Shown here: one piece after another, positions 1-64,000 of the stretch
How positions within the stretch are numbered: position 1 is the first letter of the stretch
Layout: each line of letters starts with the position of its first letter
NCBI RefSeq assembly: GCF_016820635.1
Contig: NZ_WSFU01000119.1
Location: 1 to 64,000 of the forward strand
Length of the DNA: 64,000 nucleotides
Direction of reading: 5' to 3'
Origin: Anaeromonas gelatinilytica
Lineage (GTDB): Bacteria; Bacillota; Clostridia; Tissierellales; SIT17
Notes under the pieces: model-generated
What the model was told of the DNA's origin: nothing
What the model saw: only the letters and a program-made list of their open reading frames with translations
Database searches by the model: none
Made by a program: the position numbers and the translations under genes

Positions 1-95
1 TCAAGTACAATTTAAGTAAAATTAAATTTTTTACTGGAAATTTGATGCGAAATCTCTGATAAATTATTTATTTACTTCTATTTTTTCATTATTTT

Positions 96-104
96 TGTTA
101 TAAT
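96..104 (+). promoter_or_regulatory. Extended -10 promoter of miaB
   Basis: TGTTATAAT at 96-104 is a perfect TGn-TATAAT extended -10 element. The -35 region 17 bp upstream (TTCTAT, 76-81) is weak, as is common for extended -10 promoters. Transcription would begin near 111, giving a leader of about 40 nt before miaB. Seen directly; activity is inferred. Confidence 0.6.
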
Positions 105-153
105 ATAGGATAATTGGATACTATAGATAAAGAAGTATTTAGGAGGAATATGT

Positions 154-1476
154 ATGAACAAAAAATATCTAATAACCACATGGGGTTGTCAGATGAATGA
201 ACATGATTCAGAAAAAATTGAAGGAATATTAAATTCCCTAGGATATATATCTACAGATAATAAAGAAAGTGCCAATTTAATTATATATAATACGTGCTTA
301 GTAAGAGAAAATGCAGAATTAAAAGTTTATGGAAATCTTGGAGAGTTAAAAGGATTAAAAAGAAAAAATCCAGATTTAATAATAGCAGTATGTGGATGTA
401 TGATGCAAAAAGAAGAGGTTAGATCTATTATTAAAGAAAAATATTCTCATGTAGATTTAATATTTGGAACTCATAATTTTCATAAACTTCCGGAATTATT
501 AGAAAGCTATGATCAAAAAAGAAATATGTTGATAGATGTATGGAATGATAGTCCAGATATCGTCGAAAATATTCCAACGAAACGCAAATATGATTTTAAA
601 GCTTTCATTAATATAATGTATGGATGTAATAATTTTTGTTCTTATTGTATAGTTCCTTATACTAGAGGAAGAGAAAAAAGTAGAAATCCAGAAGATATTT
701 TAGCAGAAGCTATAAAACTTAGTAAAGAGGGATATAAAGAAATCACATTATTAGGTCAAAATGTTAATTCTTATGGTAAAACTTTAGAAAATCAAGTTAC
801 ATTTGCTCAATTGCTTTATATGTTAAATGAAATAGAAGAATTAGAAAGAATTAGATTTATGACATCTCATCCTAAGGATTTATCTGATGAATTAATTGAT
901 GCTATAAAAAATTGTGATAAAGTTTGTAATCATCTTCATTTACCTTTTCAAGCTGGAAGTAATAAAATACTTAAAATAATGAATAGAAAGTATACTAAAG
1001 AAAAATATTTAGATTTAGTAAAAAAGATAAGAAAAGAAATCCCAGATGTATCTCTTACTACAGATATAATTGTAGGCTTTCCTGGAGAAACCAAAGAAGA
1101 TTTTGAAGAAACTTTAGATGTTGTAAGAAAGTCTAATTTTGATTCAGCTTTTACATTTTTATATTCAGTGAGGGAAGGAACTCCTGCAGCGAAAATGTCT
1201 GAACAAGTTCCAGATGAAATAAAGCATGAACGATTCCAAAGATTATTAGATACATTACATCCTATTAGTCTTAAACGAAATAAGGAGTTAATTAATAGAG
1301 AATTTAAAGTATTAGTAGAGGATATAAGTAAAAATGATGATACTAAATTATCTGGTAGAACTGATACTAATAGATTGATTCATTTTAAAGGAAATAAAGA
1401 ATTAATAAGTGAAATAGTTAATGTAAGGGTTACAGATGCTAAAACGTGGACCTTGGAAGGTGAGATAGTTGAATAA
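154..1476 (+). CDS. miaB: MiaB, tRNA-2-methylthio-N6-isopentenyladenosine synthase
   Basis: Radical-SAM methylthiotransferase that adds a methylthio group to i6A37 of tRNAs. The 440-residue protein has the N-terminal UPF0004 domain with conserved cysteines near residues 12, 48 and 82 (second iron-sulphur cluster), the radical-SAM CxxxCxxC motif at C158/C162/C165 inside [10 protein letters not shown], and a C-terminal TRAM-type domain. The start ATG follows AGGAGG at 141-146. It overlaps the next gene by 8 nt. miaA, which makes the i6A substrate, lies 5 kb downstream on the same strand, so both steps of ms2i6A synthesis are encoded here. A second family member (rimO) is at 24336, distinguished by its sequence and context. 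Confidence 0.95.
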
Positions 1477-1846
1477 TATATTAGATATGGCTAGAGATTT
1501 AGGACAATCTATTCAAGAATCTGAAATATTAAAAGATTATTTGCAAAAGGAAGAAAACTTTCATAAAGATCAAGATGCTATAAATTTGCAAAATAAAATA
1601 CAAGTAAAAAGTAAAAAATTAAATCAATTGATAATAGAAAGAAAAACAGAAAATATTAATAATTTAAAGTTAGAAATTGAAAATCTAAAACAAAAATTAA
1701 TAGAAAATGAAAATTATAGAGAATATAATATAGCTAAGAGCAAGATAGAAAAGATCATGGAAAATATTAATAATATACTTGAGTATTATACAGGTATTAA
1801 TAATAGATCTGGTTGTACTAATTGTAGCAAAAAATGTAATAAATAG
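1469..1846 (+). CDS. YlbF/YmcA (DUF964) family regulator with Cys-rich tail
   Basis: Helical protein of 125 residues with the typical N-terminus [19 protein letters not shown] of the YlbF/YmcA family. In Bacillus these proteins form the Y-complex with YaaT, which affects RNase Y activity and development; that role is transferred by homology only. The start is TTG at 1469, supported by AAGGTGAG ending 5 nt upstream, and the reading frame overlaps miaB by 8 nt, suggesting translational coupling. The middle is strongly charged and probably coiled coil. The last residues carry three cysteines in CxxCxxxC arrangement (C116, C119, C123), a possible metal or Fe-S ligand. RNase Y itself is encoded at 16154. 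Assignment to family is confident; function is inferred. Confidence 0.85.
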
Positions 1847-1871
1847 ACTAAGAAATATTTCTTAGTCTATT
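1842..1871 (+). terminator. Palindromic hairpin after the ylbF-like gene
   Basis: A 30-nt perfect palindrome (arms AATAGACTAAGAAAT and complement) begins at the TAG stop codon (1844-1846). There is only a weak T tract after it, so termination before mutS may be partial. Confidence 0.5.
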
Positions 1872-1905
1872 TACTTTAAATAATGCTTTATCAGGAGGAA
1901 TTAAT

Positions 1906-4548
1906 ATGGGTAAATTAACACCTATGATGGAACAATATATGAAAATAAAAAATGAAAATAAAGGTTCTATTTTATTTTTTCGTTTAGGAGATTTTTATGA
2001 GATGTTTTTTGATGATGCACTGATTGCATCAAAAGAGTTAGAAATTACTTTAACTGGAAGAGAATGCGGTTTGAAAGAAAAGGCTCCTATGTGTGGTGTT
2101 CCATACCACTCTGCAGATGGATATATTGGAAAATTGATTTCAAAGGGATATAAAGTAGCTATATGTGAGCAGGTAGAAGATCCTCAGTTGTCAAAAGGTA
2201 TTGTTAAAAGGGATATAATTAGAATAGTTACTCCAGGAACAGTAATTGATTCTAAAATGTTAGATGAGAAGAGAAATAATTATTTAGTTAGTATTTATTT
2301 AAATGATAAAGGTATAGGAATTTCATATGTAGATATAACTACTGGTGAGCTTTATACTACTGAAAAAAATGAAAAAGATATAAATAAATTAATAAATACT
2401 TTAATGGATGAGTTAGCTAAAATAAAGCCTAAAGAGATAATAGTAAATAAAGATATATATGACTCAAAAATTAGGAAAACAATTGAAAATAGATTCAATT
2501 CTACTGTTAACAAATCTCCGGAATGGGTATTTAATACTAATGAAAGTGAAAAAATAATTAAAAATCATTTTAATGTTTTAAACCTTAAAGGATATGGTAT
2601 AGAAAAGTTGGATTTTTCTATTAATAGTATTAGTGCTTTATTAGAATATTTAGAGGAAACACAAAAGATATCATTAGCACATATTAATAATATATCGAAA
2701 TATAATATTGATAATTATATGATTTTAGATATAAATACTAGAACAAATTTAGAAATTACTGAAACAATAAGAGATAAAACAAAAAAAGGTTCTTTATTAT
2801 GGGTATTAGATAAAACATCTACTGCAATGGGAGCAAGAATGATAAAAAAATGGATAGAAGAACCTTTATTAGATAAAAAGCTAATTAATGAAAGATTAAA
2901 TGGCGTAGAGGTTTTAATAGATAATATTGTTATAATGGATGATATAAAAGAAATATTAAAAGAAGTATATGATATAGAGAGACTTGTTGGTAAAATATCT
3001 TATGGTAATTGTAATGCTAGAGATTTAATTGCCCTTAAGAATTCTATAAAAATATTACCTGAATTGAAAGAAATATTAGGAGAATTAAATTCGTTTTATC
3101 TTAAAAAACTATCAAAAAATATTGATTTGTTAATAGATGTTCATGAGCTTATAGAAAACTCAATAATTAATGATCCTCCTATTACTATAAAAGAAGGTGG
3201 AATAATAAAGCAAGGATACAATAAGGATTTGGATGAATTAATAACTGCATCTAAAGAAGGTAAACAATGGCTTTCTAAATTAGAGAATTCTGAAAAAAAT
3301 AGAACGAGTATTAAGTCTTTAAAAGTAGGTTTTAATAAAGTCTTTGGATATTATATAGAGATAACTAAATCTAATTTAGATTTAGTACCTGATGATTATA
3401 TTAGAAAACAAACGTTATCAAATTCAGAGAGATATATAACTCCTGAATTAAAAGAAATGGAATCAAAAATTTTAGGAGCGGAAGATAAAAGTACAATATT
3501 AGAATATAAAATTTTTAATGAGATAAGAAATGAGATAAGAAATGAAATAGAAAGGATTCAAAATACCGCAAAAATAATTTCTAATATCGATGCTATAAAT
3601 TCTTTAGCTCAAGTAGCATATAAAAATAATTATATTAAACCCAATATTAATAATAATGGTTTAATAGATATAAAAAATGGAAGACATCCAGTAGTTGAAA
3701 AAGTCTTAGATGAAGAAATGTTTATACCTAATAATACAATATTAGACACTGAAAATAACAGGTTAAATATAATTACTGGTCCTAATATGGCAGGTAAATC
3801 TACTTATATGAGACAGGTAGCAATTATAAACTTGATGGCTCAAATAGGAAGTTTTGTTCCAGCTGAATATGCTAATATTTCTTTAGTAGATAGGATTTTT
3901 ACAAGGGTAGGAGCTAGTGATGATTTATCACAAGGTCAAAGTACTTTTATGGTTGAAATGAATGAGGTTGCTAATATTCTTAATAATAGTACTTCAAACA
4001 GTTTAATAATACTTGATGAAATTGGAAGAGGTACAAGTACTTATGACGGGTTAAGTATAGCGTGGGCAGTTATTGAATATATTAGTGATAAAAACAAGAT
4101 AGGTGCAAAAACTTTATTTTCAACTCATTATCATGAGTTGACAGAATTAGAAGGTGTAATAAACGGTTTAAAAAATTATAAAATAACTGTAAAAGAAGAT
4201 GGTGATGACATTATATTTTTAAGAAAGGTAGTAAGAGGAGAAGCTGATAAAAGTTATGGTATAGAAGTAGCAAATTTAGCTGGAGTACCATCTGAAGTTA
4301 TTTCAAGAGCTAAAACTATACTATCAGAACTTGAAATGAAAGATATAAATAATGATATTGATTTTAAAAATCGTACTTATAATAAGGATGAAGAAATTTT
4401 AGGAGCTAAAGATGATCAAATAAATATATTTAGTTATAAGAAAGATGAAATAGTTAAAATTATACAGGAAATTGATCTTATTAATATAACTCCTCTTGAA
4501 TCAATGAATATTTTAAATAAATTAATTAAAAAGACAAAAGAAATTTAG
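1906..4548 (+). CDS. mutS: DNA mismatch repair protein MutS
   Basis: Recognises mismatches and small loops and starts mismatch repair with MutL. The 880-residue length is normal for MutS1. Residues 28-33 contain the F-Y-E mismatch-reading motif (F30, E32 in GDFYEM); the ATPase has Walker A GPNMAGKST at 625-633 and the downstream DEIGRGTSTYDG Walker B/D-loop region. The ATG is preceded by AGGAGG at 1893-1898. mutL begins 8 nt after the stop, so mutSL is a unit. The C-terminus is long enough for the dimer/tetramer helix. It is MutS1 rather than MutS2, because it has the mismatch-binding domain and lacks a Smr domain. Confidence 0.97.
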   Translation: MGKLTPMMEQYMKIKNENKGSILFFRLGDFYEMFFDDALIASKELEITLTGRECGLKEKAPMCGVPYHSADGYIGKLISKGYKVAICEQVEDPQLSKGIVKRDIIRIVTPGTVIDSKMLDEKRNNYLVSIYLNDKGIGISYVDITTGELYTTEKNEKDINKLINTLMDELAKIKPKEIIVNKDIYDSKIRKTIENRFNSTVNKSPEWVFNTNESEKIIKNHFNVLNLKGYGIEKLDFSINSISALLEYLEETQKISLAHINNISKYNIDNYMILDINTRTNLEITETIRDKTKKGSLLWVLDKTSTAMGARMIKKWIEEPLLDKKLINERLNGVEVLIDNIVIMDDIKEILKEVYDIERLVGKISYGNCNARDLIALKNSIKILPELKEILGELNSFYLKKLSKNIDLLIDVHELIENSIINDPPITIKEGGIIKQGYNKDLDELITASKEGKQWLSKLENSEKNRTSIKSLKVGFNKVFGYYIEITKSNLDLVPDDYIRKQTLSNSERYITPELKEMESKILGAEDKSTILEYKIFNEIRNEIRNEIERIQNTAKIISNIDAINSLAQVAYKNNYIKPNINNNGLIDIKNGRHPVVEKVLDEEMFIPNNTILDTENNRLNIITGPNMAGKSTYMRQVAIINLMAQIGSFVPAEYANISLVDRIFTRVGASDDLSQGQSTFMVEMNEVANILNNSTSNSLIILDEIGRGTSTYDGLSIAWAVIEYISDKNKIGAKTLFSTHYHELTELEGVINGLKNYKITVKEDGDDIIFLRKVVRGEADKSYGIEVANLAGVPSEVISRAKTILSELEMKDINNDIDFKNRTYNKDEEILGAKDDQINIFSYKKDEIVKIIQEIDLINITPLESMNILNKLIKKTKEI

Positions 4549-4556
4549 GTGATTAT

Positions 4557-6428
4557 ATGAATAATAAAATTAAAATATTAGATGATAATACTATTAATAA
4601 GATAGCGGCTGGTGAAGTAATTGAAAGACCAGCTTCTATCGTTAAAGAGCTTATAGAAAATTCTATTGATGCGGAATCTACTAGCATTACTATTGAAATT
4701 AAAAATGGTGGTAAAAGTTATATTAGAATAACAGATAATGGAAAAGGAATAAATCCAGAAGATGTCCAATTAGCTTTTTTAAGACATTCTACTAGTAAAA
4801 TATCTAGTTCTAATGATTTATCAAATATATTATCTTTAGGTTTTAGAGGAGAAGCTTTAGCAAGTATTTCATCAATTTCTATGGTTGAATTAATAACAAA
4901 AACTGATGATAATGATGTAGGTAAATCTATTGAAATTCATGGTGGAATATTAAAGCGAGAATTGGATACAGGAGCTCCAAAAGGAACAACTATTATTGTA
5001 AAAAATGTTTTTTATAATACTCCAGTTAGAAAAAAATTCTTAAAATCTGATGGATCAGAATCAGCTAAAATTAGTGATATAATAAATAAATTAGCTATGT
5101 GTAATCCTGATATTTCTTTCAATTATATTAAAGACAATAGAAGTATACTTAAGACACCTGGGAATGGAGATATTAAATCAACTATTTATAGTATATATGG
5201 TAAAGAATATATAGAATCCTTAATAGATATTAATTTTCAAAATAATGATGATTTTAAAATTCAAGGATATATATCTAAACCATCATTAACAAGGGGTAAT
5301 AGAAATAACGAATTATTTTTTGTTAATAAGAGGTATGTAAATAGCTTAATATTATCAAAAGCCGTAGAAGATGCTTATAGTTCTTTAATTACAATTAATA
5401 GATACCCAGTAGTGTTTTTATACCTTGATTTAAATCCTCAAGATATAGATGTAAATGTACATCCTTCTAAAATAGAGATAAAGATTGAAAATGAAACTAA
5501 AGTAATAAATAAAATAAAAGAAATTATTAGAAAAAAATTACTTGGTGAAAATTTAGTTCCCAAAATAAACTTATCAAAGGAAAATAATCAAGATAAACAA
5601 GAAAATATAATAGATATTATCAATACTACAAAGACTGTGTCAACTAGTAGTATTGATAATAAAGAAATGGATTTATCTAATAATAAATACAATGAATCTT
5701 TGAGTCAAACTGTAGATGTAGATAAGGTTTATGAAAATAATTATATATCTAATGACAATGATTATAATGGTCATAATGAGCTTAATATAAAAAATAAAAA
5801 AGAAAATGAAATTTCTAGTAACAATCCTAGCAACAATAAAGAAATTTTTCCCGATTTAAATATATTAGGTAGAGTTTTTGATACTTATATAATTGGTGAA
5901 GATAAAGAATTAAATTCATTATATATGATAGATCAACATGCAGCGCATGAAAGAGTTATGTATGAAAAATTCAGAAAACAATACGAAGAAGAAGAAGTTA
6001 TAATTCAACCTTTATTAATTAGTGAAAATCTTGATTTAAATCATCAGGAATATCAATTAGTATTGAATAATATTCAATTATTCAGAAAATTAGGATTTGA
6101 TATTGATGAATTTGGATCAAATACTATTATTTTAAGAGGAGTTCCTATGGTCTTTGGAGTACCTGATGGTCATAAATTATTTATTGAAATACTTGATAAT
6201 TTAAATAATGAAATAAATAATAGGTATGAGTTAAAAGTGGAAAAGATCATGAAAATGTCTTGTACAAATGCAATTAAAGCAGGAGATTACATTGGAAAAA
6301 TTGAGATTAATAAATTAATTTCTGATTTAAAAAATTGTAATAATCCTTTTACTTGTCCTCATGGAAGACCTATAACTATTAAAATTACAAAATATGAATT
6401 AGAAAAAATGTTTAAAAGAATTCAATAA
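4557..6428 (+). CDS. mutL: DNA mismatch repair protein MutL (endonuclease type)
   Basis: GHKL ATPase that couples MutS to strand incision. N-terminal motifs: EVIERPASIVKELIENSIDA, DNGKGI and GFRGEALASISS. The C-terminal domain has the metal-binding endonuclease motif DQHAAHERVMYE starting at residue 459 and CPHGRP near the end, so this MutL should be an active nicking endonuclease, as in bacteria without MutH. Residues about 335-430 form a low-complexity Asn/Lys/Asp-rich linker. The SD AGGTGA overlaps the mutS stop codon region, giving tight coupling. Length (623) fits the family. Confidence 0.97.
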   Translation: MNNKIKILDDNTINKIAAGEVIERPASIVKELIENSIDAESTSITIEIKNGGKSYIRITDNGKGINPEDVQLAFLRHSTSKISSSNDLSNILSLGFRGEALASISSISMVELITKTDDNDVGKSIEIHGGILKRELDTGAPKGTTIIVKNVFYNTPVRKKFLKSDGSESAKISDIINKLAMCNPDISFNYIKDNRSILKTPGNGDIKSTIYSIYGKEYIESLIDINFQNNDDFKIQGYISKPSLTRGNRNNELFFVNKRYVNSLILSKAVEDAYSSLITINRYPVVFLYLDLNPQDIDVNVHPSKIEIKIENETKVINKIKEIIRKKLLGENLVPKINLSKENNQDKQENIIDIINTTKTVSTSSIDNKEMDLSNNKYNESLSQTVDVDKVYENNYISNDNDYNGHNELNIKNKKENEISSNNPSNNKEIFPDLNILGRVFDTYIIGEDKELNSLYMIDQHAAHERVMYEKFRKQYEEEEVIIQPLLISENLDLNHQEYQLVLNNIQLFRKLGFDIDEFGSNTIILRGVPMVFGVPDGHKLFIEILDNLNNEINNRYELKVEKIMKMSCTNAIKAGDYIGKIEINKLISDLKNCNNPFTCPHGRPITIKITKYELEKMFKRIQ

Positions 6429-6441
6429 TAAGGATGATTTT

Positions 6442-7383
6442 ATGAAAAAAGATCTAATACTTATTGTAGGACCTACTGCAGCAGGAAAAACAGCTATATC
6501 TATAGATATAGCTAGAAAAATTGCTGGAGAAATAATATCAGCAGATTCAATGCAAATATATAAATATATGGATATAGGAACTGCAAAAGTTACTAATGAC
6601 GAAATGCAGGGAATACCACATTATTTAATAGATGAAATATATCCAGATGAAAAGTTTACCGTATCTGAATTTAAAAAATTAGCTTATAATTATATCTCTA
6701 AAATATACAATAAAAATAAATTTCCAATTGTTGTAGGAGGAACTGGTTTATATATAAATTCATTAGTATATAATTTAGATTTTACTAAAACTGTATCTAA
6801 TTCTAAATTAAGATATAATTTTAATAAATTAGCTAAAGAAAAGGGAAACAAGTATATTCATGAATTATTAAAAGAAGTTGATAAAAAATCATATATAAGG
6901 ATTCATGAAAATGATACTAAAAGAATTGTAAGAGCTTTAGAAGTCTTTTATGATACAGGAAAACCTATGAGTGAAAGTTATAATAAATTTAGAGAACCTA
7001 ACCCTGATTTTAATTTCATTATTTTTGGAATAACTATGGACAGAAAAAAACTTTATAAAAGAATTAATAGTAGAGTAGATTTAATGATAGATAAAGGTTT
7101 AGTTAAAGAAGTTAAAGGCTTATTAGATATGGGTTATCATAAAAATCTTGTATCTATGCAAGGATTAGGATATAAAGAGATTATAAGTTACATTAATGGA
7201 GAAATATCACTTAATGATGCTGTAGAGTTACTTAAAAGAGATACTAGAAGATTTGCTAAAAGACAGCTTACTTGGTTTAGAAGAGATAATAGAATTAAAT
7301 GGATTAATATAGAGGAATATAAAAATAAAAGTGATATTATTAGTAAAATTGTATCTATTATAGAAAATGATTTAAATATATGA
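6442..7383 (+). CDS. miaA: tRNA dimethylallyltransferase MiaA
   Basis: Transfers dimethylallyl from DMAPP to A37 of tRNAs reading UNN codons, making i6A, the substrate of MiaB. The P-loop GPTAAGKTA is at residues 10-18, followed by the typical SADSMQIYKYMDIGTAK segment and the C-terminal RDTRRFAKRQLTWFRRD motif. The 313-residue length is normal. The gene follows mutL by 13 nt with AAGGATG as SD, and hfq follows 12 nt later; the mutS-mutL-miaA-hfq order is common in Firmicutes. Confidence 0.97.
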   Translation: MKKDLILIVGPTAAGKTAISIDIARKIAGEIISADSMQIYKYMDIGTAKVTNDEMQGIPHYLIDEIYPDEKFTVSEFKKLAYNYISKIYNKNKFPIVVGGTGLYINSLVYNLDFTKTVSNSKLRYNFNKLAKEKGNKYIHELLKEVDKKSYIRIHENDTKRIVRALEVFYDTGKPMSESYNKFREPNPDFNFIIFGITMDRKKLYKRINSRVDLMIDKGLVKEVKGLLDMGYHKNLVSMQGLGYKEIISYINGEISLNDAVELLKRDTRRFAKRQLTWFRRDNRIKWINIEEYKNKSDIISKIVSIIENDLNI

Positions 7384-7395
7384 GGAGGTAAAACT

Positions 7396-7617
7396 ATGAC
7401 AAAAAATATTAATTTGCAAGATACGTTTCTAAATAAAGTTAGGAAAGAAAAAATTTCTATTACGATTTATTTAATGAATGGATTTCAATTAAAGGGTTTT
7501 GTAAAAGGTTTTGATAACTACATAATAGTTTTAGAAAGCGGAGAAAAACAAAATATGATATATAAACATGCTATTTCAACAATAACACCTTCAAAAAATG
7601 TTGATTTTTTAGGATAA
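7396..7617 (+). CDS. hfq: RNA chaperone Hfq
   Basis: Sm-like hexameric RNA-binding protein of 73 residues. Both Sm motifs are present: the first around [20 protein letters not shown] and the second YKHAISTI, with the hallmark YKHA. The protein ends soon after Sm2, so it lacks the long proteobacterial C-terminal tail. GGAGG lies just before the ATG. It is the last gene of the mutSL-miaA-hfq group before a ynbB-like gene. Confidence 0.96.
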
Positions 7618-7657
7618 TAAAATATCGACTATAATTAAAAATACAAGAGGTGGAAAA

Positions 7658-8941
7658 ATGATTAAGTCAACCATAAATTTATTATGTAAACAAAACGGAA
7701 TAGATGAAGATATTTTAGAATTAGTATTTAAATCAGAAGAAGATGTTAATTTAAAATTTGAAGAAATTGAAAAGGTAAGTGAATATAATCAATTAAAAGT
7801 ATTAAATGCAATGCAAAAAGAAAAATTAGATTCTACAACTTTTAATTGGACAACTGGATATGGATATGGAGATATAGGTAGAGAAAAGACAGAAAAAATA
7901 TATGCAAATATATTTAAAACAGAGGATGCACTAGTAAGACCTACAATTGTTTCTGGAACACATGCTTTATCTTTAGTATTGTTTGGTATTCTATTACCTG
8001 GTGATGAACTTATATCAGCTGCTGGAGCTCCATATGATACATTATTAAAGGTGATAGGGAAAGAGGGGAATGAAGATGGTACATTATTAGAACAGGGGAT
8101 AAATTATAAGGAAATTCCATTATTAAGTGATAGAATTGATATTGAAAACCTTCTTTCTAAAATATCTGATAAAACAAAAATGATTCTTATTCAAAGATCT
8201 ACTGGATATAGTTTTAGAAAAGCTTTAACTATTAAAGAGATAGAAGAAACTATTAAAGAAATAAAAAAAATCAGTAAAGATATAATATGTATGGTGGATA
8301 ATTGTTATGGAGAATTTGTTGATATAAAGGAACCTACTGAAGTAGGAGCAGACATTATGGCAGGTTCATTAATCAAGAATCCAGGAGGTGGATTAGCTTT
8401 AACCGGAGGATATATTGTTGGTAAGAAGAATTTAATAAAAAGAATATCAAATAGGAGTACTGCACCAGGTATAGGAAAAGAATGTGGTTTGACATTTGGG
8501 ACAACAAGGAGAACATTACAAGGATTATTTTTAGCTCCACATATTGTAGCTGAATCTTTAAAAATTGCATTACTTACCGCTAAAATTTTTACTGAATTAG
8601 GCTATGAAGTAATACCTAAAATTAGTGATAAAAGAAGTGATATAATTCAAGCAATTAAAATGAAGAATAAAAATAAAGTAATTAGTTTTTGTCAATCCAT
8701 TCAGGCCTCATCTCCGGTAGATTCTCATGTAATACCAGAACCTTGGGATATGCCTGGTTATAATGAACCAGTCATAATGGCTTCTGGAGCATTTATTGAG
8801 GGTTCATCAATAGAATTAAGTGCAGATGCACCTATTAGAGAACCTTACATTGTATATCTTCAAGGAGGGCTAAATTATTATCATGGCAAACATGCTCTTA
8901 TGCAGGTGTTATCTGATTTTAAAAATAAAGGATTAATTTAG
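7658..8941 (+). CDS. YnbB/aluminium-resistance family PLP-dependent enzyme
   Basis: Member of the methionine gamma-lyase-related family (fold-type I PLP enzymes, often annotated aluminium resistance protein; ynbB in Bacillus). The 427 residues include the substrate/PLP region around TGYGYGDIGREKTEKIYA, SGTHALSLVLFG (phosphate-binding loop), DNCYGEF and the probable Schiff-base lysine in MAGSLIKNPGGG. The true substrate is not established for the family. Its place after miaA-hfq matches Bacillus, where ynbB follows hfq (ymaH) at a short distance. SD AAGAGGTGG precedes the ATG. Its stop codon is the first three bases of a terminator shared with lexA. Confidence 0.88.
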   Translation: MIKSTINLLCKQNGIDEDILELVFKSEEDVNLKFEEIEKVSEYNQLKVLNAMQKEKLDSTTFNWTTGYGYGDIGREKTEKIYANIFKTEDALVRPTIVSGTHALSLVLFGILLPGDELISAAGAPYDTLLKVIGKEGNEDGTLLEQGINYKEIPLLSDRIDIENLLSKISDKTKMILIQRSTGYSFRKALTIKEIEETIKEIKKISKDIICMVDNCYGEFVDIKEPTEVGADIMAGSLIKNPGGGLALTGGYIVGKKNLIKRISNRSTAPGIGKECGLTFGTTRRTLQGLFLAPHIVAESLKIALLTAKIFTELGYEVIPKISDKRSDIIQAIKMKNKNKVISFCQSIQASSPVDSHVIPEPWDMPGYNEPVIMASGAFIEGSSIELSADAPIREPYIVYLQGGLNYYHGKHALMQVLSDFKNKGLI

Positions 8942-8979
8942 AACAATAGACTAAGATAATATCTTAGTCTATTGTTCTA
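8939..8979. terminator. Bidirectional terminator shared by ynbB-like gene and lexA
   Basis: Two 19-nt perfect arms starting TAGAACAATAGACTAAG, separated by AAT. The ynbB-like TAG stop is inside the left arm and the lexA stop plus its last codons are inside the right arm, so the two convergent genes end within the same hairpin. Confidence 0.75.
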
Positions 8980-9584
8980 AATACTCCTTTTATTTTCCCT
9001 AAAATAATTACATCTTTAACTATAATTGGATCCATGTCTGGATTTTCTGGTTGTAACCTAATATAATCTTTCTCTTTATAGAATCTTTTTATAGTAGCTT
9101 CATCTTCAATTAATGCAACTACAATATCACCATTTTTTGCAATGTTTTGTTGCTTTACTAAAACATAATCTCCATCTAATATACCTGCATCCTTCATAGA
9201 TTCTCCAACTACAGAAAGCATAAAAACAGTATCGTTATTAACAAGATCTACAGGTAATGGAAAAGTATCTTCAATATTTTCATTTGCTAATATTGGAATA
9301 CCAGCAGTAACTTTACCTATAATAGGTACTTCTGTAATCTCTTTTCTACTGAATATATTATCATTTCTACCATCTAAGACTTCTATAGCTCTTGGTTTTG
9401 TAGCATCTCTTCTAATATAACCCTTTTTTTCTAGTCTAGATAAATGTCCGTGAACAGTTGAAGTAGATTTAAGTCCTACTGCTTTACATACTTCTCTTAC
9501 TGATGGTGGATATCCTTTTGTCTCAATTTCTTTTTTTATAAAATTTAATATATTGTACTGTTTTTTTGATAAGTCTTCATACAT
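8964..9584 (-). CDS. lexA: SOS repressor LexA
   Basis: Represses SOS genes and self-cleaves with RecA-ssDNA. The N-terminal winged helix contains [19 protein letters not shown]. The S24 peptidase domain has the Ala-Gly cleavage site in VTAGIP (A94-G95 counted from this start), catalytic serine in [10 protein letters not shown] (S129) and lysine in ATIKRFYK (K166). ATG at 9584 is preferred because GGGGTG lies 6 nt upstream; a GTG at 9593 (three residues longer) would overlap that SD. The gene is divergent from the yneA-like gene, with LexA boxes between, as in Bacillus. Length 206 residues is normal. Confidence 0.97.
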
Positions 9585-9615
9585 ATGTAGCACCCCACAA
9601 TAGTTATTTTAAAAT

Positions 9616-9644
9616 AGTATAACATAATTTTCAAAATAAATCAA
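9616..9644 (-). promoter_or_regulatory. lexA promoter
   Basis: On the minus strand TTGATT (9639-9644) and TATACT (9616-9621) are separated by 17 bp, with a TG one base upstream of the -10. A degenerate LexA box overlaps the -35, consistent with autoregulation. Confidence 0.65.
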
Positions 9645-9654
9645 ACACTCGTTC
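9643..9654. promoter_or_regulatory. Degenerate LexA box (lexA side)
   Basis: AAACACTCGTTC matches GAAC-N4-GTTC with one mismatch and overlaps the -35 of the lexA promoter. Confidence 0.45.
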
Positions 9655-9663
9655 GTTTTTCTC

Positions 9664-9693
9664 TTGACAAAAGAACATTCGTTCTGATATAAT
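9664..9693 (+). promoter_or_regulatory. Promoter of the yneA-like gene
   Basis: Perfect TTGACA (9664-9669) and perfect TATAAT (9688-9693) with an 18-bp spacer and an extended TG. A perfect LexA box occupies the spacer, so LexA would block polymerase directly. Confidence 0.85.
9673..9684. promoter_or_regulatory. LexA box 1 (yneA-like promoter spacer)
   Basis: GAACATTCGTTC is a perfect GAAC-N4-GTTC site between the -35 and -10 of the yneA-like promoter. Confidence 0.85.
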
Positions 9694-9707
9694 TTAATCA
9701 ATGAAAA

Positions 9708-9719
9708 GAACTAATGTTC
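9708..9719. promoter_or_regulatory. LexA box 2 (before the yneA-like start)
   Basis: GAACTAATGTTC is a second perfect GAAC-N4-GTTC site, ending just before the GGGAGG ribosome-binding site (9720-9725). The two perfect boxes have centres 35 bp apart. Confidence 0.8.
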
Positions 9720-9732
9720 GGGAGGTTGAAAA

Positions 9733-10044
9733 ATGAGAAAAAATAATATAGTTATAGTTAATAAATCTAGATTTACTATATTTCTGACAATTATAATAAT
9801 ATTATTAACTTTTTTGTTTAGTGGTTTACTAAATAGAGTAATTGCAAAAACGAATATTTTTCAAGATTATCAAGATTATAATGAAATTTTTGTTAGAGAA
9901 GGAGATACGATTTGGAATATAGCTAAAAAAAATAATCCATACGAAGAAGATATTAGAAAAATTGTATTTAAGATAGAAAAATTAAATGGTTTAGAAGGTC
10001 AATACATAAGACCGGGAGATATGATAAAAATACCAAGAAAGTAA
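9733..10044 (+). CDS. yneA: YneA-like SOS cell-division inhibitor (LysM)
   Basis: Small membrane-anchored protein of 103 residues: one N-terminal transmembrane segment (about residues 13-33, rich in I/L/F) and a C-terminal LysM domain (about 54-102: VREGDTIWNIAKK ... IRPGDMIKIP). This architecture, and divergence from lexA with two perfect LexA boxes, match Bacillus YneA, which delays division during SOS by acting at the cell wall/septum. Sequence similarity of LysM proteins is low, so the symbol rests on context plus architecture. SD GGGAGG is strong. The gene ends in a hairpin shared with the convergent recombinase gene. Confidence 0.85.
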   Translation: MRKNNIVIVNKSRFTIFLTIIIILLTFLFSGLLNRVIAKTNIFQDYQDYNEIFVREGDTIWNIAKKNNPYEEDIRKIVFKIEKLNGLEGQYIRPGDMIKIPRK

Positions 10045-10060
10045 TTATTTCTTGGTATTT
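10028..10060. terminator. Bidirectional terminator between yneA-like gene and recombinase
   Basis: Arms AAATACCAAGAAA (10028-10040) and TTTCTTGGTATTT (10048-10060) flank a 7-nt loop that holds the stop codons of both convergent genes. A-run and T-run flanks allow termination in both directions. Confidence 0.85.
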
Positions 10061-11001
10061 TTTGATAAAGGATTACTTTTAACTGCTTGTCTTAATTTAT
10101 CATCATCTAAGTGAGTATAAATTTGAGTAGTGGATACACTAGTGTGACCTAATATTTGTTGAAGTGCTCTTATATCAACATTTCCATGTTTATACATTAG
10201 GGTAGCGGCTGTGTGGCGTAATTTATGTGTAGATATTTTTTCTGTATCAAGGCCAGCTTCACCTAAATGTTTTTTAACTAAATGTTGTACAGCTCTTACA
10301 CTTAATCTGTTCTTTCGTTTACTTAAAAATAAAGCTTTAGGATCTTTAATATTACTTTTTGGTCTTATTTTTAAATATTCATTTATTGCATATATGCAAG
10401 ATTCATTCAAATATATAGTACGTTCTTTATCACCTTTACCCGTAACTGTTAATGTGTCATCTTTTATTCTATCAATATCAATACTTACTAATTCTGATAT
10501 CCTTAATCCGCAATTTAAAAAAAGCATTAATATTGCATAGTCTCTTTCGGGATATTGACCTTTAATATTATTGAGTAGTTCTAATGATTCATTTAAAGTT
10601 AAATAAGAGGGGTGTTTTGATGATAATTTAGGTGTTTCCAAATTCACAGCTGGATTTTCATCTATTAAATTTACTATACTATGTAAATATCTAAAAAAAG
10701 ATTTTATGCTTGCAACTTTTCGAGCTCTAGTTGTACTAGAATTATTTCTTTGTTTATCTACAAATGATATATATGAAAATAAATCTTGTAAAGTAACTTT
10801 TTTCATTATATTAGAATCAAAATCTGAAACATCAATTTCATCGAATTCAATATCATTAGGAACTAATCTATATCTGATTTTTAAATATCTTAAAAAAGTT
10901 CTAAGATCATAATAATATTCCCGTATTGTATTCTTTGATTTACCTTTAATTGTGTCTAGATAATTTAGAAAATCTTCTAAGAAAATAGGTATATCATGCA
11001 T
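10045..11001 (-). CDS. Tyrosine recombinase, XerC/XerD-like
   Basis: Site-specific recombinase of 318 residues with an N-terminal SAM-like core-binding domain (about 1-90, SKNTIREYYYDLRTF) and the C-terminal catalytic domain. Catalytic residues visible: Arg in NCGLRISELVS, Lys in TGKGDKERTIYL, His-x-x-Arg in HKLRHTAATL, His in LGHTSVSTTQ and nucleophile Tyr in IYTHLDD. ATG at 11001 is chosen because AGGAG lies 8 nt upstream; GTG at 11010 would sit directly on the SD. Length and intact catalytic set fit a chromosome-dimer-resolution Xer protein; no mobile element borders it. Whether it is XerC or XerD cannot be settled from one gene. Confidence 0.88.
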   Translation of the reverse strand: MHDIPIFLEDFLNYLDTIKGKSKNTIREYYYDLRTFLRYLKIRYRLVPNDIEFDEIDVSDFDSNIMKKVTLQDLFSYISFVDKQRNNSSTTRARKVASIKSFFRYLHSIVNLIDENPAVNLETPKLSSKHPSYLTLNESLELLNNIKGQYPERDYAILMLFLNCGLRISELVSIDIDRIKDDTLTVTGKGDKERTIYLNESCIYAINEYLKIRPKSNIKDPKALFLSKRKNRLSVRAVQHLVKKHLGEAGLDTEKISTHKLRHTAATLMYKHGNVDIRALQQILGHTSVSTTQIYTHLDDDKLRQAVKSNPLSKNTKK

Positions 11002-11031
11002 AATTATCACTCCTTAACAAAATATATTGAT

Positions 11032-11060
11032 ATTATATCATTTTTGATGGTTTTTGTCAC
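11032..11060 (-). promoter_or_regulatory. Promoter of the recombinase gene
   Basis: Minus-strand GTGACA (revcomp of 11055-11060) and TATAAT (revcomp of 11032-11037) with 17-bp spacing and an extended TGA before the -10. The -35 lies inside the proximal unit of a double palindrome. Confidence 0.7.
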
Positions 11061-11084
11061 AAAATTATTATTTTGTGACAAAAA
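11051..11084. repeat. Paired palindromes TTTTGTSACAAAA, candidate operator
   Basis: TTTTGTCACAAAA (11052-11064) and TTTTGTGACAAAA (11071-11083) are each near-perfect dyads; together they form 14-nt inverted arms with a TTATTA loop. Centres are 19 bp apart. They cover the -35 of the recombinase promoter. The arms end in A on the 3' side on both strands, so this is not a terminator; a protein-binding site is more likely. The binding protein is unknown. Confidence 0.6.
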
Positions 11085-11128
11085 AATAAAGAAAATACAT
11101 TCTTTTTTATAGATATTTTCTTTATTTT
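11083..11128 (-). terminator. Hairpin upstream of recombinase promoter
   Basis: Perfect 15-nt arms AAAATAAAGAAAATA and complement with a 16-nt loop. On the minus strand it ends in TTTATTTTTTT, so it could stop read-through from the purB side. Confidence 0.4.
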
Positions 11129-11557
11129 AATCATCTGTTTAATAAATCGAATGATTTTTATACTTAATTTTACTTTTTATGCTTAAACATTACTTCATAT
11201 TAATATATAATTTTATTTTTAAATATTCCTTATGATTTTTATATTTGTCAAAATCAGGCTTGTTAAATTGGATTTTAAGGAGTCGTAATCGATATTTATA
11301 TGTATTTACATATTCAGACATTAATCTTTCTTATACTTGATTATAAAAGCTTTTGCTGTGAAATGAAGTTTTTTCATGAAAATATATTTTGGATTTACAG
11401 ATTTAAGAAAACTATTCCCTTTCTAAGACAATGATTTATACTATTTATAAGAAAATGAAGGATTCGTTAAGATTACATAAAAGAGTTTCAAGAAACATAT
11501 GAAAATATTTCTGAAATCATATTGGTAGTAAATTATAAAAATTTTTAATGTTACTAG
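11129..11557. other. Gene-free AT-rich interval
   Basis: About 430 bp between the recombinase promoter region and the purB terminator. No convincing reading frame, RNA gene or repeat was recognised. The part near 11260-11310 has a TAAGGAG-like motif without a following gene, and 11470-11540 has only short open stretches of about 25 codons. It may be a decayed gene or simple spacer. Confidence 0.4.
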
Positions 11558-11588
11558 TAGGTTTACATAATAATATTATGTAAACCTA
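11558..11588 (-). terminator. purB terminator hairpin
   Basis: Nearly perfect palindrome with 15-nt arms starting TAGGTTTACATAATA, 18 nt past the purB stop. The T tract on the minus strand is interrupted, so strength is uncertain. Confidence 0.6.
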
Positions 11589-11605
11589 TGGGGTTATTTC
11601 ATATA

Positions 11606-13036
11606 TCAAACTTTCAATTCTATATTTACTCCTAAAACTTCTTTATTATTTTTCAATATTGGACTTATATATTCATTAATAAATTCTTCTACTTGTTCTT
11701 CAGATCTTCCTATGAAATTTTTAGGGTTTATTATATTATCGATTTCATTATCAGATAATGGAAATTTATTTGAGTTTTTTATCTTATCAATTAAGTTATT
11801 TTTCATTCCAAATTCTTTCACTTCTTTAGCTGCTTCCATTGATAGCAATCTTATTTTTTCGTGTAATACTTGCCTATCTCCACCTTTTTTAACAGATTCC
11901 ATTAAAATATTTTCTGTAGCCATAAAAGGTAATTCTTTATCTATATTAGTTTTAATTACATTTTCATATACTACTAAGTCCTCAAATATATTTGTAGCTA
12001 TATTTAATATTGCATCACATGCCATAAACCCTTGAGCTATAGATAATCTTCTATTAGCAGAATCATCTAATGTTCTTTCAAACCATTGAGTAGAATATAT
12101 CAATGCCGGATTCATTAAATTAGATATGATATATTTAGCTAAAGAAGATATTCGTTCAGATCTCATAGGATTTCTTTTATAAGCCATAGCGGATGATCCT
12201 ATTTGATCTTTATTAAAAGGTTCCTCTATTTCTTTTAAATGTTGTAATAATCTTATATCATTAGTAATTTTGTGCAAAGATTGTGCAATACTACTTAATG
12301 ATGCTAATATATCAAAATCTTGTTTTCTAGTATATGTTTGCCCAGATAATGGATGAATATTATCAAAACCCATTTTTTGAGCTACTAATTTATCTAATTT
12401 CACAACTTTATTGCTATCTTCATTAAATAAATTTAAAAAACTAGCCTGAGTTCCAGTAGTACCTTTAACACCTCTAAATTTAATATTATCAATTTCGAAT
12501 ATTAGTTTATTATAATCCAAATAAATATCATATAACCATAAAGAAGCTCTTTTTCCTACTGTTGTCATTTGTGCAGGTTGGAAATGAGTATAACCTAGTG
12601 TAGGTAAAGATTTATATTTTAAACAAAACTTAGACATTTTATCTATAAGATTTATAAGTTTGTTTTTAATTAATATAGAAGCCTCTTTCATAACTATTAC
12701 ATCAGTATTATCACCTACAAAAGCACTAGTTGCTCCTAAATGAATTATCCCTTTAGCTTTAGGACATTGTTCCCCATATGTATGAACATGAGCCATTACA
12801 TCATGTCTAAATTTTTTTTCCATTTCTTTTGCTTTTTTATAATCAATATTATTTATATTTGATTTTAATTCCTCTATTTGTTCTTCAGAAATATTTAGAC
12901 CTAATTCTTTTTCAGACTCTGCCAAAGCAATCCATAGTTTTCTCCAAGTAATGAATTTATAATCTGGAGAAAAAATTTCAGAAATTTCCTTACTTGAATA
13001 TCTAGTTATTAATGGGTTTTCATATTCTGTTTTCAT
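11606..13036 (-). CDS. purB: Adenylosuccinate lyase
   Basis: Acts twice in purine synthesis, splitting fumarate from SAICAR and from adenylosuccinate. The 476-residue protein has the fumarase/aspartase superfamily signature SSAMAYKRNPMRSERI (about residues 285-300) with the active-site serine loop, and HVHTYGEQCPKAKGIIHLGATS upstream, which carries the conserved histidines and T/S residues (motif given in part). It belongs to the longer PurB type resembling eukaryotic ADSL. ATG has AAGGAAGTG upstream. It follows aspB by 60 nt, linking aspartate formation to an aspartate-consuming purine pathway; this link is inference. No other pur gene is nearby. Confidence 0.93.
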   Translation of the reverse strand: MKTEYENPLITRYSSKEISEIFSPDYKFITWRKLWIALAESEKELGLNISEEQIEELKSNINNIDYKKAKEMEKKFRHDVMAHVHTYGEQCPKAKGIIHLGATSAFVGDNTDVIVMKEASILIKNKLINLIDKMSKFCLKYKSLPTLGYTHFQPAQMTTVGKRASLWLYDIYLDYNKLIFEIDNIKFRGVKGTTGTQASFLNLFNEDSNKVVKLDKLVAQKMGFDNIHPLSGQTYTRKQDFDILASLSSIAQSLHKITNDIRLLQHLKEIEEPFNKDQIGSSAMAYKRNPMRSERISSLAKYIISNLMNPALIYSTQWFERTLDDSANRRLSIAQGFMACDAILNIATNIFEDLVVYENVIKTNIDKELPFMATENILMESVKKGGDRQVLHEKIRLLSMEAAKEVKEFGMKNNLIDKIKNSNKFPLSDNEIDNIINPKNFIGRSEEQVEEFINEYISPILKNNKEVLGVNIELKV

Positions 13037-13066
13037 AATTAATCACTTCCTTTTGAAATAATTGTA

Positions 13067-13089
13067 GGAGATGCATTAATTACATCCCC
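13067..13089 (-). other. Intercistronic hairpin between aspB and purB
   Basis: GGGGATG and CATCTCC (minus strand) pair with one G-U across a 9-nt loop, 8 nt after the aspB stop. No T tract follows, so it is more likely an RNA-stability element than a terminator. Confidence 0.35.
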
Positions 13090-13096
13090 TTTATAT

Positions 13097-14287
13097 TTAT
13101 TTTATATATTCTTCTATCCTGTTTAAACCTTCTTTTATGTTTTCAAGAGAAGTAGCATAAGAGAGTCTCATATAATCATCATCTCCAAATGCTATACCTG
13201 GTACAACAGCTACATGAGCTTCATCTAATAGTTTATTAGCTAAATCAACTGAGCTTTCTATTTTCTTGCCATGAATTACTCTTCCTTTAAGTTTAGATAT
13301 ATTTGCCATTACATAGAAAGCCCCTTTTGACTTTTTACATGACAAATCATCTATAGAATTAATCTTATCTACCATATAGTTTCTTCTTTCAATAAAATGT
13401 TTAATCATTTCATTAATAGCAGTTTCATTCCCATTTAATCCTTCAAGACTAGCATATTGAGAAATAGATGTAGGGTTTGAAGTTGAGTGACTTTGAAGAT
13501 TACTCATTAATTTAATAATATCTTTATGAGCTGCAGTATATCCAATCCTCCATCCAGTCATTGCGTAGGCTTTAGACATACCATTTATAATAATTGTTTG
13601 TTCTTTAATTTTATCATTTAATGAAGCTATGCTTACATGTTCATTATCATCATAAATTAATTTTTCATAAATTTCATCAGAAATAACAAAAATTTTATTA
13701 TCTACAGCCCATTTAGCTATGTTTTCCAGTTCTTTTTTTGTATAAGCAGTTCCAGTTGGATTACTTGGACTATTTAATATTATTGCCTTAGTCGAATTTG
13801 TTAAAGCATTATTTAAATCATCTATTGAGTATTTAAAATCATTTTTTTCTAAAGTCTTTACTTCTATAGGAATACCATCGGCTAATTTTACTAACTCTGG
13901 ATAACTAACCCAATAAGGAACAGGAATTATAACTTCATCACCTGGATTTAATATAGCTGAAAGAGCATTAAATAATGAATGTTTAGCTCCACTTGATATT
14001 ATTATATTTTCTAAATTATAATTTAAATCATTGTCTCTTTTAAATTTATCACAAACAGCTTGTTTTAATTCATTAATTCCTGAAGCTGAAGTATAACCAG
14101 TTTTTCCTTCTTCTATAGCTTGTACACCTGCTCTTCTAATATTTTCAGGAGTTTTAAAATCTGGCTCTCCAGCACCAAAACCTATAACATCAATTCCATT
14201 AGCTTTCATTTGTTTTGCTTTTGCTGTAATTTCCAAAGTTACAGATGGTGAAATATTTGAAATTTTATTTGATAATTTTAATTTCAT
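13097..14287 (-). CDS. aspB: Class I PLP aminotransferase, AspB-type
   Basis: Probable aspartate aminotransferase (aspartate + 2-oxoglutarate to oxaloacetate + glutamate). The 396 residues begin with the typical LSNKISNISPSVTLEITAKA and include GFGAGEPDF, NSPSNPTGTAY, ISDEIYEKL and the PLP lysine in GMSKAYAMTGWRIGYTA. This is the class I subgroup Ib pattern seen in AspB of Bacillus. Substrate range cannot be fixed from sequence; a broader prephenate/aromatic activity is possible. A promoter with TTGAAG-17-TAGAAT lies upstream, and purB follows. Confidence 0.9.
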   Translation of the reverse strand: MKLKLSNKISNISPSVTLEITAKAKQMKANGIDVIGFGAGEPDFKTPENIRRAGVQAIEEGKTGYTSASGINELKQAVCDKFKRDNDLNYNLENIIISSGAKHSLFNALSAILNPGDEVIIPVPYWVSYPELVKLADGIPIEVKTLEKNDFKYSIDDLNNALTNSTKAIILNSPSNPTGTAYTKKELENIAKWAVDNKIFVISDEIYEKLIYDDNEHVSIASLNDKIKEQTIIINGMSKAYAMTGWRIGYTAAHKDIIKLMSNLQSHSTSNPTSISQYASLEGLNGNETAINEMIKHFIERRNYMVDKINSIDDLSCKKSKGAFYVMANISKLKGRVIHGKKIESSVDLANKLLDEAHVAVVPGIAFGDDDYMRLSYATSLENIKEGLNRIEEYIK

Positions 14288-14326
14288 AATATACCTTTAC
14301 CTCCATTTTTTATTGATATCTTTAAT

Positions 14327-14355
14327 ATTCTATAAATATATAATGAATCCTTCAA
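14327..14355 (-). promoter_or_regulatory. aspB promoter candidate
   Basis: TTGAAG (revcomp 14350-14355) and TAGAAT (revcomp 14327-14332), spacer 17 bp. The same DNA also reads AGGATTC-N11-ATAGAATAT, close to the SigH consensus, so sigma choice is ambiguous. Confidence 0.5.
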
Positions 14356-14377
14356 GAAAATTAATGATTAATAAATT

Positions 14378-14749
14378 TTAATTTTCTTTATATACATCTT
14401 CTAAAATACATTCAACTATAGTTAATGAATCTATAAAATTATCTTTATATAGTAATTTTATTTTCATATAGTGTTTGTATCCTTCTTCTGTTAATTTATA
14501 ATGTCTTATGGAACGTTTGTCAGGTTCCTCCCACCATCCTTTAATATAATTTTCTTCTTCAAATTCTCTTAATAAAGGATAAATCATACCAGGAGATGGT
14601 TCCCATTTTCCCTTCAATCTTTTTTTTATCTCATCAATTATTTCATTACCATAATAACTCTTTTCTCTTAATAAATGTAGTATGTATAATTTAACAAATG
14701 ATGTAGTACTTATTTTAGTGGGAAATTGTCGATTTCTTGTTTTTATCAT
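14378..14749 (-). CDS. PadR-family transcriptional regulator
   Basis: Winged-helix regulator of 123 residues: LYILHLLREKSYYGNEIIDEI is the first helix region, SPGMIYPLLREFEEENYI the recognition helix/wing, and RRSIRHYKLTEEG-like residues finish the wing. PadR proteins commonly sense small molecules and repress nearby genes, but no transporter or target operon adjoins it. It follows the PHP gene by 17 nt and is probably co-transcribed. AAGGTGATAAA precedes the ATG. The C-terminal tail after the wing is short, as in the PadR-s1 type. Confidence 0.88.
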   Translation of the reverse strand: MIKTRNRQFPTKISTTSFVKLYILHLLREKSYYGNEIIDEIKKRLKGKWEPSPGMIYPLLREFEEENYIKGWWEEPDKRSIRHYKLTEEGYKHYMKIKLLYKDNFIDSLTIVECILEDVYKEN

Positions 14750-14766
14750 TTTATCACCTTCAGAAT

Positions 14767-15591
14767 TTATTTATATTTAAATTTATATAATAATTCTTTT
14801 AAAGAATTAAATTCAATATAAGAATCACCTATATTTGGTGAATCTTCAGACTTATCTCCATGAAAATCAGATCCTCCTGTAATATATAAATTTTTACTTT
14901 TAGCTAGATTTAAATACTTATTAGAAATCTCTTTTGAATGTTTAGAATGATATACTTCTATGCCATCAACACTGAAATTATCAATTAAATGATTAATATT
15001 AACATCTAATAAGAATGGATGAGCAAGAACAGCAATACCATTACATTTATGAATTATTTCTATTCCTTTTTTAAAGCTTAATCTGTATCTATCTACAAAA
15101 GCTTTTTTACCTTTTCCAATATATTCATTAAATGCTTCAGAAATATTCTCTGTATAACCTTTATTTACCAATACTCTAGCTATATGAGGTCTTCCTATAT
15201 TTTCACCCTTTAATTCTTTTAATACTTCATTAAAAGTAATATTAATATTTAAATTTTGCAATTTATTCACTATTTTTTTAGCTCTATTATATCTATATTC
15301 TTTTATCTTTTTCAATAAATTTATTAAATCTTTATTTTTATAATCTATAAAATAACCCAACAAATGAACTTCGTTATCGTTATATATTGTACTTAATTCT
15401 ATTCCAGGTATAACTGTAAAATCATCATATATCTTACTTTTATTTATTGCCTCATCTATTCCTTCTATTGTATCATGATCAGTAATAGCAATTAAATTTA
15501 AATTTTCTCTAATAGCTAAATTAACAATATCAGAAGGAGAATATTTTCCATCAGATGCCGTAGTATGAATATGTAAATCTGCCTTTTTCAT
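14767..15591 (-). CDS. PHP-domain phosphoesterase
   Basis: Metal-dependent phosphoesterase of 274 residues resembling YciV/RNase AM and 3',5'-nucleotide bisphosphate phosphatases. Metal ligands: H7 and H9 (DLHIHT), D14, H39-D40 in TDHDTIEG, E in PGIELS, H in LAHPFLL and D/H in GSDFHGD. The PHP core is interrupted by the usual helical insert (residues about 95-160). Family members degrade pAp or trim RNA 5' ends; the actual substrate is not shown here. SD GGAGGAC precedes ATG; promoter TTGTAA-18-TATAAT is upstream. Confidence 0.88.
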   Translation of the reverse strand: MKKADLHIHTTASDGKYSPSDIVNLAIRENLNLIAITDHDTIEGIDEAINKSKIYDDFTVIPGIELSTIYNDNEVHLLGYFIDYKNKDLINLLKKIKEYRYNRAKKIVNKLQNLNINITFNEVLKELKGENIGRPHIARVLVNKGYTENISEAFNEYIGKGKKAFVDRYRLSFKKGIEIIHKCNGIAVLAHPFLLDVNINHLIDNFSVDGIEVYHSKHSKEISNKYLNLAKSKNLYITGGSDFHGDKSEDSPNIGDSYIEFNSLKELLYKFKYK

Positions 15592-15624
15592 TTTTGTCCT
15601 CCAAAATAAAATATATTCATAACT

Positions 15625-15654
15625 ATTATAACCAATCTTTTATATAAATTACAA
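15625..15654 (-). promoter_or_regulatory. Promoter of the PHP-padR unit
   Basis: TTGTAA (revcomp 15649-15654) and perfect TATAAT (revcomp 15625-15630), spacer 18 bp, about 35 nt before the PHP start. Confidence 0.6.
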
Positions 15655-15663
15655 ATAGATTTA

Positions 15664-15713
15664 CTAGATAAATAAAAGAATCTGCTTTAAAGCAGATTCT
15701 TTTATTTATCTAG
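15664..15713 (-). terminator. spoVS terminator, 50-nt perfect palindrome
   Basis: Perfect dyad with 25-nt arms centred at 15688/15689; core AAAAGAATCTGC with complementary arm, then TTTTATTTATCT. It contains the spoVS stop (15706-15708) and last codons. Confidence 0.85.
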
Positions 15714-15966
15714 GTTCTACAATTAATTTAATAGCGGTTCTTTCTTCACCGTCAATTTGAATATCTGTAAATGCAGGTATACAAATTAAATCTACACCAC
15801 TAGGAGCTACAAACCCTCTAGCAATAGCTACTGCTTTTACTGCTTGATTTAATGCCCCTGCACCTATAGCTTGTATCTCTGCTGACCCTTTTTCTCTTAA
15901 TACACCTGCTAATGCTCCTGCTACAGAATTTGGATTTGATTTTGCTGATACTTTTAATATATCCAT
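15706..15966 (-). CDS. spoVS: Stage V sporulation protein S
   Basis: Small (86 residues) conserved protein of the SpoVS/Alba-like fold, beginning MDILKVSAKSNPNSVAGALA. In Bacillus it is needed for late sporulation (coat assembly) and affects septation; it binds nucleic acid-like ligands by fold. The sequence is full length and highly conserved. SD AAGGGGG. Directly upstream is a SigH-type promoter candidate, in keeping with SigH control of spoVS in Bacillus. The rny-spoVS order is also conserved in Firmicutes. Confidence 0.96.
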   Translation of the reverse strand: MDILKVSAKSNPNSVAGALAGVLREKGSAEIQAIGAGALNQAVKAVAIARGFVAPSGVDLICIPAFTDIQIDGEERTAIKLIVEPR

Positions 15967-16009
15967 TATTTTGCCCCCTTTAATAATTTTATACTTGGAT
16001 TTATAGTAA

Positions 16010-16036
16010 GTATTCTACAAAATTATAAGAAATCCT
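16010..16036 (-). promoter_or_regulatory. SigH-type promoter of spoVS
   Basis: Minus strand AGGATTT (revcomp 16030-16036), 11 bp, GTAGAATAC (revcomp 16010-16018). This equals the known spoVG-type SigH layout (AGGAWWT-N11-RNNGAAT). No acceptable SigA -35 is at the matching distance. Confidence 0.65.
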
Positions 16037-16110
16037 TTATTTATTGGAAATTTTTTAGAATATTTAATTATTTGAAAAAAACACATTAATAAAGTAAATT
16101 ATGGATACTA

Positions 16111-16145
16111 AAAAAGAAGATAATTTTAAAAATTATCTTCTTTTT
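16111..16145 (-). terminator. rny terminator
   Basis: Arms AAAAAGAAGATAATTTT and complement with a 1-nt centre, 9 nt after the rny stop; T-run on the minus strand. Confidence 0.75.
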
Positions 16146-16153
16146 AAAATTTA

Positions 16154-17698
16154 TTATGTGGCATATTCTATAGATCTAGTTTCTCGAATAACATTGACTT
16201 TGATCTGTCCCGGATAATCAAGTTCACTTTCTATTCTTTTAACTATATCTCTAGAAATATGAATAATATCTAAGTCACTTATAAGATTTGAATCTACTAT
16301 TATTCTAACTTCTCTACCTGCTTGAATTGCATAGGATTTTTCTACACCTTCAAAAGAATTTGCTATTTCTTCTAATTTTTCTAGTCGCTTAATATAAGAT
16401 TCTAATGTTTCTCTTCTAGCACCAGGTCTAGCTGCTGATATCGCATCAGCTGCTTGTACTAATATAGCTTCTATTGTAGTTGGCTCTACATCATCGTGAT
16501 GAGCTTCTACTGCATGAATAACATCTTTATTTTCTTTATAGCGTTTTAATATATCTACTCCTATAGCAACATGTGGACCTTCCACCTCATGATCTACAGC
16601 CTTTCCAATATCATGAAGTAATCCAGCTCTTTTTGCTATTCTTACATCTGCTCCTATTTCTGATGCAATAATACCTGCTAAATGAGATACTTCAATTGAA
16701 TGTTTCAATACATTCTGTCCATAACTTGTTCTATATTTTAATCTACCTAATAATTTAATTATTTCTGAATGAAGTCCGTGAATACCCGTATCAAAAGTAG
16801 CTTGTTCTCCTACTTCCCTAATATGATTATCTACTTCTTTTTTTGCTTTTTCAACCATTTCTTCAATTCTAGCAGGATGTATTCTACCATCAGAAATAAG
16901 TTTTTCTAATGCAATTCTAGCTGTTTCTCTTCTTATAGGATCAAATCCAGATAAGATTACAGCTTCAGGGGTATCATCAATAATAAGATCTATTCCAGTA
17001 AGGGTTTCGAGAGTTCTTATATTTCTTCCTTCTCTACCAATAATTCTCCCTTTCATTTCATCATTCGGTAAAGAAACTACAGATACAGTCGTTTCAGCTA
17101 CATGATCAGCAGCACATTTTTGTATTGCATAAGATAAAATTTCTCTTGATTTCTTTTCTGCTTCTAATTTAGCCTTATTTTCTATTTCTTTAATCATTAT
17201 TGCTGCTTCATGATTAATTTCTTTTCTTATGTCATTAAGCAATAAATTTTTAGCTTGTTCACTAGTTAACCCAGAAAGTCTTTCTAATTCATTAATCTGT
17301 TTTTGATATAGATCATTAACTTTCTTTTCCTTATTTTCTATATTTTTTACTTTCTTATTTAATGAATCTTCTCGTTTTTCTAATGTATCATTTTTTCTAT
17401 CTAGTGATTCTTCTTTGTGGATTAACCTTCTTTCAAGTTTTTGTAATTCATTTCTTCTTTCGCGATTTTCTTTCTCAACTTCGTTTCTCATTTTGTGAAC
17501 TTCTTCTTTTCCTTCAATTAGATATTCTTTTTTAGAAGTTTCAGCTTCTTTTATACCCTCTTGAATTATTCTTTTAGCTTCTTCTTCAGCAGTTCTAATC
17601 TTTCCTTCAGCAATCACTTTTCTTATATATATACCAATAAAAACACCTATTATTAGTGTAATAATTGCTATAAATACTGGGATTATTCCGTCTAAAAT
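16154..17698 (-). CDS. rny: Ribonuclease Y (likely AUU start)
   Basis: Membrane-anchored endoribonuclease that starts mRNA decay. N-terminal transmembrane segment [21 protein letters not shown], long coiled coil (about 40-190), KH domain ([19 protein letters not shown]) and HD domain with [12 protein letters not shown]. The frame is open up to ATG at 17773 (539 residues), but that ATG has no SD and follows a terminator hairpin. A perfect AAAGGAGGTG (17705-17714) lies inside the frame, 8 nt before ATT at 17698; starting there gives 514 residues and the usual RNase Y N-terminus (LDGIIPV...). The in-frame GTG at 17707 overlaps the SD. I therefore prefer ATT, while noting that a 25-residue N-terminal extension is possible. 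Confidence 0.9.
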
Positions 17699-17773
17699 TG
17701 GAAGCACCTCCTTTACTATTAATTTTTCAAGTTTCGTTTCATTTTTTATCAATGGACTATTTAAATAAATCAT

Positions 17774-17878
17774 AATAAAAATATAAACCGAGTACCCTCG
17801 GCTTAGATATCTCTACATTATGCTAATTCTAAGCTGTAGAATTTTTTTATTATAGATAATGATTTACTATCACCCGAC
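17774..17878 (-). promoter_or_regulatory. Structured leader/attenuator upstream of rny
   Basis: Transcript from the promoter at 17882-17910 passes TCTACA (17840-17835), GCTTAGA (17834-17828), TGTAGA (17817-17812) and TCTAAGC (17807-17801), then a terminator hairpin AAGCCGAG-GGTA-CTCGGTTT (17804-17785) with an AT/T tract running into 17773. TCTAAGC overlaps the terminator's 5' arm, so pairing GCTTAGA-TCTAAGC (possibly as a pseudoknot with TCTACA-TGTAGA) would prevent termination. No known riboswitch class was recognised. Confidence 0.55.
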
Positions 17879-17881
17879 TTT

Positions 17882-17910
17882 ATTTTAATATTTTTCAACA
17901 TATATGTCAA
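17882..17910 (-). promoter_or_regulatory. rny promoter
   Basis: Perfect TTGACA (revcomp 17905-17910), 17-bp spacer, TAAAAT (revcomp 17882-17887). It is downstream of the Rad50-like gene stop at 17949 and upstream of the leader hairpins. Confidence 0.8.
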
Positions 17911-17948
17911 GTGAATTAAGGATATGTTGGTAATAGTTTACATGGCAT

Positions 17949-18608
17949 TTATTCTTGAATTTTACTTACTTTACTAGTTATATTATTTAATTCAACTCTA
18001 TATGAAATATCAGCTATAGAAGCTAAATGATTATTATGAGTAACCATTATTATTTGTCTATTAAACATTTCAGAAACTTCTTTCAAAAATTCAGAAACAT
18101 TAAATATATAATCTTCACTTACGTGTTTTGCAGGTTCATCTAATATTAATGGGCCATAAATTTCTGGTTTATGAATATGAAGAAAAGCAATTCGTAATGC
18201 TAAAGAAATAATATCTATAACGCCTCCACCTCTAGATTCTTCAGGCTTAGTTTTTATTATTTCATCAGATTTTGTGACGACATAAAATTCTGCACTAGGT
18301 TTTCCATATGCTTCTTGTATATCTATTTCAAATTCTATATTTTCATCAAATATGTATTGAAGACAATTAGTTACTAAACCTTCTATTTGTTTCTTTGCCT
18401 GTTCCCTTGCATATTCACTAGTTTTTTGCAATAAAATATTTGTTTTTTCTAAAATATCAATATTTTGTTCTATAGATTTTATTTTTTCTCTTTTTATATT
18501 TACTTCTTCTTCAATAGCTTGTTTTTTTCCATTTTCTAAAGAATATATGCTTCTTAATTCTTTAATATTTTCATTAAGTTTTCTTTTATTATCCATATTA
18601 AAATTCAT
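17949..18608 (-). CDS. Rad50/SbcC-like ATPase, C-terminal half
   Basis: 219-residue protein that looks like only the C-terminal part of a Rad50/SbcC ATPase. Residues 1-75 are coiled coil. Residues 125-140 (SRGGGVIDIISLALRI) match the ABC signature region; Walker B/D-loop GPLILDEPAKHVSEDY is at 152-167; switch histidine H191 in MVTHNNHLASIAD. There is no Walker A. It would need the Walker A protein encoded at 18908-20350 to build a working composite ATPase site. The ATG has AGGTGA upstream. It is in the same frame as the preceding 86-residue gene, separated by a TAG and seven sense codons. Similar split Rad50-like proteins occur in some phages and Clostridia; the cellular role here is inferred as DNA end processing. 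Confidence 0.8.
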   Translation of the reverse strand: MNFNMDNKRKLNENIKELRSIYSLENGKKQAIEEEVNIKREKIKSIEQNIDILEKTNILLQKTSEYAREQAKKQIEGLVTNCLQYIFDENIEFEIDIQEAYGKPSAEFYVVTKSDEIIKTKPEESRGGGVIDIISLALRIAFLHIHKPEIYGPLILDEPAKHVSEDYIFNVSEFLKEVSEMFNRQIIMVTHNNHLASIADISYRVELNNITSKVSKIQE

Positions 18609-18629
18609 AATATCACCTAAATTATTTAA

Positions 18630-18890
18630 CTATTTTTTTGAATATTCATTTAAAATATCCATGGGAAGTAATTCTTTGGCTTTATTAAATAAATTTGATA
18701 TTTCATTTTCTAATTTATTTATTTCATTTTCTAATTCATCAGGATCTATACCATATTCTTTCAATTCAGATATTAATTCCTCTTGTTGTTTATTTAATTG
18801 CTCTAATCTTGCTTCCGATTTATACTTTAAATTTTTTGCTCTATCTAAATTATCCTTTAATTTGGTTAATTCTTTTTCATGTTTTTCCAT
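18630..18890 (-). CDS. Small coiled-coil protein of the split Rad50 locus
   Basis: 86 residues, almost wholly charged heptad-like coil (KDNLDRAKNLKYKSEARLEQ ...) with a GIDPDELENEI break in the middle. No catalytic motif. It has its own SD (AAAGGAG) after the TAG of the Walker A gene, in a different frame from it. It shares a frame with the C-terminal-half gene: only one TAG and seven codons lie between them, so it could be a separated piece of the descending coil. It may join the two ATPase halves; this is inference from position and sequence type. Confidence 0.7.
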   Translation of the reverse strand: MEKHEKELTKLKDNLDRAKNLKYKSEARLEQLNKQQEELISELKEYGIDPDELENEINKLENEISNLFNKAKELLPMDILNEYSKK

Positions 18891-18907
18891 AATTAAAAAC
18901 TCCTTTT

Positions 18908-20350
18908 CTATTTTAAGGTATTAATAATTTTTTTCATATCATCGTTTGATATTTTATTAAAACATAAAGGGCATTTTTCAATATTTTCAAGTAGTTCTTT
19001 ATATTTTTTCAATAATTGATTATGTTTTAATTTCTCATTATTAAATATTTCTGTAGTTTTAGATATTTCTGTATTTATTTTTTTAAATTTAACAACCAAT
19101 AAATTTAATTTATTAAGTTTATTTATTTTATCTGATATTTCATTATATAAATAGTTAACTTCATTAATAAATTTAAATTTATTAATATATGTTTTGCCTT
19201 TTTTAATATTAAAATTTATTTTGTTAAAGTTTTTACTATAGACAATTAAATCATTTAATTTTTTTGATTTATATTCAATTTTTAAATATATATTATTTAA
19301 ATCATTAATATTATCTAATCTAAAATTAATAGATTTTATTTTTTTAATTTCTGCTGTTAGCATATTATAATTATTATATTTAGAAATTAAGCTTTTATTA
19401 ATATTTAATTTTTCTTCTAGAATATTAATTGAGTTTTCAACATAATATAAGTTTTTAAAATTATTTAAAAGATAAGTATTTTTACTTTTTAATTCTTTAG
19501 TTTCTAATAATTTTATTTTTAATTTATTTAGTCTTTTGACTTTATGAATTTTATTATCTAAATCTAATATATCTTTCATGATAGTATCAATTTTAGATAA
19601 TTTAAATATGATTTCTTTATATTTTTTTATTTCCTTTATATTATTATAATATTTCTTTTTTATAAGAATTAATTTTGATAAAGAATTCTCTTTATAATTA
19701 ATGGCTTCTTCTATTGTTTCTAATTTTACAATTTTATTTTCTAAAGATTTTAAATAATCATATTTAGATAATTTTAATTCTAAAGTATCTATATCATCTT
19801 TTAAAGAATTATTTTTAATAGTAAGACTCCTTGTATCTTTAATTGTATTTTGAACTGCTTTATCTACCACATGAACTCCTACTAATCTGCCAATAGCATT
19901 TGCTTTTATAGAATTTTTTTGTGAAAGTAAAAAAGGTCCTTCTAATTGTTCACCAATATTTATTGATTTTGATTCTTTACTATCTAAATTTATTTTTTTT
20001 ATATTAAGTTTTTCAACAATATCTATTGGAGGATTAGTTCCAAATCCTTCATATATTTCTTCACTACCATTTTTACATATATATACATATATATTTTTAC
20101 TTTTTGAACGTAATCTTTTTACTTTCTCTCCTGTATTAAAAGTTATAATTACACTAACTTCATTTTCTCCATGTCTTATAAAAAAGTCACCTAATGGTTC
20201 ATTATACAATACCCATTTTATAGCTCTTATTATCGCAGTTTTACCTTGGTCTGAAGGTCCTACTATTACATTTAGACCATTTATAAAGTCAATCTTGGTA
20301 TTCTTATGGGATTGAAAATTATTTATTTCTACATTAGTTATATATTTCAT
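18908..20350 (-). CDS. Rad50/SbcC-like ATPase, N-terminal half with zinc hook
   Basis: 480-residue SMC/Rad50-type N-terminal half. Residues 1-40 hold ITNVEINNFQSHKN and Walker A GPSDQGKT (31-38); the Q-loop region is near QLEGPFLLSQ (about 135-145). Residues about 165-455 are an Asn/Lys/Ile/Leu-rich coiled coil. The zinc-hook motif CPLC is at 460-463, only 17 residues from the end, so the protein stops just beyond the hook and has no Walker B or signature. These motifs are supplied by the gene at 17949-18608. Start ATG is 3 nt after the stop of the Mre11-like gene, indicating coupling. The coil here is longer than the coil available in the two downstream proteins. Confidence 0.82.
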   Translation of the reverse strand: MKYITNVEINNFQSHKNTKIDFINGLNVIVGPSDQGKTAIIRAIKWVLYNEPLGDFFIRHGENEVSVIITFNTGEKVKRLRSKSKNIYVYICKNGSEEIYEGFGTNPPIDIVEKLNIKKINLDSKESKSINIGEQLEGPFLLSQKNSIKANAIGRLVGVHVVDKAVQNTIKDTRSLTIKNNSLKDDIDTLELKLSKYDYLKSLENKIVKLETIEEAINYKENSLSKLILIKKKYYNNIKEIKKYKEIIFKLSKIDTIMKDILDLDNKIHKVKRLNKLKIKLLETKELKSKNTYLLNNFKNLYYVENSINILEEKLNINKSLISKYNNYNMLTAEIKKIKSINFRLDNINDLNNIYLKIEYKSKKLNDLIVYSKNFNKINFNIKKGKTYINKFKFINEVNYLYNEISDKINKLNKLNLLVVKFKKINTEISKTTEIFNNEKLKHNQLLKKYKELLENIEKCPLCFNKISNDDMKKIINTLK

Positions 20351-20353
20351 ATA

Positions 20354-21346
20354 TCAATCCTCTTTCCCTATTTCTATTTGAGCTTCCTCAATTCTTTTAA
20401 TTGCTTCAGATTTTACTTTTTTATCAATATTATCAGCAATACTTAAATCATTTAAAACATGATTTATATCTAATTTATTAAAATCTTGTGATGCTTCTAC
20501 GGATTGTTTGAAATAAATCATTTTTTCATTTTTAAACATATTTTTTTCAATAACACTTCTATCTAATATTTCTTCTCCATTTTTTGCTGATTCAAGATAA
20601 TAAAAATCTAATTTAATATCTTTTTGTATATTTATAATTAAAACTTTAGGTATTCTTTTAATTTCTTTTAAACTATTTGTTATTCTTATAAGACTACCTG
20701 GATTTATAAAAAACTTATTATTAAATTCCTTTATTCCAAATCCAGAATGATAATGACCACATAAGGTAATATCTGCTTTTGTTTCTAAAATATCATCTAT
20801 CAAAGTATAAGGTATTCCTTTTATAAATGGTTTATCTAATAACATACCATGAACTAAGTGTATAGCATAATTAACATTTTCATCTTTCTCATTTATTATA
20901 TATGAAGCTTTATTTCTATCCGAATCTATTCCATATTTATAAGGTGCACCAGTAAGTTGAACTTTTATATCATCTTTTTCTAAAATGATTTTTTCTTTTT
21001 CATTAATAAGTTTTAATAATTCAATACCATCAAATAATCCCAACATAGTTCTATGTAATGTATTTGGATTATGACCATAAAGATCATGATTACCAGCTAT
21101 AGCATAAATAGGAACTTTTATATTATTTAATATCATCGCAAACTTTCTAACTACAGATGGAGAAATATCTGGTCTATCAAATATATCTCCTCCATGCAAA
21201 ACAAAATCAATATTTTTCAAATTAATTATATTTACAATTTCATTAAATTTTCTTTCTAAAGTTTCTAGAATATTATCTTTTCTGTTCTTTGGAGTTGTTC
21301 CTCGTATATGTGTATCTGTAAAATAAAGTATCTTCAAATCATACAC
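20354..21346 (-). CDS. Mre11/SbcD-like metallophosphoesterase
   Basis: 330-residue calcineurin-like phosphoesterase, probable nuclease partner of the adjacent Rad50-like proteins. Metal-binding motifs are complete: D11 and H13 in YFTDTHIRG, D54 in HGGDIFDRPD, N86-H87-D88 in AGNHDLYG, H in LVHGML, and the GHYH motif in LCGHYHSGFG. After residue about 230 comes a capping/helical region (VEASQDFNKLDINHVLNDL) likely used for ATPase binding. It is shorter than typical SbcD (about 380-400). It is the first gene after recA on this strand, beyond the recA terminator. Nuclease activity is inferred from the intact ligands. Confidence 0.85.
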   Translation of the reverse strand: MYDLKILYFTDTHIRGTTPKNRKDNILETLERKFNEIVNIINLKNIDFVLHGGDIFDRPDISPSVVRKFAMILNNIKVPIYAIAGNHDLYGHNPNTLHRTMLGLFDGIELLKLINEKEKIILEKDDIKVQLTGAPYKYGIDSDRNKASYIINEKDENVNYAIHLVHGMLLDKPFIKGIPYTLIDDILETKADITLCGHYHSGFGIKEFNNKFFINPGSLIRITNSLKEIKRIPKVLIINIQKDIKLDFYYLESAKNGEEILDRSVIEKNMFKNEKMIYFKQSVEASQDFNKLDINHVLNDLSIADNIDKKVKSEAIKRIEEAQIEIGKED

Positions 21347-21388
21347 TCCAGTCTTAAATATTTTATAATAATTATAACATAAACATTG

Positions 21389-21438
21389 ATCTAATAAATA
21401 AAAAAGACTTCCAAGGAAGTCTTTTTTATTTATTAGAT
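21389..21438 (-). terminator. recA terminator, long palindrome
   Basis: 24-nt perfect arms around an AA centre (core AAAAAGACTTCC / GGAAGTCTTTTT). It includes the recA stop codon (21426-21428). Confidence 0.85.
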
Positions 21439-22469
21439 TTTTTATCGTCTTCCTTATTACTTTTTTTATCTTCTTTAGAATTATTTGTAGTTAATCCATG
21501 ATATTCTCTAACTTTTCCTTCTATTTCTTTAGTGATTTCTGGATTTTCTTTAAGGAAATCTTTTGCATTTTCTCGTCCTTGACCCAATCTATGATCTTTA
21601 TAACTATACCATGAACCAGATTTATTAATTATATCAGAATTAGCAGCCACATCTAATATATTACCCTCTTTTGATATTCCTTCACCATACATTATATCAA
21701 ATTCTGCTTTCTTAAAAGGTGGAGCAACTTTATTTTTGACTACTTTGACTCTAGTTCTATTTCCTATCATATTATCTCCTTGTTTCAAGGTTTCAATTCT
21801 TCTAACATCTAATCTAACAGAAGAATAAAACTTTAAGGCTCTACCACCTGGAGTAGTTTCAGGATTACCAAACATAACTCCAACTTTTTCTCTTAATTGA
21901 TTTATAAAAATTGCAATAGTATTTGATTTTTTAATGGCTCCTGCTAATTTTCTAAGAGCTTGAGACATTAGTCTAGCTTGAAGACCTACATGACTATCTC
22001 CCATTTCACCTTCAATTTCGGCTTTAGGTACTAAAGCTGCAACAGAATCAATAACAATTATATCTATTGCTCCACTTCTAACTAAAGCTTCAGCAATCTC
22101 CAGTCCTTGTTCTCCAGTATCTGGTTGAGATACAATTAAATTTTCTGTATCCACTCCCAACTTTCTTGCATAAACTGGATCTAAAGCATGCTCTGCATCT
22201 ACAAATGCTGCTGAACCTCCTGATTTTTGAGCTTCAGCAATAGCATGGAGTGCTACTGTGGTTTTACCTGAAGATTCAGGACCAAATATTTCAATAATCC
22301 TTCCCTTTGGAAGACCTCCTATACCTAAAGCAATATCTAACTCTAATGAGCCCGTGGATATAGAAGCAATATTCAATTTAGATTCTTCTCCGAGCATCAT
22401 AATAGAACCTTTTCCGAATTGTTTTTCAATCTGATTAATAGCCATTTCTAACGCTTTTTTCTTTTCCAT
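21426..22469 (-). CDS. recA: Recombinase RecA
   Basis: Strand-exchange ATPase and LexA co-protease. 347 residues; Walker [10 protein letters not shown] at 63-71, Walker [15 protein letters not shown]2-region [20 protein letters not shown]. The C-terminal tail is lysine/aspartate-rich ([14 protein letters not shown]). Upstream are a consensus promoter and a LexA box. Only a weak SD stands next to the ATG; a strong AGGTGA lies beyond a small hairpin (22479-22494). cinA is upstream on the same strand, the common cinA-recA order, and the Rad50/Mre11-like genes follow. Confidence 0.98.
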
Positions 22470-22478
22470 AATTTAATT

Positions 22479-22494
22479 CCAGTAAAACTACTGG
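22479..22494 (-). other. Small hairpin in the recA ribosome-binding region
   Basis: CCAGTA and TACTGG pair (6 bp, 4-nt loop). It sits between AGGTGA (revcomp 22496-22501) and the recA ATG (22469), and would shorten the effective SD-start distance from 26 nt to about 10 nt. Confidence 0.55.
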
Positions 22495-22515
22495 TTCACC
22501 TACCTTTCTTTCTAC

Positions 22516-22527
22516 GAACAAATGTTC
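22516..22527. promoter_or_regulatory. LexA box of recA
   Basis: GAACAAATGTTC is a perfect GAAC-N4-GTTC site just downstream of the recA -10, covering the predicted start of transcription. Confidence 0.88.
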
Positions 22528-22534
22528 TAATTAA

Positions 22535-22563
22535 ATTATATAATAGCTTTCTATTTAAGTCAA
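22535..22563 (-). promoter_or_regulatory. recA promoter
   Basis: TTGACT (revcomp 22558-22563), 17 bp, TATAAT (revcomp 22535-22540). The -35 overlaps the end of cinA, so recA has its own start separate from cinA read-through. Confidence 0.85.
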
Positions 22564-22567
22564 CTCT

Positions 22568-23794
22568 TTAATAAAATTTTATTAAAAATTTACGAATTTC
22601 ATTAAATGTATTTAATGATGTTCTATCTTGAATTTGTTTTCTATTGCCCTTTAAGTAAAGAGTTTTAGAAAAACTATTATATTTATCTGCAATCCCTATA
22701 TATACCAATCCGATTGGTTTAGTTTTTGTAGCTCCTGTAGGACCAGCAATTCCTGTAACTGATGCTCCAATATCTAAATTATATTTATCCACTAAGTTTC
22801 TAGACATTTCTATAGCCGTTTTTTTACTTACAGCTCCATATTTATATAAAGTTTCTTTTTTTACTTCCAATAATTTATGCTTTGATTCATTACTATATGT
22901 AATTAAAGATAAAGGAAATACTTTAGATACTCCAGGTAATCTTGTAAAATTACTACTTATCAATCCACCAGTTAAAGATTCCGAAAATCCAATTTTAAGT
23001 TTATGTTTTTTTAATAATTTAAATACTACACTTTCCAAAGTATCTTCATCATAGCCCCAAATAAATTCACTAATATCAATAGAGTTTAAAAATTCATAAA
23101 CATTATTTTTAGATTCATTTAAATTATTTGTTGTAGATGAAATTTTTATATCAACAATACCATTTCTAGGATACATACCAATCTTTATTTTATTATTAAA
23201 ATAAGGTTTGATTTTTTCTTCTAATAAAGATTCTCCAATTTCAGTTGTATGTATAATTTTAGTAAATGTTTTTTTATGTGAAAATTTTTTTAAATAATCT
23301 AATACATATCTATTAAACATTGGTTGTAATTCTTTAGGAGGTCCTGGCAATAAAAAAATTTTTTTGTCATTTTTATTAATTATCATTCCAGGAGCAGTTC
23401 CTATCTCATTTTCCATAATTATAGAATTTTCAATTTTATAAGCTTGTTTTATATTATTATCAGACATAATGTAATTTTTTTTATGGAATATTTCTTGTAA
23501 ATTTTCTAATAGATTATAATCCAATGTTAATTTATAGTCTAAAGCTTTAGCAATTGCTTCTCTTGTTTTATCATCTTCTGTTGGACCTAATCCTCCTGTA
23601 ACTATAATTACATTTGATTCTTTTAATGCTTCATTGGTAGTAGTTATAATAGAGTCTATATCATCCTTTACAGTATATATTTTTGAAATATCCATATCTA
23701 TTTTATTTAATGTTTTAGAAATAAATTGACTATTTGTATTTAAAATATCGCCGGCTAATATTTCATCACCTACACTTATGATAGTAATCTTCAT
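22568..23794 (-). CDS. cinA: CinA, nicotinamide-nucleotide amidase/competence-damage protein
   Basis: 408 residues in the usual two-domain form: N-terminal MoCF/COG1058 domain (IISVGDEILAGDILNTNS; VTGGLGPTEDDKTREA; FLLPGPPKELQPMF) and C-terminal PncC deamidase domain (GFSESLTGGLISSNFTRLPG; SVTGIAGPTGATK). The family recycles NMN to NaMN and hydrolyses ADP-ribose in characterised members. SD GGAGAAATG precedes ATG. It lies between pgsA and recA, as in Bacillus. Confidence 0.94.
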   Translation of the reverse strand: MKITIISVGDEILAGDILNTNSQFISKTLNKIDMDISKIYTVKDDIDSIITTTNEALKESNVIIVTGGLGPTEDDKTREAIAKALDYKLTLDYNLLENLQEIFHKKNYIMSDNNIKQAYKIENSIIMENEIGTAPGMIINKNDKKIFLLPGPPKELQPMFNRYVLDYLKKFSHKKTFTKIIHTTEIGESLLEEKIKPYFNNKIKIGMYPRNGIVDIKISSTTNNLNESKNNVYEFLNSIDISEFIWGYDEDTLESVVFKLLKKHKLKIGFSESLTGGLISSNFTRLPGVSKVFPLSLITYSNESKHKLLEVKKETLYKYGAVSKKTAIEMSRNLVDKYNLDIGASVTGIAGPTGATKTKPIGLVYIGIADKYNSFSKTLYLKGNRKQIQDRTSLNTFNEIRKFLIKFY

Positions 23795-23809
23795 ATTACA
23801 TTTCTCCTA

Positions 23810-24352
23810 TTAGTTTTGTATTTTAAATAAATTAATGTTTTTATATATATAATCTACACCAGAAATAATAGTAAATATTACTGCTAAAATTAGCATAATT
23901 CTATCAAAAGAAAAATTTATATAATTAAAAGGAAAGTTATTAATCAATATACTAGTTAGTGCAATTAATTGTGTAATAGTTTTAATCTTTCCCCATTTAC
24001 TAGCAGCAATTGTAATACCATCAGATGCTGCTAAAACTCTTAATCCTGTTATTGCAAATTCTCTAGATATTATTATTACAACCATCCAAGCTGCTATTTC
24101 TCCCATTTCAGTAAGTGATATTAAAGCAGCAGAAACTAATATTTTATCTGCTAATGGATCCATAAATTTACCAAAATTAGTTATTAAATTTCTACTTCTA
24201 GCTATATGTCCATCTAACATATCAGTTAATGCAGCTACTATAAATATAATAGCAGCTATAATTCGCCCATATGAAATATTACTTAATAAGAAAATCATAA
24301 AAATAGGAACTAAAAAGATTCTAAATAAAGTTAATTTATTTGCTAAATTCAT
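23810..24352 (-). CDS. pgsA: CDP-diacylglycerol-glycerol-3-phosphate phosphatidyltransferase
   Basis: Integral membrane enzyme making phosphatidylglycerol-phosphate. 180 residues with about five to six hydrophobic segments. The CDP-alcohol phosphotransferase motif D(x)2DG(x)2AR(x)8G(x)3D(x)3D is complete, starting at DMLDGHIARS (about residue 44). The start overlaps the end of rimO by 17 nt; SD AAGGGGG lies within rimO. cdsA, which makes its CDP-diacylglycerol substrate, is at 52756. Confidence 0.95.
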   Translation of the reverse strand: MNLANKLTLFRIFLVPIFMIFLLSNISYGRIIAAIIFIVAALTDMLDGHIARSRNLITNFGKFMDPLADKILVSAALISLTEMGEIAAWMVVIIISREFAITGLRVLAASDGITIAASKWGKIKTITQLIALTSILINNFPFNYINFSFDRIMLILAVIFTIISGVDYIYKNINLFKIQN

Positions 24353-25676
24353 TAATTATTTCCCCCTTCAAATCATAATCATAACTTTCTAATATTTTCA
24401 CATTTTTAAAACTATTAATTTCTAAACTATATTCTGAGGATATATATACACACCCGTCAATTTCTGGAGAGTCCATATATGTTCTTCCTAAATACAAATT
24501 TTCTCCATTAATTTTTTCCTCAACAATTACCTCATATATATTACCTACTTTTTCATTTGTTATTTTTTCTGAGATTTGCTGTTGTAATTGCATTAATTTG
24601 TCTCTTCTTTCTTCTTTTATTCCATCAGAAATTTGATTTTTAAATTTACTTGCAGCTGTATCTTCTTCTTTAGAATAAGTAAATACACCTAAACGATCGA
24701 ATTTTACATCATTTACAAAATCATATAATTCATCAAAATCTTTTTGAGTTTCACCTGGAAATCCTACAATCAATGTAGTTCTTATTATAATATTAGGAAT
24801 TTCACTTCTTAAATTATTAATTAGATTAGTTATTGTTTTTTTATCAGTTTTTCTATTCATGTTTTTTAATATATTATTGCTGATATGTTGAATTGGTATA
24901 TCTACATAATTTACTACTTTATCATTATTTTTTATGCTATTAATTAAAGTTTTTGAAAAAGTTTCAGGATACATATATAATATTCGAATCCATTTTAAAT
25001 CTTTTATTTTATTTAATTCATCTAATAATTTAGGAAGCATATATTTTCCATAAATATCAATTCCATATTTTGTAGTATCTTGAGCTATTAAAATAATTTC
25101 TCTAGTCCCTCTTTTAACTAATTCCTTAGATTCTTTTATTATTGATTCTATTTTTCTACTTCTATATCTCCCCCTTAATTTTGGTATAATACAATAAGTG
25201 CAGAAATTATTGCATCCTTCAGCTATTTTTACATAGGATGTGATTCCTGGTTCTAATGGGATTCTTGGATTTTCCTCTAAATAATCATTATGAATATTTC
25301 CTACTTTTATTATTTTATCATTTTTATATTCTTTAATTATTTTTGAGATTTCATTAATATTCCCTGTACCTATAACAATGTCAATTTCTGGCATTTCCTT
25401 AATTAATGTATCTTTATATCTTTCACTTAAACATCCTGCTACAATGAGCATATTACATATTCCAGTTTTTTTATATTCTGCTACTTCTAAAATAGCATTT
25501 ATAGATTCCTCTTTAGCCGCATCTATAAAACCACAAGTATTTACAATTATAATATTAGCTTTATCTAATTCATCTACTATTTTATATCCTTCATTATTTA
25601 ATGATCCCATAATTAATTCTGAATCTACAAGATTTTTAGAACATCCTAAAGAGATCATTGCTATATTAATTGACAT
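24336..25676 (-). CDS. rimO: Ribosomal protein S12 methylthiotransferase RimO
   Basis: Radical-SAM enzyme that methylthiolates an aspartate of ribosomal protein S12. 446 residues: N-terminal SLGCSKNLVDSELIMG with UPF0004 cysteines, radical-SAM cluster motif in EGCNNFCTYCIIPKLRGR, C-terminal TRAM domain. SLGCSKNLVDSE distinguishes RimO from MiaB (at 154). ATG is immediately after the mnmH stop, with AAAGGAGAG as SD. The ftsK-mnmH-rimO-pgsA-cinA-recA run reads as one unit. Confidence 0.95.
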   Translation of the reverse strand: MSINIAMISLGCSKNLVDSELIMGSLNNEGYKIVDELDKANIIIVNTCGFIDAAKEESINAILEVAEYKKTGICNMLIVAGCLSERYKDTLIKEMPEIDIVIGTGNINEISKIIKEYKNDKIIKVGNIHNDYLEENPRIPLEPGITSYVKIAEGCNNFCTYCIIPKLRGRYRSRKIESIIKESKELVKRGTREIILIAQDTTKYGIDIYGKYMLPKLLDELNKIKDLKWIRILYMYPETFSKTLINSIKNNDKVVNYVDIPIQHISNNILKNMNRKTDKKTITNLINNLRSEIPNIIIRTTLIVGFPGETQKDFDELYDFVNDVKFDRLGVFTYSKEEDTAASKFKNQISDGIKEERRDKLMQLQQQISEKITNEKVGNIYEVIVEEKINGENLYLGRTYMDSPEIDGCVYISSEYSLEINSFKNVKILESYDYDLKGEIINEFSK

Positions 25677-26729
25677 TTATGTTATCTCTCCTTTTATATT
25701 TTCTTTAAAATTAATTAATTTTTCTACTAATTGATTTTCTTCTTCATAATAAATTTTTGTATTATATTTATTTATTTTATTTATAGAATAATCATAGAGA
25801 GGATCATAATAGTTTAACATCAATTCCTTTATAACATATTTATAATTATTTTTGAGAAATTCTTCTTCTAATTTTTGAACATTTTCTTTGCCTAACCTTT
25901 TTTTTAGTTTTCTTATTGCATTAATTACTAGCTCAGTATTATTAAATTTATTATTTAAATAATCTTCAGCAATTATATCAACTCTATTATCTATATGGGT
26001 ACTTAATAAAACATGATATCCATTTTGTATATCATTATAAAGAAAATCTGGCATTATAGCATTTCCTATTCTTTTACTTTCACTTTCTACAAATATATAT
26101 TTTTCTTTTAAATTCATAAATTTATCTAATAATAAAGATTCAAATTTTTTCTGTCCATTTGAAGGATTGTTATAAAAAATATTTCCAAATACAGAACCAC
26201 TATTTTGAGCCATATTTTCTAAATCTAATATACCATGTCCTTTATTTTGTAAATTAACTAAAGCTTTAGTCTTACCTACACCTGTATATCCATGAAGAAC
26301 AATATATTTGAATTTATTTTTATAATTTTTCAGATGATTAATCACAAAATTTCTATACTCTTTATAACCACCATCTATTATATAGATTGGAAGATTCATA
26401 ATATCTAGTATTTGAGCAATTGAAGTGCTTCTCATACCTCCTCTATAACAAAAAAGAATAACGACTTTATCTTCTTTTAATATTTCCTTTACTTTATCAT
26501 AATAATTAACTAATTTTTTTGAGGCATATTCCAAGCCCATTCTTTGAGCTTTTTCTTTACTAATATGATTATAAGTATAACCTATTTTTTCCCTTTCATT
26601 ATCATCTAGTACTGGAATATTAATTGCTTCTGGTATTGTATCTTCATTGTACTCCTTTGGACTTCTAACATCAATATATACTATATTTTTTCTATTAATT
26701 GTATTTTTATATTTTATCCTTTCTATCAT
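25677..26729 (-). CDS. mnmH: tRNA 2-selenouridine/geranyl-2-thiouridine synthase
   Basis: Converts wobble 2-thiouridine of Lys/Glu/Gln tRNAs to 2-selenouridine using selenophosphate. 350 residues: rhodanese domain (about 10-125) with catalytic C94 in ILFCYRGGMRSTS, then a P-loop domain with GYTGVGKT at 147-154. Both halves are intact. Its presence implies, but does not prove, selenophosphate production by a selD gene outside this window. It sits between ftsK and rimO with no spacing to rimO. SD AGGTG. Confidence 0.92.
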   Translation of the reverse strand: MIERIKYKNTINRKNIVYIDVRSPKEYNEDTIPEAINIPVLDDNEREKIGYTYNHISKEKAQRMGLEYASKKLVNYYDKVKEILKEDKVVILFCYRGGMRSTSIAQILDIMNLPIYIIDGGYKEYRNFVINHLKNYKNKFKYIVLHGYTGVGKTKALVNLQNKGHGILDLENMAQNSGSVFGNIFYNNPSNGQKKFESLLLDKFMNLKEKYIFVESESKRIGNAIMPDFLYNDIQNGYHVLLSTHIDNRVDIIAEDYLNNKFNNTELVINAIRKLKKRLGKENVQKLEEEFLKNNYKYVIKELMLNYYDPLYDYSINKINKYNTKIYYEEENQLVEKLINFKENIKGEIT

Positions 26730-26803
26730 TGTTACACCTACTTTATTTTATGAGATATTTTATTCTGAATATTAATTAGTATAATATTTTTTTTATTTTA
26801 ATA

Positions 26804-29056
26804 TTAATTTTCAATATCTTCTTTGTTTACTAATACTTTTCTTGGCTTACTTCCTTCATGAGGTCCTACTATACCTCTTTCTTCCATTTCATCAACAATT
26901 CTTGCTGCACGAGAATATCCAACCTTTAATTTTCTTTGAAGATAAGATATAGAGGCCTGTCCTTCATCAACTACTAATTCTATAGCTGATGGTAATAACT
27001 TATCTGTATCATCAAATTCAGTATTAATTTCTTTTTCGATAGTATCTATTATTTCTTCTTTATATTCAACAATATTATCTTTTTTCAAAAAATCAACTAA
27101 TTTTTCTACTTCTTTCTCATCTATATAAGCGCCTTGTAATCTTTGAGGTTTAGATGCACCTACTGGATAAAATAACATATCTCCTTTTCCTAGTAATTTT
27201 TCAGCTCCACCCATATCTAATATAGTTCTAGAATCAGCTTGAGATGATACTGAAAAAGATATTCTGGAAGGAATATTAGCTTTTATGGTGCCTGTTATAA
27301 TATCTACTGATGGTCTTTGAGTTGCAACAATAAGGTGTATACCAGCTGCTCTTGCCATTTGAGCTAATCTACATATGCTATCTTCAACTTCATTCGGTGA
27401 TACCATCATTAAATCAGCCAATTCATCTATAATAATTACTATTTGAGGTAATCCGTCTATTGATTCATCCTTTGCAGCTTTTTCATTATAATTTTTTATA
27501 TCACGTACACCTTTTCCAGCAAATAAATTATATCTATTATTCATTTCTTGTACAGCCCAATTTAATGCATGAGATGATTTTTTTGGGTCTGTAACTACAG
27601 GAATAAGAAGATGAGGTATTCCATTATATATGCTTAACTCAACAACCTTTGGATCAATCATTAATAGCTTTACTTCATCAGGTTTTGCTTTATATAATAT
27701 ACTGGTTATAAGAGTATTTATACATACACTTTTTCCAGAACCTGTTGCTCCAGCAATAAGTAAATGAGGCATTTTTTCAATATTTGCTATTATTGGTTTT
27801 CCTGCAATATCTTTTCCTAAAGCAAAAGCTAATTTACTTTTCATACTATTATATTCATTTGTTTCAAGAACATCTCTTAAATTGACTGTAAGTTTATCTA
27901 TATTAGGCACTTCAATTCCTATAGCTGCTTTTCCTGGTATAGGTGCTTCAATTCGAATATCAGAAGATGCTAATCCTAAAGCGATATCATCAGATAAATT
28001 TACTATCCTACTAACTTTAATTCCTGGAGCAGGTTGTAATTCATATCTTGTTATAGTCGGACCTCTATTTATTTGAGTAACTTGTGCTTCTATTCCAAAA
28101 TTCATTAATACATCTTCAAGCTTTTTTGCATTATTTAATATAGCTTTATTTTCTTTATTATTTTTTAAAATATCACTTTTACGTAATATATTTAATTTAG
28201 GGAATTCATAATCTATATATTCATTTTTTGTAATTGATATATTATCAAATTTATTATCCTCTATATTTTCTTTTTTTTCTGCGATACTTTTATCTAAACA
28301 AGTATTATTATCACTACTATCATTTTTATATTCATTTTTTGTATAGTCTAAGATTTTAATTTTATTATCAGTCATTTCATTTTCATCTGAAGTTAAATTA
28401 GTCTTTTTTGATTTTTTAAGAGATTTTTTTTCGTTTTTTCTTGATTTTTTATTTTTTTCAATTGATAAATTTGAATTTTTAACACTATTTGAAAAGGAAT
28501 TTATGATTTTTTGAATTATATGTATAATACTTTTATTGGTTAAATATAAAGTATTTATTATTAAAATTGTAAAAAGAATTATATAAGATCCAATAATACC
28601 AAAGAGTTTCAAAAATATATAAGCAAATAAAGCTCCTATAATTCCTCCACTTCGATGAAATAACATTAATGATGCTTCCATAGATAATTTTATTCTATCT
28701 ATTAATGTTAAATTTTTTATTGTTGGAAGAAATTTTATATCAAATAATATAATTAAAGTAATAAATATAAATATTATAGATATAGTTTTTTTTGTTTGAT
28801 ATACATCTAATTTATTAATTAAAAATAAAATACCTATAATTATAACTATGTAAGGTAATAAGTATCCTCCAGATCCCACGAGTTGCCATGATTTTTCACC
28901 TATTAAATTTCCTATTATTCCACTAGAATTTGTATTCATACTATATAGCAATAAAAGACCAAAGGAAATAATAATAACACCTATTACTTCTTTATTTACT
29001 TCAGTAAAATTATTATTTTTTTTCTTTTTTTTACTTTTTTTTGTTCTACTACTCAT
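26804..29056 (-). CDS. spoIIIE: DNA translocase FtsK/SpoIIIE
   Basis: Septal DNA pump that clears chromosomes during division or moves DNA into the forespore. 750 residues: four N-terminal transmembrane segments (about 20-170), a charged Lys/Asp/Asn linker (190-290), the alpha/beta motor with Walker A GATGSGKS (around residue 430) and Walker [13 protein letters not shown], and the C-terminal gamma winged helix ([20 protein letters not shown]) that reads chromosome polarity sequences. In a spore former with tepA next to it, SpoIIIE is the likelier name. SD AGAGGTGA. Confidence 0.94.
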
Positions 29057-29122
29057 TTTATCACCTCTAAATAATTCAATTCTTTATTAAACTATTGATT
29101 TCCTTTAATAAAACTAATTCTT

Positions 29123-29166
29123 ATATTAAATTTACTCCATCAATATTGATGGAGTAAATTTAATAT
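29123..29166 (-). terminator. 44-nt perfect palindrome between tepA and spoIIIE
   Basis: Perfect dyad (arm ATATTAAATTTACTCCATCA plus two bases). It is the second of two hairpins after tepA; no T tract follows on the minus strand. Confidence 0.5.
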
Positions 29167-29216
29167 TCTATAAAGCTATTAATTAAAGATAAGTATATAA
29201 TAAATTTTTCATATAT

Positions 29217-29253
29217 GAGTGAAGTATTAATAGAAATTATTAATACTTCACTC
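29217..29253 (-). terminator. tepA 3' hairpin
   Basis: 15-nt arms GAGTGAAGTATTAAT and complement with a 7-nt loop, 32 nt past the tepA stop. T content after it on the minus strand is moderate. Confidence 0.55.
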
Positions 29254-29284
29254 AAGTAATTATAACATAATTTAGATAATTATA

Positions 29285-29980
29285 CTATTTATTTTTAATT
29301 AACTCTTCTAACTTTTTAATTGCCGAATTTAATCCTCCAATTTCATTTATTAATCCATATTCTACTGCTTCTTTACCAACTAAAATTGTTCCTACATCAT
29401 TTGCTATTTCATCAGTATCATACATTAATTTTTTTAGATTTTCAGAGGATATTTCAGTAGTTCTTAATATAAAACTAGATATTCGTTCTTGCATTTTTTG
29501 AAAGTATCTAAAAGTCTGAGGAACACCAATTACAAGACCTGTCATTCTAATAGGATGTAATGTCATTGTAGCGGTAGGAGTTATAAATGAATAATTAGTA
29601 GAAGTGGCTAAAGGAATACCAATACTATGACTTCCACCTAAAACTAATGATACAGTAGGTTTATTTATTGTATTGATCATTTCAGATATAGCTAAGCCTG
29701 CTTCCACATCACCTCCTAATGTATTAAGAATAACTAATAACCCTTTGATGTCAAGATTTCTTTGAACTGATAATAATTGTGGAATGATATGTTCATACTT
29801 AGTAGCTTTTTTTTGTGGGTGAGATAAACTATGTCCTTCTATTTCTCCTATTATGGAAATAAAATAAATGTCTCCTTTATTTATAGGTATATTAGTTGTA
29901 CCTAATGCTTCAATGGACTTAACTACGTCTGATTTTTTAGGCTCTCGTTTTGGATTAGGATTGTGTATTTTATCTGACAT
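29285..29980 (-). CDS. tepA: TepA, ClpP-like translocation-enhancing serine protease
   Basis: 231-residue member of the ClpP/crotonase superfamily. LVILNTLGGDVEAGLAISEMI is ClpP-like, the probable nucleophile is S119 in LGGSHSIGIPLA, and a histidine follows in TLHPIRMTG. Bacillus TepA (YmfB) is a ClpP-family protein expressed in sporulation and linked to protein export/spore properties. Placement beside spoIIIE and dapG matches Bacillus order. The N-terminal 30 residues are polar and probably disordered. SD AAAGGATG. Confidence 0.88.
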   Translation of the reverse strand: MSDKIHNPNPKREPKKSDVVKSIEALGTTNIPINKGDIYFISIIGEIEGHSLSHPQKKATKYEHIIPQLLSVQRNLDIKGLLVILNTLGGDVEAGLAISEMINTINKPTVSLVLGGSHSIGIPLATSTNYSFITPTATMTLHPIRMTGLVIGVPQTFRYFQKMQERISSFILRTTEISSENLKKLMYDTDEIANDVGTILVGKEAVEYGLINEIGGLNSAIKKLEELIKNK

Positions 29981-30012
29981 TATTTATAACATCCTTTCGA
30001 TTATTATTAAAT

Positions 30013-30042
30013 AAAAAATAGACTTATATAAGTCTATTTTTT
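30013..30042 (-). terminator. dapG terminator
   Basis: Perfect palindrome AAAAAATAGACTTAT plus complement; contains the dapG TAG stop (30034-30036) and ends in T6 on the minus strand. Confidence 0.85.
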
Positions 30043-31233
30043 ACCTAAATTAAATTCTTTATGCAATGATTTCGTTGCCTTAATAGTATCTTTAGTTTTT
30101 ACTAATATCCAGATAGAAGAATGGGAATCAGAAGTTTGTAGTATTTGTATATTTTCTTTATATACACTCTTTAATATTCTAGACATAATACCAGGAATGC
30201 CTTTCATTTTATGACCTACTATGCTTATTTTACAACAATCTCTATTTAATGAATAGTTATAGCCATTTTCAGATAGAATTTTTATAGCTAAAGTTACATC
30301 CTTATCATCAATAGTAAACATATTTGTTTCTAAAGAAATACTAATTAAATCAATACTAATATTGGATTTTGTAAATAAATTTATTAATTGTTGTATATTT
30401 TTATTATTTTTTTTATTATTAATAATTATTTGAGTTTTTCCATCTTTATATGTAATAGAATTAATTATCTTTGGCATATTATTTTTTGCTTTCTCACGTC
30501 TCAAAACTATAGTGCCCTTTGAATTATTTAAAGTATTTCTAATTTTAATTTTAATATTACTTCTTTCTGCAATTTCAACTGCTTTAGGATGTATTACTTT
30601 AGCTCCATTTTCGGCCATATTATATAAATCTTCATAACATATTTCATCTATAACTTGTGCATCTAATACAATTCTAGGATCAGCAGTCATAATACCATCT
30701 ACATCCGTATATATTTCTACAAATTCAGCTTTTAATGCTTCTCCTAATAAAACAGCTGTAATATCACTTCCACCTCTACCTAATGTTGTTATATCTCCTT
30801 TACTTGTAATACCTTGAAATCCTGTTACTACAATAATATTATCATTAGTTAGTTTATTGAGTATATTATCTTTATTAACAGATAAAACTTCTGAATTCCC
30901 ATAATTCTCATCAGTAATTATTCCAGCTTGACCTCCAGTTAACGCTTGTGATTCAAAACCTTTTTGATTTAATAAGTTTGATAATACTACTGATGAAATT
31001 ATCTCACCACATCCCATAAGCAAGTCCAAATCTCTTTTATTGCTATATTTAGTTTTAATTAATGATAAAAGAGAATCAGTTGAATAAGGATCTCCTCGTC
31101 TTCCAATTGCAGATACTACCACGACTATATTATGTCCTTTCTTTTTTTTCTCGATTATTCTTTCTACTACTCTTTTCCTTGAGGCTTCATTTCCTACTGA
31201 TGTACCTCCAAATTTTTGTATAACTATACTCAT
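30034..31233 (-). CDS. dapG: Aspartokinase, DapG/LysC type
   Basis: Phosphorylates aspartate, the first step to lysine, threonine, methionine and diaminopimelate (also the precursor of spore dipicolinate). 399 residues: kinase domain with VIQKFGGTSVGNE at the N-terminus and the GRGGSDITAVLLGEAL region, then two ACT domains (about 260-399) for feedback control. The location near tepA, ymxH and mlpA matches Bacillus dapG. No lysine riboswitch or T-box is visible upstream; instead there is a hairpin at 31248-31286. SD AGGTGA. Confidence 0.92.
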   Translation of the reverse strand: MSIVIQKFGGTSVGNEASRKRVVERIIEKKKKGHNIVVVVSAIGRRGDPYSTDSLLSLIKTKYSNKRDLDLLMGCGEIISSVVLSNLLNQKGFESQALTGGQAGIITDENYGNSEVLSVNKDNILNKLTNDNIIVVTGFQGITSKGDITTLGRGGSDITAVLLGEALKAEFVEIYTDVDGIMTADPRIVLDAQVIDEICYEDLYNMAENGAKVIHPKAVEIAERSNIKIKIRNTLNNSKGTIVLRREKAKNNMPKIINSITYKDGKTQIIINNKKNNKNIQQLINLFTKSNISIDLISISLETNMFTIDDKDVTLAIKILSENGYNYSLNRDCCKISIVGHKMKGIPGIMSRILKSVYKENIQILQTSDSHSSIWILVKTKDTIKATKSLHKEFNLGKK

Positions 31234-31247
31234 TATTTCACCTCATT

Positions 31248-31286
31248 ATTTCAATATTAATATATAATATGCAATAATATTGAAAT
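31248..31286 (-). other. Hairpin upstream of dapG
   Basis: 12-nt arms ATTTCAATATTA and complement with a 15-nt loop, ending just before the dapG SD. It has no T tract, so it may be an RNA-processing or stability element. Confidence 0.4.
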
Positions 31287-31306
31287 TGTGAAATATTATA
31301 TTTAAT

Positions 31307-31579
31307 TTAATAATCTAATTCTATGATTATCATATCATTACCAATTTTTCTAATTGTATTCCATGGTATATCTATTTCTTTTTTTTCTCCAAAAAGTTTA
31401 AATTGACTTCTATTATCAGGCACTAATAAAGAATGTATTTTCCCAGTTTTTTCATCAATTAATAAATCTGAATCAGCTATAACTCCTAAACGACCTCCAT
31501 TATTAAGATTTACTATTTCTTTACCTCCTAATTCACTTAATGTAACAATCTTTTGACTTCCTATTTCATAAATAGACAT
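31307..31579 (-). CDS. ymxH: YlmC/YmxH family PRC-barrel sporulation protein
   Basis: 90-residue protein of the YlmC/YmxH family: SQKIVTLSELGGKEIVNLN, then GRLGVIADSDLLIDEKTGKI, the PRC-barrel pattern. In sporulating Firmicutes these proteins are associated with mother-cell expression; biochemical function is unknown. It lies between mlpA and dapG as in Bacillus. SD AGGAGGTG. A SigE-like promoter candidate is directly upstream. Confidence 0.88.
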   Translation of the reverse strand: MSIYEIGSQKIVTLSELGGKEIVNLNNGGRLGVIADSDLLIDEKTGKIHSLLVPDNRSQFKLFGEKKEIDIPWNTIRKIGNDMIIIELDY

Positions 31580-31596
31580 TTTTACACCTCCTATAT

Positions 31597-31624
31597 ATTA
31601 TATGTTGAATTTTTTGAAGTATTC
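31597..31624 (-). promoter_or_regulatory. SigE-like promoter candidate of ymxH
   Basis: GAATACT (revcomp 31618-31624), 13 bp, CATATAAT (revcomp 31597-31604). The -10 fits the mother-cell SigE form CATAnnnT; the -35 has one mismatch and the spacer is one base short. The same -10 contains TATAAT, so SigA use is possible. Confidence 0.35.
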
Positions 31625-31652
31625 ATTATCAATTATGATAAGATTTTATATG

Positions 31653-31712
31653 ATATGAATTATTTAAAAGAAACTCCTAAATATTTAGGAGTTTCTTTTA
31701 AATAATTCATAT
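31653..31712 (-). terminator. mlpA terminator, 60-nt perfect palindrome
   Basis: Perfect dyad with 30-nt arms centred between 31682 and 31683 (core AGAAACTCCTAAAT and complement). The mlpA stop (31685-31687) and its last nine sense codons lie in one arm. Good T content on the minus strand after the core. Confidence 0.85.
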
Positions 31713-32965
31713 AAATCTTTTTTTGTTTTATTAGAATCTTTCAGATTTCCAATGTATGCAATATTCATTTTATCATAATCAAATATCTCATTAATTAATT
31801 TATCAATTGATTTCTTATTTACTTTATTAATTTTATTAATTATTTCTTTCGATGTATCAACTTTCCTATTTAATAATTCTGATTTACCGTAAAAACTCAT
31901 TCTGCTTGATGTACTTTCTAATCCTAATATATAATTGCCTTTTAGCTGTTCTTTTGATTTATATATTTCTTCTGAAGTAAAACTATTTTTTTTAATATTA
32001 TCTATTTCATTTAATATTATTTCTGATAAATCTAATATATTATTTGGATTTAAACCAGCATATATTGTAAAAGTACCTGTATCTTTGTAAGTAGAAGGAT
32101 ATGAATATATTGAATAAGCTAATCCTCTATCCTCTCTTATTTTTTGAAATAATCTAGAACTCATACTTCCTCCAAAGATATTATTTAAAACCAATAACGA
32201 ATATAAGTTTTTAGATGATTGATTAACTCCTTCTAATCCTAAACATAAATGTAATTGTTCTGTTTTTTTTGATCTTCCAACAAGACTATCTTCTATAAAA
32301 GGCATATTAATATTTCTTGAAATTTTATTTCTAGTCATTTTTAAACTTCCAAAATTTCTTTCTAAAGATTCTAATAGATTTTTTTCATTAATATTACCAA
32401 CCACAGAAATCACTATATTTTCAGGATTATAATGATTATGAAAATATTCTAAAATATCTTCTCTCGTTAAATTTCTTATACTTTTTTTGCTTCCTAATAT
32501 AGGATAAGATAGTGGATGATTATTAAATAAAATTTTTGATATTAAATCATGTACTAATTCTTCTGGTGAATCTTCATACATATTTATCTCTTCAATAATT
32601 ACACTTTTTTCTTTCTCAATTTCCTTATTATCGAACTCAGAATTAAATAACATATCTTGTAGTATATCAATTCCTAAATCAATATAAGAATCTAATATTT
32701 TAATATAATAGCAAGTACATTCTTTACTAGTAAAAGCATTTATTTGTCCACCTACACTATCAATTTCATCAGCAATATCTTTAGCAGAACGTTTTTTAGT
32801 TCCTTTAAATAACATATGTTCAATAAAATGAGATATACCATTATTATTTAAACCTTCATATCTTGAACCTGCTTCAACCCACAAACCAATAGAAACTGAT
32901 CTCACATAAGGTATGTTTTCCGATACTACTCTTATTCCATTAGACAATTTAAATTTATTATACAC
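31685..32965 (-). CDS. mlpA: M16-family zinc peptidase MlpA
   Basis: Processing-protease homologue of 426 residues. Zn motif HxxEH in GISHFIEHMLFKGT (about residues 43-56), with the downstream glutamate in EIEKEKSVIIEEINMYEDS. The C-terminal M16 domain carries RGLAYSIYSYPS. Family members cleave small peptides. Bacillus mlpA (ymxG) lies in the same pnp-ylxY-mlpA-ymxH order. The start is GTG at 32965 with AGGAGAGAGGG upstream. The last codons run into a 60-nt palindrome. Confidence 0.9.
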   Translation of the reverse strand: MYNKFKLSNGIRVVSENIPYVRSVSIGLWVEAGSRYEGLNNNGISHFIEHMLFKGTKKRSAKDIADEIDSVGGQINAFTSKECTCYYIKILDSYIDLGIDILQDMLFNSEFDNKEIEKEKSVIIEEINMYEDSPEELVHDLISKILFNNHPLSYPILGSKKSIRNLTREDILEYFHNHYNPENIVISVVGNINEKNLLESLERNFGSLKMTRNKISRNINMPFIEDSLVGRSKKTEQLHLCLGLEGVNQSSKNLYSLLVLNNIFGGSMSSRLFQKIREDRGLAYSIYSYPSTYKDTGTFTIYAGLNPNNILDLSEIILNEIDNIKKNSFTSEEIYKSKEQLKGNYILGLESTSSRMSFYGKSELLNRKVDTSKEIINKINKVNKKSIDKLINEIFDYDKMNIAYIGNLKDSNKTKKDLYELFKRNS

Positions 32966-33019
32966 TAATCCCTCTCTCCTAAACTATAATGATAACTTAA
33001 TTATAATAAAGAAAAAAGT

Positions 33020-33730
33020 TTATTTCAATACATCTGATGCTTTTCCTACATTAAGTCCTTTATTTTTTAATTCTTTTATTATAATCGGTAATGCTTTAAT
33101 AGTTTCTTCTTTTGGATGCATAAGTACTATAGAATTTTTTTTGCTTTTTTGAATAACTCTTTCTATTATCTTATCTTTATTACTATCATTTCTCCAATCA
33201 ATTGTATCAACTGACCACATTATTATTTTATGATTTTGCTCCATAGAAGCTTTAATAGTATTATCATTATAATCTCCTGATGGTGGTGCAAATAATAAAG
33301 GCTTCTGTCCAATAATTTTTGCTATAATATTATCCGCTTTTTTTATTTCATTTAAATTTATTTCATAACTAAGATCTCCATAATTTCTATGTAAATATCC
33401 ATGACTACCAATTTCATGTCCTTTTTCAGACATTAATTTTAAAAGATTTGGATTATTCTCAGCCCATTTTCCTGTAACAAAAAAAGTTATTTCTACGTCC
33501 TCTTTTTCAAATATCTCTAACATATCTGGAATTAATTCTTCTCCCCAATCTACATTGCAAGTAAATGCTACCATATTATCTTCAGCATTTCCTTCGTAAT
33601 AAATATTATCTTTATTATTAAATGTTTTCACAGCAGCATTCCTTGAAAAGAGAAATCCTAATACAAGTAAAACAATCAATATTATTAATAAAATATAAAT
33701 GTTTTTATACTTTATATAATAGATCTTCAT
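33020..33730 (-). CDS. ylxY: YlxY-like polysaccharide deacetylase family protein
   Basis: 236-residue NodB-fold protein with an N-terminal membrane anchor (about 10-29). The histidine pair is present in GHEIGSHGYLHRNY, but motif 1, normally TFDDG, reads FTCNVDWGEE (58-63 CNVDWG), so the catalytic aspartate appears replaced. The rest (ITFFVTGKWAENNPNLL; FAPPSGDYN) is conserved. YlxY of Bacillus has the same position after pnp and is a sporulation-associated protein of unclear enzymatic activity. SD GGAGGG. Confidence 0.82.
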   Translation of the reverse strand: MKIYYIKYKNIYILLIILIVLLVLGFLFSRNAAVKTFNNKDNIYYEGNAEDNMVAFTCNVDWGEELIPDMLEIFEKEDVEITFFVTGKWAENNPNLLKLMSEKGHEIGSHGYLHRNYGDLSYEINLNEIKKADNIIAKIIGQKPLLFAPPSGDYNDNTIKASMEQNHKIIMWSVDTIDWRNDSNKDKIIERVIQKSKKNSIVLMHPKEETIKALPIIIKELKNKGLNVGKASDVLK

Positions 33731-33836
33731 AGCTATCCCTCCATTAGTTTTATATTATATTAATATTCATAATTTAAAAAATTATAATAAATATATTAAA
33801 ACTAATATTATTTTGCCTTATTATAGACAATAAAAA

Positions 33837-33865
33837 AAGACATAAAACTTATTGCTTTATGTCTT
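33837..33865 (-). terminator. pnp terminator
   Basis: Arms AAGACATAAA and TTTATGTCTT with a 9-nt loop and T7 on the minus strand; overlaps the pnp stop region (33864). Confidence 0.85.
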
Positions 33866-35957
33866 ACTTATCATCTTTTGTTTCTGGTAAAGCATCTTTT
33901 CTAGATAAATTTACTCTTCCTTGTTTATCAATATTAGTAACTTTAACAAGAACTTCATCTCCTATAGATAATACATCTTCAACTTTTTCTATTCTTTCTT
34001 TAGCAATATTTGAAATATGAACTAATCCTTCTTTACCAGGTAATACTTCAACAAATGCACCAAATGGCATTATTTTAACTACTTTTCCTAAATATATTTC
34101 ATTTACCTCTATTTCTTTAACTATATCGTTAATTAACTCAATAGCTTTTTTCCCCATATTCATATCCTCTGATGCTATTAATACTTTACCATCATCTTCG
34201 ATATCTATTTTTACTCCAGTTTCATCAATAATACTATTAATAGTTTTTCCACCTGGACCTATAATATCCCTTATTTTATCAGGATCCACTTTCATAGTAA
34301 GTATTCTAGGAGCATAAGGAGACAATTCTTCTCGAGGTTTTGATATAACAGCATTCATTTTATCAAGAATATAATTTCTTCCATCCTTAGCTCGTTTTAA
34401 AGCTTCTGTTAATATTTCTCTATCAATACCCGAAATCTTAATGTCCATTTGAATAGCCGTAATTCCATCTTTAGTACCTGCTACTTTAAAATCCATATCT
34501 CCTAGAAAATCTTCCATTCCTTGAATATCACTTAAAACTGTTACTTTTTCTTCTTCTTTTATAAGTCCCATTGCAATTCCAGCTACATTATCTTTAATAG
34601 GAACGCCAGCATCTAATAATGCTAAAGTACTTCCACATACACTTGCCTGTGATGATGAACCATTTGAACTTAATACTTCAGAAACCAATCTTATTGTATA
34701 TGGAAAATCATTTATACTTGGTATTACAGGTTCTAATGCTCTTTCTGCTAATGCACCATGCCCAATTTCTCTTCTTCCTGGTCCTCTTAAAAATCTAGCC
34801 TCTCCAGTACTATAAGGTGGAAAATTATAATGATGCATATATCTCTTAGATTCTTCTTCTCCTAGACCATCAATTATCTGAACATCACCAGCAGCACCTA
34901 AAGTTGCTACAGTTAATGCTTGAGTTTGACCTCTTGTAAATAATCCCGAACCATGAGTTCGAGGAAGTAATCCAACCTCACAAGATATAGGTCTTATTTC
35001 ATCAATTTTTCTATTATCTGGACGAATACCATCTACTGTAATCATCTTTCTTACTTGCTCTTTTATTATGTCATATAGAACTTCATCTACATCCTTAATA
35101 TTTTCTGGATATTTTTCTTCAAAATATTCTTTAGTCTCTTCTTTAACTTTATCCATATTTTCTTTTCTTACAATCTTATCTTCAATTTTAATTGCATTAA
35201 TCATTTTTTCTGTAGCATATTCTTTAACTTCTTTTTCAATTTCTTCTTCTGCTAAAAATACTTCATAGTCAGCTTTTTCTTTACCAATTTCTTCTCTAAT
35301 CAATTCAATAAATTTACAAATACCTTTTATCTCTTCATGAGCTGTTAATATTCCTTCTAACATAGTTCCTTCTGATACTATATTAGCTCCAGCTTCTACC
35401 ATCATAATGGCTTCCCTTGTACCTGCAACAATTAGATTAAGATCGCTTTTTTCTCTAGCTTTACTATCAGGATTTATAATTAACTTATCATCTATTAAGC
35501 CAACTGACACTCCACCTATTGGTCCATTAAAAGGAATATCTGAAATAGTTAATGCTATTGAAGATCCAATCATAGCAACAATATCAGGTGTACAATCCTG
35601 ATCTACGGATAGTACTGTAGCTATAACTTGTACGTCATTACGATACCCTTTCGGAAATAGTGGTCTTATAGGTCTATCTATAAGTCTTGAAGTAAGAATA
35701 GCTTTTTCACTAGGCCTTCCTTCTCTTTTAATAAATCCTCCTGGTATTTTTCCTACAGAATATAATTTCTCTTGAAAATCTACGCTTAAAGGAAAAAAAT
35801 CTATACCTTCTTTAGGAGCTTGTGATGCTGTCGCAGTCACTAACAAAACTGTATCACCATATCTTATTAAACATGCTCCATTGGCTTGTTCAGCAACCTT
35901 ACCTATTGTAACACTTAGTTTCTTCCCGGCAAGAATATACTCAAATGTTTTCTCCAT
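33864..35957 (-). CDS. pnp: Polynucleotide phosphorylase
   Basis: 3'-5' phosphorolytic exoribonuclease. 697 residues: two RNase PH-like domains ([29 protein letters not shown]), KH domain ([20 protein letters not shown]) and C-terminal S1 domain ([20 protein letters not shown]). Full length. SD AAGGAGG. It follows rpsO, the near-universal order, but a hairpin after rpsO (36024-36060) separates them. Confidence 0.97.
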
Positions 35958-36023
35958 GTTAAACCTCCTTATGTTTTATAAACATATAATTAATATTTCA
36001 ATATATTATATGCAATATATTAA

Positions 36024-36060
36024 AAATAATAGAGCGAGGTCATCCCCGCTCTTATTATTT
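36024..36060 (-). terminator. rpsO terminator/processing hairpin
   Basis: AAATAATAGAGCG pairs with CGCTCTTATTATTT with one bulged base and a GC-rich top. The rpsO stop (36055) is in one arm. Confidence 0.7.
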
Positions 36061-36321
36061 CCTTAATCCAAGTCTTTCAATTAAATTTCTATATCTATCT
36101 AAATCATTTTTCATTAAATAATTTAAAAGACCTCTTCTTTTACCAACCATTTTTAAAAGACCTCTTCTTGAATGATGATCTTTTTTATGTTCTTTTAAAT
36201 GATCATTTAATTCATTAATCCTATGAGTTAGTATAGCAATTTGTACTTCTGGAGACCCAGTATCTCCTTCATGAGTTTTATATTCCTCAATAATTCTTGA
36301 TTTTGTTTCTTTACTTATCAT
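36055..36321 (-). CDS. rpsO: 30S ribosomal protein S15
   Basis: Primary 16S rRNA-binding protein. 88 residues, beginning [29 protein letters not shown] and containing [20 protein letters not shown] (motifs shown in part). Complete. AGGAGG lies before the ATG, preceded by a structured leader and its own promoter, consistent with S15 autoregulation. Confidence 0.97.
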
Positions 36322-36400
36322 TTGAATACCTCCTAATTTTCATATAATCCTAGCTCCAAGAATAACGCCGAGGTAACGATATCCATAGAACAAGGCTAAT
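36322..36400 (-). promoter_or_regulatory. rpsO leader, candidate S15 autoregulatory RNA
   Basis: Between the promoter and the SD is a relatively G+C-rich block (ATCGTTACCTCGGCGTTAT on the minus strand, 36382-36364) bounded by TAGC/GCTA pairing (36398-36395 with 36354-36351). S15 leaders of Firmicutes are known autoregulatory RNAs; the exact fold was not computed. Confidence 0.5.
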
Positions 36401-36406
36401 AAGTTT

Positions 36407-36435
36407 ATTTTAACATACTATTATGTTCATGTAAA
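36407..36435 (-). promoter_or_regulatory. rpsO promoter
   Basis: TTTACA (revcomp 36430-36435), 17 bp, TAAAAT (revcomp 36407-36412), with an extended TG. Confidence 0.75.
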
Positions 36436-36438
36436 TAA

Positions 36439-37350
36439 TTAATTAGATATACTATTTACATCTAATTTTAATTGTTTAATCAATTCATCTTTAGATTTAA
36501 ATTTAATTATATCTCTAATATATTTTATAAAATTTATTTCTATATTTTCACTATATATTTCTTTATTAAAATTCAAAATGTACGTTTCAACAGATATATC
36601 TCTTTCACATTCAAAAGTTGGATTAATACTTATACTTGTTAAACTTTTATATTTATGTGAATTATATATTGTTTCAGTTTCATAAACACCTTTTTTAGGT
36701 AATATATAATTACTACTCAATTGAATATTAACAGTTGGAAATCCCATACTTCTACCTCTTTTTTTACCATGAATCACTTTACCTTCTAGAGAAAAATATC
36801 TATCTAAAAATTTACTAGCTCTTCGAACATTACCTTCAGAAATAAGCTTTCTAATGGTTGTACTACTTACGACATCACCTTTATATTTTACTGGTGATAC
36901 TATATCAACCTTAAATTCATATTTTATACCTAATTCTTCAAGTAATCTTGTAGTTCCTTTACCTTTATAACCAAATCTATAATTGAATCCTACTACAATT
37001 TTTTTAACATTTAAATTATCAATTAATATATTTTTTACAAATTTTTCAGGTGCTACTTTCATAAATTCAATACTAAAAGGAATCATAATTAGATAATCTA
37101 TTCCTAATTTTTGAAACATTTTAATTTTCTGGTCATTATTAATTAATAATTTAGGTTCATTTCTGTCAGAAATAATACTAGCGGGATGATTACTAAAAGT
37201 AAAAACTAAACTTTTTAAGCCTTTTTCTTTACTTTCTTTTATAACATCCTCTATTAATGCTTTATGCCCTCTATGAATACCATCAAAGCTACCTAAACAT
37301 ATTACAGTTTCATCTTCTATTTTATTATTAATATTTTCAATAATTCTCAT
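36439..37350 (-). CDS. ribF: Bifunctional riboflavin kinase/FAD synthetase
   Basis: Makes FMN and FAD. 303 residues: N-terminal nucleotidyltransferase with GSFDGIHRGHKALIEDV (about 19-35) and C-terminal flavokinase with GKVIHGKKRGRSMGFPTVNI. Follows truB by 12 nt; SD AAGGTGA. Typical member of the nusA-infB-rpsO region. Confidence 0.95.
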   Translation of the reverse strand: MRIIENINNKIEDETVICLGSFDGIHRGHKALIEDVIKESKEKGLKSLVFTFSNHPASIISDRNEPKLLINNDQKIKMFQKLGIDYLIMIPFSIEFMKVAPEKFVKNILIDNLNVKKIVVGFNYRFGYKGKGTTRLLEELGIKYEFKVDIVSPVKYKGDVVSSTTIRKLISEGNVRRASKFLDRYFSLEGKVIHGKKRGRSMGFPTVNIQLSSNYILPKKGVYETETIYNSHKYKSLTSISINPTFECERDISVETYILNFNKEIYSENIEINFIKYIRDIIKFKSKDELIKQLKLDVNSISN

Positions 37351-37362
37351 TAGACTTCACCT

Positions 37363-38253
37363 TCACACTAATACTTTATTCATTTTAAGTATAGTATCAT
37401 CATTATTTTCTACTATATTTCCTATTCCAATAAATACTTTATCACAATAAATCTTATATTCAACATTCATCTCAAAATCATCTACATTTAATCTTTTTGT
37501 ACTTATCTTTAATCCATTTGTTATATGTTTATAAAAATGTTTACTTATATTTATCTCCTGCATAAATTCTAAAGGATAATCTATAGGTAAAATAAAATTA
37601 AAATTATTTAATCTTGCTCTATCCTGTATTTGTTCTATTGTATATGCTGAATCTAATTTAAACATCCCTACTTCAAGTCTCTCTAGAAATGACATATGAC
37701 CATATGTTCCTAACTTTTCACCTATATCATTACATAAGGTTCTTACGTATGTCCCCTTAGAACATACTACATCAAATATTACCTTATTTTTATACATATT
37801 AATTATATTAATTTCTTCAATAAATATCTTCCTACATTCTCTTTCTATAACTTTTCCTTCTCTAGCCAATTCATATAATTTCTTACCATCTTTTTTAATC
37901 GCTGAAAACATTGGCGGAATTTGATTAATTTCTCCCTTAAAATTTTTTATTACTTTAATAATTTCTTCTTCATTAACAACTTTATCAGAAGTGTTAATAA
38001 TTTTTCCATATTTATCTTGTGTATCTGTAGCAGAACCTAATGTTAATTCTGCTCTATATTTCTTATTTCTATATTGTATATATTTAATAATTTTAGTTCC
38101 TTTACCAATACAAATCGGAAGAACTCCAACAGCATTTGGATCTAATGTACCTGTATGACCGACCTTTTTCATATTAAGAGTTTTTCTTATAAAATTAACA
38201 ATATCATGAGAAGACATTCCTGTAGGTTTTAATACATTTATTATACCATTCAT
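37363..38253 (-). CDS. truB: tRNA pseudouridine-55 synthase
   Basis: Forms pseudouridine 55 in the T-loop. 296 residues. The catalytic aspartate is in GHTGTLDPNAVGVLPICIG (D38); the N-terminus MNGIINVLKPTGMSSHDIV is characteristic. SD AAGGTGA, 4 nt after the nrnA stop, so co-translated. C-terminal region is TruB-C-like without a clear PUA extension. Confidence 0.96.
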   Translation of the reverse strand: MNGIINVLKPTGMSSHDIVNFIRKTLNMKKVGHTGTLDPNAVGVLPICIGKGTKIIKYIQYRNKKYRAELTLGSATDTQDKYGKIINTSDKVVNEEEIIKVIKNFKGEINQIPPMFSAIKKDGKKLYELAREGKVIERECRKIFIEEINIINMYKNKVIFDVVCSKGTYVRTLCNDIGEKLGTYGHMSFLERLEVGMFKLDSAYTIEQIQDRARLNNFNFILPIDYPLEFMQEINISKHFYKHITNGLKISTKRLNVDDFEMNVEYKIYCDKVFIGIGNIVENNDDTILKMNKVLV

Positions 38254-38257
38254 AAAA

Positions 38258-39235
38258 TCACCTTAATCGTTTGATTACTTCTTTTAATGTTTGTTCCTTA
38301 GCAAAATCAATATTTTCTTTAATAGTACATCCAGCTGCCCTAATATGTCCACCGCCATTAAATACTCCAGCAACCTCAGATACATCTAAATATTTTTTTG
38401 ATCTCAAACTAATTTTTACTTTGCTATTGTTGATTTCTTTTATAACACAAGCTACCTCTACAGATTCAATATCTCTTATGAATTCTACAATTCCATCAGT
38501 ATCTTGAGATGAAGCATTAATATTATTCATCATTTTTTCAGTAATAATAATAACTCCTATATTATTGTTACAATAAAACTCTAATCCTTTTAAACTTTCT
38601 ATAAAAATATTAGTTTTTTCAATAGACCTGTTTTGATATATTTCCTGTATAATTTGATTCTTATCTATATTAAACTCTAATAATTCTGCAACAACTCTAT
38701 GAGTTTCAGCCTTAGCATTATCATATTTAAAGCTTCCTGTATCAGTTGATATAGCAGTATATAAAGCTGTAGCTATATTTTTATCAATTTTTAAATTATT
38801 TTCTTTTATAATATTAAAGACTATTTCTCCTGTAGAACTAGAATCACTTTCTACTATATTAATATATCCAAAACCACTATTAGAAACATGATGATCTATA
38901 TTGATTATTTTTTTAAATTTATCAATATAATTATAAAATTCACCTATTCTAAATATGTCTCCACAATCTAAAGTTATTAATACAGAATCTTCTTCTATAT
39001 CCCCTATATTATCAATATCTATAAGAGTATCAACATTTTTTAAAAAATTAAATTTTGTAGGAATTGCATCTGATTTTAATAACACAATTTTATTCATATA
39101 TTTATATTGTAATGAAGTCCCTAATGCCAATAAAGAACCAATACTATCTCCATCCGGATTAATATGAGAAATTAGATAGATCTTCTTTGATCTATCTAAT
39201 TCTCTAATTATATTATTCATTATTTTTCTTTCCAT
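38258..39235 (-). CDS. nrnA: NrnA-type DHH/DHHA1 phosphoesterase
   Basis: Oligoribonuclease/pAp phosphatase (YtqI-like). 325 residues with DHH-family motifs [13 protein letters not shown] (about 22-34), [15 protein letters not shown] and C-terminal [10 protein letters not shown]. Family members degrade 2-5-mer RNA, pAp and c-di-AMP-derived pApA. It replaces ylxP-type genes between rbfA and truB, common in Clostridia. ATG at 39235 overlaps rbfA by 23 nt; an in-frame ATG at 39220 (five residues shorter) with GGAAAG upstream is equally possible. Confidence 0.92.
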
Positions 39236-39578
39236 TTTCTTTGATACTATCTATTAATTTTGATATATATATACCATTTTCAATAGATTTGTCTAAATTA
39301 AATTTGGGCTCCGGTATATATCTCAATTTTATTCTTTTACCTATTTCTCTTCTTATAAATCCAGATGCACTTTGCAAAGCCTCTATAGTAGATTCCCTTT
39401 CTTTTTCATTGCCTAATACAGATATATATATATTAGCGTAACGAAGGTCATTAGTTACTTCTACCTCTGTAATAGTTGTCATACTAGACATTCTTGGATC
39501 TTTAATCTCTTTAATGATTAATTCACTTACAATCTTTTTAATTTCTTCAGATATTCTTGATATTCTTTTTGAACCCAT
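39213..39578 (-). CDS. rbfA: Ribosome-binding factor A
   Basis: 30S maturation factor of 121 residues: [26 protein letters not shown] at the N-terminus (shown in part) with the KH-like motif [18 protein letters not shown]. Complete. SD AAGGTGA; follows infB by 20 nt. Confidence 0.95.
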
Positions 39579-39598
39579 CTAGTTCACCTTCCTCAATA

Positions 39599-41581
39599 TT
39601 ACTTCTTGATTTCTTCCATAATATAGGATTCTATTATATCTCCTTCTTTAATATCATTATAATTTTCGATTCCTACACCACCCTCATATCCAGAAACTAT
39701 TTCTTTAACATCATCTTTAAATCTTTTTAAAGATGAAATATCACCTTCGTGAATTACAATATTATCTCTTAATAATCTAACATTAGAATTTCTTGTTACT
39801 TTACCATCTAATATATATACACCAGCAATTGTTCCTATATTTGGCACTTTAAACGTAGCTCTAACTTCAGCTCTTCCTTGCACAACTTCTTTATATTCTG
39901 GTTCTAGCATACCTTTAATAGCATCTTCAATATCTTCTATTGCTTTATATATAACTCTATAAGTTCTAATATCAACAGATTCCCTTTCAGCTAAATTAGT
40001 TGCAGATGCAGTAGGTCTTACATTAAAACCTATTACAATAGCATTAGATGCAGTAGCCAACATAACATCACTCTCTGTTATAGCACCTACTCCTCCATGA
40101 ATTGGATTAACTTTTACTTCCTCATTACTTAATTTAATCAGAGCTTCTTTTACAGCCTCAATTGATCCTTGTACATCGGCTTTAATTATTATATTAAGAT
40201 CTTTAACTTCTCCGATTTTTATTTGATCAAACAATTCATCAAGGGAAATATTTTGTTTCGATTTAATCTGCTCTCTCTTAATCTTATCTTTTCTATCATC
40301 TGCAATTTCGCGAGCCTTTTTATCATTTTTCGCTGCATATAATTTATCACCAGCTTGCGGAACTTCAGATAAACCTAATATTTCTACTGCAGTAGATGGA
40401 CCAGCTTTTTTAACTCTCCTACCTTGACTATCTATCATTGCTCTTACTCTACCACTAGCTGTTCCAGCAATTATTGAATCACCTATTTTTAAAGTTCCTT
40501 TTTGAACCAATACAGTAGCTACAGGACCCCTACCTTTATCTAATTCCGCTTCTATTATAGTACCTACAGCCTTACGATTAGGATTAGCTTTTAATTCACT
40601 CATTTCAGCAACCAATGTTATCATTTCTAAAAGTTCATCTAGTCCTTTTTTATTTATAGCAGACACTGGTACTGTGATAACATCTCCACCCCAATCTTCA
40701 GAAACAAGACCATATTCAGTTAACTCCTGCTTAACCCTATCAGGATTTGCTTCTAACTTATCCATTTTGTTAATAGCCACTATTATAGGTACATTAGCCG
40801 CTTTAGCATGATTAATAGCTTCTATAGTTTGTGGCATTACTCCATCATCTGCAGCAACTACTAAAATTGCTATATCAGTTACTTGTGTACCTCGAGCTCT
40901 CATCGCAGTAAAAGCTTCATGACCAGGTGTATCTAAAAATACAATTTTATTACCATTTATCTTTACTGTTGAAGCACCTATATGTTGAGTAATTCCTCCT
41001 GCTTCTCCTTCAGTTACATGACTTTCCCTTATTGCATCTAATAAAGATGTTTTACCATGATCAACATGACCCATTACTGTAACTACAGGTGGCCTTAATA
41101 CAAGATTTTCTTCATCATCTTCATAATCCAATTCTTCGCTATCCTCATCTAGAGATTTTATCTCTTCTACACCATAACCATATTCATCAGCAATTAACTC
41201 AATAGTGTCATAATCTAATTCTTGATTTATATTTGCCATAATACCTAGAGTTATTAATTTGCTTATCAATTCATTATTATTTATAGATAATTTTTCTGCT
41301 AAATCTTTAACAGTGATTGTATTTTCTATTTTTATAATTTTTTCATTTTTTTCCTCTATTATATCTTCACCCTCTATATTTTCATTTTCTACATTTCCAT
41401 TTTTATTTATATCACTATTTGATTTATTTGATAATAATTCCTTTAAAATATTTGACTCATCATCATCAACCGTACTCATATGGCTAGATACTTCTATATC
41501 TAAATCTTTCATTTTATTCATTAATTCTTTACTAGTAATATTTAATTCTTTTGCTAACTGATAGACTCTTTTCTTTGTCAT
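39599..41581 (-). CDS. infB: Translation initiation factor IF-2
   Basis: GTPase that brings fMet-tRNA to the 30S subunit. 660 residues, on the short side because the N-terminal variable region (residues 1-160, acidic, two IF2-N modules: [19 protein letters not shown] and [20 protein letters not shown]) is compact. G1 [13 protein letters not shown] starts near residue 168; NKMD and downstream domains II-IV are complete. Start context is GGGGGTG. Between ylxQ and rbfA as in Bacillus. Confidence 0.97.
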
Positions 41582-41603
41582 ATCACATTCACCCCCTATA
41601 AAA

Positions 41604-41915
41604 TTAGGTGATACATTTAATCTTTATTTTTAATGTATCAGAGAATTTCTTATCACATACAGCTATAATTGATATATAGTGTCTTCCCAAGGCTTTACCC
41701 AAAGTTTCTTTATTTCCATAAACAAGAAATTCTATATTATTCGTTTTTGCCAACTTATTAAATTTTTTCTTAGTATTATCTGAAGCATCTTCAGCTAATA
41801 TTATTAAATTACATTTTTTTGATTTTATAGATTCTTCTGTTTTATATTCACCAGCTTTAACAATATTTGCTTTCTTACCAATACCCAAAAAAGAAATCAA
41901 ATCATTCATTTTCAT
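41604..41915 (-). CDS. ylxQ: YlxQ, L7Ae-family RNA-binding protein
   Basis: 103-residue L7Ae/L30e-fold protein ([24 protein letters not shown]-like [16 protein letters not shown]). K-turn RNA binding is expected by family. It overlaps rnpM by 14 nt and precedes infB, the conserved order. SD AGAGGAG. Confidence 0.9.
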
Positions 41916-42171
41916 ATAACTCCTCTTTTAATGTATCATATATATCATCTGAAACATTAGCTTTAAAAGTTTTGTTTAAAGCTTTAGTTTTAAATAATTT
42001 ATTTATGCATTCATCAGTATTACAAATATATGCACCTCTACCGTTTGCTTTCCCGCTTCTATCTATAAAAATTCTATTTTCTTTATTTTTTACAATTCGT
42101 ATTAAATTTTTTTTTTCTTTTCTCTCATTGCAAACAATACATTTTCTAAGAGGAATTTTTTTAGTTTTCAT
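41902..42171 (-). CDS. rnpM: RNase P modulator RnpM (YlxR)
   Basis: 89-residue YlxR/DUF448 protein with RKCIVCNERKEKKNLIRIV and the GRSGKANGRGAYIC-like segment DRSGKANGRGAYICN. YlxR has been described as an RNase P-binding modulator (RnpM). SD AGAGGTGA; 10 nt after nusA. Complete. Confidence 0.92.
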   Translation of the reverse strand: MKTKKIPLRKCIVCNERKEKKNLIRIVKNKENRIFIDRSGKANGRGAYICNTDECINKLFKTKALNKTFKANVSDDIYDTLKEELYENE

Positions 42172-42181
42172 ACTATCACCT

Positions 42182-43246
42182 CTAACAATCTAAATTTTCA
42201 TAATTATCTTCTTGATTTTGACTTTCACTTTTAATATCTATTTTCCAACTTGTTAATTTTGCAGCTAATCTTGCATTCTGTCCTTCTTTTCCTATTGCTA
42301 AAGAAAGTTGATAATCAGGAACAATTACAGTAGCATTCTTCTCTTCTTCATTTACATCTACTTTTAAAACCTTAGCTGGACTTAAACTATTCGCTATAAA
42401 TTCACCAGGGTCATTACTCCAATTAATTATATCTATCTTTTCTCCATTTAATTCATCTACAATTACCTTTACGCGACTTCCATTTTGTCCTACACATGCA
42501 CCTACTGGATCAACATTTTCATCATTTGAATGTACTGCTATTTTTGTTCTAGAACCAGCTTCTCTAGATATACTATATATATCTACGATTCCTTCTTGAA
42601 TTTCTGGTACTTCCAATTCAAAAAGTCTTTTTACTAATCCAGGATGGCTTCTAGATAATAATATTTGAGGTCCTTTTGTAGTTTTCTTTACTTCAATAAT
42701 ATATGTTTTAATTCTACTATTATGATTATATGTTTCACCTTTTATTTGTTCAGAAGGTAATAATACACCTTCCGCTTTACCTAAATCCACTAAAACATTA
42801 TTGTTTAATTTCTGAATTACACCTGTTACTATCTCATTTTCTCTATTAATAAATTCATCAAATATTATATCTCTTTCTGCTTCTCTTATGCGTTGTACAA
42901 CTACTTGTTTAGCAGTTTGAGCTGCAATTCTCCCAAAATTTTTAGGTGTAACTTCAATTTTTATAATATCTCCCACTTCATATTTAATATCTATTTCTTT
43001 AGCATCTTCCAAAGAAATTTGTAACAAATTATCTTCTACATCATTAACAACTTCCTTTTGAGCATATACATTAACATCGCCAGTATTATTGTCTACTAAA
43101 ACTTCTACATTTTGTGAAGAACCAAAATTTCTCTTATAGGCTGAAATTAATGCTGCTTCTATTGTCTCAATTAATATATCTTTAGAAACCCCTTTATTTT
43201 TTTCTATTTCTTCTAACGCCTGAATAAAATCGGCTTTCATCCCCAT
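42182..43246 (-). CDS. nusA: Transcription termination/antitermination factor NusA
   Basis: 354 residues: N-terminal RNAP-binding domain, S1 domain (GVIQKLNNNVLVDLGKAEGV) and two KH domains (DPVGACVGQNGSRVKVIVDE; LAIGKEGQNARLAAKLTSW). The acidic C-terminal repeats of E. coli NusA are absent, as usual in Firmicutes. ATG at 43246 has AGGAGG 4 nt away; the in-frame ATG two codons later is also possible. Follows rimP. Confidence 0.97.
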   Translation of the reverse strand: MGMKADFIQALEEIEKNKGVSKDILIETIEAALISAYKRNFGSSQNVEVLVDNNTGDVNVYAQKEVVNDVEDNLLQISLEDAKEIDIKYEVGDIIKIEVTPKNFGRIAAQTAKQVVVQRIREAERDIIFDEFINRENEIVTGVIQKLNNNVLVDLGKAEGVLLPSEQIKGETYNHNSRIKTYIIEVKKTTKGPQILLSRSHPGLVKRLFELEVPEIQEGIVDIYSISREAGSRTKIAVHSNDENVDPVGACVGQNGSRVKVIVDELNGEKIDIINWSNDPGEFIANSLSPAKVLKVDVNEEEKNATVIVPDYQLSLAIGKEGQNARLAAKLTSWKIDIKSESQNQEDNYENLDC

Positions 43247-43256
43247 TTGACCTCCT

Positions 43257-43718
43257 TTAAAATTTTATAGCAAGATTTATTTTTGCTATATCACTTCTAT
43301 TCAATTTAATAATTTCATCTTCAATATTTAAACTAATACTATTTTCATCAAAATCATTTAATTCACCTATAAATTTTTTTGAATTATTAACTGGTTTATA
43401 TAAACTAACTTCAACATCTTTTTTTAAAGCCCTCTTAAAATCTTTATCTTTTTTCAAAGGTCTATCAATACCTGGTGATGATACTTCTAAGAAATAATTT
43501 CCTTCTATAGGATCTATTTTATCAATTTTTTGACTTGCAATTTGACTAAAATCCTGACAATCATCTATTGTTACACCACCTATTTTATCTATAAATACTC
43601 TTAAGTACATATATGGACCTTCTTTAACATATTCTATATCAACTAAATCAAATTCCATATCTTTAGCTACTGGTTCTAGTAAATTAAATACTAATTGTTC
43701 AATTTCTTTTTTTGTCAT
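43257..43718 (-). CDS. rimP: Ribosome maturation factor RimP
   Basis: 30S assembly factor, about 153 residues: EFDLVDIEYVKEGPYMYLRVFID and YFLEVSSPGIDRPLKKDKDF (each shown as a family motif). ATG at 43718 is preferred because GGAGGTG lies 7 nt upstream; an ATG at 43724 is almost on the SD. First gene of the rimP-nusA-rnpM-ylxQ-infB-rbfA-nrnA-truB-ribF run, beginning after the polC terminator. A weak promoter (TTGTAT-19-TAAAAT near 43745-43775) may serve it. Confidence 0.95.
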   Translation of the reverse strand: MTKKEIEQLVFNLLEPVAKDMEFDLVDIEYVKEGPYMYLRVFIDKIGGVTIDDCQDFSQIASQKIDKIDPIEGNYFLEVSSPGIDRPLKKDKDFKRALKKDVEVSLYKPVNNSKKFIGELNDFDENSISLNIEDEIIKLNRSDIAKINLAIKF

Positions 43719-43791
43719 ATGCATTCACCTCCAAAATTCCTTACTAATATTTTATCTAAAATTACAATTATTAATACAATAAACTAAAATT

Positions 43792-43817
43792 AAAGAGTGG
43801 GTCTCCACCCACTCTTT
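43792..43817 (-). terminator. polC terminator
   Basis: AAAGAGTGGGT and ACCCACTCTTT around a 4-nt loop, about 50 nt past polC, followed by TTAATTTTAG on the minus strand. Confidence 0.8.
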
Positions 43818-43866
43818 CTAAAACAGATTTATATTAATTTAAATATATCACATAAATTAATATAAA

Positions 43867-46800
43867 TCAAATACTAAATAAATCTAATTGATTACTCTCA
43901 GACATTCCATCTAAACATCCATGAATTCTTAATGCTTCTATTACAGTTTTAGAAATCTTACTTCTTTTAATAATATCTTCTACAGATAAAAATTTCCCAT
44001 TTTTTCTAGATTCAACTATGCTCTTAGCAGCATTTTCTCCAACTCCTTGCAATGATTTTAAAGGAGGTAATATCCCATCTTCCTTTATAATAAAGACATC
44101 ACTGTCAGATTGATAAAGATCAACTCTATTGAAATTATATCCTCTTGCATACATTTCCAAAGCAACTTCTAATACTGTAAGTAAATTTTTTTCCTTAGCA
44201 GTTTTATTATTACCTAAATTTTCTAACTCCTGAATTTTATTTTTTATAGTCTCTTTCCCTTTAGTAATTAATTCTGCATCAAAATCATTTGCTTTCATAG
44301 TAAAATATGTAGCATAAAAAGCTTCAGAATAATGAACTTTAAAATATGCTATTCTAAAAGACATCATAACATAAGCAACAGCATGAGCTTTAGGAAACAT
44401 ATATTTAATTTTTTTACAAGATTCAATATACCATTCTGGAATATCATTATCTCTCATATATTCTTCTTCTTCTTCCGTCAAGCCTTTGCCTTTTCTAACT
44501 TTTTCCATTATCTTAAATGATCTTTTTTTATCTAATCCATTATATATCAAATACATCATAATATCATCTCTAGTACAAATAACCTCTTTTAAAGTTGTTA
44601 TACCGTTGATTACTAAATCTTGAGCATTATTTAACCAAACATCTGTACCATGAGAAAGACCACTTATACGAACCAATTCTGCAAAAGTAGTAGGTTGGGT
44701 ATCTAATAACATCTGAATTACAAATCTTGTACCAAATTCTGGAATTCCAAAAGATCCAGTTTTACAATTTATATCTTCTGGCTTAATATTTAATGATTCG
44801 GTTGATGTAAATATTTTCATAGTATAAGGGTCATCTAAAGGAATTTTTTGTGCATCTACTCCAGTTAAATCTTCAAGCATTCTTATAATTGTAGGAGTAT
44901 CATGTCCTAGAATATCTAATTTAAGAATTCTACCACTTATAGAATGATAATCAAAATGGGTTGTTATTACTCCTGTATCTGAATTGTTTGCTGGATATTG
45001 AATTGGAGTAAAATCATAAATTTCTTTATCTTGAGGTACAACCATAACTCCTCCAGGATGTTGACCAGATGTTCTTTTTATTCCAGTACATCCTTTAATC
45101 AATCTATTAGTTTCTGCTCTATTTAACATTAATTCTCTTTCTTCATAATATTTTCTTATAAACCCATATGCGGTCTTATCTGCTATAGTACCTATAGTTC
45201 CAGCTCTATATACATGTCCTTTACCAAATAATTCTTCTGTATGAGCCATAGCAACCGTTTGTTCTTCACTTGCAAAATTTAAATCTATATCAGGTTCTTT
45301 ATCTCCTTCGAATCCTAAAAATACTTCAAAAGGAATATCAAAACCATCTTTCTTATAATTTGTACCACACTTAGGACATATTTTATCTTCCATATCTACT
45401 CCTGAACCAACAGAACCATCCATAATAAATTCACTATTTTTACATTTTGGACATACATAATGAGGTGGCAATGGATTTACTTCAGTAATATCACTCATTG
45501 TGGCCACAAAAGAAGAACCTACAGATCCTCTTGAACCTACTAGATAATTATCTTCAAGAGATTTTTTAACAAGTTTATGTGAAATAATATAAAGTACAGC
45601 ATATCCATTACTAATAATAGAGTTTAATTCTTTATCTAACCTTTCTTTTACAACTTCAGGTATTGGTTTACCATAAATACTTTCAGCTTTTTTATAAGTC
45701 ATTTCCTTTAAATCTTTATCAGAACCTTCAATTACCGGAGGAAAAGTACCATCAGGTATAGGTAATATATCATCAAACATATCAGTAATTAAATTTGTAT
45801 TTTTTATAACAATTTCTTCTGAAACTTCTTTTCCTAAATATGAAAATTCTTCTAACATTTCATTTGTAGTTTTAAAATATAATGGAGCTTGATTATCAGC
45901 ATCTGAAAAGCCCTTACCAGACATTAATATTCTTCTATATATTTCATCTTGTGGATCTAAAAAATGAGCATCTCCAGTAGCAACAACAATTTTATTATAT
46001 TTCTTGCCAAGTTGATATATTCTTCTATTAATATTTTTTAATTCTTCTATATCCTTTACCATTCCATTTTCAATTAAAAAATTATTATTACCTAAAGGTT
46101 GTACTTCTAAGTAATCATAAAAACTTATAATCTCTCTAATTTCTTTACTAGATTTGTTTCTTATAATAGCTCTATATAATTCTCCTGCTTCACACGCAGT
46201 TCCAATAATTAATCCTTCCCTATATTTATTAAGAAGGGATTTTGGTATTCTTGGTTTCCTGTAAAAATAATTAATATGGCTTTCCGATACAATTTTATAT
46301 AGATTTTTTAATCCCTTATAATCTTTTGCGTATATTATAATATGATATGAATCTTGAGATTTATAATTTATATTACCACTAAAAAAAGTATTTATATCTT
46401 CTAATTTCATCACATCTTTTTCTTTTAGTTCTGAAATCATCTTTAATAATATCTCTGCAGTTGCCTTTGAATCATCTACTGCTCTATGATGATTTTCTAA
46501 ACTTATATTTAAGTATTTAGCTATTCTATTTAATTTATGACTTTTTAAATTTGGATATAATTCTCTAGCAAATTGAAGAGTATCTAATACAGGATTAGAT
46601 AAAGTTATTCCTATATCTTTAAAATTTTTAGATATAAAACCCATATCAAAAGAAGCATTATGAGCTACCAATACTCCTTCACCTATAAATTCTTTGAACT
46701 CTGGCAAAATATTATCTATTGTTGGTTTGTCTTTAACCATTTCATCAGTTATTCCTGTGAGTTCAATCACTTTTTGAGGAATCTTTTTTTCTGGATTAAC

Positions 46801-48147
46801 AAGCTGACTAAAAGTATCCACAATTTCATTATGTTTAATTTTCACAGCACCAATTTCAGTAATTCTATCATTATTTGGTGAAAACCCAGTGGTTTCTATA
46901 TCAAACACAATATACTCACAATCTATATCTTGATCTCTAGAATTAATAACAATTTGTTTTGAATCATTAACTAAATAACCTTCTACTCCATAAAGTAATT
47001 TTATACCATGTTTTTTTGCTGCAGCCATTCCATCAGGAAATCCCTGCACAACACCATGATCTGTAATTCCTATTGCTTTATGTCCCCATTCCTTAGCTCT
47101 CTTTACATATTCACTTATATTAGTCATACCGTCCATATCACTCATTTGAGTATGTAAATGTAATTCTACTCTCTTTTCTTTAGAACTATCTTTTCTTTTT
47201 GAAATATAAGAAGTTTTAATACCTTTCCCCATCATAACTAATTCCTTTGAAAAACTATCAAATACTATATCTCCTGTAATAATATATGCAGAACCTATCT
47301 TCAAATTATCATCTAACATTTCTTGTTGTTTCTTATTAGCAAAAAATTTAACTTGAATAGAATTGGTGAAATCTGTAAAATTTATCATGTAAATTTTTTT
47401 ATTATTTTTTATATCTTTTATTTCAATATCAAAAACTTCACCTTTTACTGTTATAGTACCAGAATTAGTATTTATTGTTTGTATTTCTACTATTTCATTT
47501 CCTACTTTTTTTCCATAAATATATTCACTTTTTTTATTAGTATTTTTAGTATTATTCATTTTGGAAGATTCAGTATTAATTTTCATACTTTTCACAATAT
47601 CTTTTTCCGCTAATTCCTTACGTTGATAATGTTCATTAAAATCATGTGATTTATTATTTGAAAGTAACATTTTAACTTCTATATCTATATTAAACTCTTC
47701 TTTTATTTTCTTTTTTATTATTTTATTAACTTTTTTATTCAATATTGCTTGCATAAATAATTCATCTTCCGTTTCTAAAATTAAAGTATTATCTTTTATT
47801 GTTCTTTTTATATTGTTAATCCAACCAGTACTTGAAGGTATACATTTTTTTATTATATAAATTACATTTTCCCAATATTTCTCAACAATTAAATTTATAT
47901 CATTTTTTTCTATTTCATATTTCATATTAATATTCACTTTTTCTAAATTTGGCAATATTTTTTTAAAAGATGATTGTAATAAACTAATTTGTTTATAATT
48001 AATAATTTCTTTACTTTTCAGTATTATAGTTATGAGTTTTCTATTATTATTTAAATATACTTTTTCAATCATTGATCCCTTTAAATCTTCACTACATTCA
48101 ATATTATGTTTATCTACTAAAAATTCTAGTTTTTTTATCTGTATCAT
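43867..48147 (-). CDS. polC: DNA polymerase III PolC
   Basis: Replicative polymerase of low-GC Gram-positives, 1426 residues. Order: N-terminal domains (1-230), OB fold (about 230-320), PHP domain starting at RVELHLHTQMSDMDG (about 327), intact 3'-5' exonuclease (IVFDIETTGFSPN near 411; HNASFDMGFI), zinc cysteines (CPKC ... CPKCG near 897-925) and catalytic palm with GDKEPDIDLNFASEEQ near 950, then the HhH and tail ending in a QLDLF beta-clamp-binding-like sequence. Complete. SD GGGGGAG. It closes the uppS-to-polC series. Confidence 0.98.
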   Translation of the reverse strand: MIQIKKLEFLVDKHNIECSEDLKGSMIEKVYLNNNRKLITIILKSKEIINYKQISLLQSSFKKILPNLEKVNINMKYEIEKNDINLIVEKYWENVIYIIKKCIPSSTGWINNIKRTIKDNTLILETEDELFMQAILNKKVNKIIKKKIKEEFNIDIEVKMLLSNNKSHDFNEHYQRKELAEKDIVKSMKINTESSKMNNTKNTNKKSEYIYGKKVGNEIVEIQTINTNSGTITVKGEVFDIEIKDIKNNKKIYMINFTDFTNSIQVKFFANKKQQEMLDDNLKIGSAYIITGDIVFDSFSKELVMMGKGIKTSYISKRKDSSKEKRVELHLHTQMSDMDGMTNISEYVKRAKEWGHKAIGITDHGVVQGFPDGMAAAKKHGIKLLYGVEGYLVNDSKQIVINSRDQDIDCEYIVFDIETTGFSPNNDRITEIGAVKIKHNEIVDTFSQLVNPEKKIPQKVIELTGITDEMVKDKPTIDNILPEFKEFIGEGVLVAHNASFDMGFISKNFKDIGITLSNPVLDTLQFARELYPNLKSHKLNRIAKYLNISLENHHRAVDDSKATAEILLKMISELKEKDVMKLEDINTFFSGNINYKSQDSYHIIIYAKDYKGLKNLYKIVSESHINYFYRKPRIPKSLLNKYREGLIIGTACEAGELYRAIIRNKSSKEIREIISFYDYLEVQPLGNNNFLIENGMVKDIEELKNINRRIYQLGKKYNKIVVATGDAHFLDPQDEIYRRILMSGKGFSDADNQAPLYFKTTNEMLEEFSYLGKEVSEEIVIKNTNLITDMFDDILPIPDGTFPPVIEGSDKDLKEMTYKKAESIYGKPIPEVVKERLDKELNSIISNGYAVLYIISHKLVKKSLEDNYLVGSRGSVGSSFVATMSDITEVNPLPPHYVCPKCKNSEFIMDGSVGSGVDMEDKICPKCGTNYKKDGFDIPFEVFLGFEGDKEPDIDLNFASEEQTVAMAHTEELFGKGHVYRAGTIGTIADKTAYGFIRKYYEERELMLNRAETNRLIKGCTGIKRTSGQHPGGVMVVPQDKEIYDFTPIQYPANNSDTGVITTHFDYHSISGRILKLDILGHDTPTIIRMLEDLTGVDAQKIPLDDPYTMKIFTSTESLNIKPEDINCKTGSFGIPEFGTRFVIQMLLDTQPTTFAELVRISGLSHGTDVWLNNAQDLVINGITTLKEVICTRDDIMMYLIYNGLDKKRSFKIMEKVRKGKGLTEEEEEYMRDNDIPEWYIESCKKIKYMFPKAHAVAYVMMSFRIAYFKVHYSEAFYATYFTMKANDFDAELITKGKETIKNKIQELENLGNNKTAKEKNLLTVLEVALEMYARGYNFNRVDLYQSDSDVFIIKEDGILPPLKSLQGVGENAAKSIVESRKNGKFLSVEDIIKRSKISKTVIEALRIHGCLDGMSESNQLDLFSI

Positions 48148-48168
48148 TTTATAAACTCCCCCTAATTA

Positions 48169-48822
48169 TTACTTTTGGGTTACTTCTATAATATTTTCTA
48201 TTTCAGATAATTTGTTTATAATTTCCATATTATCTATATTTTTATTTGTTTTTAAAAAAATATTTATTATTTTTTTATTCGGTTTTAAATCTTTAAATTC
48301 AATAGATATTATTGATAAATCCAAACTTCCTGTTACATGTCCAATTTTACCTAATTGACCTGGTATATCATAAGTTACAATTCTAATGTTTAAATGTTTT
48401 TTTCTTGAAAATTTCCTTTCTATATTCGAAAGTAATAATAATACTATGAAAATAAATAATGCTGCAATTATTCCTCCAAAATAAAAACCTGCTCCTATAG
48501 CTAACCCAACACATGCAATAGCCCATAAACTTGCAGCGGTTGTTAAACCTCTTACAGACGATCCTTCTTTAATAATCGTCCCAGCACCTAAAAAACCTAT
48601 ACCACTTATTACTTGTGCTCCTATTCTAGTAGCATCAATACCAAAATTTCCTGGTATATTAGAAATATATATACCTAAAAGCATACTTAATGTAGAACCT
48701 ACACAAACTAATATATGTGTTCTAAATCCAGCTGGCCTCTTTATACTTTCTCTTTCCATTCCTATCAAACCAGACAATATTATAGATAGTAATAATTTAA
48801 ATGCAATTTCTAAATAATATAT
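48169..48822 (-). CDS. MgtC/SapB-family membrane protein (likely AUA start)
   Basis: Membrane protein with several transmembrane segments and an ACT-like C-terminal domain (about 135-217). The family motif SGLIGMERESIKRPAGFRTH is present. The first standard start (TTG, 48777) would remove the first transmembrane helix and has no SD. Upstream the frame stays open through YYLEIAFKLLLSIILSGLIG, the expected first helix, to ATA at 48822, 7 nt after a perfect AGGAGG (48830-48835). I therefore place the start at ATA, giving 217 residues. MgtC proteins affect Mg2+ adaptation or virulence in some bacteria; role here unknown. Located between a glycosyltransferase and polC. Confidence 0.8.
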   Translation of the reverse strand: MYYLEIAFKLLLSIILSGLIGMERESIKRPAGFRTHILVCVGSTLSMLLGIYISNIPGNFGIDATRIGAQVISGIGFLGAGTIIKEGSSVRGLTTAASLWAIACVGLAIGAGFYFGGIIAALFIFIVLLLLSNIERKFSRKKHLNIRIVTYDIPGQLGKIGHVTGSLDLSIISIEFKDLKPNKKIINIFLKTNKNIDNMEIINKLSEIENIIEVTQK

Positions 48823-48838
48823 TTTAAAACCTCCTAAA

Positions 48839-49471
48839 CTAGCTTCTAATTAAAAATTTACTTATATCTAAATACATTCTAAATCTTTCTTTAAATCCAT
48901 TTAAAACTCCCATTTTTTCTTCTTTTACTAAATGAGTCAAATTATTTAAAGGTATTTCTTTAAATTTAATATCATTGTTGATAAAATACTTAGTAATAGT
49001 CATTTCAAGACCATATTTAGATATATCAATATTAGGAATTTTTTTAAATAGATCTCCTCTTATTGCCCTTTGCCCAGATAAAAAAGGTGTAATTTTTTGG
49101 GCAAAATCTGTTTTAAATCTACCTTTAGTAAATATTCCTATAGTCATACTATATTCATCGGAAATAATTGGTAAAATTAAATTAGTTATATGTTTAGGAG
49201 TTAAACCTAAAAGATCTGCATCTAAAAAAAGAACAATATCAGTTTCTGAATATTCAAAACCACTTTTTACTGCTGCCCCTTTACCCTTATTCATATTAAA
49301 TTCAATTACATTAACTCCAGTTTTCTTTGCAATATATGCTGTATCGTCAGTTGAACCATCACTTATAACTATAATATTATCAATCAAATCAACCTTTTTT
49401 ACTGTTTCAATAATATTTTCTATAGTTTTCTCTTCATTTAGAGCAGGTATTATAGCAGTAATATGATACAT
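48839..49471 (-). CDS. GT2-family glycosyltransferase
   Basis: 210-residue GT-A transferase: IPALNEEKTIENIIETVKK at the N-terminus, ISDGSTDDTAYIA and the DxD-type FLDADLLGLTPKHI. It resembles glucosyl-3-phosphoglycerate synthase/dolichol-phosphate-mannose synthase-like proteins without membrane anchors. Donor and acceptor cannot be assigned. SD GAGAGGTGA; it follows ispG by 15 nt and precedes mgtC, so probably part of the isoprenoid operon by transcription only. Confidence 0.82.
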   Translation of the reverse strand: MYHITAIIPALNEEKTIENIIETVKKVDLIDNIIVISDGSTDDTAYIAKKTGVNVIEFNMNKGKGAAVKSGFEYSETDIVLFLDADLLGLTPKHITNLILPIISDEYSMTIGIFTKGRFKTDFAQKITPFLSGQRAIRGDLFKKIPNIDISKYGLEMTITKYFINNDIKFKEIPLNNLTHLVKEEKMGVLNGFKERFRMYLDISKFLIRS

Positions 49472-49486
49472 TCATTTCACCTCTCA

Positions 49487-50533
49487 TTATAACTGATTTA
49501 TTTCCTTTATTAATTCTTCAATAAGTTTATCTTTAGTAACTTTCTTTATTATTTTTCCTTTTTTAAAGATTAATCCCAAGCCATTTCCTCCAGCAATTCC
49601 AATATCAGCTTCTTTTGCTTCTCCTGGCCCATTAACTTCACATCCCATAATTGCCACTTTTATAGGTTTTTTTAGCTTTTCTACTTTGTTTTCAACCTCT
49701 TGTACAATCTTTTCTAAATCAATACGAGTTCTTCCACATGTGGGACATGAAATAATTTCTATTCTATCATTTAATAATCCTAAGGATCGAAGAATTTGTT
49801 TCCCAACTTTAACCTCTTCAATAGGATTCCCTGTTAATGAAACTCTAATAGTATCTCCTATTCCTTTATATAATAATGAACCTATTCCTATTGAAGATTT
49901 AATAGTTCCTTTCCAAGGAGAACCTGACTCTGTAATACCAATATGTAATGGATAATCCACAATATTAGCTAATTTTTCATAGGATTTAATTGTCATATCT
50001 ATGTTTGTAGACTTAACTGATATTACTATTTTATCAAAATTCATATTTTCTAATATTCTAACATGTTCCATAGCACTTTCAACCATAGAATTAACATTTA
50101 CTCCATCATATCTTTCTAAATATTCTTTTTTTATAGAACCTGAATTAACTCCTATCCTAATAGGTATATTCTTATCTTTACATGCTTTAACGACCTCTTT
50201 GACTTTTCCTTCATCACCTATGTTTCCTGGATTAATTCTTAAACCTTCGACTCCACTTTTTATAGATTCTAAAGCTAATTTATAATTAAAATGAATATCA
50301 GCAATTATTGGTATATTTACTTGTTTTTTTATTTCTTTTATTGCCTCTGCTGCTTCAATATCAGGGACAGCTACTCTAATAATATCACAATCTACTTTCT
50401 CTAATTTTATTATTTGATTAACCGTTGATTTTATATCCCTAGTATCTGTATTAGTCATTGATTGAACAGTTATAGGAAAATCACTTCCTATCCCAACTGT
50501 TCCATAATAAAATTCTTTTGTTTTTCTCCTCAT
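49487..50533 (-). CDS. ispG: HMBPP synthase IspG
   Basis: [4Fe-4S] enzyme of the MEP pathway making 4-hydroxy-3-methylbut-2-enyl diphosphate. 348 residues; cluster cysteines in ISCPTCGRTRIDL (about 262-265) and IMGCEVNGPGEA. N-terminal TIM barrel: VQSMTNTDTRDIKSTV. dxr, the first committed step of the same pathway, is two genes upstream in transcription. SD AAGGTGG. Confidence 0.96.
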   Translation of the reverse strand: MRRKTKEFYYGTVGIGSDFPITVQSMTNTDTRDIKSTVNQIIKLEKVDCDIIRVAVPDIEAAEAIKEIKKQVNIPIIADIHFNYKLALESIKSGVEGLRINPGNIGDEGKVKEVVKACKDKNIPIRIGVNSGSIKKEYLERYDGVNVNSMVESAMEHVRILENMNFDKIVISVKSTNIDMTIKSYEKLANIVDYPLHIGITESGSPWKGTIKSSIGIGSLLYKGIGDTIRVSLTGNPIEEVKVGKQILRSLGLLNDRIEIISCPTCGRTRIDLEKIVQEVENKVEKLKKPIKVAIMGCEVNGPGEAKEADIGIAGGNGLGLIFKKGKIIKKVTKDKLIEELIKEINQL

Positions 50534-50545
50534 TAGATTACCACC

Positions 50546-51547
50546 TTAAAAAATATTTAATCTATTTAAGTCGTTATATGAAATAAATAACATAAGAGCC
50601 ATTAAAAATACAAATCCTATAAAATGAACTAGTCCTTCCTTCTCTGGATCTAATGGTTTTCCTCTAACTAATTCTACTAAAACAAATAAAATCCTACTAC
50701 CATCTAACGCTGGTATTGGTAATAAATTAAAAAATCCTAAATTTATATTAATAAAAGCTGCTAAATTTAATATGCTTAAAATCCCATATTTTGTTGTTTC
50801 TCCAATCAGCTGTACAACACCTATTGGCCCGGCAACATCTCCTTGACTAATATTTCCTGTTAAAGCCATTTTTATAAAATCAAACATAAGTGTAATAATA
50901 AATATTAAATTAGTAAAAGAATATTTGATTGACTCTATAATAGATAGTTTAGTTTTCGAACTTATTCCAACTAATTTATTATTATCTTCATCTAGTTCTG
51001 GTTCTAAAATAAATTTAATTCTTTCACCATTTCTTAAAACTTCAACACTAACTTTATCCTCAGCCTCAGAAATTATAGTTTTAAATTCTTGCCATTCATC
51101 AATATCTTTTCCTTGAACTGCAACTATTTCATCTCCACTTTTAATTCCTGCTTTATATGCTGGACCACCTTCCAAAATGCTATCTATTTCAGTTGTAGGA
51201 GTACCCATGACTAAAGAAATTATAAAGAATATAATTAATGCTAAAATAAAATTCATTATTCCACCAGCTGCTAATACTAAAATTCTTAATAAAGGAGATT
51301 TATTACTAAAACTTCTTTCATCATCAGATTTTTCATCCTCACCTTCCATTTTAACATATCCACCAATAGGAAATGCCCTAAGAGAATATTCAGTTTCACC
51401 TTTACCAAATTTCGTAATTCTAGGACCCATACCTATTGAAAATTCATGTACCTTTATTCCTACTAATTTAGCTACTGCAAAATGTCCAAATTCATGTACC
51501 AATACGACAATAAAAAATATTAATATTGCTGCAATTGCTGTAGTCAT
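50546..51547 (-). CDS. rseP: RIP metalloprotease RseP/RasP
   Basis: Intramembrane zinc protease. 333 residues; HEFGH at 18-22 in the first transmembrane segment, PDZ domain (about 105-180: ILEGGPAYKAGIKSGDEIVAVQ) and the second active-site motif NLLPIPALDG. Cleaves anti-sigma factors and signal-peptide remnants in relatives. Between dxr and ispG, a conserved arrangement. SD AGGAG. Confidence 0.95.
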   Translation of the reverse strand: MTTAIAAILIFFIVVLVHEFGHFAVAKLVGIKVHEFSIGMGPRITKFGKGETEYSLRAFPIGGYVKMEGEDEKSDDERSFSNKSPLLRILVLAAGGIMNFILALIIFFIISLVMGTPTTEIDSILEGGPAYKAGIKSGDEIVAVQGKDIDEWQEFKTIISEAEDKVSVEVLRNGERIKFILEPELDEDNNKLVGISSKTKLSIIESIKYSFTNLIFIITLMFDFIKMALTGNISQGDVAGPIGVVQLIGETTKYGILSILNLAAFININLGFFNLLPIPALDGSRILFVLVELVRGKPLDPEKEGLVHFIGFVFLMALMLFISYNDLNRLNIF

Positions 51548-51565
51548 AAAAAATTCACTCCTATC

Positions 51566-52717
51566 TTATAATTTTAATAATTCTTTAGCTTTATTTCTTG
51601 CCCAACTATCACTATATAAAATTTCATCTATTGTAGGATTACTTATTTTTTTATGTTTTAATAATATTTTTTCTATAATATTTGGAATATCGTAGAATTT
51701 AATCTTATCATTTAAGAAATAATTTACTAGTACTTCATTTGATGCATTCAATACAGATGGCATTGTTCCCTCTTCTTCACAGGCTTTAAATGCTAGATTT
51801 AAACATGGAAATGTTTCGATGTCTGGTTTTTCAAAAGTAAGATTTCCAACTTCAATAATATCTAGTTTTCTAATATTATTGAATATTCGTTTAGGATATG
51901 TCAATGCATATTGAATTGGTATTCTCATATCTGATATTCCTAATTGAGCTATTATACTACCATCAATATATTCAACCATAGAGTGAATTATACTTTGAGG
52001 ATGAACTACAACATCAATATCCTTAATCTCTACATCAAATAGCCATCTTGCTTCTATAACTTCCAAACCTTTGTTCATTAATGTAGAAGAATCTATCGAA
52101 ATCTTTCGTCCCATATTCCAATTTGGATGCTTCAAGGCTTCCCTATATGTTACATCTATCAAATCTTTTTTTTCCTTATTCCTAAATGGACCTCCAGATG
52201 CAGTTAAAATAAGTTTATTAATTTCTTTTTTTTCCTTAGTAGTTATTGATTGAAATATTGCTGAATGTTCACTATCTACAGGTATAATCTTAATATTCTT
52301 TTCCTTAGCTTTATTCATAACAATTTTACCTGCTGTTACTAAAGTTTCTTTATTAGCTAATGCTATATCTTTTCCAGATTCAATAGCAGCTAAAGTAGGC
52401 TTTAATCCTATCATACCTACAACTGATGTTATTAATACTTCTATTTTTTCATGTTTAGCTAATTCAATCAAACCATTTAAACCACTATAAACTTTTATAT
52501 CAAAAGGAAATAGTTTATCTCTAAGTATATCAGCTTTATGTTCATTAAATACAGCAACAATTTCTGGTTTGAATTCTAAAGCCTGTCGTTCCAATAACTC
52601 TATATTATTATTACCACTTAATGCAATTACATTAAATAAATCATTATTATTTCTTATAACATCTAGTGTTTGAGTTCCTATAGACCCTGTAGAGCCTAAT
52701 ATACCTATGTTTTTCAA
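51566..52717 (-). CDS. dxr: DXP reductoisomerase
   Basis: Converts DXP to MEP with NADPH. 383 residues: NADPH-binding [17 protein letters not shown], substrate motifs [21 protein letters not shown] and TASGGPF. Start is TTG at 52717 with AAGGAGTGA upstream; no ATG would give the needed N-terminal strand. Followed by rseP and ispG. Confidence 0.96.
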
Positions 52718-52755
52718 AATATCACTCCTTAAAAACCTTTTAATTATTATTATAT

Positions 52756-53520
52756 TTATACTAAATATTTAATAAAATTAAATATTAAAGGAGAAATAAA
52801 TATAATACTATCAAATCTATCTAAAATACCACCATGTCCTGGCATAATATTTCCATAATCTTTTATTCCTATATTTCTTTTTATCTTAGATGCAGTAAGA
52901 TCTCCAATCATTGATGTTATTGAACATACGAAGCCCAGAATAATATACATATATATATTATTTAAATTCAAAATACTAATAAAAAGAATAGTTGACAACA
53001 CAGCACCAATCAATCCACCAATTGCTCCCTCAATAGTTTTTTTTGGGCTAAGTATAGGAGCTAGTTTTCTTTTGCCTAATAATATACCACTAAAATATGC
53101 AAATGTATCCGTTGCAAAAGCTATAATAAATATAAGCCATAATAAAATATTACCTTCTAAAAATGAAATGTGAATTAAAGAATAAGGAATATATAAACTA
53201 GTTAATAGATTAATACCAATTTCCTTTATATCATAATTTTTATTAAATACATACATACTTAAAAATACAATCATATTAATGACTATACTAAAAGTTACTA
53301 GATTATAATTATCTATTACAGAAAAAATATATAGAAATATAGAATAAACATATAAGTAATTTGTTATTTTTATATTGATGCCTTCAAAAGCTTCTTTAAA
53401 TTCTTTAATACCTAATAAAGTGATTAATAAGACAGAAGTTTTTAATATCAAACCACCACTTATTACTGCAATTAATAATAAAAAAACTCCTATTATTCCA
53501 CTAATTATTCTCGTCTTCAT
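52756..53520 (-). CDS. cdsA: Phosphatidate cytidylyltransferase
   Basis: Membrane enzyme making CDP-diacylglycerol. 254 residues with about seven to eight hydrophobic segments and the C-terminal signature [13 protein letters not shown] ... [12 protein letters not shown]. Between uppS and dxr, the classical uppS-cdsA-dxr order. SD AAAGGAG. Confidence 0.95.
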
Positions 53521-53547
53521 TTTTTAACTCCTTTATTTGTTTAATAA

Positions 53548-54309
53548 TTAAATATTACCAAATCTTCTATTTCGTTGTTGATAATCAAATATAACCTTAT
53601 GTAAACTATTTTTATGAAAATCAGGCCAATTTATATCTAAAAAGAAAAATTCACTATATGCAATTTGATAATTTAAAAAATTACTTAATCTTTTTTCGCC
53701 ACTAGTTCTTATAACTATATCAGGATCAGATTGATTTTCAGTATATAAATATCTTTTGAAATATTCTTCATTAATTTCTTCTATAGATATATTATTATTT
53801 ATAATATCATTGCAAATTCTTTTAGTAGCTCTAACTATCTCATCTCTACCTCCATAATTTAATGCAATATTTAATATTAATTTAGAATTATTTTTAGTTA
53901 ATTCAACAGCATATTCAACTTCTTTAATTATATTTTTATCAAATCTATTTAAATCTCCTAGAATATTTAATTTAACATTATTTTTATGTATTTCTTCTAA
54001 TTTATTTTTTATAAATTTAACTAAAAGTTTCATTAAATAATCTATTTCTTTTTTTGGTCTAGACCAATTTTCAGTAGAAAAAGCATATAGTGTTAAATAT
54101 TTTATACCTAAATTACCACATTCCTCTACTGTATCCATAACTCTTTTTACTCCTTCTTTATGTCCAGAAGTTCTTGGTAAAAATCTCTTCTCGGCCCATC
54201 TTCCATTACCATCCATTATTATAGCAATATGTTTAGGTAAATTATCAAAATTTATTTTATCCAAATAATTATTTTTCACATTCATATCTTTATTTTTTGA
54301 AATTTCCAC
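53548..54309 (-). CDS. uppS: Undecaprenyl diphosphate synthase
   Basis: cis-Prenyltransferase making the C55 carrier for peptidoglycan and other polymers. 253 residues; catalytic D33 in IAIIMDGNGRWAEKR, LTLYAFSTENWSRP, and C-terminal RTSGEKRLSNFL. Start GTG at 54309 with GGAGG 9 nt upstream; the family core starts near residue 24, so the first 20 residues are a polar extension. It begins just after the terminator at 54341-54360. Confidence 0.96.
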   Translation of the reverse strand: MEISKNKDMNVKNNYLDKINFDNLPKHIAIIMDGNGRWAEKRFLPRTSGHKEGVKRVMDTVEECGNLGIKYLTLYAFSTENWSRPKKEIDYLMKLLVKFIKNKLEEIHKNNVKLNILGDLNRFDKNIIKEVEYAVELTKNNSKLILNIALNYGGRDEIVRATKRICNDIINNNISIEEINEEYFKRYLYTENQSDPDIVIRTSGEKRLSNFLNYQIAYSEFFFLDINWPDFHKNSLHKVIFDYQQRNRRFGNI

Positions 54310-54340
54310 TCTGATATACCTCCATTATAATGACTAAAAA

Positions 54341-54360
54341 CCCCTTCTTAATAGAAGGGG
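54341..54360 (-). terminator. Terminator after the small PASTA-like gene
   Basis: CCCCTTCT-ATTA-AGAAGGGG then TTTTT on the minus strand. GC-rich and strong. It separates rpsB-tsf-pyrH-frr-side genes from uppS. Confidence 0.9.
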
Positions 54361-54361
54361 A

Positions 54362-54550
54362 TTAAAAGGCGCATACTATAATTTTGATTGACTTATCCAC
54401 GCTATTATATTTAACAACTCTTAAATCAGTTAATTTATTATTTAGTTTATTATTTGTTCCCTTAGTTTCAAATATCGTAATGGATAAATCATTATTTATC
54501 TTTGACATAGCACACTTTAATGGTAACCCTATTATATTAAGGTCCTTCAT
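54362..54550 (-). CDS. Small PASTA-like conserved protein after frr
   Basis: 62 residues: MKDLNIIGLPLKCAMSKIN, an extended polar middle, then LRVVKYNSVDKSIKIIVCAF. The opening pattern (xIxGxPLxxAxxxI) and the closing beta-strand (R-V-V-K-x-N-S... I-I-V) resemble a single cytoplasmic PASTA-like unit; this is my inference. ATG at 54550 is preceded by TTGGAGG, while a longer frame to 54586 would overlap frr and lacks an SD. Encoded directly after frr and just before a terminator. No signal peptide or transmembrane segment. Function unknown. Confidence 0.75.
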   Translation of the reverse strand: MKDLNIIGLPLKCAMSKINNDLSITIFETKGTNNKLNNKLTDLRVVKYNSVDKSIKIIVCAF

Positions 54551-54551
54551 T

Positions 54552-55109
54552 TTATACCTCCAATAATTCTGCTTCCTTATCTTCACTTAATTTTTCAATC
54601 TCTTTTATATAATTATCAGTCAACTTTTGAGTTTGTTCTTCTGCTTTTACTAATTCATCATCAGTAAGTTCACCTTTCTTATTTAATTTTTTTAATTCAT
54701 CATTTGCATTTCTTCTTTCATTTCTTATAGCAACTTTAGCTCCTTCAGAAATTTTCCCTAAAGATTTAATCATATCTTTTCTAGTTTCCTCAGTTAATTT
54801 TGGTATTATTAATCTTATAGTTTTACCATCATTAGATGGATTCAAACCCAAATCAGACTTAAGAATTGCTTTTTCAATTTCTGGAAGAGCATTAACATCC
54901 CAAGGAGATATAAGTAATTGTCTTGCTTCAGGAACAGAGATATTAGCTATTTGTTTAAGTGGAGTTGCAGCTCCATAATAATCTACCATTACTTTATCCA
55001 ATATTGCAGGATTTGCTCTTCCTGCTCTAATAGTCTTTAAGTCATCGTTGAAAACTCTAACAGTTTTTTTCATTTTATTTTCAATTTCTTTATGAATATC
55101 TAAATACAT
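54552..55109 (-). CDS. frr: Ribosome recycling factor
   Basis: 185 residues: N-terminal VFNDDLKTIRAGRANPAILDK (motif) and helical bundle ending LSEDKEAELLEV. Splits post-termination ribosomes with EF-G. Complete. SD AAAGGAGG lies in the end of pyrH. One nucleotide separates its stop from the next small gene's start. Confidence 0.97.
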   Translation of the reverse strand: MYLDIHKEIENKMKKTVRVFNDDLKTIRAGRANPAILDKVMVDYYGAATPLKQIANISVPEARQLLISPWDVNALPEIEKAILKSDLGLNPSNDGKTIRLIIPKLTEETRKDMIKSLGKISEGAKVAIRNERRNANDELKKLNKKGELTDDELVKAEEQTQKLTDNYIKEIEKLSEDKEAELLEV

Positions 55110-55111
55110 AA

Positions 55112-55828
55112 TTAATCCTCCTTTAATTTTGTACCAATTTTAGCACCAAAAACTACTTTTGATATATTTGTAGGATTTTCTATACCAAACACAATTATAG
55201 GAATATTATTATCCTTACATAATGAAGCAGCAGTTGAATCCATTACTTTAAGTTCTAAATTTAACATATCTTTATACTTCAGCTCATTGAACTTCTTGGC
55301 ATTAGGATTCTCTTTAGGGTCTGAATCATATACACCGTCAACACCTTTTTTAGCTAACAAAATAACTTCTGATTCAATCTCTGCGGCTCTAAGAGCAGCA
55401 GTAGTATCAGTTGTAAAATAAGGATTTCCAGTTCCAGCTGCAAATATAACAACTCTTCCTTTTTCTAAATGTCTAACTGCCTTTCTTCTAATATACGGTT
55501 CAGCAATTTGTCTCATTTCTATAGCAGTTTGTACCCTAGTTAAAACATCAATATTCTCCAATGCATCTTGCATAGCCAAAGCATTAATTACTGTAGCTAA
55601 CATCCCCATATAATCAGCTGTAGTTCTATCCATTTCCTTACCACTTCTACCTCTCCAGAAATTACCACCACCAACTATAATAGCCACTTCAACACCTGCA
55701 CTTTGCAACTTTTTTACTTCTTCTGCTATATTCATTATAGTTTTTTCATCTAATCCAAAATCTTTATCACCTTTTAAGGCTTCACCACTTAATTTTAATA
55801 CTACTCTTTTATAAATAGGTTTATCCAT
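55112..55828 (-). CDS. pyrH: UMP kinase
   Basis: Hexameric amino-acid-kinase-family enzyme, UMP + ATP to UDP. 238 residues: [52 protein letters not shown]. Complete. Transcription may begin anew between tsf and pyrH because a terminator follows tsf and a SigH-like promoter is present. SD TAGGAG. Confidence 0.97.
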
Positions 55829-55848
55829 ATAAACACTCCTAATAAATG

Positions 55849-55877
55849 TTATTCTACATTAGTAAGTAAATTCCTTT
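55849..55877 (-). promoter_or_regulatory. SigH-like promoter candidate of pyrH
   Basis: AAAGGAATT (revcomp 55869-55877), 11 bp, GTAGAATAA (revcomp 55849-55857). Same layout as the spoVS element. The SigA -35 at the equivalent distance (TTAAAG) is poor. The implied leader is short (about 14 nt). Confidence 0.4.
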
Positions 55878-55903
55878 AATTAATATTATTTTAAAAATTA
55901 TTC

Positions 55904-55932
55904 AAATGGAGAACACCTGGTGTTCTCCATTT
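55904..55932 (-). terminator. tsf terminator
   Basis: AAATGGAGAACACC and complement around one base, 12 nt after the tsf stop. The minus strand continues with GAATAATTTTTAAAA. Confidence 0.75.
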
Positions 55933-55943
55933 ATATAATATTA

Positions 55944-56591
55944 TTAATTTTGCATTTGTTTTGCTACTTCTTCAGCAAAATTTTCTTCTTTTTTCTCTAT
56001 TCCTTCTCCTACTTCATATCTTGTAAATCTTCTTATTTTAATGTTTTCTCCTATTTTTGATATCTTTTCATTGATTAAATCTTGTATAGTTTTATCAGGA
56101 TCTTTAATAAAAGATTGTTCCATTAGACATACTTGCTTATAGTATTTTTCTATTCTTCCTTCTACCATTTTAGCAACAATTTTTTCTGGTTTTCCTTCAT
56201 TCAATGCTTGTTCTCTTAAAATTTCTTTTTCTTTCTCTATTTCTGCAACAGGTACTTCTTCTCTAGATACATATTGAGGATTTTGAGCTGCTACTTGCAT
56301 AGCTACATCTCTAGCAAATTCTATAAATTCATCATTTTTGGCAACAAAATCTGTTTCACTATTAACTTCAACTAAAACACCAATTCTTCCTCCATGTATA
56401 TATGATTCAATTATTCCTTCAGATGCAACTCTTCCTGCTTTTTTAGTTGCTTTGGATAATCCTTTTTTCCTAAGTAATTCCACTGCTTCTTCCATATTTC
56501 CATCAGTTTCAACTAATGCCTTTTTACAATCCATCATACCAACACTAGTTCGTTCTCTTAATTCTTTTACCATTGATGCTGTTACTGCCAT
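55944..56591 (-). CDS. tsf: Elongation factor Ts
   Basis: 215 residues: [19 protein letters not shown] and the [10 protein letters not shown] motif ([17 protein letters not shown]). Exchanges nucleotide on EF-Tu. It is the short form with one core subdomain dominant, common in Firmicutes. SD GAGGAGG. A compound hairpin separates it from rpsB. Confidence 0.96.
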
Positions 56592-56625
56592 ATAAACGCC
56601 TCCTCATTAATCTTCGTATATTAAT

Positions 56626-56673
56626 AAATGGTAAGAGTAGTAAGGGAAAAATCCCTTATAGCCCTTACCATTT
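56626..56673 (-). other. Compound hairpin between rpsB and tsf
   Basis: Outer pairing AAATGGTAAG/CTTACCATTT and inner TAAGGGA/TCCCTTA, ending 4 nt from the rpsB stop. T-run inside the inner loop; it may reduce tsf transcription or mark an RNA cleavage site. Confidence 0.6.
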
Positions 56674-56676
56674 GGA

Positions 56677-57381
56677 TTACTCATTATCTTCTATTTGTTC
56701 ACCTTGCTTACCTTCTAAAACAGCATTAGCCATTGTCTCAGCAAGTAATTTCACCGCTCTTATAGCATCATCATTACCTGGTATCACATAGTCAACCTCA
56801 TCTGGATCACAATTAGTATCAACTATTGCAATTACGGGTATTCCCAAAATTTCTGCTTCCTTAACAGCAATTTTTTCTTTTCTAGGATCAACTACAAATA
56901 ATGCATCAGGAAGTTTTTTCATATCCTTAATTCCACCAAGGAATTTTTCAAGTCTTTCCTCTTCATGCTTCAGCTTTATAACTTCTTTTTTAGGAAGCAA
57001 TTCATAAGTTCCTTCTTCTTCCATTTTCTTTAATTCATGAAGTCTAGCTATTCTCTTATTTATAGTTTTGAAGTTTGTTAATATACCTCCTAGCCATCTC
57101 TGACTTACAAAGTGCATTCCACATCTTTTAGCTTCAGTCTCAATTGACTCTTGAGCTTGTTTTTTAGTTCCCACAAAAAGAATTTCACCGTCATTCTCAG
57201 CAATCTCTTTTATGAAATTATAAGATTCTTCCACTTTCTTTACTGTTTTTTGAAGATCTATAATATAGATTCCATTTCTTTCAGTAAATATATATTCAGC
57301 CATCTTAGGATTCCATCTTCTTGTTTGATGTCCAAAATGAACACCTGCTTCAAGAAGTTGCTTCATTGTTATTACTGACAT
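56677..57381 (-). CDS. rpsB: 30S ribosomal protein S2
   Basis: 234 residues: [39 protein letters not shown] and [19 protein letters not shown]. Complete, with a charged C-terminal tail. SD AGGAGGTG. It has its own promoter and a structured 5' leader, and follows the swrB-like gene. Confidence 0.97.
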
Positions 57382-57478
57382 AAGTACACCTCCTTTGTTT
57401 TTCCTCCACTTAAATCATTTCTCTATGAGACCTCTTACAGCACATTCATAGAAATCAATAAGTGTGTGTATTTTTACC
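57382..57478 (-). promoter_or_regulatory. rpsB structured leader
   Basis: Minus-strand pairings CACTTA/TAAGTG (outer) and TTTCTATGA/TCATAGAGAAA (inner, one bulge) form a long stem-loop (about 57465-57408) before the SD. It may mediate S2 autoregulation; no class was identified. Confidence 0.45.
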
Positions 57479-57484
57479 TTAAGT

Positions 57485-57514
57485 AGTATATCATAAAACT
57501 TATATTGATTACAA
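57485..57514 (-). promoter_or_regulatory. rpsB promoter
   Basis: TTGTAA (revcomp 57509-57514), 18 bp, TATACT (revcomp 57485-57490), with an extended TG. Confidence 0.65.
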
Positions 57515-57522
57515 CCTCTTTT

Positions 57523-57930
57523 TTATTTTTTATTTAAATAATTAAGTTTTATTATCATATCTACTTCTCTTTTACCTTTATCCAAAGTTTTTGCTATATT
57601 ATCAATACTATTACCATTTTTATATAATTCTATGACTTTATCTTTTATATTATTTAAATCACTTTTTATATTTCTATCAGATTCTTCTTTATCTTCATCT
57701 AATTTTTTAATAGAATCTCTTTCTTCATTTTCATTTATTAATGAAATATCATTTATTAAACCTTCTAAATCTAAAATAATCTCATTCATAAAATTGCTAT
57801 ATTCAATTATTTCACTATGCATTTTTTTACATTCTCTATATCTAATATTCTCCATTTTGTCATGTCTTATTATTGAAATAATAGATATAATAATTAATAA
57901 TACACCAAATGTAATTACACTAAAAAACAT
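57523..57930 (-). CDS. swrB: SwrB-like membrane protein (DUF6115)
   Basis: 135 residues: N-terminal transmembrane segment (about 4-22), coiled coil (about 30-95) and a C-terminal helix-turn-helix-like segment VIELYKNGNSIDNIAKTLDK. This matches Bacillus SwrB in architecture and in location between sigD and rpsB; SwrB promotes flagellar basal-body completion and SigD activity. Sequence divergence is high, so the symbol relies on synteny. SD AAAGGAG. Confidence 0.7.
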   Translation of the reverse strand: MFFSVITFGVLLIIISIISIIRHDKMENIRYRECKKMHSEIIEYSNFMNEIILDLEGLINDISLINENEERDSIKKLDEDKEESDRNIKSDLNNIKDKVIELYKNGNSIDNIAKTLDKGKREVDMIIKLNYLNKK

Positions 57931-57953
57931 CCATTATTCTCCTTTAATATTTT

Positions 57954-59825
57954 CTAAAGTTTTATTGTTTTAATGTTTCCATCTATCAAAGTAAATTTAC
58001 ATTTCCTTTGAATTTTATTATTATATATAATATGACTTCCTATAACTATTTTCACTTTAGGATAAATTATTTCATCTACAATTATTGTACCTGTAGTTTT
58101 TTTCTTTATTTCATCATCTATATCTTCATATTTATTCATTAATTCTACTCTTTCTTCACTTAATGTTTTTCTAGTTTTCAATAACTCTTTAAATAAGATA
58201 CTTTTCTTATCTGATAATTTATTTTCTTTATAACTTTTCTCCAAAATATTTATTGATTTCTCCATTTTAATTATTTCTTTTTCTATTTCATCAATTCTAG
58301 ATCTAATATTGATTAACTCTTCTTTTTCTTCTATATTTGTTCCAACTTCTATCAATGTATCAGTTTCCATTGGAGAACCAATAGTCCTAGCATGTACCCC
58401 AAATTGAGCTTTACATTTACCGCCAACTATTAATCCTTTCTTCCCTTGAACTCTTACATTTCCATTACTTTCCACTTCACTATGTAATATAGCTTCTGAA
58501 ATAATGTCCTCTTCAGCCTTTACTTTTGAATTTTCAATATATTTTGATGCGATTTCACCATTAGCCTCTAAAGTAGCTCTATTTCTACCTACTATACCTC
58601 TAGCTAAATATATATTGCCATTACTTTTTACAAATGCGTCTTCAACTACTCCATTTACATAAACATCTCCCAAAGCTTCTACTTCAAAGCCCGTATTAAC
58701 AGAATCCTTAATCGATACCGTTCCATTAAATTTTATATTACCAGTACGACTATCTACATTTCCATTTATATTATATACATTTAAAACTTCAATCTTCCCA
58801 TCTATCAATTTAACCTGTCCATCTATATGTGCAATAATTTGATCATCAACTATTGATGCATTACTTCCTAATTTTATATTTGCAGGCTTTCCATCTATAG
58901 AAGAGAGCTCTTCACCTAAAATATTTATGCCATTTTCTCCTAGTCTAGGTGATACTACCCTTGCTAATACTTCTCCTTTTTTTACATTATTTATCAATCC
59001 AAGATTTCTAAAATCCACGCTTCCATCATCTAAAACATCTGGCTTGGAACTAAAATCATCATCAAACTCATACTCAATATATCCATCTTTACCTTTTTTT
59101 GTTTTTTTACCTTCGGCTATAATAAACTTTTTATTGTATAGTCTTCTTTTGAGTATTTCTTCTAATAACTCTTTATCTAAACCATATCTGACCTTTTCTT
59201 TTAACATTTTTAATGCATTATCATATGCAACTTCCTTACCTTTATTATCTCCTTGAATAATTTCAATATAAACACTCATATTATCTTTACTTATACTTAT
59301 ACTTAGTTCATCATCAATTATAAATTCTTTTTGTGGAGGGGCAATTATTATGCCTTTATTTATATCATTTAAGGCTTCATTTATTTTATTTCTATCAAGA
59401 TTATCAATGTTTTTTTTGCCAATATAAGAATAGATATGTTCCTGCATAATTTTTATATTTTCAATATTATATACAGATAGTTTAATTCCTTCATCAGTAA
59501 ATTGAATACTATAATCATCTTTTAAATTTCTGGATTCTGATATACATTTATCTTTTAATAACTCGTCCATTTCTTCAGTATCACTATTTATTTTGTTATC
59601 TATTTCATCTTTAATATCTACACTTTTTTCATCATTTATATTTTCTTTTTCATCTGTAACATCATTAACTTTAAATTCAATCTTATAATACTTTGTAAAT
59701 AATTTATTCTTTTCTACAATAATATTAATTAGCAAGTCTTCTTCTGGTACATTAAAATGTTCAATAGCTTCTTTTAATAGCTTTTCCTTGTTTTTTCCCT
59801 CTAATATAATACAATTTTCCATCAT
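57954..59825 (-). CDS. FapA (DUF342) protein, flagellar assembly protein A-like
   Basis: About 623 residues. The N-terminal part (1-150) has a Jag-N-like beginning (IILEGKNKEKLLKEAIEHF); the centre has repeated beta-helix-like segments typical of DUF342 (EALGDVYVNGVVEDAFVKSN; GKKGLIVGGKCKAQ); residues about 500-570 are coiled coil. ATG at 59825 is preferred since AGGATGG lies 5 nt upstream; ATG at 59834 would be on the SD. In Vibrio, FapA affects flagellar assembly; in Clostridia members often sit in che/sigD operons, as here between sigD and swrB. Exact role unknown. Confidence 0.8.
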   Translation of the reverse strand: MMENCIILEGKNKEKLLKEAIEHFNVPEEDLLINIIVEKNKLFTKYYKIEFKVNDVTDEKENINDEKSVDIKDEIDNKINSDTEEMDELLKDKCISESRNLKDDYSIQFTDEGIKLSVYNIENIKIMQEHIYSYIGKKNIDNLDRNKINEALNDINKGIIIAPPQKEFIIDDELSISISKDNMSVYIEIIQGDNKGKEVAYDNALKMLKEKVRYGLDKELLEEILKRRLYNKKFIIAEGKKTKKGKDGYIEYEFDDDFSSKPDVLDDGSVDFRNLGLINNVKKGEVLARVVSPRLGENGINILGEELSSIDGKPANIKLGSNASIVDDQIIAHIDGQVKLIDGKIEVLNVYNINGNVDSRTGNIKFNGTVSIKDSVNTGFEVEALGDVYVNGVVEDAFVKSNGNIYLARGIVGRNRATLEANGEIASKYIENSKVKAEEDIISEAILHSEVESNGNVRVQGKKGLIVGGKCKAQFGVHARTIGSPMETDTLIEVGTNIEEKEELINIRSRIDEIEKEIIKMEKSINILEKSYKENKLSDKKSILFKELLKTRKTLSEERVELMNKYEDIDDEIKKKTTGTIIVDEIIYPKVKIVIGSHIIYNNKIQRKCKFTLIDGNIKTIKL

Positions 59826-59841
59826 ACACACCATCCTAAAA

Positions 59842-60576
59842 TTAATTATTTATATTAATTCTATTTAATTGTTTTCTGATGTTTTTTATTGCCTTACTAT
59901 GAATTTGTGAAATACGTGACTCTGATAATTGAATTATCTTACCTATTTCCTTATAATTTAATTCTTCATAATAATATAAAGTTATTACATCTTTTTCCTT
60001 CTTTGGCAAGTCTAAAATTATATCAGATATAATTTCAATATATTCCTTAGATTCAACAATAAATTGAGGGTCTTCCAAATAATCTAAAGGATCTTCTCCT
60101 CTATTAAACATTATATCATCTAAAGAAGATACATTAAATGAATTTATTTCTTTTAATACTTCTTCAATTTCCTTTACTGACATATTTAATTCCTTAGAAA
60201 TATCTTCAACATGAACTTCTCTGTCTAATTTATTCTCTAAATCATACATAGTTCTTTCAACTAATTTTGCTTTTGTTCTTAAAGTTCTTGGTACCCAATC
60301 GTTCTTTCTTATGTTATCAATTATTTCTCCTTTAATCCTTAATTGAGCATAAGTCTCAAACTTTACTCCTTTATAAGGATCAAATTTATCTATAGCATCA
60401 ATCAATCCTAAAGATCCAAAGCCCATAAGCTCATCAAACTCTACTTTTCCACCATAATAATTATACATTCTACTAGCTACAATTTTTATAATATGAGCAT
60501 ATTCTTCAATTAATTTATTTTTTATTTCAATACTATCATGGACTTGATAATCCTTCCATAGCTTGTCTCTTACCAT
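59842..60576 (-). CDS. sigD: Sigma factor SigD/FliA/WhiG
   Basis: Motility sigma factor of 244 residues. Region 2: KIVASRMYNYYGGKVEFDELMGFGSLGLIDAIDKFDPYKG is the typical block (shown by position, about 33-72); region 3 and region 4 (ELNYKEIGKIIQLSESRISQIHSKA) complete. Directs flagellin, autolysin and chemotaxis genes. SD GGGGGAG; follows cheD by 25 nt, as in the Bacillus fla/che operon. Confidence 0.95.
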   Translation of the reverse strand: MVRDKLWKDYQVHDSIEIKNKLIEEYAHIIKIVASRMYNYYGGKVEFDELMGFGSLGLIDAIDKFDPYKGVKFETYAQLRIKGEIIDNIRKNDWVPRTLRTKAKLVERTMYDLENKLDREVHVEDISKELNMSVKEIEEVLKEINSFNVSSLDDIMFNRGEDPLDYLEDPQFIVESKEYIEIISDIILDLPKKEKDVITLYYYEELNYKEIGKIIQLSESRISQIHSKAIKNIRKQLNRININN

Positions 60577-60601
60577 AACTCTCCCCCTACGAGGTAACTA
60601 A

Positions 60602-61084
60602 TTAAATAGTCTTTATACCATATCCTATAGTTTTAATTAATAAACTTCCATCATTAGAACTAAACTCAATAGTTCTACCAAAGTTTCCTCCTGTATCTTC
60701 ACTAATAACTTTAATACCTAAATTCTTCAATTTTGATTTAACAGCTATTACATTCCTTTCTCCAATTTTAAGAACATCTGCTCTACTATTAAACTTAAAC
60801 ATTTGTGCTCCTCCAGCTAATTTAGCAACTATATATCTTTTATCAGCACCTAATTGTTCCATTTTAGATACTAATACTTCAATTCCTGAATCTGCAAATT
60901 TAGCTTTATTTGAATTGTTTTTAATTTCTTTACTTGAAGGTAACATTACGTGAGCTAACCCTGCCATTTTTTTCCTTTTGTCATATAAAGCAACACCAAC
61001 ACAAGAGCCTAATCCTAAAGTAACAAGTACTCCATTATTTTCAATAATATTTAAGTCTGCCATTCCGACTTTTATAGTTTCCAT
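60602..61084 (-). CDS. cheD: CheD, chemoreceptor glutamine deamidase
   Basis: 160 residues. Catalytic triad residues in the expected spacing: T22, C28 in LGLGSCVGVALYD, H45 in AGLAHVMLP. Deamidates receptor glutamines and stimulates CheC. Start ATG is 4 nt after the cheC stop. Confidence 0.95.
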   Translation of the reverse strand: METIKVGMADLNIIENNGVLVTLGLGSCVGVALYDKRKKMAGLAHVMLPSSKEIKNNSNKAKFADSGIEVLVSKMEQLGADKRYIVAKLAGGAQMFKFNSRADVLKIGERNVIAVKSKLKNLGIKVISEDTGGNFGRTIEFSSNDGSLLIKTIGYGIKTI

Positions 61085-61088
61085 CTTA

Positions 61089-61700
61089 TTAAACTCCTAA
61101 ACTGTCAAATATAATCTCAAATGAATTAATATCTGGTATTAAAAATAAATTGCCTGTTATATATTTATTTTGCTCTTTAAATTCAGTTTCGATAAATAAA
61201 ACCTTATCAGAAATATAACTGAATTGAATTGCAGGAACACTTAATATAGCTGCTGCCATATCAATACTAATAGATGGAATTGAAATTTTAAGATTAAGGT
61301 TGGTTAATTGGCTTAAGGAATTTATGTAAGATGATGCTATAATATTTCCAATCTCTGATAAAGCTGAAATTTCTAAATCATCTAACTTACAACTATCTTT
61401 TTCCTTATTTAATAAAAGTTCTACTAAATTTTTAGCTGAATCTAAATCTAATATAAACATCATATTTCCTACAGCATCACCTCCCATAGCAAAATAAATG
61501 CCTACAACTGGATTTTCTGGTCCTCCTAACATTCTATCAACATCTGAAAAGTTTAGTAACCTAACTTGAGGTATATCCATATTAACTTTATCATTCAATA
61601 TTTGCGATAATGCAGTAGCTGCATTTCCAGCTCCTATATTACCTAACTCTTTAAATACATCTAAAAAATCATTATTTAAATTATTGATATCTATAGTCAT
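61089..61700 (-). CDS. cheC: CheC, CheY-P phosphatase
   Basis: 203 residues with two phosphatase motifs: KELGNIGAGNAATALSQ (about 17-33) and SEIGNIIASSYINSL (about 112-127). Both E and N residues are present, so both sites look active. Its ATG overlaps the cheW stop (TAATG). Works with CheD. Confidence 0.95.
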   Translation of the reverse strand: MTIDINNLNNDFLDVFKELGNIGAGNAATALSQILNDKVNMDIPQVRLLNFSDVDRMLGGPENPVVGIYFAMGGDAVGNMMFILDLDSAKNLVELLLNKEKDSCKLDDLEISALSEIGNIIASSYINSLSQLTNLNLKISIPSISIDMAAAILSVPAIQFSYISDKVLFIETEFKEQNKYITGNLFLIPDINSFEIIFDSLGV

Positions 61701-62149
61701 TATTCTTCCCTTTCAATATTTAAGATTTTATCTAAATCTATAATCAGAATTAATCTATTATTTTCTTTACCAATACCTTTAATATAATTATATTCTTCTT
61801 TTTCACTCATATTTGAAATATTATCAATTTCACTATTCTCTATATAAACAACTTCCGAAGAAGAATCTACCAATAATCCTACAACTATATCTTCACTGCA
61901 TGTAATTATAACACGAGAATTATCACTTTCTTTAATCTCTCCTAAGTTTAATCTTTTTTTAAGATCTATAACTGGTATAACTTCTCCTCTTAAATTTATA
62001 ACTCCTTTTATATATTTATCAGAATTAGGTACTCGAGTATACCCTGATACTTTTTCTATAGTTTTAACCATAGATATATCTATAGCATAATTTTCTTCTG
62101 CTAATTTAAAAATAACATATTGATTTCTTACCTTAACATTAGTTTCCAT
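61700..62149 (-). CDS. cheW: CheW, chemotaxis coupling protein
   Basis: About 149 residues: KVRNQYVIFKLAEENYAID and GVINLRGEVIPVIDLKKRL, the CheW core. Links receptors to CheA. ATG at 62149 is preferred (AGGAGG 6 nt upstream); a TTG one codon earlier exists. Between cheA and cheC. Confidence 0.95.
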   Translation of the reverse strand: METNVKVRNQYVIFKLAEENYAIDISMVKTIEKVSGYTRVPNSDKYIKGVINLRGEVIPVIDLKKRLNLGEIKESDNSRVIITCSEDIVVGLLVDSSSEVVYIENSEIDNISNMSEKEEYNYIKGIGKENNRLILIIDLDKILNIEREE

Positions 62150-62160
62150 CAAAAGCCTCC

Positions 62161-64000
62161 TTAAAACAATGAATTAACATCTATTATTAATGAAATATTA
62201 CCATTACCTAAAATCGTTGCTCCAGCTAAATATTTAACTTTTACTAAATATTTACCCAATGATTTTATAACTATTTCTTGTTGCCCTATTAATTCATCAA
62301 CAATTAATCCTGCTTCTTTTTCACCTTTTTTTACAATTACTGATATTAATTCTTCTTTATTTGAGTCATTTTCTATATCTAAAACATTATTTAATCGAAT
62401 TAGTGGTAATGTTTTACCTCTATATAAAATTACTTCCTGATTCTGAACTTTTCTTATATTATCAGTTTTAATTGTAGTAATTTCTTTTATCGAACTTAAT
62501 GGTATAGCATATATTTCATCATATAATTTAATCAATAAAGCTTGTATTATTGCAAGAGTTAACGGTATTCTTATAGTAAACTTTGTATATTCATTGCTTT
62601 TTGTTTCAACTTCTACAATTCCACCAATAGAATTAATCTTAGATTTTACAACATCAAGTCCTACTCCTCTTCCAGAAACATCAGTTATTTTATCTGCTGT
62701 ACTAAAACCAGGCATAAAAAGTAATTCAGGAACCTCTTTATCATCCATTTGACTTCCTTGTTCTTCTGTTATAATATTATTTTCTATGGCTTTCTTCTTA
62801 ACTTTATCTATATTAATTCCTGAACCATCATCTTGTACTTCTATTACAACATTATTACCATCAGGATAAGACCGCAAAAGTAAAGTCCCAGTACTTTCTT
62901 TACCAATTGATTTTCTTTCATTTGGTTTTTCAATTCCATGGTCTATAGAGTTTCTAATTAAATGAATTAAAGGATCTCCAATTTCATCTATTACAGTTCT
63001 ATCTACCTCTGTTTCTTCTCCTGACATTTTTAAATTAATATCTTTTCCTAATTCTTTAGATAAATCTCTAACCATTCTTGGAAATCTATTGAAAACCCTT
63101 TCAATAGGTACCATTCTAACTTTCATTACAGCATCATGTAAATTTGTTGTTATTCTTTCTAAATATTCTGTAGTTTCATTCATACTTTGTTTATCATTAT
63201 TCTCTCCTATTTCTTCCATTCGAGTTTTAATAATTATCAACTCACTAACTAAATTCATTAAATTATCTAATCTATCAATATCAACTCTTACAGTTTTTCC
63301 CACTTTTCTACTTTTAGATTTTTTAACGGTATTTTTTTTAGTGTTATTTAAATTCTCGGCATTTTTTGGTTTATCTTTAATAGAATTTTCTTTTTTAACT
63401 TTAGATTTATCATATGAATCAATTTTCAAATCTTCAATATTTATATTCTGTATTTCTGAAATTGCAACTAATTCTTTTTCTATTTTTTCAATAGATTCTT
63501 CTGTAACTATAAATACCTCAAAAGTATTATCAAACTTCTCATCCTCAATATCTTCTGTAGTAGGATTAGACTTAATTATATCAGAATGTTCTTCTAAAGT
63601 ATTAAATACAATAAATGCCCTCGCTGCTTTTAACATGCAACTCTCTTCTACTTCTACAGATATTTTATAACCTTTCATACCCTTTTTATCTGCCTCTTTT
63701 AAAATCTTCAATACATGCTCCTCTATAATTTCTTCCTTTCCGGTAGATTTTTCTTTAGTTATAGTTGAAGATTTACCATTAACTAATTCATCTAATTTTT
63801 CAGTTAAATATGTTACATCAATATCACCTTCTGTAGATTCTTCAATTATATTACTTACATATTGCTCTAATTTATCAAAGCACTGAAATAGAATATCAAT
63901 AATATCAGTATTTATTAAAATATTCTGATTTCTTAGTTCTTGTAACAAATTCTCCATTTGATGAGTCAAAGTTGACATTTTTTCAAATCCCATAGTAGCA
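62161..64000 (-). CDS. cheA: CheA, chemotaxis histidine kinase (5' end beyond the window)
   Basis: Partial: the frame continues to the window edge. The first visible residues (ATMGFEKMSTLTHQMENLL) are the end of the P1 HPt domain, so the phospho-accepting histidine helix is outside the window. Then a P2-like domain (about 85-195), P3 dimerisation helix (DRLDNLMNLVSELIIIKTR), P4 kinase with N box IRNSIDHGIE, DDGSGI and FSTADKITDVSGRGVGLDVV, and a P5 CheW-like C-terminus. It is not a start-codon truncation: ATG at 63993 is internal to the HPt domain. Confidence 0.95.
   Translation of the reverse strand, partial: ATMGFEKMSTLTHQMENLLQELRNQNILINTDIIDILFQCFDKLEQYVSNIIEESTEGDIDVTYLTEKLDELVNGKSSTITKEKSTGKEEIIEEHVLKILKEADKKGMKGYKISVEVEESCMLKAARAFIVFNTLEEHSDIIKSNPTTEDIEDEKFDNTFEVFIVTEESIEKIEKELVAISEIQNINIEDLKIDSYDKSKVKKENSIKDKPKNAENLNNTKKNTVKKSKSRKVGKTVRVDIDRLDNLMNLVSELIIIKTRMEEIGENNDKQSMNETTEYLERITTNLHDAVMKVRMVPIERVFNRFPRMVRDLSKELGKDINLKMSGEETEVDRTVIDEIGDPLIHLIRNSIDHGIEKPNERKSIGKESTGTLLLRSYPDGNNVVIEVQDDGSGINIDKVKKKAIENNIITEEQGSQMDDKEVPELLFMPGFSTADKITDVSGRGVGLDVVKSKINSIGGIVEVETKSNEYTKFTIRIPLTLAIIQALLIKLYDEIYAIPLSSIKEITTIKTDNIRKVQNQEVILYRGKTLPLIRLNNVLDIENDSNKEELISVIVKKGEKEAGLIVDELIGQQEIVIKSLGKYLVKVKYLAGATILGNGNISLIIDVNSLF

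Follow-up and report, generated by a model that had tools for sequence, protein, structure and literature searches.

In Anaeromonas gelatinilytica, a Rad50/SbcC-type ATPase is encoded by three genes beside the gene for an Mre11-like nuclease, as the first-pass annotation had proposed and as motifs, profile searches, predicted folds and conservation support. It is very probable that the four products, namely the nuclease M, the N-terminal ATPase subunit N, the small coil protein k and the C-terminal subunit C, form a multi-subunit Mre11-Rad50 complex filling the role of SbcCD, with no biochemical or complex-structure evidence for it at present. The assembly in trans of N and C, each contributing one half of the ABC ATPase head, is strongly supported but not shown biochemically. 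Such a split Rad50 is also more general than that annotation had supposed, being present in a large clostridial group and in many phages.

The window analyzed is a stretch of 64,000 nucleotides, in which the four genes follow one another as M-N-k-C on the minus strand, between recA (21426..22469, minus strand) upstream and rny (16154..17773, minus strand) downstream. M (20354..21346) starts with GTG and encodes 330 amino acids, N (18908..20350) encodes 480, k (18630..18890) encodes 86 and C (17949..18608) encodes 219, all of them on the minus strand, and the intergenic gaps are 3 nt for M/N, 17 nt for N/k and 21 nt for k/C. M and N share one reading frame and k and C share another; k as well as C has a start of its own, preceded by an SD-like AGGAG or AGGTG. 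The 86-residue coil gene between N and C, the separate starts of k and C and the different frame of N, all pointed out previously, are thus plainly seen in the sequence. A terminator-like hairpin between recA and M is recA's own.

M is a calcineurin-type nuclease subunit of the Mre11/SbcD kind. It matches Pfam Metallophos (8.6e-16) and contains all five phosphodiesterase motifs of the Mre11/SbcD nucleases (DTH, GGD, GNHD, HGM and GHYH), and it stays under the curated SbcD cut-off, with 33.3 bits against TIGR00619 where 77.65 bits are needed. In loci of hosts and of phages alike, members of the M family are neighbors of N or C.

N carries the N-lobe (residues 1-157) with the Walker A motif GPSDQGKT at residue 31, an arm at about residues 159-456 and the motif CPLC at residues 460-463 (codons at 18970..18981, minus strand), followed by a tail of only 17 residues, the Walker A, the CPLC hook and the length of the tail being as had been described for this protein. 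In profile searches against the Protein Data Bank (PDB) it matched archaeal Rad50 (3aux, 6.4e-18), and its terminal part matched the solved Rad50 hook (6zff_A, 1.9e-6; 1l8d_A, 2.5e-6). The AlphaFold (AF2) model of N had a pLDDT of 80 with a pTM of 0.39, so the path of the arm is undefined, and its fold matches in the PDB were Rad50 N chains, the best being 9a9j_A. N matches PHROG 16465 (E 7e-63). The CPxC motif is invariant in an alignment of 56 N sequences and stands close to the C-terminus in nearly all full-length N proteins. Together with the matches to the Rad50 hook structures, it marks a Rad50-type CxxC hook at the tip of the N arm, its binding of zinc being inferred.

The C subunit has the sequence SRGGG, the Walker B motif LILDEP and an H-switch, in a C-lobe that stands behind a helix of 85 residues. 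Its AF2 model (pLDDT 93.5) matched the Rad50 C chains 1f2u_B/D and 9a9j_B and also SMC heads in the PDB, and its profile matched a Rad50 C-terminal chain (3qkr_B, 3.3e-16) and PHROG 15167 (E 1e-63). These matches are complementary, N finding Rad50 N chains and C finding Rad50 C chains, with both chains of 9a9j and of 1f2u among them, which supports an ATPase assembled in trans; this kind of assembly has precedent, because in both PDB entries each lobe is a polypeptide of its own, in 1f2u within one assembly.

That a separate protein of 219 residues bears the Walker B motif was correctly noted in the first-pass annotation, but its assignment of SRGGG as the ABC signature did not stand, since a glycine aligns with the signature serine. 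In an ungapped alignment, LSGGE of P. furiosus Rad50 is opposite RGGGV of C, with the first glycine at the position of the serine. The canonical signature LSGGQ/E with its serine is absent from C, and in the chromosomal copies there is no serine in either register. All 70 of the chromosomal C proteins with a match have [R/K]GGG, while the SbcC of relatives has LSGGE. In yeast and P. furiosus, dimerisation and hydrolysis are lost when the signature serine is changed to arginine (PMC7049730), so with this serine missing the ATP contact or its regulation must differ in the split family. As far as can be judged from sequence, the ATPase cycle may differ from that of Rad50.

The k protein consists of two helices with a conserved break, LGVxPE, in an alignment of 38 sequences, and corresponds to PHROG 18563 (E 4e-10). 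Its profile gave only coiled-coil noise against the PDB, and the match to an SbcC-like PHROG was weak (E 0.11), hence its homology to the descending arm of Rad50 is not established; its place in the set rests on alignment, PHROG membership and co-occurrence with the other genes.

The conservation of the split was studied in an order-level sample of 60 genomes and in 399 genomes sampled across the phylum. In the first, N, k and full-length C were each found in 27 of the 60 genomes, and the set of genomes was identical for the three; in the second, C was present in 64, N in 65 and both in 63. The gene order next to recA, for which a search had been suggested, was found across several bacterial orders: among the named genomes scanned, recA-M-N-k-C-rny occurs in Tissierellales, Peptoniphilus, Caloramator, Thermosediminibacter, Tepidanaerobacter, Natroniella and Fuchsiella. 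No ORF with both the N and the C profiles was detected in any of 187 loci. The nearest relative of the window copy is that of Anaeromonas frigoriresistens (82% over 413 columns). Some further copies were observed at other kinds of location. A congener has a second, divergent set of N, k and C (G003:C13:91790-94481), whose C is 40% identical and which probably belongs to a prophage or another mobile element; an Alkaliphilus megaplasmid bears M-N-k-C (L002:5006-8525), and relatives of C are found on other large Firmicute plasmids.

C stands alone as folD-C-rny, with M-N-k at another locus, in ten genomes of the Acetivibrio/Pseudobacteroides type; in Pseudobacteroides cellulosolvens both loci are about 1.09 Mb apart on a single contig of 6.88 Mb. 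N was found in all 11 genomes of a set that joined those with no N near C in the initial profile scan to genomes added for comparison, and the ten with unlinked C are among these 11. The permanence of C beside rny after M-N-k moved off could suggest that C, perhaps with k, has an extra function tied to RNase Y or to envelope-anchored RNA decay and completes N only part of the time. We hold this to be highly improbable, as C, which has no Walker A, cannot make up a whole ABC ATPase by itself, no C without N was found in the 60-genome set, and adjacency to rny may be just the ancestral position.

Phages also carry N, k and C as separate pieces, in orders that vary between N-k-C-M and recA-N-M-k-C. 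An ORF of 1168 amino acids lies between N and k in one phage locus (L107), and a gene for an AP2-domain protein in Bacillus phage vB_BboS-125. In the latter phage we also observed an Mre11-like ORF, 37% identical to M, which is unannotated in the record (L001:8956-9936). The unlinked C, the intervening phage genes and the joint retention of the pieces imply that N, k and C must work as separate proteins. Programmed frameshifting into one chain was rejected on the same grounds, namely the unrelated genes between the phage pieces and the unlinked C in ten genomes. The finding of three ORFs in place of the single one present elsewhere, in a very AT-rich region (19% GC in 18001-20000, around the N arm), could also be understood as the remains of a single-chain sbcC, decayed or mis-sequenced, whose pieces have ceased to function as one unit. 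This explanation hardly deserves any credit, and a pseudogene was rejected, since the three ORFs keep conserved motifs through whole orders and phages, unrelated genes separate the phage pieces, M-N-k and C are at separate loci in ten genomes, and all the pieces are retained together in the relatives. The recurrence of N, k and C as separate ORFs puts the split far above chance and likewise bears out the earlier judgment that a sequencing error was unlikely.

The relation with single-chain SbcC, called with TIGR00618 at E<=1e-15, points in the same direction as the job proposed for the complex. SbcC was detected in 24 of the 60 genomes, none of them shared with the 27 that have the split set (Fisher p=1e-9), and the 9 genomes with neither include several that are incomplete. 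In the phylum sample, SbcC was found in 174 of 399 genomes, and it appeared together with C in only 3 of the 64 C-bearing ones, with 27.9 expected (p=9e-14). Both p-values are overstated because species are not independent, and the exclusion is partly phylogenetic; families f4 and f8, in turn, each contain both states, SbcC and the split set. Five SbcC-bearing relatives lack the cassette, and in them recA and rny are adjacent wherever the contig is long enough. No SbcC was found in the set of 11 Acetivibrio-type genomes, and the split genes themselves do not score as SbcC at this threshold. Of the three genomes where SbcC and the split set coexist, two (G160:C4 and G420:C1) show a reported in-frame TAA within a split gene.

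The first-pass annotation had named as adverse evidence a second intact sbcCD elsewhere, together with loss or frameshift of the three genes in close relatives. Neither appeared: no second sbcCD was detected in the A. gelatinilytica genome with TIGR00618 at E<=1e-15, and in the close relatives the three genes are intact. The only similar pair (L187:3398-6759) consists of an SMC-like ATPase of 745 amino acids, in which no CPxC was seen, beside an SbcD-like nuclease of 375 amino acids, which we provisionally take to be YhaN/YhaO-like.

The arm of N (about 298 residues, helices 159-456 in the model) is much longer than the about 165 residues in k and C, where the descending side is made of the 85-residue helix of C plus around 80 residues of k; the estimate of about 290 ascending versus about 160 descending residues thus holds. 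In 118 N proteins the spacing between Walker A and CPxC is stepped, with clusters near 260-275, 300-317, 381-383, 426-430 and 473, many of the phage rows being near-identical copies. Autocorrelation along the arm gave peaks at 47 and 94 in the chromosomal and the long phage N, and at 47 in the short phage N, and no 47/94 peaks were detected in single-chain SbcC controls. Judged from these sequence periodicities, the N arm is a tandem repeat of 47 residues with variable copy number, the part coding for it in the window being approximately 18985..19876 (minus strand). While the repeat number varies, k stays at about 77-90 residues and C at about 200-230. The repeat largely explains the surplus length of the N arm over k and C, a surplus that may be accommodated by pairing of N with N, by folding back or by several k on each arm; the unusual shape suggested earlier for the complex is a conjecture.

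The kinship with phages that had been inferred in the first-pass annotation is supported by the existence of one PHROG family for each piece, by the same pieces in phages and by a tree. In this tree of N-lobe plus C (118 rows), all the chromosomal copies make one clade (support 89), which midpoint rooting places within the phage copies; the true root is unknown and SHL-type support is moderate. The simplest reading would be a single capture from a phage, with the root unknown. As a separate observation, a phage-encoded recA is often found just before the split set (L138-L142, L158-L167, L185), which mirrors the chromosomal recA-M-N-k-C. The set could be a recombination nuclease domesticated from a phage and serving mainly, for instance, to control phages, plasmids or replication intermediates rather than for general repair, and the nesting among phage copies, the frequent neighborhood of phage recA and the copies on large plasmids agree with it. 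We consider this unlikely without dismissing it, given that the fixed, vertical-looking recA/rny locus across several orders and the exclusion with SbcC fit a housekeeping replacement, and that the root of the tree is unknown.

Gene fusions point independently to a joint action of M, N and C. M is fused to N in two viral contigs (769 aa, L109:3067-5376; 707 aa, L112:3632-5755), with separate k-like and C genes downstream. In three genomes of family f68, with G+C of 63-68%, a single ORF of 684-700 amino acids (L220:2652-4754, minus strand; L221:1264-3318, plus strand; L222:2683-4770, minus strand) contains M at residues 1-320, the N-lobe at about 330-490 and the C-lobe at about 500-680. These ORFs have no arm, no CPxC and no k, and their interpretation as full N-k-C fusions was rejected in favor of a coil-less M-N-C. 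In the tree they form a long branch within the chromosomal clade, so the loss of the arm looks secondary, although long branches are unsafe.

In the four-subunit complex that we propose, the helix preceding the C-lobe would pair, at the head, with the initial stretch of the N arm, k would bind along the N arm, and the CxxC of the arm would be bridged through zinc to that of a second N, all of which is inferred. From the known mechanism of Mre11-Rad50, ATP-driven closure of the head would control M, and the complex would tether and trim DNA ends or hairpins for RecA. A broader idea, which we put forward only tentatively and which could well prove wrong, is that Mre11-Rad50 needs neither one chain nor equal arms: N would set the reach through 47-residue modules while k and C remain constant, k would be an exchangeable clamp of the arm, and one family would have been reduced to a single armless and hookless nuclease-ATPase of 690 residues.

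Textbooks present Rad50 as a single chain, and the communication between its arm, hook and head is a matter of continuing debate. In the split set it is divided at the hook and a second time within the descending arm, with one half relocated in some genomes, the arm varied in fixed steps and both arm and hook lost once, in such a way that these variants are natural constructs for asking which parts serve tethering and which serve cutting. The split set also explains the apparent absence of SbcC in many clostridia, and through it a repair system of the chromosome is connected with recombination genes of phages. No description of the arrangement was found in the literature on split SbcC/Rad50, on this gene order or on clostridial SbcCD, subscription journals and preprints being thinly covered.

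Compared with known systems, the three proteins are the same as those of PHROG 16465 ("exonuclease"), 18563 (unknown) and 15167 ("ATPase"), carried by Bacillus phage vB_BboS-125, but these are catalogued separately and not as parts of one Rad50, and the chromosomal replacement role is unnoted. The B. subtilis-type YhaO/YhaN is similar in having a calcineurin nuclease beside an SMC-like ATPase, whereas the YhaO/YhaN-like ATPase of A. gelatinilytica is a single chain at a separate locus. With bacterial SbcCD (TIGR00618/TIGR00619), the split set shares a nuclease plus a hooked SMC-like ATPase and, by exclusion, the same genomic role; the SbcC of the relatives checked differs as a single chain of about 1000-1090 amino acids with LSGGE and one central CPxC. 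Archaeal Rad50-Mre11 (P. furiosus, M. jannaschii) gave the best PDB matches in sequence and fold, and resembles the split set in both head lobes, Walker A and B, the CxxC hook and the Mre11-type partner. Whereas the archaeal Rad50 is one chain with matched arms and LSGGE, the split set has three chains, a 47-residue repeat in N only and RGGGV.
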